Positions 1 through 64,000 of a stretch of DNA of 64,000 nucleotides are shown here, one piece after another. A program made the translations under genes and the position numbers. The stretch is from positions 1-64,000 of the forward strand of contig CAJFMX010000001.1 in the NCBI GenBank assembly GCA_904393115.1, given 5' to 3'. Under the pieces are notes generated by a model, which ran no database searches, had not been told where the DNA came from, and saw only the letters and a list, made by a program, of their open reading frames with translations. This DNA comes from an uncultured Clostridia bacterium (GTDB taxonomy: Bacteria > Bacillota > Clostridia > Christensenellales > UBA1750). Every line of letters starts with the position of its first letter. The first letter of the stretch is position 1.

Positions 1-75
1 TGGCAGCCCGGTGGGCTGGCAGAGCCGCGCCCCGGCCTCGTCCGCAGACGAGGTCGAGTCCCCTTAGCTCCACCA
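1..75 (+). repeat. Structured tRNA-Ala-tail repeat, copy 1 (5' truncated by window edge)
   Basis: This is the 3' part of a ~100-bp element present three times within 1-582. It contains a hairpin GGCAGCCC/GGGCTGGC (one mismatch), the conserved CCGCGCCC segment, a second hairpin CCTCGTC/GACGAGG, and then runs into TCGAGTCCCC and TAGCTCCACCA, which are the T-arm 3' half, acceptor strand and CCA of the tRNA-Ala gene at 345-421. A terminator follows directly, so this copy may be the end of a transcript that starts before the window. Confidence 0.75.
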
Positions 76-81
76 AGGCAA

Positions 82-119
82 AGCACGCGGTATGTTTGGA
101 CCGCGCGCTTTTCTTTTTT
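82..119 (+). terminator. Rho-independent terminator after repeat copy 1
   Basis: Arms AGCACGCGG (82-90) and CCGCGCGCT (101-109) pair with one mismatch and are followed by a T-rich run to 119. It sits just after a CCA-ending tRNA-like tail, as expected for a tRNA transcription unit. Confidence 0.6.
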
Positions 120-131
120 GCCGCGGTCACC

Positions 132-233
132 GGGGACTCGAACGGGCGCGAGAGTGAATGGCAGCCCAGTGGACTGCCAGAGCCGCGCCCCGGCCTCGTC
201 CGCAGACGAGGTCGAGTGCCCTTAGCTCCACCA
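132..233 (+). repeat. Structured tRNA-Ala-tail repeat, copy 2
   Basis: Complete copy. The outer stem pairs GGGGACTCGA (132-141) with TCGAGT near 212-217 and the Cs after it. Inside it, GGGCGCG pairs with CGCGCCC around a GGCAGCCC/GGACTGCC hairpin, and a second hairpin is CCTCGTC/GACGAGG. The copy ends TTAGCTCCACCA. The 5' edge is the reverse complement of the tRNA T-arm, so the element is bounded by inverted T-arm sequence. Confidence 0.75.
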
Positions 234-302
234 GAGAGAAGCGCACGGTTCTCTTTTCGCGCCAGGCCGCGCGGCTTTGCCTGGATTTAACAAAAATCCT
301 CC

Positions 303-331
303 TTGACGCGCCGAAGGAAACGTGGTATCCT
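303..331 (+). promoter_or_regulatory. Sigma-A promoter of tRNA-Ala
   Basis: TTGACG (303-308), a 17-base spacer, and TATCCT (326-331), fourteen bases before the tRNA-Ala gene. It may also drive tRNA-Lys at 586, since no separate promoter is evident there. Confidence 0.65.
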
Positions 332-344
332 CATATGCGTGCTC

Positions 345-421
345 GGGGCTATAGTACAGTTGGCTAGTACGCAACACTGGCAGTGTTGAGGTCAGGGGTT
401 CGAGTCCCCTTAGCTCCACCA
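345..421 (+). tRNA. tRNA-Ala (anticodon GGC)
   Basis: The cloverleaf was folded by eye. Acceptor GGGGCTA pairs with TAGCTCC (one G-U), the anticodon stem CAACA/TGTTG closes the loop CTGGCAG, the T-arm is AGGGG-TTCGAGT-CCCCT, and CCA is encoded at 419-421. It is the only complete tRNA among the four places where this 3' tail occurs in 1-582. Confidence 0.93.
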
Positions 422-481
422 AAGATTTGGAGCGCCGCGTGCGGACGCGCCCCTCCCGCAGCCGAAGAGGCGGACCGGGGA

Positions 482-582
482 GGGGCTCGAACGGGCGCGG
501 GGGTGAATGGCAGCCCGGTGGGCTGCCAGAGCCGCGCCCCGGCCTCGCCCGGGGGCGAGGTCGAGTCCCCTTAGCTCCACCA
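482..582 (+). repeat. Structured tRNA-Ala-tail repeat, copy 3
   Basis: Complete copy. The outer stem is GGGG-CTCGA (482-490) with TCGAG-TCCCC (561-570). The inner stem GGGCGCGG/CCGCGCCC encloses GGCAGCCC/GGGCTGCC, and the second hairpin is CCTCGCCC/GGGCGAGG. Relative to copies 1 and 2, a T-A pair of the second hairpin has become C-G, a compensatory change that argues the structure matters. It ends in TTAGCTCCACCA, four bases before tRNA-Lys. Confidence 0.78.
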
Positions 583-585
583 TTT

Positions 586-661
586 GGACCGCTAGCTCAG
601 TTGGTAGAGCACCTGACTCTTAATCAGGGTGTCCAGGGTTCGAGTCCCTGGCGGTCCACCA
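586..661 (+). tRNA. tRNA-Lys (anticodon CTT), copy 1
   Basis: Acceptor GGACCGC pairs with GCGGTCC, the anticodon loop is CTCTTAA, the T-arm is CCAGG-GTTCGAGT-CCCTGG, and CCA is encoded. By eye the sequence is identical to the tRNA at 31158-31233. Confidence 0.95.
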
Positions 662-665
662 GAAG

Positions 666-704
666 GCCGCAGAATCCGAAATTTGGATTCTGCGGCACTT
701 TTTT
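666..704 (+). terminator. Terminator after tRNA-Lys
   Basis: The perfect arms GCCGCAGAATCC (666-677) and GGATTCTGCGGC (685-696) are followed by ACTTTTTT, five bases after the tRNA. Confidence 0.9.
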
Positions 705-741
705 GCGGACGGATTTTTACAAAAATAAACTCTGCCGGGGT

Positions 742-770
742 TTGACGAGGCCGCTGTTTTGCGCTATCAT
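742..770 (+). promoter_or_regulatory. Sigma-A promoter before the glycosyltransferase gene
   Basis: TTGACG (742-747), a 17-base spacer, then TATCAT (765-770). Confidence 0.65.
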
Positions 771-823
771 AGCGTTGACATGACGCGCGGCGCGCATGAC
801 CGCGCAGGTGAGGAGATAGCTCT

Positions 824-1909
824 ATGGTCGTGGTTCTGATTCCATCCTATAAGCCGGACGAAAAGCTCCTGACGCTCCTGAACGTGCTCAGCGCGCAGGA
901 CAAGTACGCGGGCCTCCTCGTGGTGGACGACGGCGGAGGAGAGACGTACCGCCCGATTTTCGAGCGCGCAAAGGAAATCCCCGGGGTGACGGTGGTCAGC
1001 CACGCGGTCAACCAGGGCAAGGGGCGCGCGCTGAAGACCGGCATCAACGCCGCCATGAATCTCTACCCCGGAGCGGACATCGTGACCGCGGACGCCGACG
1101 GCCAGCACACGCCCGAGGACATCGCCCGCGTCGCCGACGCCCTGGAGCAGGCCGACGGCGCGACCATCGTCCTGGGCAAGCGCGTCTTTGGCAAGGGCAC
1201 GCCGGTCAAGTCCTTCCTGGGCAACACCATCACGCGCTGGGTCTTCGCCCTTTCCACCGGAACGCGCGTCTACGACACGCAGACGGGCCTTCGCGGCCTG
1301 CCCAGCGCGCTCCTGCCGGACATGCTCCACATCCCCGGCGAGCGGTATGAGTACGAGATGAACGTGCTCCTGCAGGCCCCGCGCGAGGGCGCGGCCTTCT
1401 TAGAAATCGAGATCCGCACCGTATACGAGAACAACAACGCCGGCAGCCACTTCCACCCCGTGCGAGACGCGCTGCTCGTCTTTACGCGCATCCTCTCCTT
1501 TGCGGCCTCGTCGCTGATCTGCTTTGGCGTGGACTACGGCGCGTATGCCGTGTTCATGGAGATCCGGGGCCTTCGGCCGGAGTTTGCCTACGTCGGCGCG
1601 CGCATCGTTTCATCCCTGCTCAACTTCGCCATCAACCGCAACCTCGTCTTCCGCGCGCACAAGGGATCGGTATGGAAGCAGTTCCTCGGCTATTACGCGC
1701 TGGTGATACTGGTGATGACGCTGGGATACTTTGGCGTGCGGCTGGGCACGGACCTGTTCAACTGGAACAGCTATCTGGTCAAGATCCTGGTCGATTCGCT
1801 CCTGAGCATCGTCTCCTTCATGGGCCAGCGGCTCATGGTCTTTAAGCCCGCGCGGCACCGCGCCATCAAGCGCGCAGCCGGCGGGAGCGACGGCGCGCAG
1901 AAGCCGTAA
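824..1909 (+). CDS. GT2 glycosyltransferase fused to a GtrA-like membrane domain
   Basis: 361 residues in two parts. The N-terminal ~225 residues are a family 2 glycosyltransferase with VVDDGGGE (33-40) and the metal/nucleotide motif TADADGQH (88-95), matching polyprenyl-phosphate sugar transferases. From about residue 232 there are four hydrophobic segments typical of GtrA flippase-like proteins. The fusion implies transfer of a sugar to, and handling of, a lipid carrier at the membrane for surface-glycan decoration (inference). The start is supported by AGGTGAGGAG upstream. It has its own promoter, and tldD follows after 24 bases. The donor sugar cannot be read from sequence. Confidence 0.88.
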   Translation: MVVVLIPSYKPDEKLLTLLNVLSAQDKYAGLLVVDDGGGETYRPIFERAKEIPGVTVVSHAVNQGKGRALKTGINAAMNLYPGADIVTADADGQHTPEDIARVADALEQADGATIVLGKRVFGKGTPVKSFLGNTITRWVFALSTGTRVYDTQTGLRGLPSALLPDMLHIPGERYEYEMNVLLQAPREGAAFLEIEIRTVYENNNAGSHFHPVRDALLVFTRILSFAASSLICFGVDYGAYAVFMEIRGLRPEFAYVGARIVSSLLNFAINRNLVFRAHKGSVWKQFLGYYALVILVMTLGYFGVRLGTDLFNWNSYLVKILVDSLLSIVSFMGQRLMVFKPARHRAIKRAAGGSDGAQKP

Positions 1910-1933
1910 ACAAATCTCGAAGGAGGAATCCAC

Positions 1934-3322
1934 ATGATTGCAAAGCACGATGCGGAGTTCGCCCTCTCCCGCGCCATGCGCACGGGCGCGGACTTTGCCG
2001 AGCTCTTTGTCGAGGATGTGGAGTCCGGGACGATCAAGCTCCTGGACAGCCGCATCGAGGGCGCGAACCGCGCCCGCACCCGGGGCGCGGGCATCCGCGT
2101 CTTCCGCGGGGTGGAGACGGCCTATGCCTATACCAACGACCTGACGGCCAAGGGCCTTGCCGCCGCGGCCGAGGCCGCAGCCGCCGCCCTGGGCACGGCG
2201 GGGGAGGCCCCGCGCATCTCGCTGGTGCGGGGCGTGGCCCCGAACCGCCACCCGATCCTGCGGCTGCCCGCGGACGTGCCCGGCAAGCGGCGCGCAGAGC
2301 TCCTGCGCAGCGCGGACGCCGCCGCGCGCGCCCTTTCCCCGGAAATCCGCCAGGTCAGCGCCGGCATCACCGACGAATACCAGCGCGTGCTCATCGCCAA
2401 CACCGAGGGCCTGCTCGTGCAGGACGAGCGCGCGCACACGCGCCTGGTCTGCACGGCGGTCGCCTCGTCCGAGACGGAGAACCAGTACGGAACCGAGAGC
2501 CCCGGCGCGCAGGCCGGCTTCGAGTTCCTGGAGGGGCTGGACGTCGCCTACCTCGGCCGCAAGGCCGCAAAGTCCGCCCTGACCATGCTCCACGCCCGGC
2601 CCTGCCCGGCCGGCGCCATGCCCGTGGTCATCGAGAACGGCTTTGGCGGCGTCATCTTCCACGAGGCCTGCGGGCACTCCCTGGAGGCCACGAGCGTGGG
2701 CCTGGACAGCTCCGTGTTCTGCGGCAAGCTCGGCCAGAAGATCGCGGCCGACTGCGTGAACGCCGTGGACGATGGTACCATCCCCAACGCCTGGGGCAGC
2801 CTGAACCTCGACGACGAGGGCACGCCCGCCCAGCGCAATGTGCTCATCGAGAACGGCGTGCTCAAGGGCTACCTGGTCGACCGGCTCGGCTCCCGCCGCA
2901 TGGGCATGGCCAGGACCGGCTCCGCCCGCCGGCAGGACTACACCTTCGCCCCGACCTCCCGCATGACCAATACCTTCATCTGCGCGGGAGAGGACGACGG
3001 GGACGAGATGATCGCCACCATGGGCGACGGCCTCTACGCCGCCAAGATGGGCGGCGGCTCCGTCAACCCCGTCACCGGCGAGTTCAACTTCACCGTGGCC
3101 GAGGGGTACCTCGTGCGGGACGGCAAGATCGTCGAGCCCGTGCGCGGCGCCAGCCTCATCGGCAAGGGCTCGGAGATCCTGTTCCACATCGACCGCGTGG
3201 GCAAGAACCTGGCCCGCGCGCAGGGAGTGTGCGGTTCGCTCTCCGGCGGCGTGCCCGTGGACGTGGGCCAGCCGCGCATCCGCGTTTCCAGCATCACCGT
3301 CGGCGGACGGGAGAGGGGGTAA
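1934..3322 (+). CDS. tldD: TldD-family zinc metalloprotease subunit
   Basis: 462 residues, normal for TldD. The HExxxH zinc site is HEACGH (243-248) in the central VIFHEACGHSLE segment. In known systems TldD carries the catalytic zinc and pairs with TldE as a heterodimer that degrades unfolded peptides and matures peptides such as microcins or removes leaders of some RiPPs. Here tldE follows by five bases, so the pair is intact. The ribosome site AAGGAGGA precedes the ATG. No recognisable precursor peptide gene was found next to it. Confidence 0.93.
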   Translation: MIAKHDAEFALSRAMRTGADFAELFVEDVESGTIKLLDSRIEGANRARTRGAGIRVFRGVETAYAYTNDLTAKGLAAAAEAAAAALGTAGEAPRISLVRGVAPNRHPILRLPADVPGKRRAELLRSADAAARALSPEIRQVSAGITDEYQRVLIANTEGLLVQDERAHTRLVCTAVASSETENQYGTESPGAQAGFEFLEGLDVAYLGRKAAKSALTMLHARPCPAGAMPVVIENGFGGVIFHEACGHSLEATSVGLDSSVFCGKLGQKIAADCVNAVDDGTIPNAWGSLNLDDEGTPAQRNVLIENGVLKGYLVDRLGSRRMGMARTGSARRQDYTFAPTSRMTNTFICAGEDDGDEMIATMGDGLYAAKMGGGSVNPVTGEFNFTVAEGYLVRDGKIVEPVRGASLIGKGSEILFHIDRVGKNLARAQGVCGSLSGGVPVDVGQPRIRVSSITVGGRERG

Positions 3323-3327
3323 GCACC

Positions 3328-4686
3328 ATGGCGGACTATGCAAAGTATGAACCGATTCTGGAAATGGCCAAGGCCGCGGGCTTTTCGCGCGCGGAGGTCT
3401 TTGTCTGCACGTCGGAGGCCTTCTCCGTCAGCGCCCACAAGGGCAAGGCCGAGGACCTGCGCGTGGAGCGCCGCTCCGGCGTCGCCCTGCGCGGCCTGCT
3501 CGGCGGCCAGATGGGCTACGCCGCGACCGAGGCCGAGGGCGAGGCGGCCTATGCGGAGCTCGTGCGCGCTGCGGCGGAGAACGCCGCGCTGCTCGAGTCC
3601 CAGGACGAGCAGTTCCTCTACGACGGGGACGAGAAGCTCGCCTGGGTGAGCGCCGTGGACGGGAGCCTCCTTGCCGTCTCCCCGGAGCGCAAGATCGCCC
3701 TGGCCCTGGAGATGGAGCGCCTGTGCAAGGCGGAGGACCCGCGCATCGCCAGCGGCACCACCTGCGAGGTGGGGACGACGACCTCCGCGTGCCTGCTGCT
3801 CAACACCGAGGGCCTGCGCCGCGAGTTTGCCCGCGGCGCGGCCTACGCCGTGGCGGACGCGGTGCTCGCCGACGGGGACCGGCAGTACGAAGAGGTCGCC
3901 TACCGCTTTTCCCGGAAGTTCGAGGACCTGGACCCCGCCGTCATCGCGCGCGAGGCCGTCCAGATGGCCGCCGCGGACGTCGGCTCCGCGTCCATGCCCT
4001 CGGGCGCCATGCCCGTCGTCTTCTCGCCCGAGGCCGCGCGCACGCTGCTCTCCACCTTTGCGGAGGTATTCTCCGCGGAGGAGTGCCAGCGCGGGTTCTC
4101 GCTCCTTGCGGGCAAGGAGGGGGAGAAGATCGCCGCGCCCTGCGTCACGATCTGGGACGATCCCTCCGACGGCCTGGGCCTTGCCGGCCGGCCGTTTGAC
4201 GGCGAGGGCGTGCCCACGCAGAAGAAGGCCGTGATCCAGGACGGCGTGCTCACCACGCTCCTGTACAACCTCAAGACCGCGCACAAGGCGGGCAAGACCT
4301 CCACCGGCAACGCCTCGCGTCCGTCCCACCTCTCCACGGTCGGCACCGCGCCCACGAACTTCTACATCGCCCCCGGCGGCTTTGCGCCGGAGGAGCTCTA
4401 CGCCAAGGCCGGCGACGGCGTGCGCATCGACGAGCTCCAGGGCGCGCACGCGGGCGCCAACCCCATCTCCGGCGACTTCTCCCTGTCGGCAAAGGGGGTG
4501 CGCATCCGCGGCGGCAAGCTCGCCGAGCCCGTGACGCAGATCACGGTCTCCGGCAACTTCTACCGGATGCTCGAGAGCGTCCAGGCCGTGGGCAAGGACC
4601 TGAAGTTCGGCGTGCCGGGCGCGTCCGCCTTTGGCACGCCCTCCCTGCTGGTCGAGCGCCTGGACATCGCTGGAAAGGACGAGTGA
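3328..4686 (+). CDS. tldE: TldE/PmbA-family metalloprotease subunit
   Basis: 452 residues, homologous in layout to TldD but without an HExxxH site, as expected for the non-catalytic partner (PmbA). Typical family stretches include GKTSTGNASRP and the C-terminal ISGDFSLSAKGVRIRGGK. The reading frame stays open further upstream, but the ATG at 3328 follows a GAGAGGGGG site at the end of tldD and begins the conserved sequence MADYAKYEPILEMAK. It most likely forms the TldD/TldE heterodimer. Confidence 0.92.
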   Translation: MADYAKYEPILEMAKAAGFSRAEVFVCTSEAFSVSAHKGKAEDLRVERRSGVALRGLLGGQMGYAATEAEGEAAYAELVRAAAENAALLESQDEQFLYDGDEKLAWVSAVDGSLLAVSPERKIALALEMERLCKAEDPRIASGTTCEVGTTTSACLLLNTEGLRREFARGAAYAVADAVLADGDRQYEEVAYRFSRKFEDLDPAVIAREAVQMAAADVGSASMPSGAMPVVFSPEAARTLLSTFAEVFSAEECQRGFSLLAGKEGEKIAAPCVTIWDDPSDGLGLAGRPFDGEGVPTQKKAVIQDGVLTTLLYNLKTAHKAGKTSTGNASRPSHLSTVGTAPTNFYIAPGGFAPEELYAKAGDGVRIDELQGAHAGANPISGDFSLSAKGVRIRGGKLAEPVTQITVSGNFYRMLESVQAVGKDLKFGVPGASAFGTPSLLVERLDIAGKDE

Positions 4687-4687
4687 C

Positions 4688-5098
4688 GTGATCGCCATCC
4701 AGTTCCTCTACCCGGATGAGCCGTCCCGCGACTGGTGGGTGCGGTTGGTCCGCCTCTTTGCACGGCCCGGCGACGCGGTCGAGCTCCAGTGCTGGCGGGA
4801 GGAGGAAGCGGCGTGCGCCCTTGCCGGGAGCCTTTTGCCGGAGGAGAGCGCGCCTTCCTGGCCGTACGGGCGCATCTTTCGCGGGTGCGCGGGGGAGGCG
4901 GCGCTCGAGGCCATCCTGGCTGCGCCGGGCGGGGAGGACGGGCCGACCCCGTTCTTCACCGCGACGTTTGGCGGCGCGCTGTGCAGCGCCCACTGGGGAC
5001 AGGAGATCTACATCCTGGAGCCCGCGCAGGACGGGGCCGCGCAGGCGGCGCTCCTGGCCGAGATCCCGGAGGGCCACGCCTCCATCGGCGAGTGCTGA
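4688..5098 (+). CDS. Small uncharacterised protein linked to tldDE
   Basis: 136 residues from a GTG at 4688, one base after the tldE stop, with AAAGGA upstream. The protein is acidic and soluble with two tryptophans near the start (SRDWWVRLVRLF) and no signal peptide or membrane segment. I do not recognise a family. The tight spacing suggests co-translation with tldDE, so it could be an accessory or substrate-related protein, but this is only inference from position. The start is not certain, since the frame is open upstream inside tldE. Confidence 0.6.
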   Translation: MIAIQFLYPDEPSRDWWVRLVRLFARPGDAVELQCWREEEAACALAGSLLPEESAPSWPYGRIFRGCAGEAALEAILAAPGGEDGPTPFFTATFGGALCSAHWGQEIYILEPAQDGAAQAALLAEIPEGHASIGEC

Positions 5099-5125
5099 CG
5101 GGCGCTAGATTTTACGCATTTGCAC

Positions 5126-5154
5126 TTTACAAGCGGGAAAAACTCCGCTATAAT
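5126..5154 (+). promoter_or_regulatory. Sigma-A promoter of the ileS leader
   Basis: TTTACA (5126-5131), 17-base spacer, TATAAT (5149-5154). Transcription would start near 5161, giving a ~285-base leader before ileS. Confidence 0.85.
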
Positions 5155-5159
5155 ACAGG

Positions 5160-5424
5160 AAATTGCGATGAAGAGGGCGCGCGGGACTCCATGGGCGCGC
5201 AAAAGCGAGCGGGGGAGGGTGAAAGCCCCGCGGCGCGCGGAGCCCTTCGCCATCGCCTCGGAGCACCCTCCCCGATACTGTAGGGCAGGGCGGGCTTCTC
5301 CCGATACAGGGAAGCGGCATGGTTTGTGCCGGACAGAGCGGGCGGGGGTTTCCTCGCCAACTCGGGTGGTAACGCGGAAAATGACTCCGTCCCGAAGAAA
5401 TTCGGGGCGGAGTTTCTCTTTTTT
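5160..5424 (+). promoter_or_regulatory. T-box leader controlling ileS
   Basis: The T-box sequence CTCGGGTGGTAACGCGG lies at 5361-5377, and its TGGT can pair with the ACCA end of an uncharged tRNA. A long Stem I region begins with GCGATG near 5165, which can pair with CATCGC about 100 bases downstream. The leader ends in a terminator (5384-5424) that competes with the antiterminator formed by the T-box bulge. T-boxes upstream of ileS sense uncharged tRNA-Ile. I could not place the specifier triplet with confidence by eye. Confidence 0.9.
5384..5424 (+). terminator. T-box terminator hairpin
   Basis: ACTCCGTCCCGAA (5384-5396) pairs with TTCGGGGCGGAGT (5401-5413, one G-U), followed by TTCTCTTTTTT. 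The 5' arm lies directly after the T-box motif, as required for mutually exclusive antiterminator and terminator folds. Confidence 0.9.
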
Positions 5425-5448
5425 ATGACGCAAGGAGGAATGACGCTC

Positions 5449-8400
5449 ATGTACGACAAGGTATCCACGTCTTTGAACTTCGTCGAGCGCGAGAAGGAGA
5501 TCCTGGAGTTCTGGCGCGCGCACGGCATCGTGGAAAAGACGTTCACCGAGCGCGAGGGCGCGCCGGTCTTCACGTTCTTCGACGGCCCGCCCACGGCCAA
5601 CGGCCGGCCCCACATCGGCCACGTGGAGACGCGCGCCATCAAGGACCTGATCCCGCGCTACAAGACCATGAAGGGCTACCAGGTCTTCCGCAAGGCCGGC
5701 TGGGACACCCACGGCCTGCCCGTGGAGCTGGAGGTCGAAAAGGCCCTGGGCATCAACGGCAAGCCCCAGATCGAGCAGTACGGCATCGAGCCCTTCATCA
5801 AGAAGTGCAAGGAATCCGTCTGGAAGTACAAGACCGAGTGGGAGCAGATGAGCGACCGCGTCGGCTACTGGGCGGACATGCAGCATCCCTACGTCACCTA
5901 CGACGACAACTACATCGAGTCCGTCTGGTGGTCGCTGAAGACCATCGCGGACAAGGGCCTGCTCTACAAGGGCCACAAGGTCGTGCCCTACTGCCCGCGC
6001 TGCGGCACGGCGCTGTCCTCCCACGAGGTCGCCCAGGGCTATAAGGACGTCACCGAGACGAGCGTCTACGTCAAGTTCCGCGTCCGCGGTCAGGAGAACA
6101 CCTTCCTTCTGGCCTGGACCACCACGCCCTGGACCCTGCCCTCCAACGTCGCGCTGGTCGTAAACGAGCACGAGGACTACGTCTACGCCGAAAAGGACGG
6201 CGAGACCTACATCCTGGCCAAGGCCCTGTGCGAGAAGGTCGTGGGCGAGGGGGCGAAGGTGCTGCGGACCGTCAAGGGCGCCGAGCTCATCGGCACGGAG
6301 TACGAGCCGCTCTACCCCTTTGCCGGCAAGACCCGCGAGCGCGGCTGGTACGTCGTGGCGGACGACTACGTCACCCTCACCGACGGCACGGGCATCGTCC
6401 ACACCGCGCCGGCCTTCGGCGAGGACGACGCGCGCGTGGGCCGCGAAAACGGCCTGCCCTTTGTGCAGCTGGTCAACACCCAAGGCCGCTTTGTCGACGC
6501 CGTCACCCCCTGGGCCGGGATGTTCGTCAAAGACGCCGATCCCCTCATCATCGAGGACCTCAAGGCCAGCGGCAAGCTCTTTGCCGCCGCGCCGTACACG
6601 CACTCCTACCCCTTCTGCTGGCGCTGCGACACGCCCCTGCTCTACTACGCCCGCGCCTCCTGGTTCATCAAGATGACCGCCGTGCGCGACAAGCTCGTGG
6701 AGAACAACCGCCGCGTCAACTGGTTCCCGGACAACATCCAGGAAGGCCGCATGGGCAACTTCCTGGAGAACGTCATCGACTGGGGCCTCTCGCGCGAGCG
6801 CTACTGGGGCACGCCGCTGCCGGTCTGGGTCTGCGACGACTGCGGCCACACCCACGTCATCGGCTCCAAGGCGGAATTGCGCGAACGGGGCGACAACGTG
6901 CCCGAGGACATCGAGCTGCACAAGCCCTATGTGGACAAGATCACCCTTACGTGCGAGAAGTGCGGCGGCACCATGCACCGCGTGCCCGAGGTCATCGACT
7001 GCTGGTACGACAGCGGCTCCATGCCCTTTGCCCAGTGGCACTACCCCTTTGAGAACAAGGAGATCTTCGAGAAGAACTTCCCGGCCCAGTTCATCTCCGA
7101 GGCCGTGGACCAGACCCGCGGCTGGTTCTACACGCTGCTGGCCATCTCCACCCTGCTCTTTGACCGCAACCCGTTTGAGAACTGCGTGGTGCTGGGCCTT
7201 GTGCAGGACAAGAACGGCATCAAGATGAGCAAGCACCTGGGCAACGTCATCTCGCCCTGGGACGTGCTGGATAAGCAGGGCGCGGACGCCGTGCGCTGGT
7301 ACTTCTACGCCTCGGCCGCGCCGTGGCTGCCCTCCCGCTTCTCCCACGAGGCGGTCAGCGAGCTGCAGCGCAAGTACATGGGCACGCTCTGGAATACCTA
7401 CGCCTTCTTCGTGCTCTACGCCAACATCGACAACTTCGACCCCAAGAACTATCCCCAGGCTGCGCCGCGCACGGTCATGGACCGCTGGGTCCTCTCCAAG
7501 CTCAACACGCTCGTCAAGACCGTGGACGAGGACCTGGATTCCTACAAGATCACCGAGGCGGCCCGCGCCCTGTCCGACTTTGTGGACGAGCTCTCCAACT
7601 GGTACGTGCGCCGCGGCCGCGACCGCTACTGGGGCAGCGGCATGACGGAGGACAAGCTCGCCGCCTACCAGACGCTCTACACGGTCCTTGTGACCCTGGC
7701 CAAGCTCACCGCGCCCTTTACGCCCTTCCTTGCGGAGTCCATCTACCAGAACCTCGTGCGCAAGGTGGACGAGAGCCAGCCGGAGTCCGTGCACCTGTGC
7801 GCCTTCCCCGCGGCGGACGAGAGCCTCATCGACAGCGCGCTGGAGGACGAGATGGAGCTCGTGCTCAAGGCCGTCAACCTCGGCCGCGCCGCGCGCAACG
7901 CCGCAAACCTCAAGATCCGCCAGCCCCTTGCCGCCATGTACGTCAAGAGCGAGGCCTCCCTGCCGGAGGAGATGGCGGCCCTTGTCGCGGACGAGCTGAA
8001 CGTCAAGTCCATCCGCTTCGTCACGGACGCGCGCCACTTCACCACCTACCAGATCAAGCCGCAGATGCGCACCCTCGGCCCGCGCTACGGCAAGCTGCTG
8101 GGCAAGATCGGCCAGCACCTGGCCGCGGCCGACGGCAACGCGGTCGTCGACGTCCTGGACGCCGGAAAGAACTACGAGTTCGACCTCGAGGGCACGCACG
8201 TGTCCCTGGCGCGGGAGGACATGCTCATCGCGCCTGCGCAGAAGCCCGGCTACGTCGCCCAGAGCGAGGGCGATTTCACCGTCGTGCTCGACGCCAACCT
8301 CACGGACGAGCTGCGGCAGGAGGGCTACCTGCGCGAGGTCATCTCCAAGGTGCAGACCATGCGCAAGGAGGCCGGCTTTGAGGTCACCGACCGCATCCGC

Positions 8401-8601
8401 GTCTACGCCAAGGGGAGCCCGGTGATCGAGAACGTCGTTTCCGCGAGCGCCGGGGCGCTCTGCGAGGGCGTGCTCGCCGTCGCGGCGCTCGTCGCCGACG
8501 CGCCGGAGGGCGCCTACGCAAAGGCGTGGGACCTCAACGGCGAAAAGGCGACCCTCGCCGTAGAGAAGGCGACCCTCGCCCCGGAAAAGGCGGAGGCATG
8601 A
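5449..8601 (+). CDS. ileS: Isoleucyl-tRNA synthetase, long (type 2-like) form
   Basis: 1050 residues, charging tRNA-Ile in the cytoplasm. HIGH is at 55-58 (context GRPHIGH) and KMSKH at 592-596. The length and the segment GWDTHGLPVELEVEKALG resemble the longer, eukaryote-like class of bacterial IleRS rather than the ~920-residue class. That class is often less sensitive to mupirocin (family knowledge; not shown here). The start at 5449 is chosen because AAGGAGG (5432-5438) is ten bases upstream, while the ATG at 5440 is only one base from it. The C-terminus carries an imperfect EKATLA repeat. Transcription is governed by the T-box. Confidence 0.96.
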   Translation: MYDKVSTSLNFVEREKEILEFWRAHGIVEKTFTEREGAPVFTFFDGPPTANGRPHIGHVETRAIKDLIPRYKTMKGYQVFRKAGWDTHGLPVELEVEKALGINGKPQIEQYGIEPFIKKCKESVWKYKTEWEQMSDRVGYWADMQHPYVTYDDNYIESVWWSLKTIADKGLLYKGHKVVPYCPRCGTALSSHEVAQGYKDVTETSVYVKFRVRGQENTFLLAWTTTPWTLPSNVALVVNEHEDYVYAEKDGETYILAKALCEKVVGEGAKVLRTVKGAELIGTEYEPLYPFAGKTRERGWYVVADDYVTLTDGTGIVHTAPAFGEDDARVGRENGLPFVQLVNTQGRFVDAVTPWAGMFVKDADPLIIEDLKASGKLFAAAPYTHSYPFCWRCDTPLLYYARASWFIKMTAVRDKLVENNRRVNWFPDNIQEGRMGNFLENVIDWGLSRERYWGTPLPVWVCDDCGHTHVIGSKAELRERGDNVPEDIELHKPYVDKITLTCEKCGGTMHRVPEVIDCWYDSGSMPFAQWHYPFENKEIFEKNFPAQFISEAVDQTRGWFYTLLAISTLLFDRNPFENCVVLGLVQDKNGIKMSKHLGNVISPWDVLDKQGADAVRWYFYASAAPWLPSRFSHEAVSELQRKYMGTLWNTYAFFVLYANIDNFDPKNYPQAAPRTVMDRWVLSKLNTLVKTVDEDLDSYKITEAARALSDFVDELSNWYVRRGRDRYWGSGMTEDKLAAYQTLYTVLVTLAKLTAPFTPFLAESIYQNLVRKVDESQPESVHLCAFPAADESLIDSALEDEMELVLKAVNLGRAARNAANLKIRQPLAAMYVKSEASLPEEMAALVADELNVKSIRFVTDARHFTTYQIKPQMRTLGPRYGKLLGKIGQHLAAADGNAVVDVLDAGKNYEFDLEGTHVSLAREDMLIAPAQKPGYVAQSEGDFTVVLDANLTDELRQEGYLREVISKVQTMRKEAGFEVTDRIRVYAKGSPVIENVVSASAGALCEGVLAVAALVADAPEGAYAKAWDLNGEKATLAVEKATLAPEKAEA

Positions 8602-9428
8602 TCCTGCGCGGCATCTCCGCGGCAGATCCGGCCTTTGGCATGCTGCGGGAGGCGGACTGGGCGATGTTCAACCTGCTCCTGCTCCTGCGGGACTGCCCGG
8701 GCGCGCGGATGCAGACGGACGGCCGGACCTGCCTGCTCGCGCAGTCCGGGCCCGGGTTCCCGCTCTGGATCTACCTGGCAAAGGCGCCGGAGGGGGACCT
8801 CGCGCGCGAGCTGCGCGGCCTGCTGCTCGAGCGCCTGCGGGAGGAGAGCGGCCTGCACGTCAACGCGCAGCCGGACCGGGCGGGCGCCCTGCTGGCGGAT
8901 GCGGCGCGCGCGGCCGGCGCGCAGCTGCGCGTGCACATGCCCTTGATCGCCTACACCTGCCCGCGCATCCAGGAGGGGCCGCGCGTCGGGAGGCTGGCGC
9001 GGCCCCGCGCGGGATGCGCGCAGGCCGTCGCGGACCTTGCGCAGGTCTTTGCCGAGGACGGCGAGGGCCAGGCGCTCCCGCGCGAGGAGACCCTGCGCTG
9101 GGCCGCGCAGCGGGAGGCGGACCCGGACTGCTTCCTCTGGGAGGTGGAAGGGGAGGTTGTGGCCCTGGGCCGCGTCGCGCACCGCGGCTCGTGCCCGGCC
9201 GGGCGCTTTGCGCGCATCAACGCGGTCGTCACCGCCCGCGCGCACCGCTGCCGCGGCCACGCCCGGATGCTCGTGCGCGAGATCAGCCGGGAGTGTCTAG
9301 AGCAGGGATGGACGCCCATGCTCTACACGGACGCGCGCAGCCCCGCCTCCAACCGCAGCTATGCGGGCGCGGGGTTTGTCCGGCAGGGGGAGATCGCGGA
9401 GTACGCCTTTGCGGGCGAAGAAGCATAG
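8598..9428 (+). CDS. GNAT-family acetyltransferase
   Basis: 276 residues. The start ATG overlaps the ileS stop (ATGA), so the two are probably translationally coupled. The C-terminal half (~150-270) looks like an FR47-type GNAT domain: a beta strand RINAVVTARAHRCRGHARMLV corresponding to the acetyl-CoA pyrophosphate loop region, then SPASNRSYAGAGFVRQGE, the usual motif B end. The N-terminal half has no clear family. The substrate is unknown. Confidence 0.8.
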   Translation: MILRGISAADPAFGMLREADWAMFNLLLLLRDCPGARMQTDGRTCLLAQSGPGFPLWIYLAKAPEGDLARELRGLLLERLREESGLHVNAQPDRAGALLADAARAAGAQLRVHMPLIAYTCPRIQEGPRVGRLARPRAGCAQAVADLAQVFAEDGEGQALPREETLRWAAQREADPDCFLWEVEGEVVALGRVAHRGSCPAGRFARINAVVTARAHRCRGHARMLVREISRECLEQGWTPMLYTDARSPASNRSYAGAGFVRQGEIAEYAFAGEEA

Positions 9429-9502
9429 AGGGGTCGGCGGGCCGCGCGCCCGCCGCCCTTTTCGCCCCTTTACAGATCCACAACACGAAGGGAGGACGAA
9501 CC

Positions 9503-10366
9503 ATGTACATCGCAGACGGCTGGGAGGACTACGAGGTCCTGGACACGGGCGAGGGCGAAAAGCTCGAGCGCTGGGGCAAGATCCTGCTGCGCCGGCCGGA
9601 CCCGCAGGTCATCTGGCCCGCGGAGGACGCGGCGCTCTGGAAGAAGGCCGACGCGCACTACCACCGCAGCGCCCAGGGCGGCGGCGCGTGGGAGCGCATG
9701 CGCGACTTCCCCGAGCAGTGGACCATCCGCTATCGGGACCTGACGTTCCGCGTGCGGCCCACGGGCTTTAAGCACACGGGCCTCTTCCCGGAGCAGGCCG
9801 TCAACTGGGATTGGATGCGCGGCCTCATCGCGGGGGCCGGGCGGCCGGTGCGCGTGCTCAACCTCTTCGCCTACACGGGCGGGGCCACGGCCGCGTGCCT
9901 GGCCGCCGGGGCCGAGGTCTGCCACGTGGACGCGGCCAAGGGCATGGTCCAGTGGGCCAAGGAGAACGCCCAGCTCTCGGGCCTGGGCAGCAAGCCCGCG
10001 CGCTACATCGTGGACGACGCGCTCAAGTTCGTCCTGCGCGAGCAGCGGCGCGGCCGCACCTACGAGGGCATCCTCATGGACCCGCCCTCCTACGGCCGCG
10101 GGCCGGACGGCCAGGTCTGGAAGCTGGAGAACGAGGTCTATTCCCTGGTGGCCGAGTGCGCCAAGCTCCTGAGCCCGGAGCCGCTCTTCTTCCTCATCAA
10201 CGGCTACACGACGGGCCTGCAGCCCGCGGTGCTGCGCAACCTGCTGCAAAAGACGGTCGTGCGCGCGCGCGGCGGCCGCGCCGAGGCGGACGAGGTCGGC
10301 CTGCCCGTGACCCGGGGCGGGGTCGTGCTGCCCTGCGGCGCCTCCGGAAGGTGGGAGGCGCGATGA
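9503..10366 (+). CDS. Class I SAM-dependent RNA/nucleic-acid-type methyltransferase
   Basis: 287 residues. The SAM-binding strand and loop is NLFAYTGGATAA, the acidic second strand VCHVDAAKGMVQWA, and the catalytic-type motif DPPSYGRG begins at D193. This arrangement matches COG1092-like methyltransferases related to RlmI and the C-terminal part of RlmL, so a 23S rRNA target is plausible but unproven. The start has AAGGGAGG upstream. It shares ATGA with the pseudouridine synthase gene behind it, giving a small RNA-modification pair. Confidence 0.85.
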   Translation: MYIADGWEDYEVLDTGEGEKLERWGKILLRRPDPQVIWPAEDAALWKKADAHYHRSAQGGGAWERMRDFPEQWTIRYRDLTFRVRPTGFKHTGLFPEQAVNWDWMRGLIAGAGRPVRVLNLFAYTGGATAACLAAGAEVCHVDAAKGMVQWAKENAQLSGLGSKPARYIVDDALKFVLREQRRGRTYEGILMDPPSYGRGPDGQVWKLENEVYSLVAECAKLLSPEPLFFLINGYTTGLQPAVLRNLLQKTVVRARGGRAEADEVGLPVTRGGVVLPCGASGRWEAR

Positions 10367-11085
10367 CCGAGGCCCAGGTTGCCGCCTGCGTCCTCTACGA
10401 GGACAACCACCTGCTCGTCGTGTGCAAGCCGCCAAACGTCCCCGTGCAGGCCGACGCCTCGGGGGACGAGGACCTGCTCACCGCGCTCAAGGCGTATCTC
10501 AAGCGCAAGTACGGCAAGCCCGGCGAGGTCTACCTCGGCCTTGTGCACCGGCTCGACCGGCCCGTGGGCGGGGCGATGGTCTTTGCGCGCACCTCCAAGG
10601 CCGCTGCGCGCCTGACCGATCAGGTGCGCACGCGCCAGATGGGCCGGACCTACCTCGCCGTCGTGCGCGGGGACCCGCCGGGCTCGGGGGCGCTGCGCGA
10701 CTTCCTCCTCAAGGACGAGCGGACCAATACCTCCCGCGCGGTCCCCGAGGGCACGCCCGGCGCGAAAGAGGCGCGCCTGACCTATCGCGTCCTGGCCCGG
10801 CGGGAGGGGCTCGCCCTGTGCGAAATTCACTTGCAGACCGGGCGCTCCCACCAGATCCGCGTCCAGTTCTCGCACAGCGGCTGGCCCCTGTGGGGCGACG
10901 CGCGCTACGGCGGGGGCAGGCCCGGCGAGCAGATCGCCCTCTGGGGCTGCGCGCTGGACCTCGTGCACCCGACAAAAAAAGAAGCCATGCACTTTTCCTG
11001 CCCGCCGCCCGAGGTTCCGCCCTTTTCCCGCTTTCCGGAGGCGCGCCGCGCAGGAACCGAAGGCGCGCCCGGCTCGTTCCAATAG
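10363..11085 (+). CDS. RluA-family pseudouridine synthase
   Basis: 240 residues. The signature HRLDRPVGG begins at H62 with catalytic Asp65. Later motifs RTYLAVVRG and TGRSHQIRVQ are also typical of the RluA family, which isomerises uridines in rRNA or tRNA. There is no S4 domain at the N-terminus. The start overlaps the stop of the methyltransferase gene. Confidence 0.9.
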   Translation: MTEAQVAACVLYEDNHLLVVCKPPNVPVQADASGDEDLLTALKAYLKRKYGKPGEVYLGLVHRLDRPVGGAMVFARTSKAAARLTDQVRTRQMGRTYLAVVRGDPPGSGALRDFLLKDERTNTSRAVPEGTPGAKEARLTYRVLARREGLALCEIHLQTGRSHQIRVQFSHSGWPLWGDARYGGGRPGEQIALWGCALDLVHPTKKEAMHFSCPPPEVPPFSRFPEARRAGTEGAPGSFQ

Positions 11086-11150
11086 AGCGGGGGATTTTGG
11101 AAACATCCCCTCTGGAACCGTAGATCGGAGAGAGACAAGGGAGGCGGAAC

Positions 11151-12374
11151 ATGGGAAAGGCAAGACGGCTGCTGTGCGGGGCGCTGGCCCTGCTCCTTGC
11201 GCTGACGCTGTGCGCGTGCCGCACCGTGCGCCTGGAGAACGGGGAGACCTTCGTCATCACCCGCCAGGCGCACGGCGCAGGGGGCGGCGGCGAGGCGGAG
11301 CCGGAGCAGACCGCCGCGCCCGAGGCCACGCCGGGGGCGCAGACCGTGCAGACCGTGCAGGCGGACATGCACTACTACGTCGCCCAGCAGAGCGAGGAGA
11401 TCCAGTCCCTGTTCTGGCTGGTCTACGAGGGCGTGACGAACTTCGCGGAGCGCATCGAGCTGCCGCAGGGCACGACCCGCGAGCAGGTCGAGGCCGTGGA
11501 CGAGCTGCTCTACGTCGACTGCCCGGAGCTGATCCACTTTTCCCACCTCTCTTCCTATACCTTTGTGCAGTCCGCGCCGGACGTGATCCTGGAGGTGGCC
11601 GTGACCTATGTGCTCACCCCGGAGGAAAAGGCCCAGGCCGACCAGGCGCTCGAGGAAGTCCTTTCGCGCCTGGAGCAGGAGACCCAGGGCATGAGCGACT
11701 ACGAAACCGAGCTCTGCGTCCACGACGCGCTGGTGAACGGCTGCACGTACGACAGCGCGTCCGACCACACGGGCTCGGCCTACGGCGCGTGGGTGCTCGG
11801 CCGCGCGCGGTGCCAGGGCTACGCGAACGCCATGATGTTGGCGCTCCGGCGCCTGGGCATCCCGTGCATCTACCTCTTCGGCGAGGCGACCAGCGAGAGC
11901 GGAACCGAGTCCCACGCGTGGAACGGCGTGTGCATCGAGGGGGACTGGGTGCTCCTGGACGCCACCTGGGACGACCCGGTCGGGGAGCGGGAGACGCTCT
12001 CCCACGCCTATTTCAACCTCGACGCCGCCCTGATGAACGGGAGCCACGAGCCCTCGCCGGACTTCGGCCTTGCGGGCATGCCGGACTTTGCGACGCTGGA
12101 CTGGAACTACTGCGTGCAGGCGGGCACCTTTGTCCCGGAGGGGGAGGACGCCAAGGCCCTGCTGGCCGGCTGGCTGGCCGAGGCCCTCTCCCGCGGGGAG
12201 ACGGCGCTCAGCGTCCAGTTCGCCACGCTTGCGCAGTGCCGGGACGCCGTGGACAACCTGCAGGCCATCCTGCAGGTCGCCGCGGACGAGGCCGGCGTCT
12301 ATCCCTCCGGCTCGGCCTACACGGTGGATGAAAAGGTCCACGCGCTGGAGATCTTCTCCATCGCCTACGCATAA
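11151..12374 (+). CDS. Transglutaminase-like lipoprotein
   Basis: 407 residues. An N-terminal signal peptide ends in the lipobox LTLCAC, so the protein should be anchored outside the membrane. After a low-complexity linker, a transglutaminase-like domain has the triad Cys221 (GRARCQGYA), His255 (ESHAWNGV) and Asp270 (LLDATWDD). In Firmicutes such secreted proteins are thought to act as peptidases or in wall/peptide crosslinking; the activity here is not known. Spacing of 11 bases to nagA suggests one operon. Confidence 0.85.
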   Translation: MGKARRLLCGALALLLALTLCACRTVRLENGETFVITRQAHGAGGGGEAEPEQTAAPEATPGAQTVQTVQADMHYYVAQQSEEIQSLFWLVYEGVTNFAERIELPQGTTREQVEAVDELLYVDCPELIHFSHLSSYTFVQSAPDVILEVAVTYVLTPEEKAQADQALEEVLSRLEQETQGMSDYETELCVHDALVNGCTYDSASDHTGSAYGAWVLGRARCQGYANAMMLALRRLGIPCIYLFGEATSESGTESHAWNGVCIEGDWVLLDATWDDPVGERETLSHAYFNLDAALMNGSHEPSPDFGLAGMPDFATLDWNYCVQAGTFVPEGEDAKALLAGWLAEALSRGETALSVQFATLAQCRDAVDNLQAILQVAADEAGVYPSGSAYTVDEKVHALEIFSIAYA

Positions 12375-12385
12375 GGAGGATACAT

Positions 12386-13519
12386 ATGAAGAGCGAAACC
12401 TTGGTCCTGAGCGGCGCGCGCGTGCTGCGCGAGGGGAGCTTTTTGGATGCGGACGTCCAGATCCGGGACGGCCGCATTTCCGCGGTCGGCGAGGACCTGG
12501 AGGGCGACGTGCTGCGCGTCTGCGGCGACCTTGTGCCCGGCTTCCTCGACGAGCACATCCACGGCATCGCCGGGCACGACACCATGCGCGGCGCGCACGA
12601 CGTGCTGGAGATGTCCCGCGCCCTGGCGCGCCACGGCGTGACCACGTTCCTGCCCACCACCATGAACGCCGGCCCGGAGGAGACGAACGCGGCGCTGCGG
12701 GGCGTAAAGGCGGCCATGCAGGCCGGCGCGCCCGGCGCGGACATCGCGGGCGCGCACATGGAGGGCCCGTTCCTCGGGGCGGCCTATCCCGGCGCGCAGA
12801 AGGCCGGCGCAAACCTCGCGCCCACGCGGGAGAACTACGCCCGCCTGACCGAGGGCACGCAGGACGTCGTGCGCCTGCTCACCCTGGCCCCGGAAAACCC
12901 CGGCGCGCGGGACCTGATCGCCGCGCTCGCCGCGTGCGGCGTCGCGGTCAGCGCCGGCCACACGGACGCCAAATACGAGCAGATCCGCGAGGCGATGGAG
13001 AGCGGCCTTACGCAGATGACGCACCTGTACAACTGCATGAGCCCGCTGCACCACCGCGCGCCCGGCGCGGTCGGCGCGGCGCTGACGCTGGAGGGCCTCT
13101 CCAGCCAGGTCATCGCCGACGGCATCCACCTGCACCCGGCGGCGGTCAAGCTCGCCGTGCGCGCGTGCAGCCGCGTGCTGCTCATCACCGACGCCATGGA
13201 GGCCGCGGACATGCCCGACGGCGACTACGACCTGGGCGGGCAGAAGGTCTTCGTGCGCGGGGGTGCGGCGCGCCTTGCGGCCGGGAACCTGGCGGGCTCG
13301 ACGCTCACGCTCGAGCGCGGCGTGCGCAACGCCATGCGCTTTGCGGGCATCTCGCTCGAGCAGGCCGCGGTCATGGCCTCGGCAAACGTCGCCGATGCGC
13401 TGGGCCTTGCGGACCGCGGGCGCATCCGCCCGGGCCTGCGCGCGGACCTGTGCCTGCTGGATGCGGCGGGGGAGGTGCGCATGACCCTGGTCGCGGGAAA
13501 GATCGTCTACGAAAGGTGA
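12386..13519 (+). CDS. nagA: N-acetylglucosamine-6-phosphate deacetylase
   Basis: 377 residues. It converts GlcNAc-6-P to glucosamine-6-P and acetate. The amidohydrolase signatures are the HxH of DEHIHG (His57, His59), the metal-binding glutamate in HMEGPFL, SAGHTDA, and THLYNCMSPLHH. LITDAMEA supplies the late aspartate. The ribosome site AAGGAGG precedes the ATG. No nagB is adjacent. With the transglutaminase lipoprotein upstream it may take part in cell-wall amino-sugar recycling (inference). Confidence 0.92.
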   Translation: MKSETLVLSGARVLREGSFLDADVQIRDGRISAVGEDLEGDVLRVCGDLVPGFLDEHIHGIAGHDTMRGAHDVLEMSRALARHGVTTFLPTTMNAGPEETNAALRGVKAAMQAGAPGADIAGAHMEGPFLGAAYPGAQKAGANLAPTRENYARLTEGTQDVVRLLTLAPENPGARDLIAALAACGVAVSAGHTDAKYEQIREAMESGLTQMTHLYNCMSPLHHRAPGAVGAALTLEGLSSQVIADGIHLHPAAVKLAVRACSRVLLITDAMEAADMPDGDYDLGGQKVFVRGGAARLAAGNLAGSTLTLERGVRNAMRFAGISLEQAAVMASANVADALGLADRGRIRPGLRADLCLLDAAGEVRMTLVAGKIVYER

Positions 13520-13522
13520 GGG

Positions 13523-14164
13523 ATGGGAATCATGGAGTGGGCGCAGAGCCTGGTCGCGGGCTTCCGACAGCTCAGCCAAGGGACGCTTTGCGCGCTGTAC
13601 GCGCTGTTCGGCTTTTTGCAGATCCTGGTGCCGCCCTTCCCGGGGGACATTCTGCTCTTCCTGGGCGGGGGGTTCAAGCAGGCGGAGCCGGTCTCCCGCG
13701 CGGCGCCCATGCTCGCCTCCTACTGGGCGGGCACGACCCTGGGCAGCCTGGGCGCGTTTGAGGTGGGCCGGCGCTTCGGCGCGCGCGTGCTCCGGGCGGG
13801 CCCGGTGCAGCGGCTCTTCCCGGAGCGGGCGCAGACCAGCGTCACCCGGTGGCTGGGCAGCTACGGCGCGGTGACGATCTTCGCGGCAAAGTTCGTCACC
13901 GGCATGAACGTGCCCATGCTCGTGCTCAGCGGCGCGCTGGGCTACGACCGCAGGAAGTGCACGTTCATGATCGTGCTGACCACCGTCGTGCACAACGCGA
14001 TCTTCTTCTTCCTCGGGCGCGCGGCGGGCAAGAACCTGTCCGTGATCGCCGGGTGGTTTGGGCGGTACCGGCTGGCGCTGGTGCTGGCGGTGGCGTTCCT
14101 GCTGGGGGCGCTGCTGCTCGGCCCGCGCCTGCTGCGCCGCGCCTCCCGGGAGGAGGAAAAATAG
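13523..14164 (+). CDS. DedA-like (VTT-domain) membrane protein
   Basis: 213 residues with about five hydrophobic segments. The stretch QILVPPFPGDILLFLGGG corresponds to the re-entrant VTT motif and FVTGMNVPMLVLSGALG to the second conserved loop of DedA proteins, which act in lipid carrier or phospholipid flipping. An alternative start lies three codons downstream (ATGGAG). It is followed by a new promoter for the next gene. Confidence 0.83.
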   Translation: MGIMEWAQSLVAGFRQLSQGTLCALYALFGFLQILVPPFPGDILLFLGGGFKQAEPVSRAAPMLASYWAGTTLGSLGAFEVGRRFGARVLRAGPVQRLFPERAQTSVTRWLGSYGAVTIFAAKFVTGMNVPMLVLSGALGYDRRKCTFMIVLTTVVHNAIFFFLGRAAGKNLSVIAGWFGRYRLALVLAVAFLLGALLLGPRLLRRASREEEK

Positions 14165-14173
14165 CGCGTGCCC

Positions 14174-14202
14174 TTTACAGATGGGGGAATTTGCGGTATA
14201 AT
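14174..14202 (+). promoter_or_regulatory. Sigma-A promoter of the zinc-ribbon gene and possibly rnpB
   Basis: TTTACA (14174-14179), 17-base spacer, TATAAT (14197-14202). Confidence 0.85.
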
Positions 14203-14250
14203 ACAATGTCGGGTTGTGTCCCGGGCGAAATCAGGAACGGAGGCGAGTCC

Positions 14251-14979
14251 ATGCGTCAACTGGACAGGTTGTGGAAATATCAGGCGGCGGACAAGAAGGT
14301 GGCGGACTACGAAACGGAGATCCGTCAGTTCCCGCTGCGCCAGCAGCTCCTGAAGCTGCGCAACATCGTCGCGGACCAGCAGACGGTCGTGCGCGGCATG
14401 GAGAACGACGCCAACAAGGCCCTGGCTCGCCTGGAGGAGCTCACCGCCCAGCGCGAAAAGGCCGAAGCGGCGCTGGAGGAGATCAAGAAGAGCCTTGCGG
14501 ACAACGCCTTTGAGACCGCCGCGCAGGTGCACCGCGCCATCGCCCAGATGGCCGACGCCGAGGGCAAGCTCAAGAGCGCCGAGAAGGAACTCAGCAAGAT
14601 GGTCAGCCACTCCCAGATGATGGAGAACCGCTACAAGGAAGTGCGCACCAAGGCCGCCAAGGCCCGCGACGAGTACACGCGCCTGAAGGCGGGCTACGAC
14701 AAGGAGTTCGAGAAGCAGACCGCGCGCCTGGAGGAGCTCAAGCAGGAGCGCGCCGACGCCGCCCAGGGCATCGACGAGGCCTATATGGAGCGGTATAAGG
14801 CCATCCGCAGCCAGCGCTTCCCGGTCCTGGCGAGCCTGCGCAACGACCAGTGCTCGGGGTGCAACATGTCGCTCCCCTCGGCCGTGGCCAAGCAGCTCCA
14901 GGGCAGCGACGAGATCGTCGAGTGCGAAAACTGCGGGCGCATCCTCTACATCCCGGATGCGGCGCAGGAGGCGGAATAA
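14251..14979 (+). CDS. Coiled-coil zinc-ribbon protein (COG1579 type)
   Basis: 242 residues. Residues ~1-190 are a long charged alpha-helical coiled coil. The C-terminus is a C4 zinc ribbon with CSGC (Cys201, Cys204) and CENC (Cys225, Cys228). This layout is that of the COG1579 family, considered nucleic-acid associated but of unknown function. The ATG at 14251 is preceded by ACGGAGG. RNase P RNA begins about 25 bases after its stop with no terminator in between, so the two may be co-transcribed. Confidence 0.85.
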   Translation: MRQLDRLWKYQAADKKVADYETEIRQFPLRQQLLKLRNIVADQQTVVRGMENDANKALARLEELTAQREKAEAALEEIKKSLADNAFETAAQVHRAIAQMADAEGKLKSAEKELSKMVSHSQMMENRYKEVRTKAAKARDEYTRLKAGYDKEFEKQTARLEELKQERADAAQGIDEAYMERYKAIRSQRFPVLASLRNDQCSGCNMSLPSAVAKQLQGSDEIVECENCGRILYIPDAAQEAE

Positions 14980-15002
14980 ATCGCGTTTTTCCCTTTTTTC
15001 GG

Positions 15003-15356
15003 AAGGATGAGTATGCCGGGTGATCGCGCACGAGAGAAACGTGTGAGGAAAGTCCGAGCATCGCAGGGCAAGGGTGCCGGATAACGTCCGGCGGAGGCGA
15101 CTCCAGGGATAGTGCAACAGAGAGATACCGCGAAGGCGCGCCATGCGCGCCCGCAAGGATGGAAAGGCGAGGTAAGAGCTCACCAGCGGCTTGGCGACTT
15201 GCCGGCTATGTAAACCCCACCCGATGCAAGATTGATTGTGGAACACATGTGGCGGCCCGTCACGTTCCCGGGTAATCGCTGGAGCTGTCCGGCAACGGGC
15301 AGACTAGATAGATGGTCACCCAAGACAGAACTCGGCTTACAGACATGCTCATCCGG
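15003..15356 (+). ncRNA. rnpB: RNase P RNA, bacterial type A-like
   Basis: Conserved core elements are GAGGAAAGTCCGAGCA near 15047 and ACAGAACTCGGCTTACAG near 15325, which form the P4 region. The ends pair as GGATGAG (15005-15011) with CTCATCC (15348-15354) to give P1. The catalytic RNA trims the 5' leaders of tRNA precursors. The 5' and 3' limits are set from the P1 pairing and are approximate by a few bases. Confidence 0.96.
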
Positions 15357-15367
15357 TCCGAAAAGAT

Positions 15368-15405
15368 GCGGCCCGCAGGACGAAAACCGTCCTGCGGGCC
15401 GCTTT
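15368..15405 (+). terminator. Terminator after rnpB
   Basis: The perfect 15-bp arms GCGGCCCGCAGGACG (15368-15382) and CGTCCTGCGGGCCGC (15388-15402) are followed by only three Ts. It lies between rnpB and a convergent gene and could serve both strands weakly. Confidence 0.75.
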
Positions 15406-15425
15406 GCGCTCCGCGGCGCGCAGTT

Positions 15426-16010
15426 TTACGCGTCTTCCAGGATCATGGCCAGGGGCGTGCAGCGCCCGGCGTTGCACGCGCTCTCGGACACGCTGCACGC
15501 GGCAAGGCCCACGCGCGCGTCCATCAGCGCCCGCAGCACGATGCAGTCCCCCGCCCTGGAGGCGGGCGCCTCGACGCGGATGCGGCCGTCGGGCAGGATG
15601 CGCGTGTTCATGAACAGGTTCACCGGCTGCAGGATCGGGTGGTTCGTCCCCAGCGCGCCGTTGAGGTTGTCCAGGCAGTTGGGATGCCCCTCGCCGTCGT
15701 GGTAGAAGAAGTCGAACATCTCCTTCCGGCACGAGGGATGGATCAGGTCGTTTTGCCCCGCGTCGTCCCGCAGCAGGAGAAACATGGGGCGGTAGAGGTT
15801 GGTGTAGATCGTGTCGCCCACGCGCAGGGCGAGGGATTCGTTGCAGTCGATGGTCACGCCCGGGGAGAGGAACTCCCCCGGGTTCCCCGCGGCCTGCGCG
15901 AAAAAATCGCCCACCTGGCCGCCGCACAGGTCCACGACGGTCAGCTTCTGCCCGGCGCGGACGTCGATGGCGGCCCCGGTGCAGGCCTCCACGCGGATTT
16001 CCTGACGCAT
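15426..16010 (-). CDS. DUF1989 (urea carboxylase-associated) family protein
   Basis: 194 residues. The sequence shows the family pattern GDTIYTNLYRPMF, CRKEMFDFFYHDGEGHPNCLDNL and PVNLFMNTRILPDGRI, matching DUF1989 proteins found beside urea carboxylase or aminomethyltransferase genes. Their biochemical role is not established. It lies downstream of a broken (Fe-S)-binding gene and degV on the same strand, with a GGAGGCAAG-type ribosome site in the short gap. Confidence 0.82.
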   Translation of the reverse strand: MRQEIRVEACTGAAIDVRAGQKLTVVDLCGGQVGDFFAQAAGNPGEFLSPGVTIDCNESLALRVGDTIYTNLYRPMFLLLRDDAGQNDLIHPSCRKEMFDFFYHDGEGHPNCLDNLNGALGTNHPILQPVNLFMNTRILPDGRIRVEAPASRAGDCIVLRALMDARVGLAACSVSESACNAGRCTPLAMILEDA

Positions 16011-16025
16011 GAGAATCTTGCCTCC

Positions 16026-16665
16026 TTAGGGCTGGCCCGGGAACAGCAGGCTGGCCAGGTGGCGCCCATCCGCGCCGCCCTGGAGCAGCCCCTCCAGGCA
16101 GGAATGGCAGTAGCAGACCACGGGGTCCACCGAATACTGCCGGCAGTGCTCGCGCATGCGGGCGGCCTGCTCTTCCGGCGAGTGGGGCTGAAAGAGGCCC
16201 TGGGCCTGCTCGACGTAGTGCTTGGGGGCGAGCTTGGCGTTCTTGGCCGGCTGCGGCCGGCGTCCTGCTCGGCGCGGCGGTCCCGCGTCCGCCAGCAGTC
16301 CTGAAGGGTCACGCGCATCCCGCGGTAGTCGGGGAAGGCGAACGCGTCGTCCTGGTCGATGACCTCCCACAGGGAGCGCGCCGTCGCGCCCGCCATTCCT
16401 CGACGATGTTCAGGCAGTTGGGGCAGAGGGAGATGACGGAATCCCCGGACCCAAAGACCTCGGATACCGGGAGCTGCTTCCACGCGTCCCGAACGCAGCC
16501 GTCCGCGATGCGGTTTTCGTGGAACGTCACCCGATAGTTCGGGATGCAGCAGCGCAGGACCTGCACGCCCGGCTTTGCGCGCATGTAGTCCTGAATCCGC
16601 AGGCTCGTCCGCGGGAACTGCGCGGTGAACAGGCAGCTTGCGATGTAGTAGACCGCCGCCGGCTT
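16026..16665 (-). pseudogene. (Fe-S)-binding CCG-domain-type gene broken by two frameshifts
   Basis: Reading the minus strand, an intact-looking product can be assembled only from three frames. The first frame gives VYYIASCLFTAQFPRTSLRI through VISLCPNCLNIVEEW. The second frame, from about 16400, gives GATARSLWEVIDQDDAFAFP to RRAEQDA. The third, from about 16262, gives KNAKLAPKHYVEQ to the stop at 16026. The motifs CCIPNY, LCPNC and CYCHSC are cysteine clusters of the kind in heterodisulfide-reductase-like Fe-S proteins. Each shift equals one missing base modulo three. No normal start codon is evident after the degV stop. It is either a decaying gene or sequence error. Confidence 0.72.
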
Positions 16666-17539
16666 ACTCGCGCTCGCGCTCCGCGCCCAGGAACACCACG
16701 GCCAGCGTCCCCGGCCCCGCGTGCGCGCAGATGGTCGGGCCCACCATCTCGATCCGGCAGGTTGCGCCGGGCACGAGCTCCTGGATCTGCGCCTGCAGCG
16801 CGCGGGCGTCGTCCATGCAGTCGGCCTGCAGGATGGAGATGACCTGGTTCTGCGGGTCGACGATCTCCTTTTGCAGGTTCAGCGCGAGCTGGTGCACCGC
16901 GCGGCGGCGGCCCTTCTGCTTGTCCACGGAGATCAGCTTTCCGGAGCGCGTCACGGTGAGCATGGGCTTGATGTTCAGCAGCGTGCCCACCGCCGCGGTG
17001 GTCTTGGAGATGCGGCCGCCGCGCTTGAGGTAGACCAGGTCGTCCACCGTGAACCAGTAGCGCACGTTGTACTTGTGCGCCTCCACCCACTGCGCGGTTT
17101 CCTCCAGCGTCGCGCCGGAGTCGCGCAGCTTTGCGGCCTCCATGGCCAAATACGCCTCGCCCATGGAGACGTTGCGCGAGTTGACGACCACGAGCTTGCG
17201 CTCGGGGTAGGCGGCGCTGAGCTCCTGCTGGGCCAGCACCGCGTTGTTGTAGGTGCCCGAGAGCTCGGAGGAGAAGCAGATGAAGAGGATGTCCTGCCCC
17301 GCCTGGAGGTAGGGCTCGAAGGATTCGATGTACTTCTCCTTGGTCAGCAGCGAGGTCGTGGGCGTCTTGCCGGCGCGCATGGCCGCGTAGAAGTTCGGGA
17401 TGACGTCTCCGCGGCCGAGGTCCGAGACCTCGTCGCTGCCGTCCAGGGAATAGGGCATGTAGATGATCTTTAGATCGTGCGCGGCAACCTCCCCAAAGGG
17501 AATGTCGGAGTTGGAGTCGGTGAAGAGAATGAAAGACAT
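16664..17539 (-). CDS. DegV-family fatty-acid-binding protein
   Basis: 291 residues. The N-terminal FTDSNSD and the lipid-head-group motif KTPTTS (58-63), plus VNSRNVSMGEA and LVYLKRGGRISKT, are diagnostic for DegV/FakB proteins, which bind fatty acids for phosphorylation by FakA. No fakA is in the window. The family is clear; the specific lipid is not. GGAGG precedes the ATG and a minus-strand promoter lies at 17602-17630. Confidence 0.9.
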   Translation of the reverse strand: MSFILFTDSNSDIPFGEVAAHDLKIIYMPYSLDGSDEVSDLGRGDVIPNFYAAMRAGKTPTTSLLTKEKYIESFEPYLQAGQDILFICFSSELSGTYNNAVLAQQELSAAYPERKLVVVNSRNVSMGEAYLAMEAAKLRDSGATLEETAQWVEAHKYNVRYWFTVDDLVYLKRGGRISKTTAAVGTLLNIKPMLTVTRSGKLISVDKQKGRRRAVHQLALNLQKEIVDPQNQVISILQADCMDDARALQAQIQELVPGATCRIEMVGPTICAHAGPGTLAVVFLGAERERE

Positions 17540-17601
17540 GATGGCCTCCTTTACGGGATGAAAAGATGAAATAATGCGGAATGATGCCGAGGTTCGTCCC
17601 T

Positions 17602-17630
17602 ATTATTCCATATTTGCGCGCCCGCGTCAA
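17602..17630 (-). promoter_or_regulatory. Minus-strand promoter of degV
   Basis: On the minus strand TTGACG (17625-17630), 17-base spacer, AATAAT (17602-17607). Confidence 0.6.
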
Positions 17631-17679
17631 CGCCCGGGGGCCGAAAAAGAAAAAGAGGGCAAAAACCGCGCGGGCGATC

Positions 17680-17708
17680 TTTCCATTCCCCCGGGCTTGT
17701 GCTACAAT
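17680..17708 (+). promoter_or_regulatory. Promoter of the sugar catabolic operon
   Basis: TTTCCA (17680-17685), a 17-base spacer and TACAAT (17703-17708). The -35 is poor, consistent with a regulated promoter. The cre-like operator begins eleven bases after the -10. Confidence 0.6.
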
Positions 17709-17718
17709 AGGGATGGAT

Positions 17719-17732
17719 TGTAACCGCTTTCA
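17719..17732 (+). promoter_or_regulatory. cre-like operator (CcpA/LacI type)
   Basis: TGTAACCGCTTTCA fits the catabolite-response consensus TGWAANCGNTNWCA at every position. It spans about +5 to +18 relative to the predicted start, where binding would block transcription. CcpA or a local LacI-family repressor could use it; neither gene is in the window. Confidence 0.75.
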
Positions 17733-17770
17733 TCAGAACGCGAAAATAGGCAAAAGGGGGAAGAACTTCC

Positions 17771-18655
17771 ATGAACGACATCTGGACCATCGAATCCGAC
17801 CGCCTGCGCCTGCAGGTCGTGCGCCCCGGCAGCGAGATCTACGGCAGAACCCGCTTCAACTGGAACGGCTTTGTCAACCGCATCACGCTCGACGGCGAGA
17901 TCGAGTTTGCCGAGCCCGAGCAGCGCGACCCGAACCGCGGAACCAGCTACGGCGCGGGCCTGTGCTCCGAGTACCAGCACCCGGAGGCCCTGGCCTCGGC
18001 GAACCTTGGCGAGGAGTATCCGCGCCTGGGCAACGGCTACCTGACCAAGACCCGACCGGAGTTTAACTTCATGGTCAACGAGCCCTGCCGCCCCTTCCCC
18101 ACGATTTGGGACGTGGCAAAGGACGAGATCCACTTCACCACGGACATCGCCCTGTGCCAGGGCTTTGCCGCGCGGGAGGAGAGATGGGTCCGCGTCCAGG
18201 GCAACCAGGTGCAGATCCGCACCAAGCTCTGCAACCTGGGCAAGCGCGCCATCGTCGCGCAGGAGTACAACCACAACTTCCTCTCCCTGGGCGGGGAGCC
18301 CGTGACGCCGGCTTACGCCCTGCACGTGCCCGGCTTTGCCAACCTCGCCGGCGGCCGCTTCATGGGCGATAACCTCTACGGCAGCGACGAGAAGCAGGAG
18401 CTGCGCCTGCACCGCAACCCGGAGGGCCCCTACATGACCTTCCTGGACACCCCGAAGGAGGACTTTGCGCCCTTCTCCTTCCGCATGACCAGCGACAACT
18501 CCACCCTCTCCGTAACGGAGGAGGACAGCTTCACCCCCGCGCGCGCCGTGGTCTGGGGCGTGGAGCACTGCATGTGCTGCGAGGTGTTCGTGCAGCTCGA
18601 CGTCGCGCCCGGCGAGGAGCAGGAGTGGACCCGCACCTGGACCTTCGATCGCTGA
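17771..18655 (+). CDS. Galactose-mutarotase-like carbohydrate-binding enzyme
   Basis: 294 residues with a beta-rich layout like aldose 1-epimerase-type sandwiches: SEIYGRTRFNWNGFVNRITL near the start, GYLTKTRPEFNF in the middle and QEYNHNFLSLGG with a histidine at the position of the catalytic base region. The assignment is to the superfamily, not to a specific reaction. It is the first gene of the cre-controlled operon, with AAAGGGGGAAG as ribosome site. Confidence 0.65.
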   Translation: MNDIWTIESDRLRLQVVRPGSEIYGRTRFNWNGFVNRITLDGEIEFAEPEQRDPNRGTSYGAGLCSEYQHPEALASANLGEEYPRLGNGYLTKTRPEFNFMVNEPCRPFPTIWDVAKDEIHFTTDIALCQGFAAREERWVRVQGNQVQIRTKLCNLGKRAIVAQEYNHNFLSLGGEPVTPAYALHVPGFANLAGGRFMGDNLYGSDEKQELRLHRNPEGPYMTFLDTPKEDFAPFSFRMTSDNSTLSVTEEDSFTPARAVVWGVEHCMCCEVFVQLDVAPGEEQEWTRTWTFDR

Positions 18656-18674
18656 GGCGGGGAAGGAAAGGACC

Positions 18675-20003
18675 ATGCTCCAAAGAGCGCAGATCGACAG
18701 CCTGCTCCCGCGCGGGGGCGGGGACTATGACGTATTCGTCGCGGGCGCGGGCCCCGCGGGGTTCGGCGCGGCGCTGGCCGCCTCGACCCTGGGCGCGCGC
18801 ACGCTGCTCGTGGAGGCGCGCGGCTTTCCCGGCGGGATCGCCGCGACCTCCCTGTGGATGCCCATCAACCGCCTGAAGAAGGAGGGCGGCTCGCGCGGCG
18901 GCGTGCATGAAAAGCTCGTGCGCCGCCTGGAGTCCTTCGGCCCGGACGCCTGCCGCGAGGGAAAGGTCACCTGGACCGACGGCGACGGCCTGCACGTCCA
19001 CCCCGACTACCTGAAGGAGGCCATGTTCTCCCTGCTGGAGGAGGCCGGCTGCGCCTACCGCCTCGACTCGCCCGTCGTCGGCGCGCGGACCGAGGGCGGC
19101 TGCGTGCGCGAGGCGATCGTCGCCACCCCGGGGGAGCCGCAGCGCTTCACCGCCCGCGTCTTCATCGACTGCACGGGCGACGGCGCGCTCAGCTACCACG
19201 CCGGCGCAAAGGTCGAGGTCGGCCGCCCGGGCGACGGGCGCACCATGCCCATCACCCTGGGCTTTGCCCTGGGCAACGTGGACGAGGAGGCGCTCTTTGC
19301 CTTCTACGACCAGAAGAACACGGAGATGAGCTTGTCCGCGGCCATCCAGAAGGGGCGCGAGATGGGCCTGAACATGTCCGGCTGGTTCTCCTTTGACCGC
19401 ACGACCATCCCCGGGGTCGTCTCCGTCAACAACGGCGGCGTCGAGGGGCCGGACGGGCGCCTCAACGCCCTGGACCCCGCGGACCGCACCTTTGCCCAGC
19501 GCGCAGGGCTGCGCATCGCGCTGGACTTTGTCAAGCTCGCGCGGGCGCTGCCCATCCCCGGCCTTGCGCACTGCTCGCTCCTGGAGACGGGCGCGGCCAT
19601 CGGCGTGCGGGAGACGCGGCGCGTGCTCTGCGACTACGTCGTGACCCTCGAGGACGCAAAGAACTGCGCCCGCTTCCCGGACGTGGTGGCCCGCAGATAC
19701 GGCGCGGTGGACCAGGCCGGCCTCGCCGACGGCGAGGGCGAGCGGCCGACCATGCAGTCGGGCTATGACTTTCCCTACCGCGCGCTGCTGGCGCAGGGGC
19801 TCGAGGGGCTGCTCGTCGCCGGCCGGTGCGGGTCCTACACGCACATGGGCCTTGCCGCGGGCAAGAGCATGGGCAACATGATGGCCATCGGCCAGGCGGC
19901 GGGCGCCGCCGCAGCCCGGGCCTGCACCCTGTCCGTCGCGCCGCGCGCCCTGCCCTATGCAGAGGTCCGCGCCGCGCTGGACGCCCTGGGCGCGCGCCTT
20001 TAA
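18675..20003 (+). CDS. FAD-dependent oxidoreductase
   Basis: 442 residues. The dinucleotide-binding GxGxxG is GAGPAG (24-29), followed by an acidic strand end LVEARGFPGG. VFIDCTGDGALSYHAG is the second FAD motif (ATG/DG type) and GLLVAGRCGSYTHMGLAAGKS the C-terminal FAD site. The set matches the 'FAD_oxidored' group found in carbohydrate and glycan loci; the substrate is unknown. It follows the mutarotase-like gene by 19 bases. Confidence 0.87.
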   Translation: MLQRAQIDSLLPRGGGDYDVFVAGAGPAGFGAALAASTLGARTLLVEARGFPGGIAATSLWMPINRLKKEGGSRGGVHEKLVRRLESFGPDACREGKVTWTDGDGLHVHPDYLKEAMFSLLEEAGCAYRLDSPVVGARTEGGCVREAIVATPGEPQRFTARVFIDCTGDGALSYHAGAKVEVGRPGDGRTMPITLGFALGNVDEEALFAFYDQKNTEMSLSAAIQKGREMGLNMSGWFSFDRTTIPGVVSVNNGGVEGPDGRLNALDPADRTFAQRAGLRIALDFVKLARALPIPGLAHCSLLETGAAIGVRETRRVLCDYVVTLEDAKNCARFPDVVARRYGAVDQAGLADGEGERPTMQSGYDFPYRALLAQGLEGLLVAGRCGSYTHMGLAAGKSMGNMMAIGQAAGAAAARACTLSVAPRALPYAEVRAALDALGARL

Positions 20004-20030
20004 AAAAAGAGAGACAGGAGGGTGTTTTCC

Positions 20031-21002
20031 ATGCCCATTGTGGATATGCCGGTCCGGGAGCTGGAGGCGTACATGGGCTCCAGCCCGAGACCCCGCGACT
20101 TTGACGAATACTGGGCGCGCGCGCTTGCCGCGCTGGACGCGCAGAACCTGCAGGTCGAGTTTGTGCCCGCGGCCTTCCAGGCGCCGGGCGCGGAGTGCTT
20201 TGACCTCTACTTCACGGGCGTGGGCGGCTCGCGCGTGCACGCCAAGTTCCTAAAGCCCGCAGGCGTTGCGGGAAAGGTCCCCGCGGTCCTGCAGTTCCAC
20301 GGCTACTCCGGCAGCGCGGGGGACTGGACGGGCAAGCTCGGGTACGTGCTTGCGGGCTTCTGCGTCGCGGCGCTGGACTGCCGCGGCCAGGGCGGCACCT
20401 CGGAGGACCTGACCGCCTACCGCGGCCCCACAAAGGACGGCCTCATCATCCGCGGCCTGGACGACCCCGATCCGGATCAGCTCCACTTCCGCGGCGTGTT
20501 CCTGGACACGGCGGCGCTGGCCCGCATCGTCATGGGCCTGCCGTACGTCGACGCGGACCGCGTGGGCGCCATGGGCGGGTCCCAGGGCGGCGGGCTCACG
20601 CTCGCCTGCGCCGCGCTGGAGCCGCGCATCAACCGCCTGGCCCCGGTCTACCCCTTCCTGTCGGACTACAAGCGCGTGTGGGACATGGACCTGGACCAGC
20701 GCGCCTACGCGGAGCTGCGCGACTTCTTCCGCCGCCACGATCCCCGGCACGAGCGGGAGGACGCGATCTTTGACAAGCTCGGCTACATCGACGTGAGCAA
20801 CCTCGCCCCGCGCATCCGCGGCAAGGTGCTCATGGCCACCGGGCTCCTGGACGAGGTCTGCCCGCCGTCCACGCAGTACGCGGCCTATAACCGCATCCCC
20901 GGGCAGAAGGAGCACGTCCTCTATCCGGACTTCGGCCACGAGGGCCTGCCGGACTTTGACGACATCACCTTCCGCTTCATGATGGAAATGAAGGAGGGCT
21001 AG
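20031..21002 (+). CDS. Acetyl xylan esterase / cephalosporin-C deacetylase family hydrolase
   Basis: 323 residues, alpha/beta hydrolase of the AXE1 family. The nucleophile is Ser184 in GGSQGGG, with ALDCRGQGG forming the conserved RGQ motif; the Asp and His lie in GLLDEVCPPSTQ and DFGHEG. It probably removes acetyl groups from oligosaccharides after uptake, since no signal peptide is present. The start at 20031 has AGGAGG eight bases upstream; a GTG at 20022 overlaps that site and was not chosen. Confidence 0.9.
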   Translation: MPIVDMPVRELEAYMGSSPRPRDFDEYWARALAALDAQNLQVEFVPAAFQAPGAECFDLYFTGVGGSRVHAKFLKPAGVAGKVPAVLQFHGYSGSAGDWTGKLGYVLAGFCVAALDCRGQGGTSEDLTAYRGPTKDGLIIRGLDDPDPDQLHFRGVFLDTAALARIVMGLPYVDADRVGAMGGSQGGGLTLACAALEPRINRLAPVYPFLSDYKRVWDMDLDQRAYAELRDFFRRHDPRHEREDAIFDKLGYIDVSNLAPRIRGKVLMATGLLDEVCPPSTQYAAYNRIPGQKEHVLYPDFGHEGLPDFDDITFRFMMEMKEG

Positions 21003-21004
21003 GC

Positions 21005-21853
21005 ATGGCGGAATTCATCCTCACCGGCTTTGGCGACGAGATCGACGCCGCCCTGGACGTCCAGATGGACGTCATGGAGAAGCTGGACATCCACTACATC
21101 GAAACCCGCGGCATCGACGGCAAGAACATCGCGGACTATGCGCCCGCCGAGGCCAAGGCCGTCTTTGCCCGCATGCATGCGCGGGGCTTTGGCGTCTCCG
21201 CCCTGGGCTCGCCCATCGGCAAGATCAGCATCCGCGACCCCTTCCTGCCGCACCTGGATTCGTTCCGGAACCTTCTGGACGTGGCGCACGCCATGCAGAC
21301 CCAATACATCCGCATCTTCTCCTTCTTCCTGCCGGAGTGCGAGCCGGCGGAGACCTTCCGCGACGAGGCCCTGGAGCGCCTGGGCCGCCTGGTGGAGGCC
21401 GCGCGCGGCAGCGGCGTCCAGCTCCTGCACGAGAACGAGAAGCACATCTACGGCGACGTGCCCGAGCGCTGCCTGGAGATCCTCAAGGCCTTCCCCGGGG
21501 AGATCCTGGCGACGTACGACCCCTCCAACTTCGTGCAGTGCGGCGTGAAGAACCGCGAGGCGTTCGAGATGCTGCGGCCCTACGTGCGCTACCTGCACGT
21601 CAAGGACTCCGTCTACACGGGCAAGGCGGCCGTGGCCGACAAGGGCTTTGACACCGTCACCGACGCGCACCGCCCGGCGGGCCTGGGCGACGGCGAGCTG
21701 CCCTGGATCCTCGGCGAGCTCAAGAAGATGGACTACCGCGGCTTTGCCTCCATCGAGCCGCACCTGTCCGGCGGGGACTTCGTCCCCGGCACCGGCGCGG
21801 ACAAGTTCGCCGCCGCCGCAAACGCCCTCAAGGGGCTCTTGGCCCAGATCTAA
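21005..21853 (+). CDS. Sugar phosphate isomerase/epimerase (xylose-isomerase-like TIM barrel)
   Basis: 282 residues. Metal-binding segments of the family are visible: LLHENEKHIYGD, ATYDPSNFVQCG, YLHVKDS and ASIEPHLSGGDF. The gene starts two bases after the esterase stop. The enzyme probably interconverts a ketose/aldose or an inosose-like intermediate made by the dehydrogenases in the same operon (inference). Confidence 0.87.
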   Translation: MAEFILTGFGDEIDAALDVQMDVMEKLDIHYIETRGIDGKNIADYAPAEAKAVFARMHARGFGVSALGSPIGKISIRDPFLPHLDSFRNLLDVAHAMQTQYIRIFSFFLPECEPAETFRDEALERLGRLVEAARGSGVQLLHENEKHIYGDVPERCLEILKAFPGEILATYDPSNFVQCGVKNREAFEMLRPYVRYLHVKDSVYTGKAAVADKGFDTVTDAHRPAGLGDGELPWILGELKKMDYRGFASIEPHLSGGDFVPGTGADKFAAAANALKGLLAQI

Positions 21854-21877
21854 AATTCACTGTTTCGGGAGGAAGTC

Positions 21878-22615
21878 ATGCCCAAGTACGGCCCTTACGA
21901 CAAGAACGACGACCACACCTATGCCCTGGGGGTCTTTCCCTCCATGGAGCTGCTCAAGTCCCGGCCCGAGAGCGTGCGCTGCCTGCTGGTCGACCCCGCG
22001 GGCTACCGCAACGCCGGGGTCGCAAAGCTCATCGAGGCCTGCCGCGCGCGGCGCATCCCGGTCGAGGAGGCCCCGCGCGCCGTCGAGCGCATCTCCGGCA
22101 AGGAGAACGCCTGGTGCGTGACGGTCCTTGGCAAGTATGCCTGCCGCCTGGACCCCCTGCGCAGCCACGTCGTGCTGCACAACCCCTCGGACGTGGGCAA
22201 CGTCGGCACGATCCTGCGCAGCGCCCTGGGCTTTGGCTTCCGGGACGTGGCCATCATCCGGCCGGGCGTGGACCCGTTTGACCCGCGGGTGCTGCGCGCC
22301 TCCATGGGCGCGGCCTTCCACCTGAACCTCGTGCGGCTGGAGAGCTTTGACGAGTACCGGAGCCTTGCGGGGGAGCGGGAATACTACCTCTTCCGCCTGC
22401 GCAACGCAAAGCCCCTCGCAGACCAGGGGCGGACGGCGGGCGCGCCCTTCACCCTCGTCTTCGGCAACGAGGCCGCGGGCCTGCCCAAGGACCTGGAGGA
22501 CTTTGGCAACGGCGTCATCATCCCCCACAGCGATAAGATCGACAGCCTGAACCTCGCCGTCGCCGCGGGCATCGGCCTGTACGCCTTTTCCGCCGGCGCG
22601 CGCCAGGGGGCATAA
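21878..22615 (+). CDS. SpoU/TrmH-family RNA methyltransferase
   Basis: 245 residues. SPOUT knot motifs are NPSDVGNVGTILRSA, FTLVFGNEAAGLP and SDKIDSLNLAVAAGIGLY, giving 2'-O-ribose methylation of tRNA or rRNA. The N-terminal part is a short substrate-binding region. The gene is unexpectedly located inside a sugar catabolic operon, with GGAGG upstream and short gaps on both sides. Confidence 0.9.
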   Translation: MPKYGPYDKNDDHTYALGVFPSMELLKSRPESVRCLLVDPAGYRNAGVAKLIEACRARRIPVEEAPRAVERISGKENAWCVTVLGKYACRLDPLRSHVVLHNPSDVGNVGTILRSALGFGFRDVAIIRPGVDPFDPRVLRASMGAAFHLNLVRLESFDEYRSLAGEREYYLFRLRNAKPLADQGRTAGAPFTLVFGNEAAGLPKDLEDFGNGVIIPHSDKIDSLNLAVAAGIGLYAFSAGARQGA

Positions 22616-22653
22616 AAAAGCAAAACCCAGAACCAAGAGAGAAGGGGAGCTGT

Positions 22654-23655
22654 ATGAAGAAGTTTCGCACCGCCGTCATCGGCTGCGGCGGCATCTCGCA
22701 GGTGCACCTGACGGCCCTGTCCAAGATGGAGAACGTGGAGCTCGTCTCCGTCGCCGACGTCAAGGAGGACCGCGCCAAGGCCAAGGCCGAGGCCTTCCAC
22801 TGCGCCTGGACCACGGACTGGTCCGAGTACGTCCGCGACCCGAGCATCGAGGTCGTCCACCTGTGCACGCCGCACTACCTGCACGCGCCCATGGCCATCG
22901 CGCTGCTGGACGCGGGCAAGCGCGTGCTCACGGAAAAGCCCATCGCCAGCGAGGTCAAGGACGCCGAGGCCATGATCGCCCACGCGGACGGCCGCCTGGG
23001 CGTCGTCTTCCAGAACCGCTACAACGAGGCCTCGCAGATCATAAAGTCGGCCGTCGAGCAGGGGACGTACGGCAAGCTGCTGTCCCTGCGCGCGGCGGTC
23101 AACTGGCACCGCACCCCCGAGTATTACACGGAGAGCGGCTGGCGCGGCCGCTTCGCCACGGAGGGCGGCGGCGTGCTCATCAACCAGTCCATCCACACGC
23201 TGGACCTGCTGCTGTACTTTGCGGGCAAGCCCGTTTCGGTGCGGGGCAAGGTCTCCACCGACGTGCTCTACGACTACATCGAGGTCGAGGACACCGCCCA
23301 CGGCCTCATCCACTTCGAAAACGGCCTCATGGCCAACTTCTACTGCACGACGACCTTTGGCATCGACCGGCCGGTCGAGATCGAGCTCGTCTTTGAGAAG
23401 GGCATCCTCAAGACCGACGCCGAAACCCTCTACGAGACCGTGGACGGGGAGACGCGCACGCTCTGCCGCTCCGCGGCCTCGGGCGAAAAGGCCTACTGGG
23501 GCACCAGCCACGAGATCCTCATCCGCGACTTCTACAAGGCCGCCGAGGAGAACAAGCCCTTCTGGATCGACGGCGAGTCCGCCATCCCCGTGCTGCGCCT
23601 GCTCAAGGCGGTCTACGCTTCCTCTGCGCAGGACGGCAAGGAGATCCGGCTCTAA
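22654..23655 (+). CDS. Gfo/Idh/MocA-family NAD(P)-dependent sugar dehydrogenase
   Basis: 333 residues. The Rossmann motif GCGGISQVH lies near residue 11, TEKPIAS (the EKP motif with catalytic Lys) near residue 93, and INQSIHTLDLL carries the family histidine. The likely reaction is oxidation or reduction of a hydroxyl of a sugar, inositol or sugar acid. AGAAGGGGAG precedes the start. Part of the cre-controlled operon. Confidence 0.92.
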   Translation: MKKFRTAVIGCGGISQVHLTALSKMENVELVSVADVKEDRAKAKAEAFHCAWTTDWSEYVRDPSIEVVHLCTPHYLHAPMAIALLDAGKRVLTEKPIASEVKDAEAMIAHADGRLGVVFQNRYNEASQIIKSAVEQGTYGKLLSLRAAVNWHRTPEYYTESGWRGRFATEGGGVLINQSIHTLDLLLYFAGKPVSVRGKVSTDVLYDYIEVEDTAHGLIHFENGLMANFYCTTTFGIDRPVEIELVFEKGILKTDAETLYETVDGETRTLCRSAASGEKAYWGTSHEILIRDFYKAAEENKPFWIDGESAIPVLRLLKAVYASSAQDGKEIRL

Positions 23656-23695
23656 GACATCGGACAAAAAAGAAAATCGGGAGGTATAAGGACCC

Positions 23696-24868
23696 ATGCA
23701 GGACTTCATCTATTGCGCGCCCACGCGCGTCATCTTTGGCAAGGACACGGAACTGCAGGTCGGCAAGATCCTCAAGGAGGCGGGCGCAACCCGCGTCCTC
23801 CTGCAGTACGGCGGCGGCTCCATCAAGAAGAGCGGCCTGTACGACCGCGTGGTCCAGGCGGTGCGCGAGGCGGGGATCGAGCTCTACGAGATCGGCGGCG
23901 TGCAGCCCAACCCGCACCTCTCCCTCGTGCGCGAGGCCATCGCCCTGGCGCGGGAGAAGAAGGTGGACTACCTTCTGGCCGTCGGCGGCGGCTCCGCCAT
24001 CGACTCCACAAAGGCCACGGCCGTCGGCGTGCCCTACGAGGGCGATGTCTGGGACTTCTACTGCGGCAAGGCGACGCCCAAGACCGCCCTGCCCCTGGGC
24101 GTGATCCTCACCATCCCCGCCGCCGGCTCCGAGGGCAGCAACTCCTCCGTCATCACCAACGAGGACGGCTGGATCAAGCGCGGCCTCGGCTGCGACCTGA
24201 CGCGCGCGGCCTTTGCCATCTACAACCCGGAGCTGACCTACACGCTCCCCGCCTACCAGACCGCGGCCGGCGCCAGCGATATCATGGCCCACATCATGGA
24301 GCGCTACTTCACCAACGAGCCCGATGTGGACATGACCGACCGCCTCTGCGAGAGCGTGCTCAAGACCATCCTCAAGCAGGCGCCCGTTTGCGTGCAGGAC
24401 CCGACCAACTACGCCGCCCGCGCGGAGATGATGTGGGCCTCCACCGTCGCGCACAACGACTTCCTCACCTGCTTCCGCGTGGGGGATTGGGCCAGCCACC
24501 AGCTCGCCCACGAGCTCAGCGGCCTGTACGACTCCACGCACGGCGCGGCCCTGGCCGTGGTCTTCCCCGCGTGGATGACCTACGTCTACAAGCACGACGT
24601 CCAGCGCTTCTGCCGCTTCGCCGTGGAGGTCATGGGCGTGGAGATGGACTTCTTCCACCCGGAGGAGACCGCGCTTAAGGGCATCGCGGCCCTGCGCAGC
24701 TTCTTCCGCTCCATCGGCATGCCCACGACCCTCAAGGAGCTCGGCGTGCCCGAGAACGAGCTGGACCTGCTCGCCTCCAAGGTCAAGCGCGGGCCGGACG
24801 GCACCACCGGCAAGTTCGTTCCGCTGACCGAGGCGGACTGCCGCGCGATCTACGAGCTCATGAAGTAA
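23696..24868 (+). CDS. Iron-containing alcohol dehydrogenase (BDH type)
   Basis: 390 residues. NAD(P)-binding GGGSAIDSTKA and the metal ligands in GASDIMAHIMERYF and DWASHQLAHELSG plus DSTHGAALA identify group III alcohol dehydrogenases close to NADPH-dependent butanol dehydrogenases. It could reduce an aldehyde end product of the sugar operon. Its last 11 bases overlap the 3' end of the convergent flippase gene. Confidence 0.92.
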   Translation: MQDFIYCAPTRVIFGKDTELQVGKILKEAGATRVLLQYGGGSIKKSGLYDRVVQAVREAGIELYEIGGVQPNPHLSLVREAIALAREKKVDYLLAVGGGSAIDSTKATAVGVPYEGDVWDFYCGKATPKTALPLGVILTIPAAGSEGSNSSVITNEDGWIKRGLGCDLTRAAFAIYNPELTYTLPAYQTAAGASDIMAHIMERYFTNEPDVDMTDRLCESVLKTILKQAPVCVQDPTNYAARAEMMWASTVAHNDFLTCFRVGDWASHQLAHELSGLYDSTHGAALAVVFPAWMTYVYKHDVQRFCRFAVEVMGVEMDFFHPEETALKGIAALRSFFRSIGMPTTLKELGVPENELDLLASKVKRGPDGTTGKFVPLTEADCRAIYELMK

Positions 24869-26303
24869 GGCGCATCCGCTCCCCGCTTCCGATCGGGGAG
24901 CCCTGGCCCCTGGCGGGGAGTTCTCTTCCCGCCGGGGGCTTTTTCGCCCCGCGGGCCCGGCGCTGCGCGAGCAGCCCGCGCGCCATGGTGACCGGCTCAA
25001 AGAGGAGCAGCAGCAGCTCGCGCCGGTCCATGCCCGCAAAGTGCAGCAGCAGCTTGAGCCGCGTCAGCGCGCACAGCACCGCCGAGCCGTAGAGGATCAC
25101 GACGTAGCCCATCATCCCGAGCCGCGGCAGCAGCAGGAGGATGCCCAGAATCCGCAGCGCGGAGTCCACCGTCTCGATGACGAGCGTCGCGCCCTGGCGG
25201 CCCAGCCCCTTGAGCATCGAGTCGCAGATGCTCTCGACGTAGAGCAGCGGCAGCAGCGGCGTCAGCAGCGTCAGGAGCCCGCCCGCGGCCGCGTTGTCGT
25301 AGAGCAGCTCCATCAGCTCCTGGCCAAAGGCCAGGAACAGCGCGCAGAACCCCACCGCCATGTACAGCGCCGCCGCGAGCGTCTTGCGCGTCAGCGCGCG
25401 GACGCGCTCTGCACGGCCCCGCGCGCTCTCCCGCGCGATCTCCGGCAGCAGCAGCGTCCCCACCGCCGCGGGGAAGGCCGCGGGGAACAGCAGGATCGGC
25501 AGCACCATCCCGGACAGCAGGCCGTATTGCGCCAGCGCGTGCGAGGCGCTCGCGCCCGAGAGCTTGAGCAGCACCGGGATCAGCAGGTTTTCCGCGGTCT
25601 GCATCCCGCACTGCAGGAGCGCGCCCAGCCAGATCGGCAAAACCCCGCCCATCACCTCGCGCAGCGGCAGGGACTCGCCTGCCGGCTCCCGGCTGCGCGC
25701 GTAAAACAGCGCGCACATCGAGAGCGACACGGCCTCGGCTGCCGTCGCCCCGAAGAGGATCGCCGCGCAGGCCTGGGAGAGCTCCGTGATTTCCAGGGAA
25801 AACAGCAGGAAGAGCACCAGCCCCACCCGCACCACCTGCTCCGTCATCTGCGCGACCGTCGGCCGCGCCACGTCCCCCCGGGAGAGGAAGTAGCCGCGCA
25901 GCGCGGCCGAAATGCCCATCATCGGCAGCGAAGGCGCGATCCACTTCAGCGCCATCGCCGCGCGCCCGTCGCCGAGCAGCCTGGACGCGATGCCGTCCGC
26001 CGCTAGCAGGAGCGCGGCGCCCAGCGCCGTGCCCAGCGCCCCCGCGTACAGGCAGGCCGACCGCACCGCCGAGCGCGCGGCGCGCGGCCGCTCCGCGCAG
26101 AGGCGGCTCACCGTGATCGTCAGCCCCGCGCAGGCCAGCATGGAGAACAGGCCGTACACCGTCATGATGAGCTGGTACAGCCCCATGCCCTCCATCCCGA
26201 TGCGCTCCGAGAGCACGATGCGGTAGATCATCCCGATCCCCCGGAGGAAAAAGGAGGACATCGTCAGCAGCAAAACGCCCTGGATCGCCTTGTTCCGGTT
26301 CAT
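24858..26303 (-). CDS. SpoVB-like polysaccharide flippase (MOP superfamily)
   Basis: 481 residues with about 12-14 hydrophobic segments. The N-terminal NRNKAIQGVLLLTMSSFFLRGIG is typical of SpoVB/Wzx-like lipid-linked oligosaccharide flippases of Firmicutes. Subfamily (SpoVB, YtgP/MurJ-like) cannot be fixed by eye. The start at 26303 follows AAGGAAGG; the frame stays open further upstream but lacks similarity. A perfect palindrome lies 63 bases upstream. Confidence 0.87.
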   Translation of the reverse strand: MNRNKAIQGVLLLTMSSFFLRGIGMIYRIVLSERIGMEGMGLYQLIMTVYGLFSMLACAGLTITVSRLCAERPRAARSAVRSACLYAGALGTALGAALLLAADGIASRLLGDGRAAMALKWIAPSLPMMGISAALRGYFLSRGDVARPTVAQMTEQVVRVGLVLFLLFSLEITELSQACAAILFGATAAEAVSLSMCALFYARSREPAGESLPLREVMGGVLPIWLGALLQCGMQTAENLLIPVLLKLSGASASHALAQYGLLSGMVLPILLFPAAFPAAVGTLLLPEIARESARGRAERVRALTRKTLAAALYMAVGFCALFLAFGQELMELLYDNAAAGGLLTLLTPLLPLLYVESICDSMLKGLGRQGATLVIETVDSALRILGILLLLPRLGMMGYVVILYGSAVLCALTRLKLLLHFAGMDRRELLLLLFEPVTMARGLLAQRRARGAKKPPAGRELPARGQGSPIGSGERMRLTS

Positions 26304-26365
26304 GGCAACACCTTCCTTGCGCCATGTATATGCCGCCGCGCCGGAAAAACAGCACGTTTGCCCCT

Positions 26366-26381
26366 GTATGTCCGGACATAC
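26366..26381. promoter_or_regulatory. Perfect 16-bp palindrome upstream of the flippase gene
   Basis: GTATGTCCGGACATAC is fully self-complementary. On the minus strand it lies between a possible -35 (TTGAAT, 26409-26414) and the flippase start at 26303, where a dimeric regulator could bind. No cognate regulator is known. Confidence 0.45.
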
Positions 26382-26454
26382 CCCCAGAATCCATAACGCT
26401 GGGTTTTCATTCAAGACCACTTCGTTAAAAAATTGCGTTTTTGGGATTTCGGGC

Positions 26455-26483
26455 TTGACATTTTTTGCTGGGCTTGCTATTAT
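26455..26483 (+). promoter_or_regulatory. Strong promoter of a candidate small RNA
   Basis: TTGACA (26455-26460), 17-base spacer, TATTAT (26478-26483). Bases 26481-26486 also read TATAAT. A hairpin and a terminator follow within 85 bases without any reading frame between. Confidence 0.8.
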
Positions 26484-26486
26484 AAT

Positions 26487-26569
26487 ACCGTTCTGTGAAA
26501 CGGTCTTTATTGAGCCACCCCCCACTGCCCCGCCAACTTGCAATCGGCAAGCGGCGGGGACCTTTTTTT
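26487..26569 (+). ncRNA. Candidate ~80-nt small RNA (or attenuated leader)
   Basis: The predicted transcript starts with a hairpin ACCGTT (26487-26492)/AACGGT (26499-26504), then a single-stranded C-rich segment GAGCCACCCCCCACTG, then an intrinsic terminator with nested arms CCCCGCC/GGCGGGG and CTTGC/GCAAG followed by seven Ts (26563-26569). C-rich unpaired stretches are used by Gram-positive sRNAs to mask ribosome sites. No family was recognised. It could instead be an attenuator for the GH113 gene, though that gene has its own promoter. Confidence 0.55.
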
Positions 26570-26635
26570 GTGCAAGAAGTTTCAAAGGATGGAACGGCGT
26601 TTTATGAAATGGGAACGGGCGTGAAAACCTGCCCC

Positions 26636-26664
26636 TTGCAGGAAGGGGAAAAAGGGGCTATACT
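26636..26664 (+). promoter_or_regulatory. Promoter of the GH113-like gene
   Basis: TTGCAG (26636-26641), 17-base spacer, TATACT (26659-26664). Confidence 0.65.
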
Positions 26665-26740
26665 AACCCTGACGCCCGGGCCGCCCCCTGCGGGCCGGCT
26701 GCGCGGCGCAGACAGAGACGACCAAAGGGGGAAACTCTCA

Positions 26741-27679
26741 ATGGATTTCTTTTCCGCAACGACGTTCGGCTTCATGGCGCCCAAGGGGTTCACGAAGAAC
26801 CCGGAGAGCCTGGATTCCCTGCGCAGGATGTTTGCGGGCACGGGCAGCGACACGCTGCTCCTGCCGGTGGCGGCCCTGCAGGACCACGCCTATTCCACCA
26901 AGATCGACTGGACCACGGACGACGTCATGAGCGAGGAGGACGTCCGCGCGTGCGTCGCGGTCGCGCGGGAGCTGGGCAAGAAGGTCATCCTCAAGGCCAT
27001 GGTCAACTGCCGGGACGGCTATTGGCGCGCCTACATCAATTTCTTTGACACCTACGTCCCCTGCGAGCCGCAGTGGGAGGATTGGTTCCGCTCCTATACG
27101 GACTTCAACGTCTACCTGGCGCGCATCGCGCAGGACGTGGGCGCCGAGCTCTACTGCGCCGGGTGCGAGATGGTCGGCACCGACCGCAAGGCGGACCTGT
27201 GGCGCGGCCTCATCGCCGAGGTGCGCAAGGTCTACTCCGGCCTTGTGACCTACAACTGCGACAAGTACCAGGAGCACAACGTCACCTGGTGGGACTGCCT
27301 GGACGTCATCTCCTCCAGCGGCTACTACCCGATCAACGACCTGGACAACCAGTTTGCGCGCATCCACGACGTGGCGGAGAAGTTCCAGAAGCCCTTCCTC
27401 TTCATGGAGTGCGGATGCCCCTGCCGCCAGGGCAGCGAGTTCATCCCCAACGACTGGACCCACGGCGGCGACCTGGACATCGGCGTGCAGACCCGCTGGT
27501 ACCGCGCCTTCCTCGAGGCCCTGGACAAGAACCCCTGGATTCAGGGCGTGGGCTGGTGGGACTGGAGCGCAAACCTCTATCCCGCCGACAAGGCCATGGA
27601 GAACAGCGGCTACGGCGTCTACGCCAAGCCCGCCGAAAAGCTCCTGCTCGACTGGAACCGCAAGCACGGTCGCGCGTAA
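26741..27679 (+). CDS. Glycoside hydrolase, GH113-like (mannanase-type TIM barrel)
   Basis: 312 residues, no signal peptide, so intracellular. The fold pattern and the sequence around GCEMVGTD (Glu143) and FLFMECGCP (Glu223) match the acid/base and nucleophile glutamates of GH113 beta-mannanases; QGVGWWDWSANLY near the end is also typical. It probably cleaves imported manno-oligosaccharides or a related beta-linked substrate. The ATG at 26741 is preceded by AAAGGGGG; the open frame upstream covers the small RNA and promoter and is not part of the protein. Confidence 0.8.
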   Translation: MDFFSATTFGFMAPKGFTKNPESLDSLRRMFAGTGSDTLLLPVAALQDHAYSTKIDWTTDDVMSEEDVRACVAVARELGKKVILKAMVNCRDGYWRAYINFFDTYVPCEPQWEDWFRSYTDFNVYLARIAQDVGAELYCAGCEMVGTDRKADLWRGLIAEVRKVYSGLVTYNCDKYQEHNVTWWDCLDVISSSGYYPINDLDNQFARIHDVAEKFQKPFLFMECGCPCRQGSEFIPNDWTHGGDLDIGVQTRWYRAFLEALDKNPWIQGVGWWDWSANLYPADKAMENSGYGVYAKPAEKLLLDWNRKHGRA

Positions 27680-27691
27680 GCGCAGCCCTTT

Positions 27692-27876
27692 GCGTGTCGA
27701 CAAAGTCGACACGCTTCGAAGAAATGCAACTTGCATTTCTTCGAGAAACATTTGGCGCGCCGCGCGCTGCGCGCACAACGCGCCAAATACCGGAAAGCGG
27801 GCCGAAGGCCCGCTTCCTCGCGGCGTACACGCCGCCGCTGCGGGATTGCAAAGGAAGGGGCATCAGGCCCCTTCCT
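27692..27876 (+). repeat. Array of six consecutive inverted repeats (hairpins)
   Basis: Six stem-loops follow one another within 185 bases: GCGTGTCGAC/GTCGACACGC (27692-27714); TCGAAGAAATGCAA/TTGCATTTCTTCGA (27716-27744); TTTGGCGCG/CGCGCCAAA (27751-27787) with GC-rich inner pairing; AAGCGGGCC/GGCCCGCTT (27795-27815); GCGGCG/CGCCGC (27820-27835); and AGGAAGGGGC/GCCCCTTCCT (27852-27876). Most arms are perfect with 1-5 base loops. None is followed by a T-run, so they are not simple terminators. Confidence 0.8.
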
Positions 27877-27917
27877 ACATCTCTGAGAACAGCAGGAAAG
27901 GATTTCTACGGCCCGGA

Positions 27918-27954
27918 GGGCGTCCGCGCATCTTTTGCGCGGACGCCCTTTTTT
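27918..27954 (+). terminator. Terminator closing the hairpin array
   Basis: The perfect 13-bp arms GGGCGTCCGCGCA (27918-27930) and TGCGCGGACGCCC (27936-27948) are followed by six Ts. Confidence 0.9.
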
Positions 27955-28035
27955 CGGCGCGAAGGCATGGATGCGGGAGGGACGTGCATAGGATGGACTG
28001 CGTAAGTGAAACGTTGCAAGGAGGCGCAGTCGGTC

Positions 28036-29046
28036 ATGAAACAATGCAAGGTCATCGCTCTGATGCTGCTGGCGCTCGCGCTGCTCGCGGGCTGCTCCAG
28101 CCCAGACCCCATCGACCTGGAGGAGCCCATCGAACAGGTCCCCACCGCCGCGGAGCTGCAGGCCTCGCTGGAGGACGGGGGCTCGACGCGGGAGGTCACC
28201 CTGTACTACAAGGACCTGATGGGCTACCTCGTCCCCGTCAACTGTGAGATCCCCTGGGAGGAAGGCATCGCCAAGGCGACGCTCAAGCAGATGGTCTCCT
28301 CCGAAGAAAACGACCTGCAGGCCGCGCGCCTGGGGCTGCTGACGGCCCTGCCCGAGGGGCTGGAGGTGGACATGGACATCATCGGCCAGCTGGCCAAGGT
28401 CTCGCTGTCCTCGGCGTGCATGGCCTGCGCGGACGCGGAGGAGGAGAACGCCATGGTCAGCGCCATCGTCAGCGCCCTGACGGAGTTTGACTCCATCTCC
28501 GAGGTGCAGCTCCTGGTCGAGGGCGAGGAGGTCGACGCGCTGCCCTTTGGCACGAACATCAGCGCTCCGCTCACGCGGGAGGACCTGAACGTCGAGTCCG
28601 TCTCCGCGGACACGGATCTGACCGGCTCCGGCACGGTCCAGGTGTTCTTTGAGAGCGAGGCCAGCGGGTGCATGGTGCCCGTGACGCGCACGGTCTTCTC
28701 CAATGAGGACATCGATACCGCCGTGCTCGAGCTCCTCAAGGGCCCCCGCGAGGACTCCGGCCTTGCCGGCTGCATCCCCAAGGGCGTGGGCCTCATCTCC
28801 GTAAAGCAGCAGGACGGCGTGGTCACCATCAACATGACGGAGGAGTTTAAGCAGGTCCTGGAGCAGGCGGACGGCGGCGCGGCCGCGGTCAAGGCCCTGG
28901 TGCTCACCTGCTCCCAGTTCCCGGACGTGACCGAGGTCAAGCTCCAGGTCGAGGGCGAGGACTTCGTGCTCGACACCGAGACCCTCGCGGTGACGACGGT
29001 CGTCAACACCGAGCAGGAGGCGCTCATGGCCAGCGCCATCGGCTGA
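28036..29046 (+). CDS. GerMN-domain lipoprotein
   Basis: 336 residues. Signal peptide with lipobox LLAGC, lipidated Cys20. Two GerMN-like repeats are visible (roughly 45-175 and 180-325), each with VTLYYKD/VQVFF strands, KATLKQM/AVLELLKG helices and SLSSA/TINMTEEF endings. The family includes GerM and LpqB-type proteins linked to spore wall and envelope functions. The start at 28036 follows AAGGAGG (28018-28024); a GTG at 28006 is upstream of that site and less likely. Confidence 0.87.
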   Translation: MKQCKVIALMLLALALLAGCSSPDPIDLEEPIEQVPTAAELQASLEDGGSTREVTLYYKDLMGYLVPVNCEIPWEEGIAKATLKQMVSSEENDLQAARLGLLTALPEGLEVDMDIIGQLAKVSLSSACMACADAEEENAMVSAIVSALTEFDSISEVQLLVEGEEVDALPFGTNISAPLTREDLNVESVSADTDLTGSGTVQVFFESEASGCMVPVTRTVFSNEDIDTAVLELLKGPREDSGLAGCIPKGVGLISVKQQDGVVTINMTEEFKQVLEQADGGAAAVKALVLTCSQFPDVTEVKLQVEGEDFVLDTETLAVTTVVNTEQEALMASAIG

Positions 29047-29060
29047 GCGCCCGCGCGCAC

Positions 29061-29098
29061 GCGGCCCCCGCCAAACCGGGCAGGGGCCGCTTTTCTTT
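29061..29098 (+). terminator. Terminator after the GerMN lipoprotein gene
   Basis: GCGGCCCC (29061-29068) pairs with GGGGCCGC (29083-29090), followed by TTTTCTTT. Confidence 0.8.
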
Positions 29099-29119
29099 CC
29101 TGCGCGCCTGTGCTATAAT
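29091..29119 (+). promoter_or_regulatory. Promoter of the rdgB-phosphodiesterase pair
   Basis: TATAAT at 29114-29119 with TTTTCT (29091-29096) as a weak -35 at a 17-base spacing. The -35 shares bases with the T-run of the preceding terminator. Confidence 0.55.
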
Positions 29120-29150
29120 GGGAAAAACGCCACACGGGGGAGAGACGAAG

Positions 29151-29738
29151 ATGAAGCTGCTCATCGCCAGCAACAATGCCCACAAGATCCGCGAGATCAA
29201 GGAGATCCTCGGCGACCTGTTCGACGAAATCCTGTCCCTGCGCGAGGCCGGCGTTTCCGCCGACCCGGAGGAGACGGGCGAGACCTTTGAGGAGAACGCG
29301 CGCATCAAGGCCGAGGCGATCCTGCAGCTGACGGGCTGCGCGGCCCTGGCGGACGACTCCGGCCTGGAGGTCGACGCCCTGGGCGGCGCGCCCGGCGTGC
29401 ACTCGGCCCGCTACTGCGGCCGCCACGGCGACGACGACGCCAACAACGCCCTGCTCCTCCGCAACCTCGCCGGCGTCCCCGCGCCGCGCACGGCGCGCTT
29501 TGTCAGCGCGGTGGCCCTGGCGCGCCCGGGGCAGCCCACGCGCATCTGCCGCGGAACCTGCGAGGGCACGGTCGGCTTTGCGCCGCGCGGGAACAACGGC
29601 TTTGGCTACGATCCCTATTTCACCCCGCTCGGCATGGACAAGACCTTCGCGGAGCTGCCCGCCGAGGTCAAAAACGGCATGTCCCACCGCGCCCACGCGC
29701 TCGCGGCCCTGCGCCGTTCCCTGGAAGAGGAGGGCTGA
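29151..29738 (+). CDS. rdgB: XTP/dITP diphosphatase (non-canonical purine NTP pyrophosphatase)
   Basis: 195 residues. It hydrolyses dITP and XTP to the monophosphates and keeps deaminated purines out of DNA and RNA. The N-terminal nucleotide-binding SNNAHKIREI, ETFEENARIKA, ADDSGLEVDAL, FGYDPYF and the terminal MSHRAHAL are all family hallmarks. The ATG at 29151 is chosen because conserved MKLLIASNN starts there. The phosphodiesterase gene follows by three bases, a common Firmicute pairing. Confidence 0.95.
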   Translation: MKLLIASNNAHKIREIKEILGDLFDEILSLREAGVSADPEETGETFEENARIKAEAILQLTGCAALADDSGLEVDALGGAPGVHSARYCGRHGDDDANNALLLRNLAGVPAPRTARFVSAVALARPGQPTRICRGTCEGTVGFAPRGNNGFGYDPYFTPLGMDKTFAELPAEVKNGMSHRAHALAALRRSLEEEG

Positions 29739-29741
29739 GCC

Positions 29742-30236
29742 ATGCGCTTCCTCGTCCTGTCCGACACGCACGGCGACCGGACGCAGATGGTGCGCGCGCT
29801 GGACTACCTGGAGGCCCTGCGCGCGGACGCGCTGCTCCACCTGGGGGATTACGCCGCGGACGCGGACTTCCTCGCGCGAGAGCTGCGCATCCCCGCGCGC
29901 GCCGTCTCCGGCAACTGCGACGCGTTCCGATCCATGCGCCCGACGGAGGAGGCCTTCGAGTGCGAGGGCGTGCGCGTCCTCCTGACGCACGGCCACCGCT
30001 ACGGCGTCAAGGAGGATCTGCAGCGCCTGACCTACGCCGCGCTCGAGCAGGCGTGCGCCGTCGCGCTCTTCGGGCACACGCACGAGCCCTTCCTCGCCCG
30101 GGAGCAGGGGGTGCTCCTGCTCAACCCCGGCTCCCTCTGCCAGCCGCGGCTTGGCGCGGGGGCGGGCCTTGCGCTGCTGACGGTGGAGAAGGGGGAGGCA
30201 AAGGGCGTGCTCCTGCCCTATGCGCTCCGCAGGTGA
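29742..30236 (+). CDS. YfcE/MJ0936-type metallophosphoesterase
   Basis: 164 residues. Dinuclear metal site residues lie in LSDTHGD (residues 5-11), HLGDYAAD, GNCD, LTHGHRYG and FGHTHEP. The family hydrolyses phosphodiesters in vitro; the physiological substrate is unknown. It forms a two-gene unit with rdgB. Confidence 0.92.
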   Translation: MRFLVLSDTHGDRTQMVRALDYLEALRADALLHLGDYAADADFLARELRIPARAVSGNCDAFRSMRPTEEAFECEGVRVLLTHGHRYGVKEDLQRLTYAALEQACAVALFGHTHEPFLAREQGVLLLNPGSLCQPRLGAGAGLALLTVEKGEAKGVLLPYALRR

Positions 30237-30273
30237 GGAATGGAATTTTCCGGCGACTTTTTTGGGAAAACCC

Positions 30274-30302
30274 TTGACAGGGGCAGAAGAAATCGCTATA
30301 AT
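30274..30302 (+). promoter_or_regulatory. Consensus promoter of the nine-tRNA operon
   Basis: TTGACA (30274-30279), exactly 17 bases, TATAAT (30297-30302). This is the only fully consensus sigma-A promoter noted in the window, as expected for stable RNA. Confidence 0.95.
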
Positions 30303-30340
30303 CTATATTCGTCAGCGGGTGTGCCGCCCAAGGAAGGTAT

Positions 30341-30417
<77 letters not shown>

Positions 30418-30449
30418 TTCATGACAACCTTGCGGCATTGGCAGCATAT

Positions 30450-30527
30450 GGTGGATATAGCTCAGTTGGTTAGAGTGCCAGGTTGTGGCCCTGGAGGTCG
30501 TGGGTTCGAATCCCACTATTCACCCCA
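30450..30527 (+). tRNA. tRNA-His (anticodon GTG)
   Basis: Acceptor GTGGATA/TATTCAC (one G-T) with the extra G at position -1 (30450) opposite C73, the histidine identity element. Anticodon loop TTGTGGC and encoded CCA. Confidence 0.95.
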
Positions 30528-30598
30528 TTTTTTTCAAAGATCCCAAGCGGCGGCGGCAACAGCGGCGGCAGGTGCACGTAGGCGGCGCAGGTTCACGT

Positions 30599-30673
30599 TG
30601 GGGTGTAGCCAAGCGGTAAGGCACGGGACTTTGACTCCCGCATTCGTAGGTTCGAGCCCTGCCACCCCAGCCA
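30599..30673 (+). tRNA. tRNA-Gln (anticodon TTG)
   Basis: Acceptor TGGGGTG/CACCCCA, discriminator G, anticodon loop CTTTGAC, encoded CCA. Confidence 0.95.
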
Positions 30674-30679
30674 ATGTAT

Positions 30680-30755
30680 GATCCATTAGCTCAGTTGGCA
30701 GAGCACTTGACTTTTAATCAAGGTGTCCGGAGTTCGAATCTCCGATGGATCACCA
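30680..30755 (+). tRNA. tRNA-Lys (anticodon TTT)
   Basis: Acceptor GATCCAT/ATGGATC, anticodon loop CTTTTAA, encoded CCA. Confidence 0.95.
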
Positions 30756-30771
30756 CTTGATTCTTCGTGAT

Positions 30772-30855
30772 GCGGGCGTGGCGGAATGGCAGACGCGCTA
30801 GACTTAGGATCTAGTGCCCAATGGCGTGGGAGTTCAAGTCTCTTCGCCCGCACCA
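30772..30855 (+). tRNA. tRNA-Leu (anticodon TAG)
   Basis: Acceptor GCGGGCG/CGCCCGC, anticodon loop CTTAGGA, long variable arm as in class II tRNAs, encoded CCA. Confidence 0.94.
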
Positions 30856-30873
30856 ATTCACCCCCATATTCAT

Positions 30874-30948
30874 GCGGTAGTAGCTCAGTGGTAGAGTGCC
30901 ACCTTGCCAAGGTGGATGTCGCGGGTCCGAATCCCGTCTACCGCTCCA
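30874..30948 (+). tRNA. tRNA-Gly (anticodon GCC), copy 1
   Basis: Acceptor GCGGTAG/CTACCGC, anticodon loop TTGCCAA, encoded CCA. Identical to the next tRNA. Confidence 0.95.
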
Positions 30949-30988
30949 CTTTTTCCTTACAAAATGGAGCAGAATTTCTCCGAATTAC

Positions 30989-31063
30989 GCGGTAGTAGCT
31001 CAGTGGTAGAGTGCCACCTTGCCAAGGTGGATGTCGCGGGTCCGAATCCCGTCTACCGCTCCA
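30989..31063 (+). tRNA. tRNA-Gly (anticodon GCC), copy 2
   Basis: By eye an exact duplicate of the tRNA at 30874-30948, separated by 40 unrelated bases. Probably a tandem duplication that raises dosage. Confidence 0.95.
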
Positions 31064-31072
31064 TTTTTTTCT

Positions 31073-31146
31073 GCGGGTGTAGCTCAACGGTAGAGTCCCA
31101 GCCTTCCAAGCTGGTTGCGTGGGTTCGATTCCCATCACCCGCTCCA
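31073..31146 (+). tRNA. tRNA-Gly (anticodon TCC)
   Basis: Acceptor GCGGGTG/CACCCGC, anticodon loop CTTCCAA, encoded CCA. Confidence 0.95.
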
Positions 31147-31157
31147 TTTTCCCGCAT

Positions 31158-31233
31158 GGACCGCTAGCTCAGTTGGTAGAGCACCTGACTCTTAATCAGG
31201 GTGTCCAGGGTTCGAGTCCCTGGCGGTCCACCA
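31158..31233 (+). tRNA. tRNA-Lys (anticodon CTT), copy 2
   Basis: Same sequence as the tRNA at 586-661. Last gene of the operon, followed by a terminator. Confidence 0.95.
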
Positions 31234-31236
31234 CGT

Positions 31237-31268
31237 CCCTGCCGAACAAGGTCCGGCAGGGTTTTTTT
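31237..31268 (+). terminator. Terminator of the tRNA operon
   Basis: CCCTGCCG (31237-31244) pairs with CGGCAGGG (31254-31261), followed by seven Ts. Confidence 0.92.
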
Positions 31269-31296
31269 GTACCCGGCGACGAACAAGGAGGCGCAC

Positions 31297-33087
31297 ATGA
31301 TTCTCTCTGCGGAACACATCGCCAAGGCGTATCTGGGCAAGGTCCTGCTGCAGGACGCCTCGCTCTTCGTGGAAAAGGGCGACCGCATCGGCATACTCGG
31401 CCAGAACGGCGCGGGCAAGAGCACGCTGCTCAAGATGCTCGCCGGGCTGGAAAAACCGGACGCGGGCAAGATCACCCGCGGCGCGGGCGCGCGCATCTCG
31501 TACCTGCCGCAGAACCCGGAGTTTCCCAAGGGCGCGACGGTCGTGGAGGCCGTGTTCTCCGGCGTCTCGCCCAAGGAGCAGGAGCTGCGCGCCTATGAGG
31601 CCATGCGGATCCTGACGCGCCTGGGGTTTGCGGACGAGAACGCGCCCGCGGACACCCTCTCCGGCGGGCAGAAGAAAAAGCTCGCCCTGGCCGCGGCGCT
31701 GATCCGCCCCTGCGAGGCCCTGCTGCTGGACGAGCCGACCAACCACCTGGACACCGAGACCGCCGAGTGGCTGGAAAAGCAGCTCGCCGCCTTCTCCGGC
31801 GCGCTCCTGCTCGTCACGCACGACCGCTACTTCCTCGAGCGCGTGGCCAACCAGATCGTCGAGCTCGAGGGCGGCGCGCTCTATACCCACCCGGCGAACT
31901 ATTCCGCGTACCTCGAGCGCAAGGCCGAGCGCGAGGACATGGCCCGCGCCTCGGAGCGCAAGCGCCAGGCCATCCTGAAAAAGGAGCTCGCCTGGATGCA
32001 GCGCGGCGCCCGGGCCCGGAGCACCAAGGCCAAGGGCCGCATTGAGCGCTTTGAGCAGCTCTCCGCCGCGGAGGGCCCAAAGGAGCGCGAGGAGGTCCGG
32101 CTGCACGCCGCCTCTTCCCGCCTCGGCCGCAAGATCATCGAGATCGAGGGCCTCACAAAGGGCTTTGACGGCCGCACGCTCCTGCGCGACTTCTCCTATG
32201 TGCTCCTGCGGGACGACCGCGTCGGCATCGTCGGCCCGAACGGCTGCGGAAAGTCCACGCTGCTCCACCTGATCGAGGGCAGCCTGGCGCCGGACGCGGG
32301 CACGATCGTACGCGGGGACACGGTCCGGCTCGGCTGCTTTTCCCAGGACAACGCCGCCCTGCCGCCGGACGCGCGCGCCATCGACGTGGTCAAGGACGTG
32401 GCCCTTACGGTCGAGACGGACGAGGGCCGGCTCACCGCCACGCAGATGATGGAGCGCTTCCTCTTCCATGCGGACTTGCAGTACACGCCCGTCGCACGCC
32501 TCTCCGGCGGGGAAAAGCGGCGGTTGCAGCTGCTGACCGTGCTCATGGGCGCGCCGAACGTGCTCCTGCTGGACGAGCCCACGAACGACCTGGACGTGCA
32601 GACGCTGACGATCCTGGAGGACTATCTGGACGGCTTTGCCGGCGCGGTCGTCGCCGTCTCCCACGACCGCTACTTCCTGGACCGCATCGCCCAGCGCATC
32701 TTCGCCTACGAGGGGGAGGGCCGCATCCGCCAGTACCCCGGCGGGTACAGCGACTACGCCCGCCTGCGCGAGGAGGATGCGCGCGCGCAGGAGAAGCCTG
32801 CGCCGAAGAAGGCCGAGTCCCCGCGCGAGAAGCGGGAGAAGAAGGCCAAGTTCACCTTCCGCGAGCAGAAGGAGTTCGAGACCATCGACGCGGACGTCGA
32901 GCGCGCGGAGGCCGCCGTGCGCGGCATCGAGGCGCAGATGGAGGCCGCCCAGGCGGACTACGTCGAGCTGCAGCGCCTGACGCAGGAGCGGGAGCAGGCC
33001 CAGGCCGCGCTCGACGCGCTGACGGAGCGCTGGGTCTACCTCCACGACCTGTACGAGCGCATGGAGGCCGAGCAGCGCAATGGATGA
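31297..33087 (+). CDS. ABC-F family ATPase (Uup/YfmR-like)
   Basis: 596 residues with two ATP-binding cassettes and no membrane part. Walker A motifs are GQNGAGKS (35-42) and GPNGCGKS (313-320); signature motifs LSGGQKKKLALA and LSGGEKRRLQLL; Walker B LLDEPTNHLD and LLDEPTNDLD. The inter-domain linker contains ELAWMQRGARARSTKAKGRI and the C-terminus is a coiled coil after ~525, both typical of Uup-like proteins that act on stalled ribosomes. The ATG at 31297 has AAGGAGG upstream; the frame upstream runs through a tRNA and was rejected. Confidence 0.9.
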   Translation: MILSAEHIAKAYLGKVLLQDASLFVEKGDRIGILGQNGAGKSTLLKMLAGLEKPDAGKITRGAGARISYLPQNPEFPKGATVVEAVFSGVSPKEQELRAYEAMRILTRLGFADENAPADTLSGGQKKKLALAAALIRPCEALLLDEPTNHLDTETAEWLEKQLAAFSGALLLVTHDRYFLERVANQIVELEGGALYTHPANYSAYLERKAEREDMARASERKRQAILKKELAWMQRGARARSTKAKGRIERFEQLSAAEGPKEREEVRLHAASSRLGRKIIEIEGLTKGFDGRTLLRDFSYVLLRDDRVGIVGPNGCGKSTLLHLIEGSLAPDAGTIVRGDTVRLGCFSQDNAALPPDARAIDVVKDVALTVETDEGRLTATQMMERFLFHADLQYTPVARLSGGEKRRLQLLTVLMGAPNVLLLDEPTNDLDVQTLTILEDYLDGFAGAVVAVSHDRYFLDRIAQRIFAYEGEGRIRQYPGGYSDYARLREEDARAQEKPAPKKAESPREKREKKAKFTFREQKEFETIDADVERAEAAVRGIEAQMEAAQADYVELQRLTQEREQAQAALDALTERWVYLHDLYERMEAEQRNG

Positions 33088-34909
33088 GCGGGAGGTCTTA
33101 AAGCGCTACTTCGGCTACGACGCCTTCCGGCCCGGGCAGGGGGAGGTCGTCCGCGCGCTCCTGGAAGGGCGGGACGCGCTCTGCGTCATGCCCACCGGCG
33201 CGGGCAAGTCCCTGTGCTACCAGGTGCCGGCCCTGTTGCTGAGCGGGGTGACGCTGGTCGTCTCGCCCCTGATTTCGCTGATGAAGGACCAGGTGGCCGC
33301 CCTCAACCAGGCGGGCGTGCGCGCCGCATACCTGAATTCCTCGCTGACGCCCAGGCAGTTTGCCCTGGCGCTGGAGAATGCGCGCCAGGGCCTCTACCGG
33401 GTGATCTACGTCGCGCCCGAGCGCCTGGAGACGCCCGCCTTCCGGGACCTGTGCCGGGAGATCGCGGTGCCGCTGGTCGCCGTGGACGAGGCGCACTGCG
33501 TCTCCCAGTGGGGGCAGGACTTTCGGCCGAGCTACCTGCGCATCCGCGACTTTGTCGAGAGCCTGCCCGCGCGCCCGGCCCTCGGCGCTTTTACGGCCAC
33601 CGCCACGCCCGAGGTCCGGGACGACATCCGCGATCTGCTGGGCCTGCAGGACCCGTTCTGCGTCGCCACGGGCTTTGACCGGCCGAACCTGCGCTTTGCC
33701 GTGGAGAACGTGCCCCAGCGCGAAAAGACGAACGCTCTGCTGCGCCTGCTCCGGGAGCAGAAGGGGAGGAGCGGCATCGTCTATTGCCTGGCGCGGCGGA
33801 CTGTGGAGGAGGTCTGCGAGGCGCTGCGTGCGCGCGGCATCGCGGCGACGCGCTACCACGCGGGCCTGTCCGATGCCGAGCGCCGCCAGAATCAGGACGA
33901 CTTCCTGTACGACCGGGCGGAGGTGATGGTCGCCACGAACGCCTTCGGCATGGGCATCGACAAGTCCAACGTCGCCTTCGTCATCCACTACAACATGCCC
34001 AAGAACCTGGAGTCCTACTATCAGGAGGCGGGGCGCGCGGGCCGGGACGGGTCGAACGCGGTCTGCACCCTGCTCTACAGCGGGCAGGACGTCAGGCTCA
34101 ACGCCTTCCTGATCGAGAAGGAGGAGGAGAACCCGCTGCTCACCGAGGAGCAGGCCCGCGCCGTGCGCGAGGGCATGCGCGAAGGGCTGCGCCGCATGGC
34201 CCGCTACTGCACCACCGGGGACTGCCTGCGCGGCTACATCCTGCGCTATTTCGGGGAAAAGGCGGGGGAGCGCTGCGGGAACTGCTCCAACTGCGACGAG
34301 GAGAACCAAAGGACCGTGGATGCCAGCGAGGATGCGCGCGCCGCGATCCGGTGCGTACAGGAGCTGGGGGAGCGCTACGGCCGAACCCTCGTGCAGGAGG
34401 TTCTGCGCGGGAGCGGCGCTGCGCGCGTGCAGGCCCTGGGATTGCAGCACTGCGCGAGCTTTGGCGCGCTGCGCGGCCGCGCCCTGCCGGCGGTGCGCGC
34501 GCTGCTGGACGCGCTCCTGGACAAGGAGGCGCTGGTGAGTAGCGGCGGCGAATACCCCGTGCTCCGGCTCGGCCCCCGCGCGCAGGAGATCCTCGACGGC
34601 GCGCCCGTGCGCCTGCGCGGGCGGGACGAGGCGCAGCAGGAGGATGCGCCGCACCGGCGGCGCGATGCCCAGCGGGCGCCGGGCGGCGAAGCCGTGGACG
34701 AGGCGCTGCTGGCCGAGCTGAAGGCCCTGCGCAACCGCCTGGCCGCCGAGGCGCATGTCCCGGCGTACGTGGTCTTTTCCGACGCCACGCTGCGGGACAT
34801 GTGCGCAAAGCGCCCCGCGACCCCGGAAGAATTCCTCGAGGTTTCGGGCGTGGGCGAGTACAAGCTCCGGCGATACGGCAAGGAGTTCCTGCGCGTCCTG
34901 CGCCGCTGA
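33080..34909 (+). CDS. recQ: ATP-dependent DNA helicase RecQ
   Basis: 609 residues. Helicase core with Walker A MPTGAGKS (Lys43), DEAH (136-139), and FTATATPEVRDDI; helicase C half with YHAGLSDAERRQNQ and QEAGRAGRDG; zinc site CxnCxxCxxC in GDCLRGYILRYFGEKAGERC and GNCSNC; winged helix; HRDC-like domain at the C-terminus (LAELKALRNRLAAE onward). It unwinds recombination and replication intermediates. It overlaps the ABC-F gene by eight bases, implying coupling. Confidence 0.96.
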   Translation: MDEREVLKRYFGYDAFRPGQGEVVRALLEGRDALCVMPTGAGKSLCYQVPALLLSGVTLVVSPLISLMKDQVAALNQAGVRAAYLNSSLTPRQFALALENARQGLYRVIYVAPERLETPAFRDLCREIAVPLVAVDEAHCVSQWGQDFRPSYLRIRDFVESLPARPALGAFTATATPEVRDDIRDLLGLQDPFCVATGFDRPNLRFAVENVPQREKTNALLRLLREQKGRSGIVYCLARRTVEEVCEALRARGIAATRYHAGLSDAERRQNQDDFLYDRAEVMVATNAFGMGIDKSNVAFVIHYNMPKNLESYYQEAGRAGRDGSNAVCTLLYSGQDVRLNAFLIEKEEENPLLTEEQARAVREGMREGLRRMARYCTTGDCLRGYILRYFGEKAGERCGNCSNCDEENQRTVDASEDARAAIRCVQELGERYGRTLVQEVLRGSGAARVQALGLQHCASFGALRGRALPAVRALLDALLDKEALVSSGGEYPVLRLGPRAQEILDGAPVRLRGRDEAQQEDAPHRRRDAQRAPGGEAVDEALLAELKALRNRLAAEAHVPAYVVFSDATLRDMCAKRPATPEEFLEVSGVGEYKLRRYGKEFLRVLRR

Positions 34910-34943
34910 AGCCACGCCCCACCCCGTCTGCCCTCGACGCAGA

Positions 34944-35039
34944 GAAACGAGCAGCCCCTCCCCCAAAATGGGGGAAGGGCTGCTCGTTTCTCCGGCCCCC
35001 CAGAGCGCGCGGGCCTGCCAAGGCAGACCCGCGCGCTCT
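34944..35039. terminator. Two hairpins between recQ and the convergent peptidase gene
   Basis: AAACGAGCAGCCC (34945-34957)/GGGCTGCTCGTTT (34977-34989) also carries inner CCCCC/GGGGG pairing; a second stem-loop is AGAGCGCGCGGG/CCCGCGCGCTCT (35002-35039). T-runs are short, so their terminator strength is uncertain, but the location between convergent genes fits a bidirectional stop. Confidence 0.6.
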
Positions 35040-35058
35040 GTGCGGCCGGGGCGTCTGC

Positions 35059-36093
35059 TCAACCGGAGACGAAGGCGGCCAGCAGCTTGAGCGTGTTGTC
35101 CAGGCCGGAGACGTGCGTGCGCTCGTAGCCGTGGGAGGCAAAGACCCCCGGGCCGATCAGCGCGTGGCGGAAGTTATGGCCGGAGAACAGGGAGGCGTCC
35201 GCGTCCGAGGCGTACATGGGGTAGACGTCCACCGCATACTTCAGGTTGTTGTCCTTGGCCAGCTCGATCAGGCGGCCGGTCATCTCGTAGTTGTAGGGCC
35301 CGCGGCTGTCCTTGGCGCAGATGGAGACCATCGTCTCGTCGCAGGTGAGGTCGTCGCCCACGCAGCCCATGTCCACGGAGAGGATGTCCTCGACGTCCTC
35401 GGGCAGGCCCGCGCAGCAGCCGTGGCCCACCTCCTCGTGCACGGTGAAGACCAGGTAGATCTTGCGCGAGAGCGTGAGGTCCGAGGAGGCTGCCATCTTC
35501 GCCAGGGCCAGCAGCACGGAGGCGGAGGCCTTGTCGTCCAGGTGGCGGCTCTTGATGTAGCCCGAGGGCGTGTGCACCGCGCGCGGGTCCAGGGAGATGA
35601 AGTCGCCCACCTCGATGCCCAGGGTGCGCACTTCGTCCTTGGAGGAGACGTTCTCGTCCAGCACGACCTCCAGCGTCGTGTCCCCGCGCGTGACGGCCGG
35701 GATGTCCTTGTAGACGTGGGAGGCGGGCGTGGTCAGGTAAAAGGTGCCCGTGTAGGTCCGGCCGTCCCGCGTGTGGACGACGCAGGTCTCGTTTTCGAGG
35801 TTGTTGTCCGGGTATCCGCCGATCTGCGTATAGCGCAGGCGGCCGTTGGGCTTGATGGAGCGCACCATCGCGCCGAGCGTGTCCACGTGCGCCGCGACGA
35901 CCAGGGGATGGCCCTGCCCGCCGATGCAGCAGACCACGTTGCCCTTGTGCGTCGTATACGGCGCAAAACCGTAGCCGGACAGCACGTCCATCAGGTACGC
36001 CGATGCGATGTGCGTAAAGCCGGAGGGGCTGGGGATGTTGACCAGTTTCATCAGGTGGTCGACGGCCACCGTCGTATAGGGATGCATGTTCAT
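35059..36093 (-). CDS. M42-family metallo-aminopeptidase
   Basis: 344 residues. Dinuclear metal and catalytic residues lie in VVAAHVDTLGAMV, LDDKASASVLL, VHEEVGHGCC and SVDMGC, with the last histidine in SHGYERTHVSG. M42 enzymes form large tetrahedral complexes that trim peptides in the cytosol. The start at 36093 (MNMHPYTTV) follows AGGAAG; the longer frame upstream lacks a ribosome site. Confidence 0.92.
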   Translation of the reverse strand: MNMHPYTTVAVDHLMKLVNIPSPSGFTHIASAYLMDVLSGYGFAPYTTHKGNVVCCIGGQGHPLVVAAHVDTLGAMVRSIKPNGRLRYTQIGGYPDNNLENETCVVHTRDGRTYTGTFYLTTPASHVYKDIPAVTRGDTTLEVVLDENVSSKDEVRTLGIEVGDFISLDPRAVHTPSGYIKSRHLDDKASASVLLALAKMAASSDLTLSRKIYLVFTVHEEVGHGCCAGLPEDVEDILSVDMGCVGDDLTCDETMVSICAKDSRGPYNYEMTGRLIELAKDNNLKYAVDVYPMYASDADASLFSGHNFRHALIGPGVFASHGYERTHVSGLDNTLKLLAAFVSG

Positions 36094-36136
36094 CGCTCTT
36101 TCTTCCTTCCGCAAACATAGATTCCCCATAAGAGGG

Positions 36137-36172
36137 AAAAACCCGAAGTTCCTCTATGGAGATTCGGGTTTT
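36137..36172 (-). terminator. Minus-strand terminator after the hemolysin III family gene
   Basis: Arms AACCCGAA and TTCGGGTT flank a 15-base loop; on the minus strand the stem is followed by five Ts. Confidence 0.7.
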
Positions 36173-36210
36173 CAACGGGGTTTTCCTTCTTTTTGGGGCG
36201 AATTTTTCGC

Positions 36211-36855
36211 TCAGACCACAAAGACGTAGATCAGGACGTAGAAGCACGCGGAGCCGAGCAGGATGAAGACGTGGAAGAGCTCGTGAAAGCCGAAATACCG
36301 GCTGCGGATCGGCGGAAACTTGAGCGCGTAGAACACGCCGCCCACCGTGTACACCGCGCCGCCGCCGAAGAGCCAGCCCAGCGCCGCCGGGGGCAGCCGG
36401 TGCGTCAGCGGCCAGAGAGCGATCAGCGCGGCCCAGCCCATGGCGATGTAAAACACGGTGTAGAGCCAGCGCGGCGCGTCCATCCAGAAGATCTTGAGGA
36501 AGAGTCCGGCCAGCGCGCAGCCCCACACGATGCCGAACAGCACCCAGCCCCACGCGCCGCGCAGCGTCAGAAGGCACAGCGGCGTGTACGTCCCCGCGAT
36601 GAGCAGGAAGATCAGGATGTGGTCGATGCGGCGGAGGACGTTGTGCACGCGCTCGGAGACGTAGAACAGATGGTAGGCGGTGCTGGCCGCGTAGAGCCCG
36701 ATCATCGTCGCACCGAAGACGGCGTAGCTCACGACGTGCCAAGGGGAGAGCGCCGCGCCCTTGAGGAGAAGCGCCACCGTTCCCACGATGGCCAGCACAC
36801 AGCCCAGCGCATGCAGCCCGGCGCTGACCAGGTCCTTTTCTCGGTTAAACGTCAT
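36211..36855 (-). CDS. Hemolysin III / TrhA family membrane protein
   Basis: 214 residues with seven hydrophobic segments. Family metal-binding positions are seen in YAASTAYHLFYVSE, RRIDHILIFLLIAGTYTP and FGFHELFHVFILLG (PAQR-type Ser-His-Asp-His pattern). Bacterial members affect membrane lipid homeostasis; true haemolysis is not implied. The ATG at 36855 is six bases after GAGGTG; a GTG three codons upstream is an alternative that would overlap that site. Confidence 0.88.
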   Translation of the reverse strand: MTFNREKDLVSAGLHALGCVLAIVGTVALLLKGAALSPWHVVSYAVFGATMIGLYAASTAYHLFYVSERVHNVLRRIDHILIFLLIAGTYTPLCLLTLRGAWGWVLFGIVWGCALAGLFLKIFWMDAPRWLYTVFYIAMGWAALIALWPLTHRLPPAALGWLFGGGAVYTVGGVFYALKFPPIRSRYFGFHELFHVFILLGSACFYVLIYVFVV

Positions 36856-36975
36856 GACGATCACCTCTACATCTAGTTTTTGATATTATATAATGCGAAG
36901 AGGAAAATTGCAATAGCGAATTTTGAAAAAAGAGGGCGAGCCCTGGAGCGCACCTCCGGAGCTCGCGGCGGGTAC

Positions 36976-37013
36976 AAAAAAAGGGCAGGGGAGCGGTTGC
37001 TCGCCCTGCCCGG
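36976..37013 (-). terminator. Minus-strand terminator after hpf
   Basis: GGGCAGGG (36983-36990) pairs with CCCTGCCC (37004-37011); on the minus strand seven Ts follow. Confidence 0.88.
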
Positions 37014-37026
37014 TGCGTCAAAAGCC

Positions 37027-37545
37027 TTATTCGGGGATCAGCACGCCGTAGTTCCCGTCCTGACGGGTGTAGACCAGGCAGATCTGATCCGAGGTCTTGT
37101 CGCGGAAGAGGAAGAAGGTGTGGCCCAGCATCTCCATCTGGGAGATGGCCTCGTCCACGTCCATGGCGTCCACGCGGAAGCGCTTGGTGCGCACCACCTG
37201 GGGAACGGCCTCCTCCTCGGGAAGGAAGACCTCGATGGGGTCCGCGTCGCGCTTCATGCGCTTGGCCAGGCGCGTGCGGTGCTTGCGGATCTGGCCTTCG
37301 AGCTTGCTGAGAACGCTGTCGATGGAGACGTACATGTCGCCTGTGGTCTCCTCGGCGCGGAGGATCTCGCCCGGCAGCGGGATCGTGATCTCACAGGTGA
37401 AGCGGTGGCGCTCCATGCTCAAACGGACCTGCGCTTCGATCTCGTCGCCAAAATAGCGATCCAGCTTGCCCACCTTCTTGTTGACGTAGTTCGCAACGGA
37501 GGGCGAGAGGGTCATCATGTTGCGCACGGTGATGTTGATCCGCAT
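37027..37545 (-). CDS. hpf: Long-form ribosome hibernation promoting factor
   Basis: 172 residues. The N-terminal ~100 residues are the S30AE fold (MRINITVRNMM, KLDRYFG, GDMYVSIDSVLSKLEGQI), and the C-terminal ~60 residues (VVRTKRFRVDAMDVDEAI, MLGHTFFLFRD) are the dimerisation domain that joins two 70S ribosomes into 100S particles. AAAGGAGG precedes the ATG. In many Firmicutes hpf is next to secA and prfB; here it lies nearby but on the opposite strand. Confidence 0.95.
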   Translation of the reverse strand: MRINITVRNMMTLSPSVANYVNKKVGKLDRYFGDEIEAQVRLSMERHRFTCEITIPLPGEILRAEETTGDMYVSIDSVLSKLEGQIRKHRTRLAKRMKRDADPIEVFLPEEEAVPQVVRTKRFRVDAMDVDEAISQMEMLGHTFFLFRDKTSDQICLVYTRQDGNYGVLIPE

Positions 37546-37661
37546 AAATCCAACCTCCTTTATCGCCCGCGGGGCGTAGTTTCTGTCCCCTCGCGGGTAC
37601 AGTTCAGAGGTTCGACACCCATGCGCGTTTCTCCTGCAAGAAATATGAAGAAATTTTTACG

Positions 37662-39533
37662 TCATTTTAACGAATAAATCGTGACCTCGTCGTTGGCGTA
37701 GACCACCGGCAGGTCCGCGAACAGCGAGGGGTCCGCGCCCATGGAGAGCTCGTGCCAGGAGAGGACCACGTGCGTGACGCCGTACTTGCCGGCGAGCGAT
37801 TCCAGCGCGCCCTCCTGCGTGTACATGGCGCGCACGTCCGCGGCGCGGTCCGTGTCGTAGACGCCGTGGAAGTAGAGGAACGTCGGCGACCCCTGGACGA
37901 TGGTCTGTCCCGCCAGGGAGGCGAAGGGGTTGTTGTGCTCGTCCGCCGTGAGCAGCACGGCGTCGTCCGGCAGGTTTTCGCGCGCGAACTGCGCCGCCTC
38001 CACCATGCCGTCCGAGAAGAGCTCGTAGTCCGAGACCACCTCCCGCGCGAGCGTCAGCGCGCCGGAGACCGTCCCGGCAAAGACCACCGCCGCGCCCATG
38101 AGCGCCCGGCCCCGCATGCCCCGCAGCTTGTGGTACATCGTGCTAAGGAACGAGGCGACAAGGCTGCAGCTGATCATGTGCACCACGAAGAGCAGCTTGT
38201 TGTTGTCGTAGTTGTTGGGCTGGAAGACGATGAACTCGCACACCACCCACAGCGGCAGCGCGCAGAGCCAGAAGCCCCGCAGCCGCTTCTCCGAGAGCAG
38301 CGCAAAGGGCAGCAGCAGGAAGACCACGCCGATGTTCTTGATGTAGAACCACAGGTAGGGGTCCTCCTGGTTGACCCAGTTGAAGGAGAGGTGCAGAAAG
38401 CCCGCGTTGTCCGCCTGCGCGAAGGTGAACTTCCACAGCTGCGGAAGCGCGAGAACCGCGGCCAGCAGCGCGTAGGGCACGAACTTCTTCCAGAGCCGGG
38501 CGTCCAGGAAGAGCTGGCGCACGAACACGCCGGCGGACAGGACGAACAGCGCCAGGAACGAGTGCGTGTGCAGGAGCGGCAACCCGCCCGCGAGAACCCC
38601 GAGGTACGGGGCGTACTTCCACTCGCCCGCAAAGGCCATGCGGTAGAGCAGGTACAGGCAGGGCAGCAGGATGGACCAACCAAAGAGCGTCGCGCGCTGG
38701 GGGATCAGCAGGTCCGCGATGGGGTTGACCCAGAGCACGTTCTCGTTGGCGTTGTTGGTGGGCGTTTCGTAGTAGGCCGTGAAGATCCGCGTAAAATTGG
38801 AAGGATCGCTGCGCGCGCCGTCCAGGAAGTACCACAGCGCGATGCCGCCGCCCAGGAAGAACAGGACAAAGGCCAGGCAGGCGCGCTTTTCGCTCTGCAA
38901 AAAGCGGCGCATCCACACAAAGTACCAGGAAAACACCGCGTACAGCGCCAAGACCATGGGCAGGATGTAGGCAAAGCGCAGGTCCGCCCCCAGCAGAAGA
39001 TAGGTCGAGGAGATGCTGTCGCACAGGAAGGGATAGCCCATCTGCACGCCCGCTTCGATCGGGTAGAGCGGCGGGAAGACGCCGTTGCGCGCGATGGAGG
39101 TGATGAAGGAGAGGTGCATGCTCATGTCCCCGTAGCAGGACTGGCCCGTGTGCAGCGCGCCGTCCACGGGCCGCAGGACGTGCGTGTAGAGCAGCACGGC
39201 GCTGAGCAGCAGCGCCGGGACGACGCAGAAGGCGTGCAGCTTTGCGCTCCGCGCGTCCGTGCGAAGGGACGCGGGCCTGCGCCGGAAGACGGGCGGCAGC
39301 GCGCACGGAAGGACGAACAGCGCAAGGCCCAGGACCTGGCTCAGGAGCGTGAACCCGAGCAGGAAGGAGAAGAGGGCCGGCAGCCACATCTGCGCAAAGA
39401 GCGCAAGGCTTGCGCCGGCTGCGGCCCGCGTGAGGTTGTCCTCGCGGGGCAGGAGGAGCCAGGCGTAGCGAAGCCCCGCCGCAAGATACGCCGCAAGGTA
39501 GAGAACCGAAAGGACATTTCCGAGAAATTGCAT
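37662..39533 (-). CDS. Large polytopic membrane protein, possible GT-C glycosyltransferase
   Basis: 623 residues with a dozen or more hydrophobic segments in the first ~510 residues and a soluble C-terminal domain of about 110 residues. An extracytoplasmic loop after the early membrane segments holds GDMSMHLSFITSIARNGVFP, an acidic loop in the position used by GT-C lipid-linked sugar transferases. I infer a surface-glycan role; no closer assignment can be made. The start at 39533 has GGGAGG twelve bases upstream, rather far; the frame is open further upstream. Confidence 0.65.
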   Translation of the reverse strand: MQFLGNVLSVLYLAAYLAAGLRYAWLLLPREDNLTRAAAGASLALFAQMWLPALFSFLLGFTLLSQVLGLALFVLPCALPPVFRRRPASLRTDARSAKLHAFCVVPALLLSAVLLYTHVLRPVDGALHTGQSCYGDMSMHLSFITSIARNGVFPPLYPIEAGVQMGYPFLCDSISSTYLLLGADLRFAYILPMVLALYAVFSWYFVWMRRFLQSEKRACLAFVLFFLGGGIALWYFLDGARSDPSNFTRIFTAYYETPTNNANENVLWVNPIADLLIPQRATLFGWSILLPCLYLLYRMAFAGEWKYAPYLGVLAGGLPLLHTHSFLALFVLSAGVFVRQLFLDARLWKKFVPYALLAAVLALPQLWKFTFAQADNAGFLHLSFNWVNQEDPYLWFYIKNIGVVFLLLPFALLSEKRLRGFWLCALPLWVVCEFIVFQPNNYDNNKLLFVVHMISCSLVASFLSTMYHKLRGMRGRALMGAAVVFAGTVSGALTLAREVVSDYELFSDGMVEAAQFARENLPDDAVLLTADEHNNPFASLAGQTIVQGSPTFLYFHGVYDTDRAADVRAMYTQEGALESLAGKYGVTHVVLSWHELSMGADPSLFADLPVVYANDEVTIYSLK

Positions 39534-39640
39534 GGAAAAAAGAACCTCCCAAAGCGTGCGGGCGGGGCGTTCCGCCCGCCGCCGCGCAAAAAACGCGGCG
39601 AAATTTAACCAGGAAGAGTATACCATACCCCCGGAAAAAC

Positions 39641-39669
39641 TTGAAGTCGGCAGGGGAAAATGTTACAAT
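39641..39669 (+). promoter_or_regulatory. Promoter of secA
   Basis: TTGAAG (39641-39646), 17-base spacer, TACAAT (39664-39669). Confidence 0.75.
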
Positions 39670-39758
39670 CAGTGCGATAGGGTCGTTTATCCTTGGGACC
39701 CAGCGCGGGAAAACCGCGGTTTTGCTTTCGAAAAATGCATGGCTTTGGAGGATAGACA

Positions 39759-42551
<2,793 letters not shown>

Positions 42552-42571
42552 GAAAACCGCATCGCTTTCCG

Positions 42572-42602
42572 GCAGGACGGGAGAACAACCGCCCTGCCTT
42601 TC
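42572..42602 (+). terminator. Weak terminator after secA
   Basis: GGCAGG-A-CGG pairs with CCG-C-CCTGCC with one mismatch and is followed by TTTCCC. It could let some transcription continue into the next gene. Confidence 0.5.
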
Positions 42603-42633
42603 CCTGCAAGGAGAGACAAAGGAGAAGACCAGC

Positions 42634-43275
42634 ATGAAGATTCAGGCCGTACTCTACGACATGGACGGCACGCTCCTGGACACGGAAAAGCTGCACAAGA
42701 TGGCTTGGACGCAGTGCGCCGCGCAGCGCGGGGTCGTCATCGGCCCCGAGTTTTACCAGGGCGCGATGGGCCGCAACCTCCAGCGCGTTTTCGCCCTGCT
42801 GCGCGAGCTCTACCCGAACATCGGCGACACGCAGACCCTCTACGAGGAGAAGGAGGCGGTCTGCCGCGCGTGGATGGACGAGCACGGCGTGCCCGTCCTG
42901 CCGGGCGCGCACGAGGCGCTGGGCGCCCTCGGCGCGCGGGGCGTGCGCCAGTGCGTGTGCACCTCCACTTCGCGGGACAGCGCGGAAAGGACCCTTGCGG
43001 CCGCGGGCCTTCTATCCAAGATCGACGCGCTCGTCTGCGGGGACGACATCGAGCGCTCCAAGCCCGACCCGCAGATCTTCCTGCGCGGCGCGCAGAAGCT
43101 CGGCGTGCCGATCGAGCGCTGCGCCGTCGTCGAGGACGCGCCCGCGGGGATCGCGGCGGGCCTGGCCTCCGGCGCGCGCGTGTTCTGCGTGCCCGGCCTG
43201 CTCGAGATCCCGGCGGAAGACCTTGCGCGCTGCACGCGCATCGGCAGCCTGTGGGACCTTGCGGACCGGATCTAA
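42634..43275 (+). CDS. HAD-superfamily hydrolase, beta-phosphoglucomutase/phosphatase-like
   Basis: 213 residues. Motif I is DMDGTLLDT (Asp9, Asp11), motif II CTSTSR, the Lys in ERSKPDPQIF, and motif IV VVEDAPAGIAAG. The cap domain after motif I places it in subfamily I with PGM-like enzymes and phosphatases; the substrate is unknown. AAAGGAG lies upstream of the ATG. Confidence 0.9.
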   Translation: MKIQAVLYDMDGTLLDTEKLHKMAWTQCAAQRGVVIGPEFYQGAMGRNLQRVFALLRELYPNIGDTQTLYEEKEAVCRAWMDEHGVPVLPGAHEALGALGARGVRQCVCTSTSRDSAERTLAAAGLLSKIDALVCGDDIERSKPDPQIFLRGAQKLGVPIERCAVVEDAPAGIAAGLASGARVFCVPGLLEIPAEDLARCTRIGSLWDLADRI

Positions 43276-43284
43276 GGCGCGGCG

Positions 43285-43313
43285 TTGCCAAATGCAGGAA
43301 AACCCGCTATAAT
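43285..43313 (+). promoter_or_regulatory. Promoter of prfB
   Basis: TTGCCA (43285-43290), 17-base spacer, TATAAT (43308-43313). Confidence 0.8.
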
Positions 43314-43367
43314 GGAGAGGATTGAAACCGAAGCGGAGGAGTTTTCGGAAAAAGGGAGTTTTGCAAG

Positions 43368-44468
43368 ATGATCGTGGAATTGGATCGATTTGAACAGGAA
43401 GTGCGCGAGCTGGAGAAGAAGTTGGATGAAACCGCCTCCGCCTTTGACGTGGACGCCATGCGCGACGAGCTGGACCAGCTCCACCGCGAGATGGAGCAGC
43501 CGGACTTCTGGAACAACCTCGAGCGCGCGCAGAAGGTCAACCAGCGCATCAAGACCATCACCGACAGAACCCAGGGCATCGCGGACCTGCGCGCCCAGTG
43601 CGAGGACGCGCACACCCTCATCGCCATGTGCGACGAGGAGCAGGACGAGAGCCTCGTCCCGGAGATCGAGAGCGAGATCCAGGACCTGACCCAAAAGATC
43701 GGCGCGCTCTACCTCTCCACGCTCCTGCGCGGGGAGTACGACGCCAACGACTGCATCCTCTCCCTGCACGCGGGCGCGGGCGGCACCGAGGCCCAGGACT
43801 GGACGCAGATGCTCTACCGCATGTACACCCGCTATGCCGAGCGCCACGGCTACCAGGTGCGCGAGCTCGACTTCCTGGAGGGGGACGAGGCGGGCATCAA
43901 GTCCGTGACCTTCGAGGTCAAGGGGGAAAACGCCTATGGCTACCTCAAGGCCGAGCGCGGCGTGCACCGGCTGGTGCGCATCTCGCCCTTTGACAGCGCG
44001 GCCCGGCGCCACACCTCCTTTGCCTCGCTGGACGTCATGCCCGTCCTGCCGGACGACGGCGGCATCGTCATCAAGCCCGAGGACCTGCGCATCGACACCT
44101 ACCGCGCGGGCGGCGCGGGCGGCCAGCACGTCAACCGCACGGACTCGGCTGTGCGCATCACGCACATCCCGACCGGCATCGTCGTCCAGTGCCAGAACGA
44201 GCGCAGCCAGATCCAGAACCGCGAGCAGGCCATGGCCGTGCTCCGCGCGCGCCTGGTCGAGCTGCGCGAGCGCGAAAACCAGGAGAAGATGAGCGAGATC
44301 AAGGGCGAGCTCAAGAAGATCGAGTGGGGCAGCCAGATCCGCTCCTACGTCTTCCAGCCCTATACCATGGTCAAGGACCACCGCACCGGCTTTGAGGTTG
44401 GCGACATCGACAGCGTCATGGACGGCGACCTGGACGGCTTCATCACCGCCTACCTGCAGATGCTCTAA
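43368..44468 (+). CDS. prfB: Peptide chain release factor 2
   Basis: 366 residues. It terminates translation at UGA and UAA. The stop-recognition tripeptide SPF is at 206-208 (RISPFD) and the catalytic GGQ at 251-253. Unlike E. coli and many Firmicutes, the gene is one continuous frame from its ATG: there is no in-frame UGA near codon 26 and no frameshift site, so the usual autoregulation is missing. Its place after secA is conserved in Firmicutes. Confidence 0.97.
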   Translation: MIVELDRFEQEVRELEKKLDETASAFDVDAMRDELDQLHREMEQPDFWNNLERAQKVNQRIKTITDRTQGIADLRAQCEDAHTLIAMCDEEQDESLVPEIESEIQDLTQKIGALYLSTLLRGEYDANDCILSLHAGAGGTEAQDWTQMLYRMYTRYAERHGYQVRELDFLEGDEAGIKSVTFEVKGENAYGYLKAERGVHRLVRISPFDSAARRHTSFASLDVMPVLPDDGGIVIKPEDLRIDTYRAGGAGGQHVNRTDSAVRITHIPTGIVVQCQNERSQIQNREQAMAVLRARLVELRERENQEKMSEIKGELKKIEWGSQIRSYVFQPYTMVKDHRTGFEVGDIDSVMDGDLDGFITAYLQML

Positions 44469-44503
44469 AGCACTGCTTCGATCTTACGAGGAGGCGCGAC
44501 ACT

Positions 44504-45985
44504 ATGCGAAAGACCTTTGCCGCAGTGCTCTCCGCCCTTGCGGCATGGCTGCTGCTGCTCTCCATGGCGCTGCTGGGCGTCTTCATCTGCACGACGTCCC
44601 GCAGCTTCTACGCGTATGAATACGCGAAGTACGGCCAGGCCGAGACCATCGGCATCAGCGACGAGGGACTCATGCGCGTGACGAATGCGCTGCTCGACTA
44701 CCTCTGGGGCAGCCGCGACACGCTGGACATGCAGGCCGAAATCGGCGGCGAGATGCGCGAGGTCTTTTCCGACCGCGAAAAGGCCCACATGGTCGACGTG
44801 CGCAACCTCGTAATCCTCGCGCGCACCGTCATGGTGGCCGCCTTTGTCGCGGGCGCTGCGCTCTGGGTCGTGGGCTGCTTCCTCGGGAAAAAGAAACCGG
44901 GCGGCGTGCGCGCCAGCGGCATCGGGTACCTGGCCGGCGCGGGGACGCTGGTCGCGGCCACGGCGGCGGTCGTCTTCCTCGCGATGCAGGACTTTACCGC
45001 GGTGTTCATCCGCTTCCACGAGATCTTCTTCACCAACGACCTGTGGATTCTCAGCGCGGACGACATGCTCATCCAGATGGTGCCGGAGCCCTTCTTTGCG
45101 GACTGCGCGGCGCTGATCGCCGCGGTCTTTGGCGTGGGCGCGGCCGCGACCATCGCGCTTGCCATCGTCATGGTCGTGCGCGACACCCTGGGTCGCCGCC
45201 CCCGCGGCCCCAAGCCGGCGGCGGAGAGCGGCGCGGACGGCGAGAAAGCGGATTGGGACATCCGCCCCGTCGGCGGGGGAGAGCGGGGATACTTCCGCAT
45301 CGACCGCCCCGCGGACGCGCAGGAGCGCCCCGACGCCCGCGAGATCTTCGCGCGCATGGGCCTGGATGAGGAGGAAGAGGACGAGGAGGAGACCCTCCCC
45401 GTCGACCGCCTGCGCGAGGCGGCGCTGCGCACGGAGCGCAAGCCCGCCCCTGCAGGCGCCCCAGCCTGGCCGAAGGAGCCGGAGGAGGAGGCGCCCACCG
45501 TGCACCGGCCGGCGCGCTTTACCGGCGATTTCCCCGCGCGGCTGGACGACCAGGACCTCTCCGTGCGCCTGGAGATGAAGCTGGACCTGCGCGTCGAGCG
45601 CAGCGCGGACGGCGAGCTCACCCTCGCCATGGACCCCGGCCGAAAGCCGGAGATCACGCTGCGCAGCCAGCCCGGCCGGCTCGACTTCACCGTCGAGGAC
45701 GTGCCGGAGCTCTCCGCGGGCGCGCCCGCCGCGCTCCCGCGGACGGCGCAGCCGCAGACCGCCAAGCCGCAGCCGGCGCAGCCGGAACCGGCACAGCCGC
45801 AGCCGGCCGCGCCGGTCGCGGAGGCGGCGGAATCCGCGACCGATTCCTGGGAGGGGGCCGACGCCGTGCCCGTCGGGCCGCGGCGCCCGGTGGAGCCCGC
45901 GCCCTCGCCGGAGGAGCTGCTCCGGCAAATGGATGAACTCATGAAGGGATTTCCCCGAAACGGCAAGGAGGAAGAAGGCCGTTGA
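44504..45985 (+). CDS. TIGR01906/DUF1461-like membrane protein with long disordered tail
   Basis: 493 residues. The first ~225 residues match DUF1461: an N-terminal membrane helix, an extracytoplasmic loop with FYAYEYAKYG, then helices around LVILARTVMVAAFVAGAALW, YLAGAGTLVAATAAVVFLAM and CAALIAAVFGVGAAATIALA. The remaining ~260 residues are acidic, charged and low in complexity, with a run of Gln-Pro-Ala repeats near 415-440, predicted to be disordered and cytoplasmic. The tail overlaps tsaD by four bases. No function is known for the family. Confidence 0.72.
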   Translation: MRKTFAAVLSALAAWLLLLSMALLGVFICTTSRSFYAYEYAKYGQAETIGISDEGLMRVTNALLDYLWGSRDTLDMQAEIGGEMREVFSDREKAHMVDVRNLVILARTVMVAAFVAGAALWVVGCFLGKKKPGGVRASGIGYLAGAGTLVAATAAVVFLAMQDFTAVFIRFHEIFFTNDLWILSADDMLIQMVPEPFFADCAALIAAVFGVGAAATIALAIVMVVRDTLGRRPRGPKPAAESGADGEKADWDIRPVGGGERGYFRIDRPADAQERPDAREIFARMGLDEEEEDEEETLPVDRLREAALRTERKPAPAGAPAWPKEPEEEAPTVHRPARFTGDFPARLDDQDLSVRLEMKLDLRVERSADGELTLAMDPGRKPEITLRSQPGRLDFTVEDVPELSAGAPAALPRTAQPQTAKPQPAQPEPAQPQPAAPVAEAAESATDSWEGADAVPVGPRRPVEPAPSPEELLRQMDELMKGFPRNGKEEEGR

Positions 45986-47037
45986 CCTATCTGCAAACCG
46001 CAAGACAAAGTGTGGAGGCGAACAAGGGCCGGGAGGACATCCGGCTGCTGGCCATTGAGACCTCCTGCGACGAGACGAGCGCGGCCGTGACCATCGGCCG
46101 GACGCAGCGCTCGCTGGTCATCGCCTCCCAGGTGGAGACGCACGCGCTCTACGGCGGCGTCGTGCCGGAGATCGCCTCCCGCGCGCACGTGGAGGCCCTG
46201 CCGGGCGTCGTGCGCCGCGCGCTCGAGGAGGCCGAGACCGCGCCGGAGGACCTGGACGGCGTGGCCGTGACCTATGGCCCGGGGCTCGTCGGCGCGCTGC
46301 TGTGCGGCGTGTCCTATGCAAAGGGCTTCGCCTACCGGCACGGGCTGCCGCTCGTGCCCGTGCACCACATCGAGGGGCACATCTCCGCGGCGTATTTGGC
46401 GCACCCGGACCTCGCGCCCCCGTTCCTGGCGCTGGTGGTCTCGGGCGGGCACAGCCACCTCGTGCGCGTCGCGGACTACGGCCACCACGAGATCCTCGGC
46501 CGCACGCGGGACGACGCCGCGGGCGAGGCCTTTGACAAGGCCGCGCGCGTGCTGGGCCTGCCCTATCCCGGGGGCCCAGCCATCGACCGCCTGGCCCGCG
46601 AGGGGGACGACCGCGCCCTGCCCCTGCCCCGCTCCCGGCAGGAGGGCTACAACTACTCCTTCAGCGGCCTGAAGACCGCGCTGCTGCAGGCCGTGGCCCG
46701 CATGGAGAAGCAGGGCGCGCGCCCGAGCGACGCGGACATCGCCGCGTCCTTCCGCCGCGCGGTGGTCGAGCAGCTCGTGGACAAGGCGGAGTGCGCCCTG
46801 CGCGACACCGGGCTCAAAAAGCTCGTCCTGGCCGGGGGCGTGGCCTGCAATTCGCTGCTGCGCGCCCGCGCAAACGAGGCCTGCCAACGCCTCGGCGCGC
46901 GCGTGTTCCTGCCGCCGCCCATCCTCTGCACGGACAACGCCGCCATGATCGGCTGCGCCGGGTATTATCGCTACCGGGAGGGCCGCATTGCGGACCTGGA
47001 CCTGAACGCCGTGCCCTCGATGCCGCTTCCCAACTGA
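45982..47037 (+). CDS. tsaD: tRNA N6-adenosine threonylcarbamoyltransferase
   Basis: 351 residues. With TsaB and TsaE it installs t6A37 on ANN-decoding tRNAs. Motifs: IETSCDETSAA, YGGVVPEIASRAHVE, metal-binding HHIEGH (His129, His133), LVVSGGHSHLV, GEAFDKAARVLGLPYPGGP and DNAAMIG. The TTG at 45982 is ten bases after AAGGAGG and overlaps the stop of the upstream gene; a GTG at 46012 has no ribosome site. Confidence 0.96.
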   Translation: MTYLQTARQSVEANKGREDIRLLAIETSCDETSAAVTIGRTQRSLVIASQVETHALYGGVVPEIASRAHVEALPGVVRRALEEAETAPEDLDGVAVTYGPGLVGALLCGVSYAKGFAYRHGLPLVPVHHIEGHISAAYLAHPDLAPPFLALVVSGGHSHLVRVADYGHHEILGRTRDDAAGEAFDKAARVLGLPYPGGPAIDRLAREGDDRALPLPRSRQEGYNYSFSGLKTALLQAVARMEKQGARPSDADIAASFRRAVVEQLVDKAECALRDTGLKKLVLAGGVACNSLLRARANEACQRLGARVFLPPPILCTDNAAMIGCAGYYRYREGRIADLDLNAVPSMPLPN

Positions 47038-47047
47038 GCAAGGCCAA

Positions 47048-47086
47048 GGCCCGCCCCCGCTGAAATCCAGCGGAGGCGGGCCTTGT
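47048..47086 (+). terminator. Terminator after tsaD
   Basis: GGCCCGCC plus CCGCTG pair with CAGCGG plus GGCGGGCC around a short AAATC loop, with a single bulged base, followed by TTGT. The stem is strong but the T-run is poor. Confidence 0.7.
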
Positions 47087-47218
47087 CGATTTTTCGCGGA
47101 CCGCCGCGAAGGAGATGGAATCATAAGGATTTTTTCGCCCGGAAAAAAAGAGGCGGGAAAATTTTTTTTGCTCTTGACAAGCGGCCGTTTTAGAGAAGGG
47201 CGAACGAGCGAATTTCGG

Positions 47219-47317
47219 TTTTCCACCGCGGCGAACGTCGAACCCTGTGGAAAAGGCAAAGAAAATTCGTGTTTTCAAGGAATTGCCTGTGGATAACATT
47301 GTGGACAGTGGGGATAA
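47219..47317. other. Cluster of DnaA-box-like sequences in an AT-rich island
   Basis: Within about 100 bases there is one perfect DnaA box, TGTGGATAA (47288-47296), two with one mismatch, TGTGGAAAA (47246-47254) and TGGGGATAA (47309-47317), and two with two mismatches, TTTTCCACC (47219-47227) and TGTGGACAG (47300-47308). The A/T-rich stretch 47119-47200 next to it stands out from the GC-rich surroundings. The whole 47038-47450 gap contains no convincing gene. It may be a DnaA-titration or regulatory site. Confidence 0.55.
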
Positions 47318-47450
47318 CTCGGAATTTTCCCCGTATGCTTTGAAAATCTATGCAGGAACGTTCGGGAAAATGCGGAGGCATATTCCGGATTTTTTTCGCA
47401 TAGAGAAGCTATGGCAAACAAAAACGCGCAGAAACGGGGAGGGATTTGCC

Positions 47451-48155
47451 GTGAAAAGGAAGCTGGTCGCCCTGGCGGTGCTCCTGGTGGGGCTGGCGGG
47501 ATTCTGGGCGCTGCTGGGCGGGGAGGAGGGGGCGTCCGTCTTCCTGTCGCAGCCAATGCCGGGGTCGCTTGCGGGCCGGGTCATCGGCGTGGATGCCGGC
47601 CACGGCGGGTATGACGGCGGCTGCACCGGCGCAAGCGGCACGGCGGAAAAGGACCTGAACCTGGCCGTGGCGCTCCTGCTGCGCGACGAGCTGGAGGCGC
47701 GGGGCGCGACGGTCGTCCTCTCGCGGGAGGAGGACGTCGCCCTCATCGACCCGGAGAACACCCCCGGCTACAAGAAGCGCAAGGAGCTGACGCGCCGGCT
47801 GGAGATCTTCGCCGCGGCGCAGGCCGAGTGCGTGGTCAGCGTGCACATGAACCAGTTCTCCGACCCCTCGCAGCGCGGGGCGCAGGTCTTCTTTCAGGCG
47901 GGGGCCGAGGAGGGCGAGGTCCTGGCCCGGGCGCTGCAGGGCGCCCTGCGGGAGCTGGACCCGGACAACGGACGCGAGGCAAACGCCGGGGACTACTACA
48001 TCCTGACCGGGACGCCGGCCTCGGCCCTGGTCGAGTGCGGCTTCCTCTCCAACCCCGAGGAGGAGGCGCGCCTGTGCACGCCGGAGTACCGGCAGGCACT
48101 CGCCGCGGCCGTGGCCGACGGGCTGGAGGACTACTTTGCGCCGCAGGAGAGCTGA
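47451..48155 (+). CDS. CwlD-like N-acetylmuramoyl-L-alanine amidase (Amidase_3)
   Basis: 234 residues. An N-terminal hydrophobic segment (VALAVLLVGLAGFWALL) acts as signal anchor. The zinc amidase domain has GVDAGHGGYDGG (His51), a glutamate in TAEKDLNLAVAL, VSVHMNQF (second His) and the catalytic Glu in ALVECGFLSN. CwlD-type enzymes cut the peptide side chain for spore cortex muramic lactam formation; this role is inferred. The GTG at 47451 has GGGGAGGG seven bases upstream; the open frame further upstream covers the DnaA-box region and has no similarity. Confidence 0.88.
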   Translation: MKRKLVALAVLLVGLAGFWALLGGEEGASVFLSQPMPGSLAGRVIGVDAGHGGYDGGCTGASGTAEKDLNLAVALLLRDELEARGATVVLSREEDVALIDPENTPGYKKRKELTRRLEIFAAAQAECVVSVHMNQFSDPSQRGAQVFFQAGAEEGEVLARALQGALRELDPDNGREANAGDYYILTGTPASALVECGFLSNPEEEARLCTPEYRQALAAAVADGLEDYFAPQES

Positions 48156-48168
48156 AAATCCACGGTCC

Positions 48169-48197
48169 TTGCAAGCGCCGGGCGCGTGTTGTATACT
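48169..48197 (+). promoter_or_regulatory. Promoter of the rhamnulokinase gene
   Basis: TTGCAA (48169-48174), 17-base spacer, TATACT (48192-48197). Confidence 0.75.
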
Positions 48198-48230
48198 GGA
48201 GGAAAACCAGAAGTATCGGGGGGACCTCGA

Positions 48231-49703
48231 ATGAGCGCAACCTTTCTTGCGATGGACTTGGGCGCGTCGTCCGGGCGCGCCATGCTCGGAACCCTTGCGG
48301 ACGGCCGGCTGACGCTGCGCGAGCTGCACCGCTTCTCCAACGACCCCGTGCGCCTGGCCGGGCTCCTGCAGTGGGACCTGCCGCGCCTGTTCTTTGAGAC
48401 GAAGACCGCCCTCAACAAGGCGGCGCTTGCGGGGATCTCCCTGTCCGCCATGGGCATAGACACCTGGGGCGTGGACTACGGCCTGCTGGACGAGCGGGGG
48501 CGCCTCCTTTCGGACCCGGTCAACTACCGCGACGAGCGCACCGCGGGCGTGATGGAAAAGGCCTTCGCCGTCGTGCCGGAGGAGGAGATCTACCGCCGCA
48601 CGGGCCTTGCGCGCCTGTCGTTCAACACGCTCTATCAGCTCTATTCCCAGGTGCTCGACGGCGACGCGCGCCTGACCCTGGCGCAGGACCTGCTCTTCAT
48701 GCCGGACCTGCTGGGCTACCTTTTGACCGGGGTCAAGGGCTGCGAGTACACCATCGCCTCGACCTCGCAGATGCTCTCGCCCAGGACGCGCACCTGGGAC
48801 CGCGGCCTGCTGGACAAGCTGGGCATCCCCGCGCGCCTGCTGCTGCCCGTGGAGGAGCCGGGAACCGTCCGCGGCCGTCTCCTGCCCGAGATCGCGCAGG
48901 AGACCGGCGCGGGCGAGGTGCCGCTCGTCGCCGTGGCGGGGCACGACACCGCCTCGGCCGTGGCCGCGGTGCCGGCCGTGGACGAGGACTTTGCCTACAT
49001 CTCCAGCGGCACCTGGTCGCTCGTGGGCGTGGAGACGCGCGCGCCCGTGATCTCCGAGGAGGCCAAGGCCTTCAACCTCACCAACGAGGGCGGCGTGGAC
49101 GGCACCTACCGCGTGCTCAAGAACGTCATGGGGCTGTGGATCATCCAGGAGTGCCAGCGGGAGTGGGAGCGGCGCGGAATCCGCCTGACCTTCCCGCAGA
49201 TCGTGGAGGAGGCCGGGCGCGCCCCCGCCTTTGCCGCGCTCTTTGACCCGGACGGGGAGGAGTTCCTCACCCCGGGGAACATGCCCGAGAAGATCGCCGC
49301 GGCCTGCCGCCGCACCGGCCAGCGCCCGCCCGAGGGCGTGGGCGCGACGGCCCGCGCCGTCTACGAGTCCCTGGCCCTCTGCTACCGCCACACGGTCGAG
49401 CGGCTCGAGCAGGCGCGCGGCCGCGCCGTCTCCGCGCTGCACATCGTCGGCGGCGGCAGCAACAACGAGATGCTCAACCGCTTCACCGCCGACGCCCTGG
49501 GCATCCCCGTGCTGGCCGGGCCCTCGGAGGCCACGGCGATCGGCAACCTGCTCCTGCAGGCGCGGGCGCTGGGCCTCGTCGGGGACCTCTGGGAGATGCG
49601 GCGCATCGTGGCGGATTCCTTCGGCGTGCGCCGCATCGAGCCAGGGGACCGCGCGCCCTGGGACGCGGCCTACAAGACCTACCGGGAGATCGTGGGCCGA
49701 TAA
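48231..49703 (+). CDS. rhaB: Rhamnulokinase (FGGY family)
   Basis: 490 residues. The N-terminal phosphate loop region MDLGASSGRAMLG, ISLSAMGIDTWGVDYGLLD, LVAVAGHDTASAVAAVP, SSGTWSLVGVE, TNEGGVDGTYRVLKNVMGLW and HIVGGGSNNEMLNR fit rhamnulokinases rather than xylulokinases. It phosphorylates L-rhamnulose; no rhaA or rhaD is nearby, so rhamnose use would need genes elsewhere. The start at 48231 follows ATCGGGGGG. Confidence 0.9.
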   Translation: MSATFLAMDLGASSGRAMLGTLADGRLTLRELHRFSNDPVRLAGLLQWDLPRLFFETKTALNKAALAGISLSAMGIDTWGVDYGLLDERGRLLSDPVNYRDERTAGVMEKAFAVVPEEEIYRRTGLARLSFNTLYQLYSQVLDGDARLTLAQDLLFMPDLLGYLLTGVKGCEYTIASTSQMLSPRTRTWDRGLLDKLGIPARLLLPVEEPGTVRGRLLPEIAQETGAGEVPLVAVAGHDTASAVAAVPAVDEDFAYISSGTWSLVGVETRAPVISEEAKAFNLTNEGGVDGTYRVLKNVMGLWIIQECQREWERRGIRLTFPQIVEEAGRAPAFAALFDPDGEEFLTPGNMPEKIAAACRRTGQRPPEGVGATARAVYESLALCYRHTVERLEQARGRAVSALHIVGGGSNNEMLNRFTADALGIPVLAGPSEATAIGNLLLQARALGLVGDLWEMRRIVADSFGVRRIEPGDRAPWDAAYKTYREIVGR

Positions 49704-49719
49704 GAGGGGGAGGACCAGC

Positions 49720-51093
49720 TTGGAACAGACATCGCTGTTTGACGCGCCGGGCGACCGCAGCCAGCCCCTGGCCGCGCGGCTCCGCCCCCGCACCCTGGAG
49801 GAATACGTGGGGCAGAAGCACCTGCTCGGCCCGGGCAAGGTCCTGCGCCGCCTGATCGAGAGCGATCAGGTTTCCTCCATGATCTTCTGGGGCCCGCCGG
49901 GCGTGGGCAAGACCACGCTTGCGCGCATCATCGCCCAGCGCACGCAGGCGGAGTTCATCGACTTTTCCGCCGTGAACAGCGGCATCAAGGAGATCCGCGC
50001 CATCATGCAGCGCGCGGAGGAGGGGCGGCGCCTGGGCGTGCGCACGATCCTCTTTGTGGACGAGATCCACCGCTTCAACAAGGCCCAGCAGGACGCCTTC
50101 CTGCCCTACGTGGAAAAGGGCAGCATCATCCTCATCGGCGCCACGACCGAGAACCCCTCCTTTGAGATCAACGGCGCGCTCCTGTCCCGGTGCAAGGTGT
50201 TCGTGCTGCAGGCGCTGCGCACGGAGGACTTGGTGGAGCTCCTGCAGCGGGCGCTGACCGACGAGCGGGGCTTCGGCGGGCAGGTCGTGCACATCGCGCC
50301 GAACCTGCTGGAATCCATCGCCGTCTTTGCCAACGGCGACGCGCGCACCGCGCTCATGACGCTGGAGATGGTCGTGCTCAACGGCGACATGGACGCAAGC
50401 GGCGAAACCACCGTCACCGAGGAGACGCTCGCCCAGTGCACCTCCCGCCGCTCCCTGCTCTACGACAAGAACGGCGAGGAGCACTACAACCTCATCTCCG
50501 CCCTGCACAAGTCCATGCGCAATTCGGACCCGGACGCGGCGGTCTACTGGCTGGCGCGCATGCTGGAGGCCGGGGAGGACCCGCTCTACGTGGCCCGGCG
50601 CGTCGTGCGCTTCGCCAGCGAGGACGTGGGCCTGGCCGATCCCCGCGCGCTGGAGCTCGCCGTCGCCGCCTACCAGGCCTGCCACTTCAACGGCATGCCC
50701 GAGTGCACGGTGAACCTGACGCAGGCGGTGGTCTACCTCTCGCTTGCGCCCAAGTCCAACGCCATGGAGGTCGCCTACAACGAGGCCAAGAAGGACGCGC
50801 TCGAGCAGTTGGACGAGCCCGTGCCCCTCGTCATCCGCAACGCGCCCACGCGCCTGATGCAGGAGCTGGACTACGGCAAGGGCTACCAGTACGCCCACGA
50901 TACGAAGGAGAAGATGGCCCGCATGCAGTGCCTGCCCGACTCCCTCGCCGGCCGCGAATACTACCGCCCCACAAACGAGGGCGTGGAGGGGCGCTTCCGC
51001 TCCCGCCTGGAGGCCATCAAGGCCTGGAAAGCGGGCCGCGCGCCGTCCCCCCGGGCGGAGAAGGAGGCCCCGCAGGGCGGGGAACAAAGATAG
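49720..51093 (+). CDS. rarA: Replication-associated recombination protein A (AAA+ ATPase)
   Basis: 457 residues. It is a tetrameric AAA+ related to clamp-loader subunits and acts at stalled forks. Walker A GPPGVGKT (58-65), Walker B FVDEIHRFN, sensor 1 IGATTENPSFEIN and the C-terminal YLSLAPKSNA and GYQYAHD segments are diagnostic. The TTG at 49720 has GGGGGAGG upstream and begins LEQTSLFDAPGDRSQPLA, the usual start of the family; the open frame runs further up inside rhaB. Confidence 0.95.
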   Translation: MEQTSLFDAPGDRSQPLAARLRPRTLEEYVGQKHLLGPGKVLRRLIESDQVSSMIFWGPPGVGKTTLARIIAQRTQAEFIDFSAVNSGIKEIRAIMQRAEEGRRLGVRTILFVDEIHRFNKAQQDAFLPYVEKGSIILIGATTENPSFEINGALLSRCKVFVLQALRTEDLVELLQRALTDERGFGGQVVHIAPNLLESIAVFANGDARTALMTLEMVVLNGDMDASGETTVTEETLAQCTSRRSLLYDKNGEEHYNLISALHKSMRNSDPDAAVYWLARMLEAGEDPLYVARRVVRFASEDVGLADPRALELAVAAYQACHFNGMPECTVNLTQAVVYLSLAPKSNAMEVAYNEAKKDALEQLDEPVPLVIRNAPTRLMQELDYGKGYQYAHDTKEKMARMQCLPDSLAGREYYRPTNEGVEGRFRSRLEAIKAWKAGRAPSPRAEKEAPQGGEQR

Positions 51094-51114
51094 CAAGGCC
51101 CCGCGCACAATTCC

Positions 51115-51157
51115 CAGGCGGACGAAGGGATTTCCCCCCTTTTGTCCGCCTGTTTTT
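51115..51157 (+). terminator. Terminator after rarA
   Basis: CAGGCGGAC (51115-51123) pairs with GTCCGCCTG (51144-51152), with AAGGG/CCCTT inside, followed by five Ts. Confidence 0.87.
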
Positions 51158-51274
51158 GTCTTTCAGTCCGCCAAAATAATGGAAAGTTTACAGAGTGCAG
51201 ATACAACGTTGATGGAGTTCTCCCCGGCGGGCGGATACAATGAAGTTGGAAAAACGAAAAAAGGGGGAACACTG

Positions 51275-52900
51275 GTGAGAAAACAAGCGCGGTTGGTCCG
51301 CGGCGTTGCGGCGCTTCTGCTGCTCGCGGCGGCGCTTTCGCTTTTGTCGGCGTGCAGCCTTTCGGACCTTGCAGCGGGCGGCCAGAGCGGGGCGGACGCG
51401 GTGCTGGGCAGCGGAACCCGGGTGCTGCGCATCCTCTCGGGCTCGGAGAACGCCGAGCTGGAGCCGATCCTGGAGGAATACGCCCGGGACGCGGGCGTGC
51501 GCATTGAGATGACGTATCAAGGCTCGCTGGACATCATGCGCGCCCTGGGCCAGGAGGACCTCGCCTACGACGCGGTCTGGCCGGCGAGCTCCCTCTGGCT
51601 GAACGTGGGCGATACCGGCCACCGCGTCAAGCACGCGGAGTCCATCTCCATCACGCCCGTGGTCTTCGGCATCCGGAAGTCCCTGGCGGAGTCCCTGGGC
51701 TTTGTCGGGCGCGAGGTCTCCGTCCAGGACCTGCTGGACGCCATCCGCGCGGGGTCCCTGCGCTTCTGCATGACCAGCGCCACGCAGTCCAACTCCGGCG
51801 CCAGCGCCTACATCGGCTTCCTGTACGCGTTGCTCGGCAACCCCGACGTCATCACCGAGGAGGACCTGCAGAGCGAGACGCTGAAAACCCAGGTGCGCGA
51901 GCTCTTCTCGGGCGTGGACCGCTCCTCCGGCAGCAGCGACTGGCTCAAGGACATGTTCCTCGCCGGCGACTACGACGCCATGGTCAACTACGAGTGCCTC
52001 ATCATCCAGGCCAACGAGGAGCTGACCGCCCGCGGGGAGGAGCCCCTCTACGTCGTCTACCCCTACGACGGCCTGTCCATCGCGGATTCGCCCCTGGGCT
52101 ATGTGGACGCCGGGGACGAGGCGAAGGAGGAGCTCTTCCTCGACCTGCAGGCCTACCTGCTCTCGGAGGAGACGCAGAGCGCGATCCAGCGCACGGGCCG
52201 GCGCTCGAGCTACACGGGCGTGCGCGAAGAGAACCGGGACGTATTCCCCGAGGCGTGGGGCCTGCAGCCGGACCGCGTGCTCTCGCCCATCCGGATGCCG
52301 GCCGCGGACGTGCTCTTCGCGTGCCTGAACCTCTACCAGACGGAGCTGCGCAAGCCCTCGCTGAGCGTCTACTGCCTGGACTATTCCGGCAGCATGAGCG
52401 GGGAGGGGAACGAACAGCTCGTCTCCGCCATGGAGCAGATCCTCGTGCAGGAGAATGCCGCCGCGAACTTCCTGCAGGCCTCCCAGGACGAGGTCAACAT
52501 CCTCATCCCCTTTAACGGCGAGGTCATCGCCACGTACTCCGCCGTGGGCAACGGGCAAGAGCTGGAGGACCTCTACCGCGTGGTCCGCGGCCAGGAGGTC
52601 GGCGGCGGCACGGACATGTACGCCGCCGCGGCCGAGGGCCTGCGCCTGCTGCAGGGCTACGACCTGACGCAGTACACCCCGGCCCTGATCCTGCTCACGG
52701 ACGGCCAGTCCGGCGGGAGCTTTTCGGAGTTCGCCCAGGCGTATGCGGAGCTCGGGCAGGAGGTTCCCGTGTTCTCCATCATGTTCGGGAACGCGGACGA
52801 GGAGCAGCTGCAGGAGCTTGCGCAGTACACCAACGCCCGCGTATTCGACGGGCGGGAGGACCTGACGGCCGCCTTCCGCAGCGTAAAGGGGTACAACTGA
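51275..52900 (+). CDS. Lipoprotein fusing a solute-binding domain to a von Willebrand A domain
   Basis: 541 residues. The GTG start follows AAAGGGGG. A signal peptide with lipobox LLSAC anchors it outside. Residues ~45-350 look like a type 2 extracellular solute-binding protein (RVLRILSGSENAELEPILEE, TSATQSNSGASAYIGFLYALLG, VYPYDGLSIADSPLG). Residues ~360-541 are a von Willebrand A domain with a complete MIDAS: DYSGS (Asp369, Ser371, Ser373), the Thr in GGGTDMYAA, and LLTDGQSGG. It would bind a ligand or a metal-dependent partner at the surface. It starts a four-gene operon with overlapping ends. Confidence 0.85.
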   Translation: MRKQARLVRGVAALLLLAAALSLLSACSLSDLAAGGQSGADAVLGSGTRVLRILSGSENAELEPILEEYARDAGVRIEMTYQGSLDIMRALGQEDLAYDAVWPASSLWLNVGDTGHRVKHAESISITPVVFGIRKSLAESLGFVGREVSVQDLLDAIRAGSLRFCMTSATQSNSGASAYIGFLYALLGNPDVITEEDLQSETLKTQVRELFSGVDRSSGSSDWLKDMFLAGDYDAMVNYECLIIQANEELTARGEEPLYVVYPYDGLSIADSPLGYVDAGDEAKEELFLDLQAYLLSEETQSAIQRTGRRSSYTGVREENRDVFPEAWGLQPDRVLSPIRMPAADVLFACLNLYQTELRKPSLSVYCLDYSGSMSGEGNEQLVSAMEQILVQENAAANFLQASQDEVNILIPFNGEVIATYSAVGNGQELEDLYRVVRGQEVGGGTDMYAAAAEGLRLLQGYDLTQYTPALILLTDGQSGGSFSEFAQAYAELGQEVPVFSIMFGNADEEQLQELAQYTNARVFDGREDLTAAFRSVKGYN

Positions 52901-53511
52901 TGCGGGAAGTTTCGCGGATGCTGGCCGCGGCGCTGGCGGCCTGCGCGGCGTTCCTGGCGCTGTTTTTCGCCCTGCGGTGGCACATCGCCGTGTGCGCGCT
53001 GCTGGCGGTGGGCGTGTACTTTGGCCTCTACTTCCTGCTCAAGCCCGTGCGCAGGATCGCGGGCATCGCGGTGGAGGACCTGCCCGGCGGCGAGGAGATG
53101 CAGGCCCTGCTCGAGGAGGCGCGGCAGGACCTGGACCGGATCCGGCAGGCGGAGGCGCGGATCGACGACCCTGCCGTCCGCCGGGAGGCGCAGGCCCTGC
53201 GCGAGACCGGGGAGCGCATCCTCGCCTACCTGCACAAGAACCCGGAAAAGATCCGCAGCGCGCACCAATTCCTCACCTATACCCTGGACACGGCGGGCAA
53301 GCTCCTGGCGCGCTACGTCGAGTTCCGCGCCACCGGGCTTGCGACCCCGGAGGTCCAGGAGATCCTCGAGCGCACGGCAAAGTCCCTGCCCGTGCTCCAC
53401 GCGGCCTTTGAGCGGCAGTTCACGCGCCTGATGCAGGGCGAGCTGCTGGACGTGGAGGCGGACATCGAGCTGCTGCGGAAGATGCTTGCGATGGAGGGAG
53501 AACAGCCATGA
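52900..53511 (+). CDS. XpaC-like membrane protein
   Basis: 203 residues. Two N-terminal membrane segments (ALAACAAFLALFFAL and AVCALLAVGVYFGLYFLL) precede a helical cytoplasmic domain of about 150 residues, the layout of the XpaC ('5-bromo-4-chloroindolyl phosphate hydrolysis') family. That name comes from an activity assay and its true role is unknown. XpaC and TelA proteins are often neighbours in Firmicutes (family knowledge). Its ATG overlaps the stop of the vWA gene, and its stop overlaps the next start. Confidence 0.78.
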   Translation: MREVSRMLAAALAACAAFLALFFALRWHIAVCALLAVGVYFGLYFLLKPVRRIAGIAVEDLPGGEEMQALLEEARQDLDRIRQAEARIDDPAVRREAQALRETGERILAYLHKNPEKIRSAHQFLTYTLDTAGKLLARYVEFRATGLATPEVQEILERTAKSLPVLHAAFERQFTRLMQGELLDVEADIELLRKMLAMEGEQP

Positions 53512-54563
53512 AGACAAAGTGGATCGGCCTTGCGATCCTGGCGGTCGTCATCGTCGCCGCGGCAGGGTACGCGGTCTTTTCCGCAAACGCCCAGGTTTTG
53601 GAGCTGAACGGGTACCTCGGGGGAGAAAAGATCGGCCTGCTCGAGGACGCGGAGGTCCAGGAGATCTTCCGCAGCCGGTATCACCTCTCCCTGGACTACG
53701 CCCGCGCCGGGTCGCTGGAGATGATCACCGCCGACCAAACGGGCATGAACTATCTCTTCCCCTCCAACCAGACCGCCCTGGAGCTCTATGAACAGGTCCA
53801 GGGCACGCCCTATCGCAGCGAGATCGTCCTGAACACCCCGATTGTGCTCTATACGCGCGCGCAGGTGGCCGAGGCCCTGGTCGGCGCGGGCATCGCCTCC
53901 GCTGCGGACGGCGTCTACACCGTGGACATGGCGGCGCTCGTGGCCTGCATCGAGCAGGGGACCTCCTGGGCGGAGATCGGCCTGCCGGAGCTCTACGGCG
54001 ACGTGGCCGTGGGCACGACCGACCCCACCAAGTCCAACTCCGGAAACATGTTTGCCGGGCTCCTGGCCAACACGCTCTGCGGGGGCGTTGCGGACGAGAA
54101 CAATGTCGAGGCGATCCTGCCGCGGCTGCAGGCCATCTTCCAGCGGCTGGGGTACATGGAGAACTCCTCCTCGGACCTGTTTGACCAGTTCCTCAAGACC
54201 GGCATGGGCGCAAAGCCCCTGATCGCCGGCTACGAGAGCCAGCTTCTGGAGTTCGCCGTGCAGAACCCCGACACCTGGGCGCAGATCCGGGACGACATCG
54301 TCCTGCTCTACCCGACACCCACGGTCTGGTCCTCGCACGTCTACATCGCGCTGGACGAGGCGGGCGCCACGGCCATCGACGCGCTGCTGGACGAGGACGT
54401 GCAGCGCCTGGCCTGGGAAAAGCACGGCTTCCGCACGGGTTTGTACGACGCGCCCGGGGACGTCGGCCAGTTCGGCGTGCCCGGCATCGCCGAGGAGATC
54501 ACCCAGGTCGCGCCCATGCCGGACGTGGACACCATGGACCGAATCATCGCAGCCCTTTCCTGA
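53508..54563 (+). CDS. Second extracellular solute-binding protein (membrane-anchored)
   Basis: 351 residues. It begins with a hydrophobic signal or anchor (IGLAILAVVIVAAAGYAVF) without a lipobox cysteine. The rest resembles a type 2 solute-binding protein with the conserved VGTTDPTKSNSGNMFAGLLAN, close in pattern to TSATQSNSG in the first gene, and ends with APMPDVDTMDRIIAAL. No permease or ATPase gene accompanies it, so it may sense or present a ligand rather than feed a transporter (inference). Confidence 0.78.
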   Translation: MKTKWIGLAILAVVIVAAAGYAVFSANAQVLELNGYLGGEKIGLLEDAEVQEIFRSRYHLSLDYARAGSLEMITADQTGMNYLFPSNQTALELYEQVQGTPYRSEIVLNTPIVLYTRAQVAEALVGAGIASAADGVYTVDMAALVACIEQGTSWAEIGLPELYGDVAVGTTDPTKSNSGNMFAGLLANTLCGGVADENNVEAILPRLQAIFQRLGYMENSSSDLFDQFLKTGMGAKPLIAGYESQLLEFAVQNPDTWAQIRDDIVLLYPTPTVWSSHVYIALDEAGATAIDALLDEDVQRLAWEKHGFRTGLYDAPGDVGQFGVPGIAEEITQVAPMPDVDTMDRIIAALS

Positions 54564-54601
54564 CGGCGAAGCGGCCGCGCACGAGCAAAGGAGACGAACA
54601 C

Positions 54602-55753
54602 ATGGCAAGCGAAATCACACTGGATGCCTTGACCAAGCGCAAGGCCGAGGCGCAGAGCCCGCAGGTGGAGACCGCGCCCACCCCCGCGCAAACCGACGCC
54701 GTGCGCCGCGCGGTGGAGGCGCTCACCCCCGAGGAGCGCGCCAAGGCGGAGGAGATCAAGAACGGCATCGACCTTATGGACTCGCAGACGGCGATCCTCT
54801 ACGGCGTCGGCGCGCAGCGCAACCTCGCGGAGTTTTCGGACAACATCCTGGCCAACGTCCGCAACAAGGACACGGGCTACGTCGGCGACCTGATGGGCGA
54901 GCTGGTGGAAAAGGTCCGGGACGTGGGCGTGGACGAGGCGGAGGGCGGCGTTCTCGACAAGCTGCCCTTCCTGCGCAGCGCGGCGCGCGCCGTGCGCAGG
55001 CTCCTTGCGCGCTACGAGAAGATCGAGGTGCAGATCGACCGCATCCAGCGGGACCTGGAGGAGGCCCGCATGCAGATGCTCAAGGACATCGCCATGTTCG
55101 ACGGCCTGTACGAAAAGAACCTGGAGTACTTCCGCGGGCTGCAGGTCTACATCGTCGCGGGGGAGGAGAAGTTGCGCGAGACCCGGGAGGAGACGCTGCC
55201 GCGCCTGCGCGTCGAGGCGCAGGCCAAGGGCGACCCCATGAGCGCCCAGGTCGTGCGCGACTTCGAGGACACGGTCGACCGCTTTGAGAAGAAGCTGCAC
55301 GACCTCAAGCTCAGCAAGGCCATCGCCATCCAGACCGCCCCGCAGATCCGCCTCATCCAGAACAACGACAAGCTCCTCGTCGACAAGATCCAGACCGCGA
55401 TCCTCTCCACCATTCCGCTGTGGAAGGGGCAGATCGTCATCGCCCTGGGCCTGGCCCGCCAGCAGTCCGCCCTGCAGATGCAGCGCAGCGTGACCGACAC
55501 CACGAACGAGCTCCTGCAGAGAAACGCCGAGCTGCTCAAGCAGAACAGCCTCGACGTGGCCCGCGAGTCCGAGCGCGGCATCGTGGACCTGGAGACGCTC
55601 AAGAAGGTCAACGACGACCTCATCTCCACGATCGAGGAGACCATCCAGATCCAGCGCGAGGGCCGCGCCGCCCGCCAGAGCGCCGAGGCCGAGCTCGCCG
55701 GCATCGAGCAGAAGCTGAAGGACGCGCTCCTGACCGCCGCGCAGGCCGATTGA
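54602..55753 (+). CDS. TelA/KlaA-family 'toxic anion resistance' protein
   Basis: 383 residues, almost entirely helical and soluble. Family hallmarks are LMDSQTAILYGVGAQRNLAEFSD, IQRDLEEARMQMLKDIAMFD, and KLSKAIAIQTAPQIRLIQN-type DLKLSKAIAIQTAPQIR. TelA proteins were named for tellurite resistance but occur in many stress clusters with XpaC and Ter proteins; the molecular function is unknown. It is the last gene of the operon and is followed by a strong terminator. Confidence 0.88.
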   Translation: MASEITLDALTKRKAEAQSPQVETAPTPAQTDAVRRAVEALTPEERAKAEEIKNGIDLMDSQTAILYGVGAQRNLAEFSDNILANVRNKDTGYVGDLMGELVEKVRDVGVDEAEGGVLDKLPFLRSAARAVRRLLARYEKIEVQIDRIQRDLEEARMQMLKDIAMFDGLYEKNLEYFRGLQVYIVAGEEKLRETREETLPRLRVEAQAKGDPMSAQVVRDFEDTVDRFEKKLHDLKLSKAIAIQTAPQIRLIQNNDKLLVDKIQTAILSTIPLWKGQIVIALGLARQQSALQMQRSVTDTTNELLQRNAELLKQNSLDVARESERGIVDLETLKKVNDDLISTIEETIQIQREGRAARQSAEAELAGIEQKLKDALLTAAQAD

Positions 55754-55777
55754 GTTTCGCCCCCGTTTCCGCAAAAA

Positions 55778-55820
55778 ACGCCCCCGGAGCCGCCAACGCG
55801 CGCGGCCCGGGGGCGTTTTT
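55778..55820 (+). terminator. Terminator of the vWA-XpaC-SBP-TelA operon
   Basis: ACGCCCCCGG (55778-55787) pairs with CCGGGGGCGT (55807-55816), followed by Ts. Confidence 0.87.
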
Positions 55821-55852
55821 GCGCGCCTTGCCCCCCGGGAGGGGCGCCCGGC

Positions 55853-55881
55853 TTGTAAAGCGAGGCGAAATATGCTATGCT
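55853..55881 (+). promoter_or_regulatory. Promoter of the DeoR-family regulator
   Basis: TTGTAA (55853-55858), 17-base spacer, TATGCT (55876-55881). Confidence 0.6.
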
Positions 55882-55922
55882 TAGGGGGAACACAGAGCGA
55901 ATTTCAACGGAGGGGGAGGGCA

Positions 55923-56681
55923 ATGCTCTTCAACGAACGGGCGGAGATCATCCTGCAGCAGGTGCAGCTGCAGTCCACGGTCCGGGTGCAGGAGCTGAGC
56001 GAGCTGCTGCAAGTCTCGCAGGACACGGTCCGGCGCGACCTGCGCGCCATGGAAAAGCGCGGGCTGCTCAAGTGCGTTCGGGGCGGGGCCTGCCTGCCGG
56101 AATCCCTTTCCGCCTTCTCCAACTTCAAGGGCCGCGAGATCATCCACTCCGACCTCAAGCGCGCGGCCAGCCGCAAGGCGATCGGCTACATCCGCGAGGG
56201 GGACATCGTCGCGCTCAACTCCGGCACGACCAACACCATCCTCGCCCAGGAGATCGCCCAGCGCTGCCACAACATCACCGTCGTCTCCAACAACCTGGCC
56301 GCGGTGCGCATGCTCCTGCAGGCGCCGGCCATCCGCGTCATCCTCATCGGCGGCAACGTCGACCCCACCGAGCAATCCACCTACGGCCCCATGTGCGAGC
56401 AGGGATTCGTGCAGTACTATCCGGACGTGACCTTTCTCTCCCTGAACGCGGTCAATTACAAGGACGGGTTCACGGACTTCCGCCTCTCGGAGGTGGGGAT
56501 CATTCGCGTGCTCTCCGAGCACTCCCGCCGGGTGATCGCGGTGATGGATTCCAGCAAGCTCGGCAAGCGCTCCAAGTGCAAGGTGCTGGACCTGGACGCC
56601 GTGGAGCGGCTGCTCATGGACGACCAGGTCGCCGACGGCGTGCGGGAAAAGTACCGGGAAAAGGGCATCCTCATCGAGTGA
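55923..56681 (+). CDS. DeoR/GlpR-family transcriptional regulator
   Basis: 252 residues. The N-terminal winged helix (ILQQVQLQSTVRVQELSELL, then VSQDTVRRDLRAMEKRG) is followed by the effector domain of the DeoR sensor family with IVALNSGTTNTILAQE, ITVVSNN and RVILIGGNV, which binds a phosphorylated ligand. Lying just upstream of the phosphonate genes, it is the obvious candidate regulator of that operon, in place of the GntR-type PhnF. The start at 55923 follows GGAGGGGGAGGG. Confidence 0.9.
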   Translation: MLFNERAEIILQQVQLQSTVRVQELSELLQVSQDTVRRDLRAMEKRGLLKCVRGGACLPESLSAFSNFKGREIIHSDLKRAASRKAIGYIREGDIVALNSGTTNTILAQEIAQRCHNITVVSNNLAAVRMLLQAPAIRVILIGGNVDPTEQSTYGPMCEQGFVQYYPDVTFLSLNAVNYKDGFTDFRLSEVGIIRVLSEHSRRVIAVMDSSKLGKRSKCKVLDLDAVERLLMDDQVADGVREKYREKGILIE

Positions 56682-56736
56682 ATCGCGCGCAGCGGCGTTG
56701 AATGAAATCGAGAGAATCTATACAGTTCCTAGACAC

Positions 56737-56816
56737 GGCGGGTCCGGCGGAGATTTTTCTCCGCCGCGCCCGCCCTTGCTTTTCCTGCCAAAACCCCGGA
56801 ATTCCGGGGTTTTTTT
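56737..56816 (+). terminator. Terminator region after the DeoR-type gene
   Basis: A GC-rich stem GGCGGG-GGCGGAGA pairs with TCTCCGCC-CCCGCC (56737-56774). It is followed by a second, perfectly symmetric stem around AATT, with arms AAACCCCGG (56791-56799) and CCGGGGTTT, ending in a T-run to 56816. Confidence 0.85.
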
Positions 56817-56877
56817 GCTGCTCAAAAGGGAAAAGATGCGTTAACGGCGAGTTTACTCGGCCTTGAGCCTTTCTTGC

Positions 56878-56913
56878 TTGAATATGCGGTATATTCGGGG
56901 TAAAATCATACCG
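56878..56913 (+). promoter_or_regulatory. Phosphonate operon promoter with overlapping palindromes
   Basis: TTGAAT (56878-56883), 17-base spacer, TAAAAT (56901-56906). Inside the spacer lies the inverted repeat GAATATgcggtATATTC (56880-56896), and a second one, CGGTAT (56887-56892)/ATACCG (56908-56913), straddles the -10. This is a good place for repressor binding, perhaps by the DeoR-type protein. Confidence 0.65.
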
Positions 56914-56957
56914 AAATCAGCAAAAAGACGCAAAGGTCTGCAAGAGGAGGCAACCGC

Positions 56958-57752
56958 ATGACGGGGAGAATCGAGGCCGTGATCTTCGACTGGGCAGGAA
57001 CGACCGTGGACTACGGCTGTTTTGCGCCGGTGGAGGCGTTCCGGCAGGCGTTCCGGGAGGTGGGGATCGACCCGACCGCAGAGGAGCTGCGCGGGCCGAT
57101 GGGCCTGTCCAAGCGCCAGCACGTGCAGAAGATGTTCGAGATGCCGCGCATCGCCGCGTGCTTTGAGAAGGCGCAGGGCCGCCCCTGGCAGAACGAGGAC
57201 GCCGACGGCGTCTACCGCCGCAGCGAGGCGCTGATCCTTCGCCTGCTGCCGGACTTTGCGCAGCCTCTGCCCCACGTGCGGGAGGCGGTCCAAGCGCTGC
57301 GCGCGCAGGGCGTCAAGATCGGCTCGACGACGGGCTACAACGACGAGATGATGCGCGTGGTGGTTCCGGCGGCCGAGGCCGCGGGCTACCGCCCGGACTG
57401 CTGGTTCAGCTCCGATTCCACGGGCGGAATCGGCCGGCCCTATCCCTACATGGTCTTCCGCGCGCTGGAGAAGCTGGGCGTTTCCTCGGTGCGCGCGGCG
57501 GTGAAGGTGGGGGATACCGCAGCGGACATCCGCGAGGGACGGAACGCGGGCCTTGTGACCGTGGGCCTGATCGAGGGGAGCTCGCTGATGGGCCTTTCCC
57601 AGGCGGAGTACGAAGCCCTGCCGGAGGACGTGCGCCAGAAGGAGATCAGCCGCGTGCGCCGGGCCTACGCGGACTGCGGCGCAGATCACGTCCTGCTCAA
57701 CCTCAGCAGCCTGCCTGCGCTGCTGGACGAACTCGGATATACCGCGCGCTAG
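56958..57752 (+). CDS. phnX: Phosphonoacetaldehyde hydrolase (phosphonatase)
   Basis: 264 residues. It splits phosphonoacetaldehyde to acetaldehyde and phosphate. HAD motif I DWAGTTVDYG gives the nucleophile Asp11; Lys52 in MGLSKRQHV matches the Schiff-base lysine of characterised enzymes; RPYPYMVF and VGDTAADIREG complete the active site. It is the first structural gene of the phosphonate operon. The partner transaminase PhnW is not seen in the window. AGGAGG precedes the ATG. Confidence 0.95.
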   Translation: MTGRIEAVIFDWAGTTVDYGCFAPVEAFRQAFREVGIDPTAEELRGPMGLSKRQHVQKMFEMPRIAACFEKAQGRPWQNEDADGVYRRSEALILRLLPDFAQPLPHVREAVQALRAQGVKIGSTTGYNDEMMRVVVPAAEAAGYRPDCWFSSDSTGGIGRPYPYMVFRALEKLGVSSVRAAVKVGDTAADIREGRNAGLVTVGLIEGSSLMGLSQAEYEALPEDVRQKEISRVRRAYADCGADHVLLNLSSLPALLDELGYTAR

Positions 57753-57813
57753 CGCTGTATATAAAGCCCCAAGGACAAAAGACGACATCGGATTTTGGAA
57801 AGGAGCCGAAAAC

Positions 57814-58950
57814 ATGAACCTCAAGAAGATTCTCTCGCTCTCCCTGAGCGCCGTCCTGCTCGTGGCCCTGCTTGCCGGCTGCTCCGCGCCCGCGGAAGCC
57901 CCGGCCGCCACCGACGCGCCCGCGGCAACGGACGAGGCGCAGAGCGCGGCGCCCGAGGCGACCGAGCCCGCCGCGACCGAGCCTGCCGCGACCGAGGAGA
58001 CCACCGGGAACTATGCGGATACCATCACCATCGTCTGGTACCCCAACGAGTCCGCCGAGGACTACGAGGTCGCCCGCGAGGAGTACGCCCGCCTGATCGA
58101 GCAGGCCACCGGCAAGAAGGTCGAGCAGAAGCTGACCACCGACTACGCCATCGCCATCGAGTCCCTGGCCAACGGCACCGCGCAGATCAGCTTCATGGGC
58201 GCGCAGGGCTACATCGAGGCCAAGAACGCCAATGACGCGGTTCTGCCGCTGTTCGTCAACTCCGGCGCCTCCGGCACCCTGGACGACGCGCTCTACTACA
58301 GCTTCCTGGCCGTCAAGAAGGGCAACGAGGGCGAGTACGCCTCCGGCGACACCTACTCCATCGACAACATCCAGGGCAAGCGCATCTCCTTTGTGTCCAA
58401 CAGCTCCACCTCCGGCTTCAAGGTTCCGACCAGCTCCATCATCTCGCACTTCAGCGATCTGGGCCTGACCGAGGACGACCTGATCGAGGGCGGGGACGAC
58501 ATGTTCTTCTCCCAGGTGCTCTTCGGCGGCTCGCACCAGGGCTCGGCCTTCAACCTCATGAGCGACCGCTCGGACGTCTCCGCCTTCTGCGACACGGAAA
58601 TCGCGCCCTATGCGGACTGCGTGGAGGGCGAGGCGAACACCGTGGGCTCCACCTACGCCATCAAGGCGGATGCCAGCGCGCCCTTTGACACCGTCACCGG
58701 CGAGGAGTTCGTCCTCATCCAGGTGACCCCGGTTCTCAACGGCCCCTTCGCCTACAACTCCGACGCGCTCGACCCCGCGGACGTCAAGGCCATCCAGGAT
58801 CTGTTCACCTCGGACGAGGTCGCGGACAACGAGCTGATCTTTGTGCCGGAGGATTCCGACGGCGTGGGCATGTTCGAGAAGACCGACAGCGAGCGCTTTG
58901 TGCTGGTCGAGGACGCCTGGTTCGACCCGATCCGCAACCTGAGCGAATAA
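57814..58950 (+). CDS. phnD: Phosphate/phosphonate ABC transporter substrate-binding lipoprotein
   Basis: 378 residues. Signal peptide with lipobox LLAGC (Cys23), then a ~40-residue Ala/Thr/Pro/Glu linker, then a PhnD-type binding domain from about residue 70 with ITIVWYPNESAEDYEVAREE, ISFMGAQGYIEAK and SFVSNSSTSGFKVPTSSII, whose Ser/Thr-rich loop typically contacts the phosphonate. AAAGGAG lies upstream. It delivers ligand to the two PhnE permeases encoded downstream. Confidence 0.93.
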   Translation: MNLKKILSLSLSAVLLVALLAGCSAPAEAPAATDAPAATDEAQSAAPEATEPAATEPAATEETTGNYADTITIVWYPNESAEDYEVAREEYARLIEQATGKKVEQKLTTDYAIAIESLANGTAQISFMGAQGYIEAKNANDAVLPLFVNSGASGTLDDALYYSFLAVKKGNEGEYASGDTYSIDNIQGKRISFVSNSSTSGFKVPTSSIISHFSDLGLTEDDLIEGGDDMFFSQVLFGGSHQGSAFNLMSDRSDVSAFCDTEIAPYADCVEGEANTVGSTYAIKADASAPFDTVTGEEFVLIQVTPVLNGPFAYNSDALDPADVKAIQDLFTSDEVADNELIFVPEDSDGVGMFEKTDSERFVLVEDAWFDPIRNLSE

Positions 58951-58982
58951 GCACGAACCCATTCGAAGGAGACGATAGAGAA

Positions 58983-59759
58983 ATGGCGCTTCTTACCTTC
59001 CAGCACGTGAGCAAGACCTACGACAACGTCACCAAGGCGCTGCAGGATGTCTCGTTCTCGATCGAAGAAGGCGAGTTCGTGTCCATCATCGGCCCCTCCG
59101 GGGCCGGAAAATCGACACTGCTGCGATGTGTCAACCGCCTGGTGGACGCATCGCAGGGTGCGATTTTTTTTGACGGGCAGAACGTCACCACTGCGGACAA
59201 AAAGCAGCTGCGGGAAATCCGAATCAAGACCGCGATGATCTTCCAGCACTACAACCTCGTGGACCGCCTGAGCGTTGTGGAGAACGTGCTCCACGGCCGC
59301 CTGGGGCAGAAATCGACCCTCAGCGGCGTCGTCGGCCAGTACACGGAGGAGGAGAAGGCGGAGGCCTTCCGCATCCTTGCGGAGATGGGCCTTGCCGAGA
59401 CGGCCTACAAGCGCTGCGACGAGCTCTCCGGCGGGCAGAAACAGCGCGTGGGCATTGCGCGGGCGCTGATGCAGCACCCCAAGCTCATCCTCTGCGACGA
59501 GCCGATCGCCTCCCTGGACCCCAAGTCCTCCAAGGTCATCATGGACCACCTCAAGGCCATCAACCAGAACCAGAAGATCACCTGCCTGGTCAACCTGCAC
59601 CAGGTGGACGTCGCGATGAAGTACTCCGAGCGCATCATCGGCGTCACGGCCGGCCGCATCGTCTACGACGGCCCCACGGCGAACCTCACGCAGGACGTCA
59701 TCCACGAAATCTACCAGTCCAGTGAGCACGACCTGATCACCGACGTGCAGGGGGCGTAA
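58983..59759 (+). CDS. phnC: Phosphonate ABC transporter ATP-binding protein
   Basis: 258 residues. Walker A GPSGAGKS (37-44), Q-loop IFQHYNLVDRLSVVENVLHG, signature LSGGQKQRVGIARAL, Walker B LILCDEPIASLDP and the H-loop in LVNLHQVDVAMKY. The VNRLVDASQGAIFFDGQ and VLHGRLG segments are typical of PhnC. Confidence 0.95.
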   Translation: MALLTFQHVSKTYDNVTKALQDVSFSIEEGEFVSIIGPSGAGKSTLLRCVNRLVDASQGAIFFDGQNVTTADKKQLREIRIKTAMIFQHYNLVDRLSVVENVLHGRLGQKSTLSGVVGQYTEEEKAEAFRILAEMGLAETAYKRCDELSGGQKQRVGIARALMQHPKLILCDEPIASLDPKSSKVIMDHLKAINQNQKITCLVNLHQVDVAMKYSERIIGVTAGRIVYDGPTANLTQDVIHEIYQSSEHDLITDVQGA

Positions 59760-59764
59760 AGCAC

Positions 59765-60574
59765 ATGCAGATCACAAAGCAAACCAAGGCCAATCTGGAC
59801 ATCTTCCAGCGCAGGAAGATCACCTATACGCTCGTCTTCCTCGTGCTGATCGCGGTGTTTGCGGGCGCGTCCCTCGTCTCGGAGTTCAACCTCCTGGACG
59901 GGGTGGCCTCCTTCCCCGCGGCGATGCAGTGGATCATCTCCAACCTGATCCCGGACGCCGAGGCCATCGAGCGCATCCCCAAGATCCTCTCGGAGCTGAT
60001 GGAGACGGCGCTCGTCTCCGTGGCGGTGACGGTGGTCGCGGCGGTGCTGGCCTTCTTCTTCAGCCTTCTGGGCTCCAACATCACGCGCGTCAACCGGGTG
60101 GTCAAGCGCGTCGTGCGCATCGTGGCGGCGTTTTTCCGCAACGTGCCGGACGTGGTCTGGGCGATGCTGCTGATGTTCTCCTTTGGACAGAACATCCTGA
60201 CCGGGTTCTTCGCGCTGTTCTTCACGACCTTCGGCCTGCTCACGCGCGCCTTCATCGAGACCATCGACGAGGTCAGCTCCGGCTGCGTCGAGGCCCTGGA
60301 CGCCACGGGCGCCAACTTCCTGCAGAAGGTCTTCCAGGGAATCCTGCCCTCGTCCATGCCGGGCGTCATCACCTGGGTGCTCTACATGATCGAGACCAAC
60401 ATCCGCTCCTCGACGCTCATCGGCATCCTGACGGCAACGGGCATCGGCTATCTGTTCGACCTCTACTATAAGCGCCTGGACTTCGCCTCGGCAAGCCTTG
60501 TGGTGCTCTCCATCGTGGTGCTGGTCCTCGTCATCGAGACCGTCTCCAACAAGGTAAGGAAGGTGATCCTGTAA
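59765..60574 (+). CDS. phnE: Phosphonate ABC transporter permease, first copy
   Basis: 269 residues with about six membrane segments. The EAA-type coupling loop is the region SSGCVEALDATGANFLQKVFQGILPSS. It ends by sharing a base with the next start (TAATG). Starts five bases after phnC. Confidence 0.93.
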   Translation: MQITKQTKANLDIFQRRKITYTLVFLVLIAVFAGASLVSEFNLLDGVASFPAAMQWIISNLIPDAEAIERIPKILSELMETALVSVAVTVVAAVLAFFFSLLGSNITRVNRVVKRVVRIVAAFFRNVPDVVWAMLLMFSFGQNILTGFFALFFTTFGLLTRAFIETIDEVSSGCVEALDATGANFLQKVFQGILPSSMPGVITWVLYMIETNIRSSTLIGILTATGIGYLFDLYYKRLDFASASLVVLSIVVLVLVIETVSNKVRKVIL

Positions 60575-61464
60575 TGAACGAAACCGTAGCCATCCCCGCG
60601 GGCAAGCCCTCGGAACCCGGGCGCGGGGAGCGGGAGGCCGTCGAGCGGAACATCGTGCGGACCCACTCGGGCAAGATCAAGATCAAGGGCCGCAACCGGA
60701 GCCAGACGGCCATCACCGCCCTGTGCCTGGTTCTGCTGGGCATCACCGCCGTGGCCTTTGCCACCTTTGACACCGGCAGCATCGACTTTGGCCAGGCCGT
60801 GCTCGACACGCTGCACAACATCCGCACTGTCTTCCTCGAGCCGGAGCTCGTGCGCGACACGGTGGGCGGCGTGCTCTACCAGCTGCTTGTGACCTTCTGC
60901 CTGGGCATTCTCTCCACCATCATCGGCGCGGTGCTGGCCTTCTTCTGTTCGCTGCTGTGCGCGCGCAACATCGCTCATCCCGCGTGCGTGAACGCCGTAA
61001 AGAGCGTCGTGGCGGTCGTGCGCGCGGTGCCGACGGTCCTGTGGGTGCTGATCTTCGCCGTCTCGGCGGGGCTGGGCAGCGTCGCGGCGGTCGTGGGCCT
61101 GACCTTCCACAGCTTCGCGTACCTGACGAAGGCGTATGCCGAATCCATCGAGGAGATGGACCCCGGCGTCATCGAGGCCCTGCGCGCCAACGGCGCGAGC
61201 TACTGGCAGATCGTCTGTCAGGCGATCGTGCCCACGACCATCACCTCCATGATCGCCTGGACCTTCATGCGCTTTGAGATCAACTTTGCCAACGCCGTGG
61301 CCATGGGCGCGGCGGCCGGCGCGGGCGGCATCGGCTTCAACCTCTTCATGGCGGGCAGCTTCTACTTTGACCTGCACGAGATGGGGATGCTGACCTACAT
61401 CGTCGTCATCGCCGTGGTTCTGCTGGAGATGCTCTCCACCAAGATCAAGGCCAAGGTCCGCTAA
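60574..61464 (+). CDS. phnE: Phosphonate ABC transporter permease, second copy
   Basis: 296 residues with a longer N-terminal cytoplasmic extension (~45 residues, charged) than the first copy. The coupling loop is EMDPGVIEALRANGASYWQIVCQAIVP. Together with the first copy it probably makes a heterodimeric channel, as in other Firmicute phn operons with paired phnE genes. The N-terminal extension is shorter if a later start is used, but the first ATG overlaps the upstream stop. Confidence 0.93.
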   Translation: MNETVAIPAGKPSEPGRGEREAVERNIVRTHSGKIKIKGRNRSQTAITALCLVLLGITAVAFATFDTGSIDFGQAVLDTLHNIRTVFLEPELVRDTVGGVLYQLLVTFCLGILSTIIGAVLAFFCSLLCARNIAHPACVNAVKSVVAVVRAVPTVLWVLIFAVSAGLGSVAAVVGLTFHSFAYLTKAYAESIEEMDPGVIEALRANGASYWQIVCQAIVPTTITSMIAWTFMRFEINFANAVAMGAAAGAGGIGFNLFMAGSFYFDLHEMGMLTYIVVIAVVLLEMLSTKIKAKVR

Positions 61465-61524
61465 AAAAGGGGAGCGGCGCGCCGCGCCCCAGCGATGGAA
61501 ACCAACACAAAGCGAGGAAAACCT

Positions 61525-61950
61525 ATGGAAAAAAGACGCATTTCGAGGATTTTGGCCAGGGCCGACGGGGCGGCCGTCAAGCGCCTGGCCGACGAGATCA
61601 AAGCCGTGCAGTCGCCCGTCATCGTCAAGGCCCCGGAAAAGTCCCTGGCCATGATCCGGATGCGGGAGCCGGTCCAGGAGAGTCTGTTCTACCTGGGGGA
61701 AGTCATCGTCTGCGAAGCGATCGTGGACCTTGCGGGAAAAAAGGGCGTCGCGGTCCTGATGGGCGACGACTTTGACAAGGTGCTCGACATGGCGGTCATC
61801 GACGCGGCCTGCAACGCCGGCGTCTTCGCCCGCTACGACGAGCTGGAACGGCTCGAGCGCGAGCAGAAGATTCAACTCGAAAAGGAGCGCGCCATGTTCC
61901 TGAAGACCATGGTCAGCTTCCACTCCATGGATTCGGAGGTGGCCCCGTGA
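61525..61950 (+). CDS. phnG: C-P lyase subunit PhnG
   Basis: 141 residues. Part of the PhnGHIJ core that attaches and breaks the carbon-phosphorus bond. The family sequence FYLGEVIVCEAIVDLAGKKGVAVLMGDDFDKVLDMAVIDAAC is clear (only part given). The start at 61525 follows GAGG; an ATG at 61495 without good similarity is an alternative. Its stop overlaps the GTG of phnH. Confidence 0.9.
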   Translation: MEKRRISRILARADGAAVKRLADEIKAVQSPVIVKAPEKSLAMIRMREPVQESLFYLGEVIVCEAIVDLAGKKGVAVLMGDDFDKVLDMAVIDAACNAGVFARYDELERLEREQKIQLEKERAMFLKTMVSFHSMDSEVAP

Positions 61951-62522
61951 AGCAGCTGCACACATTCGACGAGGTTTTCGATTCCCAGAAGGTGTTCCGC
62001 AAGGCGCTGGAGGTCCTCTCCAACCCCGGAAGAACCCTCTCCATCGCCGGGCAGAGCGAGAAGCTCTACGGCCAGCAGCCGGGCCTGCTGGCCCTGGCCA
62101 TGACGCTGCTGGACGCCTCGGTGTCCTTCTGCGCGCCGGACGACGCGGAGCTGACCGAGCAGATTCTCCTGCACACGCACGCCGCGCCCGTGGACGCGCA
62201 GGAAGCGGACTTCCTCTTCTGCACGCGCGCGCAGAACCTGGGCGCCTGCATCGAGGCCGCCAAGTGCGGCACGCTCGCCGATCCCCACACGGGCGCGACG
62301 ATCCTCGTCCGCGTGCCGCAGGAGGAGAGCGTCCGCGTGCGGCTGAGCGGCCCGGGCGTGGACGGCGCGCTCGAAACCGAGGTGCCCCGCGACGTGCTCG
62401 CAGCCATTCGGACGCGGAACGCGCAGGCGTACGAGTATCCCCAGGGCGTGGACTTCTTCTTTCTCCTGCCCGGGGACGCGATCCTCGCCATCCCAAGACT
62501 TGTCAGAATGGAGGAAGTGTAA
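61947..62522 (+). CDS. phnH: C-P lyase subunit PhnH
   Basis: 191 residues from a GTG that overlaps the phnG stop. DEVFDSQKVFRKALEVLSNPG at the start and GVDFFFLLPGDAILAIPR near the end are PhnH signatures; the fold is related to PLP transferases but has no lysine role. It is a scaffold of the C-P lyase core complex. Confidence 0.92.
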   Translation: MKQLHTFDEVFDSQKVFRKALEVLSNPGRTLSIAGQSEKLYGQQPGLLALAMTLLDASVSFCAPDDAELTEQILLHTHAAPVDAQEADFLFCTRAQNLGACIEAAKCGTLADPHTGATILVRVPQEESVRVRLSGPGVDGALETEVPRDVLAAIRTRNAQAYEYPQGVDFFFLLPGDAILAIPRLVRMEEV

Positions 62523-63583
62523 TGGCCTATGTAGCGGTATCCGGCGGCGAAGAGGCGATCGAGGCCAGCATCGCGCTCTTAAACTACTATCGGAGCGGCA
62601 CGGATAAGGACCTGGACCTCGAGGTGATCGAGGAGAAGATGAGCCTGCTCGTCGACCGCGTGATGAGCGAGGCGGGCCTCTACTCCAAGCGGTACGCGGC
62701 CCTGGCTCTCAAGCAGTGCGAGGGCTCCTCGGACGAGGCCGTGTTCCTGCTGCGCGCCTATCGCTCCACCCTCAAGCGCAGCTACGACACGCGCGTCGTC
62801 AACACGCAGGACATGCGCATTGCCCGCCGCATTTCCGCGGCGTTTAAGGACATCCCCGGCGGCCAGGTTCTCGGCGCGACCTATGACTATACCCACCGCC
62901 TGATGAACTTTTCCCTGGAGACGGAGGATGCCCCCGCCCTGCAGAAGAAGATGCGCGACCTCGTGCAGAGCCAGACGCCCGTCGAGGCGCCGGACAGCCC
63001 CCGCGTCTCCGACACCCTCAAGGACGAGGGGCTGATCGACCGCTTCCCGGCGAACGACGAGAAGCCCTTTGACGTCACGCAGAACCTGCTGGAGTTCCCC
63101 GCGCCCCGCAGCGCGCGGCTGCAGACCTTGTCCCGCGCGGACACGGGCTTCATCTCCGGCCTGGCGTATTCCGTGCTGCGCGGCTTTGGCCAGGTGCACC
63201 CCACCGTCGGCGAGCTGCGCGTGGGCGCCGTCGAGCTGGAGGTGCCGTACCTGGAGAACCCGGAGGAGAGCCTGTACATCGGCGACGTGCTGCTGACCGA
63301 GGTCGAGGTCTTCAACGAGGCCGACGACAAGAACCAGCTCAAGCTCTCCTGCGGCTACGGCGCGGTGTTCGGCCGCAACGAGAACAAGGCCATCGCCATG
63401 GCGGTGCTCGACCACGAGCTGAGCACCACCGGCGACTTCCCCACGCAGAACGACGAGTTCGTCCTGATGCACGGCGACAGCCTGGAGATGAACGGCTTCA
63501 TCTCCCACCTGAAGCTGCCGCACTACGTCACCTTCCAGTCCAAGCTGGACGCGGTGCGCAAGACGCGGAGGAAAACGACATGA
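62522..63583 (+). CDS. phnI: C-P lyase subunit PhnI
   Basis: 353 residues. In the characterised pathway PhnI, helped by G, H and L, exchanges the adenine of ATP for the phosphonate. MAYVAVSGGEEAIEASIALL is the classic start, with QLMLQAMAE-like helices and GYGAVFGRNENKAIAMAVLD near the end. The ATG shares a base with the phnH stop. Confidence 0.95.
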   Translation: MAYVAVSGGEEAIEASIALLNYYRSGTDKDLDLEVIEEKMSLLVDRVMSEAGLYSKRYAALALKQCEGSSDEAVFLLRAYRSTLKRSYDTRVVNTQDMRIARRISAAFKDIPGGQVLGATYDYTHRLMNFSLETEDAPALQKKMRDLVQSQTPVEAPDSPRVSDTLKDEGLIDRFPANDEKPFDVTQNLLEFPAPRSARLQTLSRADTGFISGLAYSVLRGFGQVHPTVGELRVGAVELEVPYLENPEESLYIGDVLLTEVEVFNEADDKNQLKLSCGYGAVFGRNENKAIAMAVLDHELSTTGDFPTQNDEFVLMHGDSLEMNGFISHLKLPHYVTFQSKLDAVRKTRRKTT

Positions 63584-64000
63584 TGGACAAACAGAGCATG
63601 GAAAAATATAACTATGCCTTCCTGGACGAGGGCTCCAAGCGCGAGATCCGCAGAAGCGTGCTCAAGGCCGTGGCCATCCCCGGCTACCAGGTGCCCTTCG
63701 GCTCGCGCGAGCTGCCCATCGGCCGCGGCTGGGGCACGGGCGGCATTCAGCTCACCCTCTCGCTGATCGGGCCGGAGGACACCCTCAAGGTCATCGACCA
63801 GGGCAGCGACGAGAGCGTCAACGCCGTCAACATCAAGAAGTTCGTGCGCATGTGCACGGGCGTGCCCGTGACCACCCGCACCCAGGACGCGACCCTCATC
63901 CAGACGCGCCACCGCGTTCCGGAGATCCCCCTGCGCAACGACCAGATCCTCATCCTGCAGGTGCCCCTGCCCGAGCCCCTGCGCGTCGTCGAGCCGCAGG
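63580..64000 (+). CDS. phnJ: C-P lyase radical SAM subunit PhnJ, 5' part (cut by window end)
   Basis: The first 140 codons of phnJ, read by direct translation: MMDKQSMEKYNYAFLDEGSK at the start, then AIPGYQVPFGSRELPIGRGWGTGG and MCTGVPVTTRTQDATLIQTRHRVPE, all close to PhnJ. PhnJ carries out the C-P bond cleavage with a [4Fe-4S] cluster; its cysteines lie beyond the window. The ATG overlaps the phnI stop; an ATG one codon later is an alternative. Confidence 0.93.
   Translation, partial: MMDKQSMEKYNYAFLDEGSKREIRRSVLKAVAIPGYQVPFGSRELPIGRGWGTGGIQLTLSLIGPEDTLKVIDQGSDESVNAVNIKKFVRMCTGVPVTTRTQDATLIQTRHRVPEIPLRNDQILILQVPLPEPLRVVEPQ

Follow-up and report, generated by a model that had tools for sequence, protein, structure and literature searches.

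Results

A four-gene unit enclosed by two terminators

The window, i.e. the whole 64,000-nucleotide stretch that was analysed, carries at positions 51275-55753 four genes on the + strand, located exactly where the original prediction had placed them. Gene 1 (51275..52900, GTG start) encodes SBP-VWA, a 541-residue lipoprotein in which a solute-binding protein (SBP) domain is fused to a von Willebrand A (VWA) domain; gene 2 (52900..53511) encodes a 203-residue protein of the XpaC family; gene 3 (53508..54563) encodes SBP2, of 351 residues; and gene 4 (54602..55753) encodes a TelA protein of 383 residues. Plausible Shine-Dalgarno sites are found for all four. As had been claimed, the first three genes overlap end to start, by 1 nt between genes 1 and 2 (TGATG) and by 4 nt between genes 2 and 3 (ATGA), and a further 38 nt lie between gene 3 and gene 4. 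Exactly these four genes are enclosed by two strong intrinsic terminators on the + strand, one at 51115..51152 (a 15-bp stem followed by a T tract; RNA fold z -7.3), which ends the upstream rarA/mgsA unit, and one at about 55770..55822 (a G+C-rich hairpin with a T tract; fold z -4.4), which ends the four-gene unit itself. The unit is flanked by rarA on one side and by a DeoR-type regulator, then a phosphonate locus, on the other. The gene list and the Pfam search revealed no permease, ATPase, histidine kinase or response regulator within the unit, and no TerC, TerD or TerB near it.

Two solute-binding proteins with matching clefts

Gene 1 scored above the Pfam cut-off for both SBP_bac_11 (59.9 bits) and VWA (36.1 bits), and its AlphaFold2 model had a pLDDT of 89.6. 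Cys27 of its lipobox (51353..51355, + strand), the predicted lipidation site, is conserved without exception across 28 homologues that represent four phyla. The SBP domain (51416..52309, + strand), identified by Pfam, alignment, hhalign, AlphaFold2 and Foldseek, carries the cleft motifs GSE56-58, GS83-84, SNSG172-175 and YE239-240. The VWA domain (52358..52897, + strand; Pfam and alignment) contains a complete MIDAS and a conserved C-terminal VKGYN; the MIDAS residues D369-x-S371-x-S373, T446 and D476, predicted from sequence to bind metal, are invariant in 28/28 aligned homologues. The SBP-VWA fusion described in the original prediction is confirmed. This VWA domain is nearest to VWAs from secreted eukaryotic proteins, namely inter-alpha-trypsin inhibitor, CLCA and alpha2-delta. 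Foldseek ranked 6lkg, which we take to be HptA, first for SBP-VWA, just slightly above the matches to ferric-binding and other SBPs.

SBP2 gave no sequence match in Pfam, NCBIfam or PDB, so that its earlier labelling as a second SBP had rested on the reader's eye alone. That label was nonetheless upheld by profile comparison (hhalign), which matched SBP2 to the SBP domain of gene 1 at 99.4% (E 7e-22, 292 columns), and by the AlphaFold2 model (pLDDT 90.9), whose closest folds in Foldseek were sulfate- and molybdate-binding proteins. The model places an N-terminal transmembrane (TM) helix, a predicted anchor spanning residues 2-28, before a type II SBP domain on the + strand gene. The predicted fold is the same two-lobe, SBP_bac_11-like type II fold in both SBP models (pLDDT ~90; Foldseek E values as low as 3e-11 and 5e-11).

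The invariant residues of both SBPs fall into corresponding motifs (G[GS]E, GS, SNSG and YE) in strand-to-helix loops, which are the ligand-holding sites in SBP-type folds. The SNSG motif, for example, occupies residues 176-179 of SBP2 (54033..54044, + strand; sequence and profile alignment) and recurs in gene 1. Invariant glutamates are present in the cleft loops of each protein, E40 and E243 in SBP2 and E58 and E240 in SBP-VWA. The invariant residues of SBP2 were weakly enriched at cleft-facing helix N-termini, a trend at p 0.06. Judged by their sequences, the two SBPs of the unit are paralogous and share their cleft motifs.

XpaC and TelA

Gene 2 matched PF10112 with 88.6 bits (cut-off 29.8), and its hydrophobic peaks at residues 7-25 and 32-50 suggest two N-terminal TM segments followed by a helical cytoplasmic part. 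Gene 4 matched PF05816 with 386.5 bits, above the gathering cut-off, covering positions 2-331 of the 332 in the profile; it has no TM peak and is predicted to be cytoplasmic. Both identities agree with those first proposed. The window genome has a single XpaC and a single TelA, both inside the unit. We know of no output domain in XpaC and of no activity for TelA.

SBP-VWA, XpaC and SBP2 form an inseparable core

Searching 84,980 genomes with an SBP2 profile brought up 150 relatives, and the best 80 of them were retained; with the window and a further relative from its order added, these gave 80 loci that were complete enough to be scored. SBP-VWA, XpaC and SBP2 were present in the same order and on the same strand in 80/80 of these loci, which come from many genera of gut Firmicutes, and because gene order is conserved across 80 loci the arrangement is far beyond chance. 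The exact 1-nt overlap between SBP-VWA and XpaC was retained in 47/80. Pairwise identities of the three proteins correlate at r = 0.96-0.97, and those of TelA with the three at r = 0.81-0.85 (both sets of values uncorrected for species phylogeny).

As the loci had been collected via SBP2, we also performed the reverse test. Of the 101 closest genomes to that of the window, exactly the three SBP2-positive ones contained SBP-VWA in full length; 12 others contained matches to the VWA part only. Among 72,556 plasmid records, 6/6 of those with this SBP-VWA also encode SBP2, and on two Streptomyces plasmids SBP2 was present and SBP-VWA was undetected. Separate distribution of the genes in most genomes had been set beforehand as the refuting outcome. 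For the three-gene core we found the reverse, i.e. co-inheritance in the 80 loci, the 3/101 relatives and the six plasmids. In complete loci, SBP-VWA, XpaC and SBP2 are thus an inseparable core. The fourth gene proved less constant than the four-gene set originally proposed: TelA is the next gene after SBP2 in only 47/80 scored loci.

TelA seems to be required, but not as a local copy

TelA was not adjacent to the unit in 30 of the 77 loci with enough downstream sequence (at least 1.5 kb for each of the 30). In 29/30 of these genomes a TelA gene lies at another place, in nearly all of them adjoining a second, different XpaC; one genome has a partial match to TelA next to the unit as well as an intact TelA elsewhere. 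The sole exception is a genome (G427) in which TelA was undetected anywhere. The background frequency of TelA was 21/200 genomes in the phylum and 100/200 in the family of one carrier. In this same 200-genome family TelA was present in 9/9 SBP2-positive genomes (SBP2 being fragmented in one) versus 91/191 of the others. Where TelA is part of the unit, SBP2 sits between it and XpaC (47/47 loci), and the canonical XpaC-TelA pairs are separate from it. The occurrence of TelA elsewhere in 29/30 genomes indicates that the module seems to require a TelA in the genome, but not a copy of its own. With TelA adjacent in 47/80 loci and otherwise encoded elsewhere in 29/30, the fixed part of the system consists of three genes plus a requirement for TelA.

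No transporter or defence family accompanies the unit

The original prediction noted that the unit contains neither permease nor ATPase, and this extends to the whole family. Just 2/80 loci have an ABC ATPase signature within 2.5 kb, and ABC ATPases in the flanks stand at varied distances. Of the 138 flanking proteins from 38 Firmicutes loci, none belongs to a family with more than three occurrences, there is no ABC permease among the 25 commonest families, and no transporter family is recurrent. We found no cognate permease that always pairs with the set in these loci. A conserved neighbour or hidden permease was rejected as a candidate, the recurrent clusters with a fixed place being confined to closely related Blautia-type loci.

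PADLOC gave no significant match for the unit, only weak coiled-coil matches to XpaC (E 0.005-0.01), and no recurrent PADLOC family was found among the same 138 flanking proteins, so that membership of a defence island in Firmicutes was rejected. A phage-borne unit was also rejected, since tblastn of SBP2 and SBP-VWA against 50,697 phage records gave no match.

A permuted set in other phyla, and probable horizontal transfer

Sets from Sphaerotilus and Variovorax (Betaproteobacteria) and from Nonomuraea (Actinomycetota) have the order SBP2, TelA, SBP-VWA, small membrane protein, so that the Firmicutes order is circularly permuted; the Deinococcus set is the same except that it has no local TelA. 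The lipobox cysteine, the MIDAS and a C-terminus of the [VI][KR][GA]Y[NQ] type are kept in SBP-VWA across all these phyla. The small membrane protein (~205-225 aa, with one or more N-terminal TM segments), a possible divergent XpaC, resembles XpaC in its place, its length and the presence of an N-terminal TM region, and its profile similarity to XpaC (hhalign 8-19%) exceeded that of shuffled sequences only when the TM part was included. Neither a permease nor an ATPase goes with the set in these loci, and their members gave no PADLOC matches. The Variovorax set lies near Wadjet JetA.

The occurrence of the set is patchy (3/101 relatives of the window genome, 2/300 genomes in the phylum and 9/200 in one family), and none of three congeners yielded the unit. 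The window's SBP2 is ~70-77% identical to SBP2 of many distant gut Firmicutes, whereas the near-universal TsaD is only about 52-59% identical in the same genome pairs. This difference points to horizontal transfer within this group. More distant carriers, at ~58% for SBP2 versus 46-58% for TsaD, show the signal weakly or not at all. We found no clean empty site in congeners; one genome (G003) has the unit beside phn with a different upstream gene, and another (G004) has rarA and no unit. Many carriers are gut bacteria, in a sampling that is biased to gut genomes, and soil and water bacteria carry the set too.

Discussion

A candidate surface sensor

This fixed set of genes, which lacks any transporter, probably senses the outside rather than importing from it, and we give roughly even chances to a transporter-less surface sensing unit in which the SBPs are coupled through XpaC to TelA. 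Of the original proposal of sensing rather than import, the part concerning transporters stands, as none belongs to the unit anywhere in the family; recognition of a ligand by the VWA domain and relay through XpaC are steps that we infer. According to our model, both type II SBPs would face the outside of the membrane, SBP-VWA held by its lipid anchor and SBP2 by one TM helix. Their common cleft signature makes it probable that both bind one small ligand or related ones. An anionic ligand is favoured, but not fixed, by the fold and the Ser/Gly-rich cleft loops (an oxyanion or a metal-anion complex), and the invariant glutamates argue against simple sulfate. Ligand binding would then alter a metal-dependent contact made by the MIDAS of the VWA domain, probably within a complex of SBP-VWA, SBP2 and XpaC. 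The two-TM XpaC may relay this change inwards to its own cytoplasmic helices, and TelA, supplied either by the unit or by the genome's own XpaC-TelA pair, may act in the cytoplasm as effector of a response to toxic anions or envelope stress. HptA, a receptor with a membrane protein as its signalling partner, sets a precedent that helps the case for the VWA contact, the XpaC relay and the TelA output. Published work also connects XpaC-TelA with envelope stress, through the sigma-W control of xpaC-yaaN (PMC3498285) and the phenotype of a Listeria TelA mutant (PMC12791056).

We weighed four other explanations. The SBPs could be the receptor half of an importer, handing what they bind to an ABC permease whose gene lies at another place; both are predicted to have genuine SBP folds, and orphan SBPs that share permeases exist. 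However, the 80 loci and those of other phyla have the set without an accompanying permease or ATPase, the patchy set (3/101, 9/200) has apparently been transferred without a transporter, and the fused VWA domain and the fixed XpaC would have no role in import, which makes this explanation quite improbable. A scavenger, in which the SBPs immobilise a toxic anion or metal outside the cell and TelA and XpaC form an independent second layer of resistance with no signal passing, would account for the oxyanion-type fold and the lack of a transporter. It would also fit the link of TelA to tellurite tolerance, a Listeria TelA mutant being more sensitive to nisin and tellurite as reported in PMC12791056. 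Two anchored, stoichiometric binders would nevertheless be a poor sink, XpaC is needless for scavenging yet inseparable from the set (80/80), and the VWA domain with its MIDAS is left without a role; we consider scavenging unlikely.

Adhesion, or recognition of cell wall or host, would have the VWA domain bind a wall, mucin or neighbour-cell ligand while XpaC-TelA modifies the membrane locally. The kinship of the domain to secreted eukaryotic VWAs and the many gut hosts are consistent with this, but the conserved cleft motifs of both SBPs indicate a small ligand, and the gut hosts come from a sampling biased to gut genomes and are joined by carriers from soil and water; we hold adhesion to be improbable. 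Much the same holds for phage or bacteriocin defence, in which the SBPs would detect damage to the envelope or some released molecule. The set is patchy and apparently mobile, Wadjet JetA lies near one member, TelA has been assigned to proposed Ter-type systems against phage or xenobiotics (PMC7824862), and TelA-XpaC is described in PMC12791056 as induced by, or protective against, bacteriocins. On the other side are the weak coiled-coil PADLOC matches, the 138 neighbours of 38 Firmicutes loci without a recurrent defence family, and the lack of any match in the 50,697 phage records; we doubt that defence is the function.

If the sensing reading is correct, it would add a route of SBP signalling that works without transporter or histidine kinase. 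More tentatively, it may represent a new class of bacterial transmembrane signalling with neither kinase nor transporter, in which paired paralogous SBPs, one with a MIDAS-VWA domain, gate a two-TM XpaC and this in turn controls TelA, and which has spread horizontally from phylum to phylum as a sensor cassette that uses the TelA stress machinery of its host. TelA and XpaC are widespread, and a set with two small-molecule receptors beside XpaC offers a handle on the input to their pathway: the ligand of SBP2, whose domain should express in soluble form, would once found make the TelA question testable.

Comparison with known systems

The families of the parts are known, and the combination is undescribed in the open literature that we searched, a search outside which the main comparative-genomics study of Ter/TelA falls. 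The XpaC-TelA (YaaN/YceH) stress operons of Firmicutes share the XpaC (PF10112) and TelA (PF05816) families with the unit; in B. subtilis, xpaC-yaaN is an operon in the sigma-W stress regulon (PMC3498285). These operons consist of two adjacent genes without SBP or VWA, whereas in the window SBP2 intervenes, so that the unit does not qualify as a canonical pair (adjacent genes with nothing between them). Moreover, most genomes whose unit lacks TelA hold both the module and a canonical pair.

The Ter systems (TerB/C/D, TerF-vWA and TelA), in which TelA has been tied to proposed sub-membrane structures and placed with a vWA protein (PMC7824862), resemble the unit in having these two components, but the unit has no TerC or TerD nearby and its VWA domain lies outside the cell, joined to an SBP in a lipoprotein. 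The IncP kilA/klaABC operon (telA, telB) likewise contains a TelA gene in a short operon. Its KlaC, in contrast, is not an SBP, and its KlaA is a second TelA-like protein; RK2-type TelB/KlaC was ruled out as a hidden SBP2 by the lack of profile similarity (hhalign 0.1%).

The molybdate and sulfate SBPs (ModA and Sbp; SBP_bac_11) share fold and domain family with the SBPs of the unit, which differ from them in having no permease or ATPase, in being membrane-anchored or VWA-fused and in their invariant cleft-loop glutamates. HptA of the S. aureus HptASR system, presumably the 6lkg structure that SBP-VWA matches best, is an SBP-like receptor that serves a membrane partner rather than import, as proposed for the SBPs of the unit. 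The partner in HptASR is a histidine kinase with its response regulator, neither of which is found in the unit, and HptA has no VWA domain. HptA does, however, demonstrate that an SBP-like receptor can signal to a membrane kinase (PMC8774646).

Phosphonate-type locus downstream of the unit

Reading of the open reading frames placed a phosphonate-type locus (window 55872-62522) downstream of the SBP-VWA/XpaC/SBP2/TelA unit. It contains a DeoR-type regulator, confirmed by Pfam, together with a PhnX-like hydrolase, a PhnD/C/E/E-like ABC transporter and PhnG/H-like genes, the last three assigned from the same reading. The solute-binding protein of this locus is part of the PhnD/C/E/E-like transporter, and not of the four-gene unit.

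Variation of the unit and its relatives

Some genomes seem to hold a unit in decay: the TelA match adjoining it is only partial in one (G495:C17:24445-24876), and SBP2 is fragmented in another (G499:C38). A relative, G013 (locus L003), carries both the four-gene unit and a canonical XpaC-TelA pair in the same genome; its unit TelA is highly divergent (169 bits versus 397). In the genomes whose unit has no local TelA (G400-G429), the second XpaC, i.e. the one adjacent to the canonical TelA, often has an open frame of ~400-500 aa, much longer than the compact module XpaC (~203 aa), and its PF10112 match lies mostly in the C-terminal part of the profile.

An SBP2 homologue was also present on two Streptomyces plasmids (L088 7863-12179), with neither SBP-VWA nor TelA detected nearby on either; on the one that was read, the genes after it encode a protein whose N-terminus has a hydrophobic segment and a Castor/Pollux-type ion channel. 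In Variovorax sp. SRS16 a Wadjet JetA gene (L087 15250-16662) flanks the permuted unit (SBP2-TelA-SBP-VWA-small membrane protein) at a distance of ~2.4 kb, with a flotillin-like gene on the unit's opposite side, and two more strains have near-identical copies of the unit. No such JetA or flotillin-like surroundings were seen at Firmicutes loci.

On IncP-type plasmids, kilA/klaA and telA/klaB look like paralogues, because KlaA itself matches the TelA family (38.6 bits, L089 3695-4480; 30.1 bits, L092 4576-5346).
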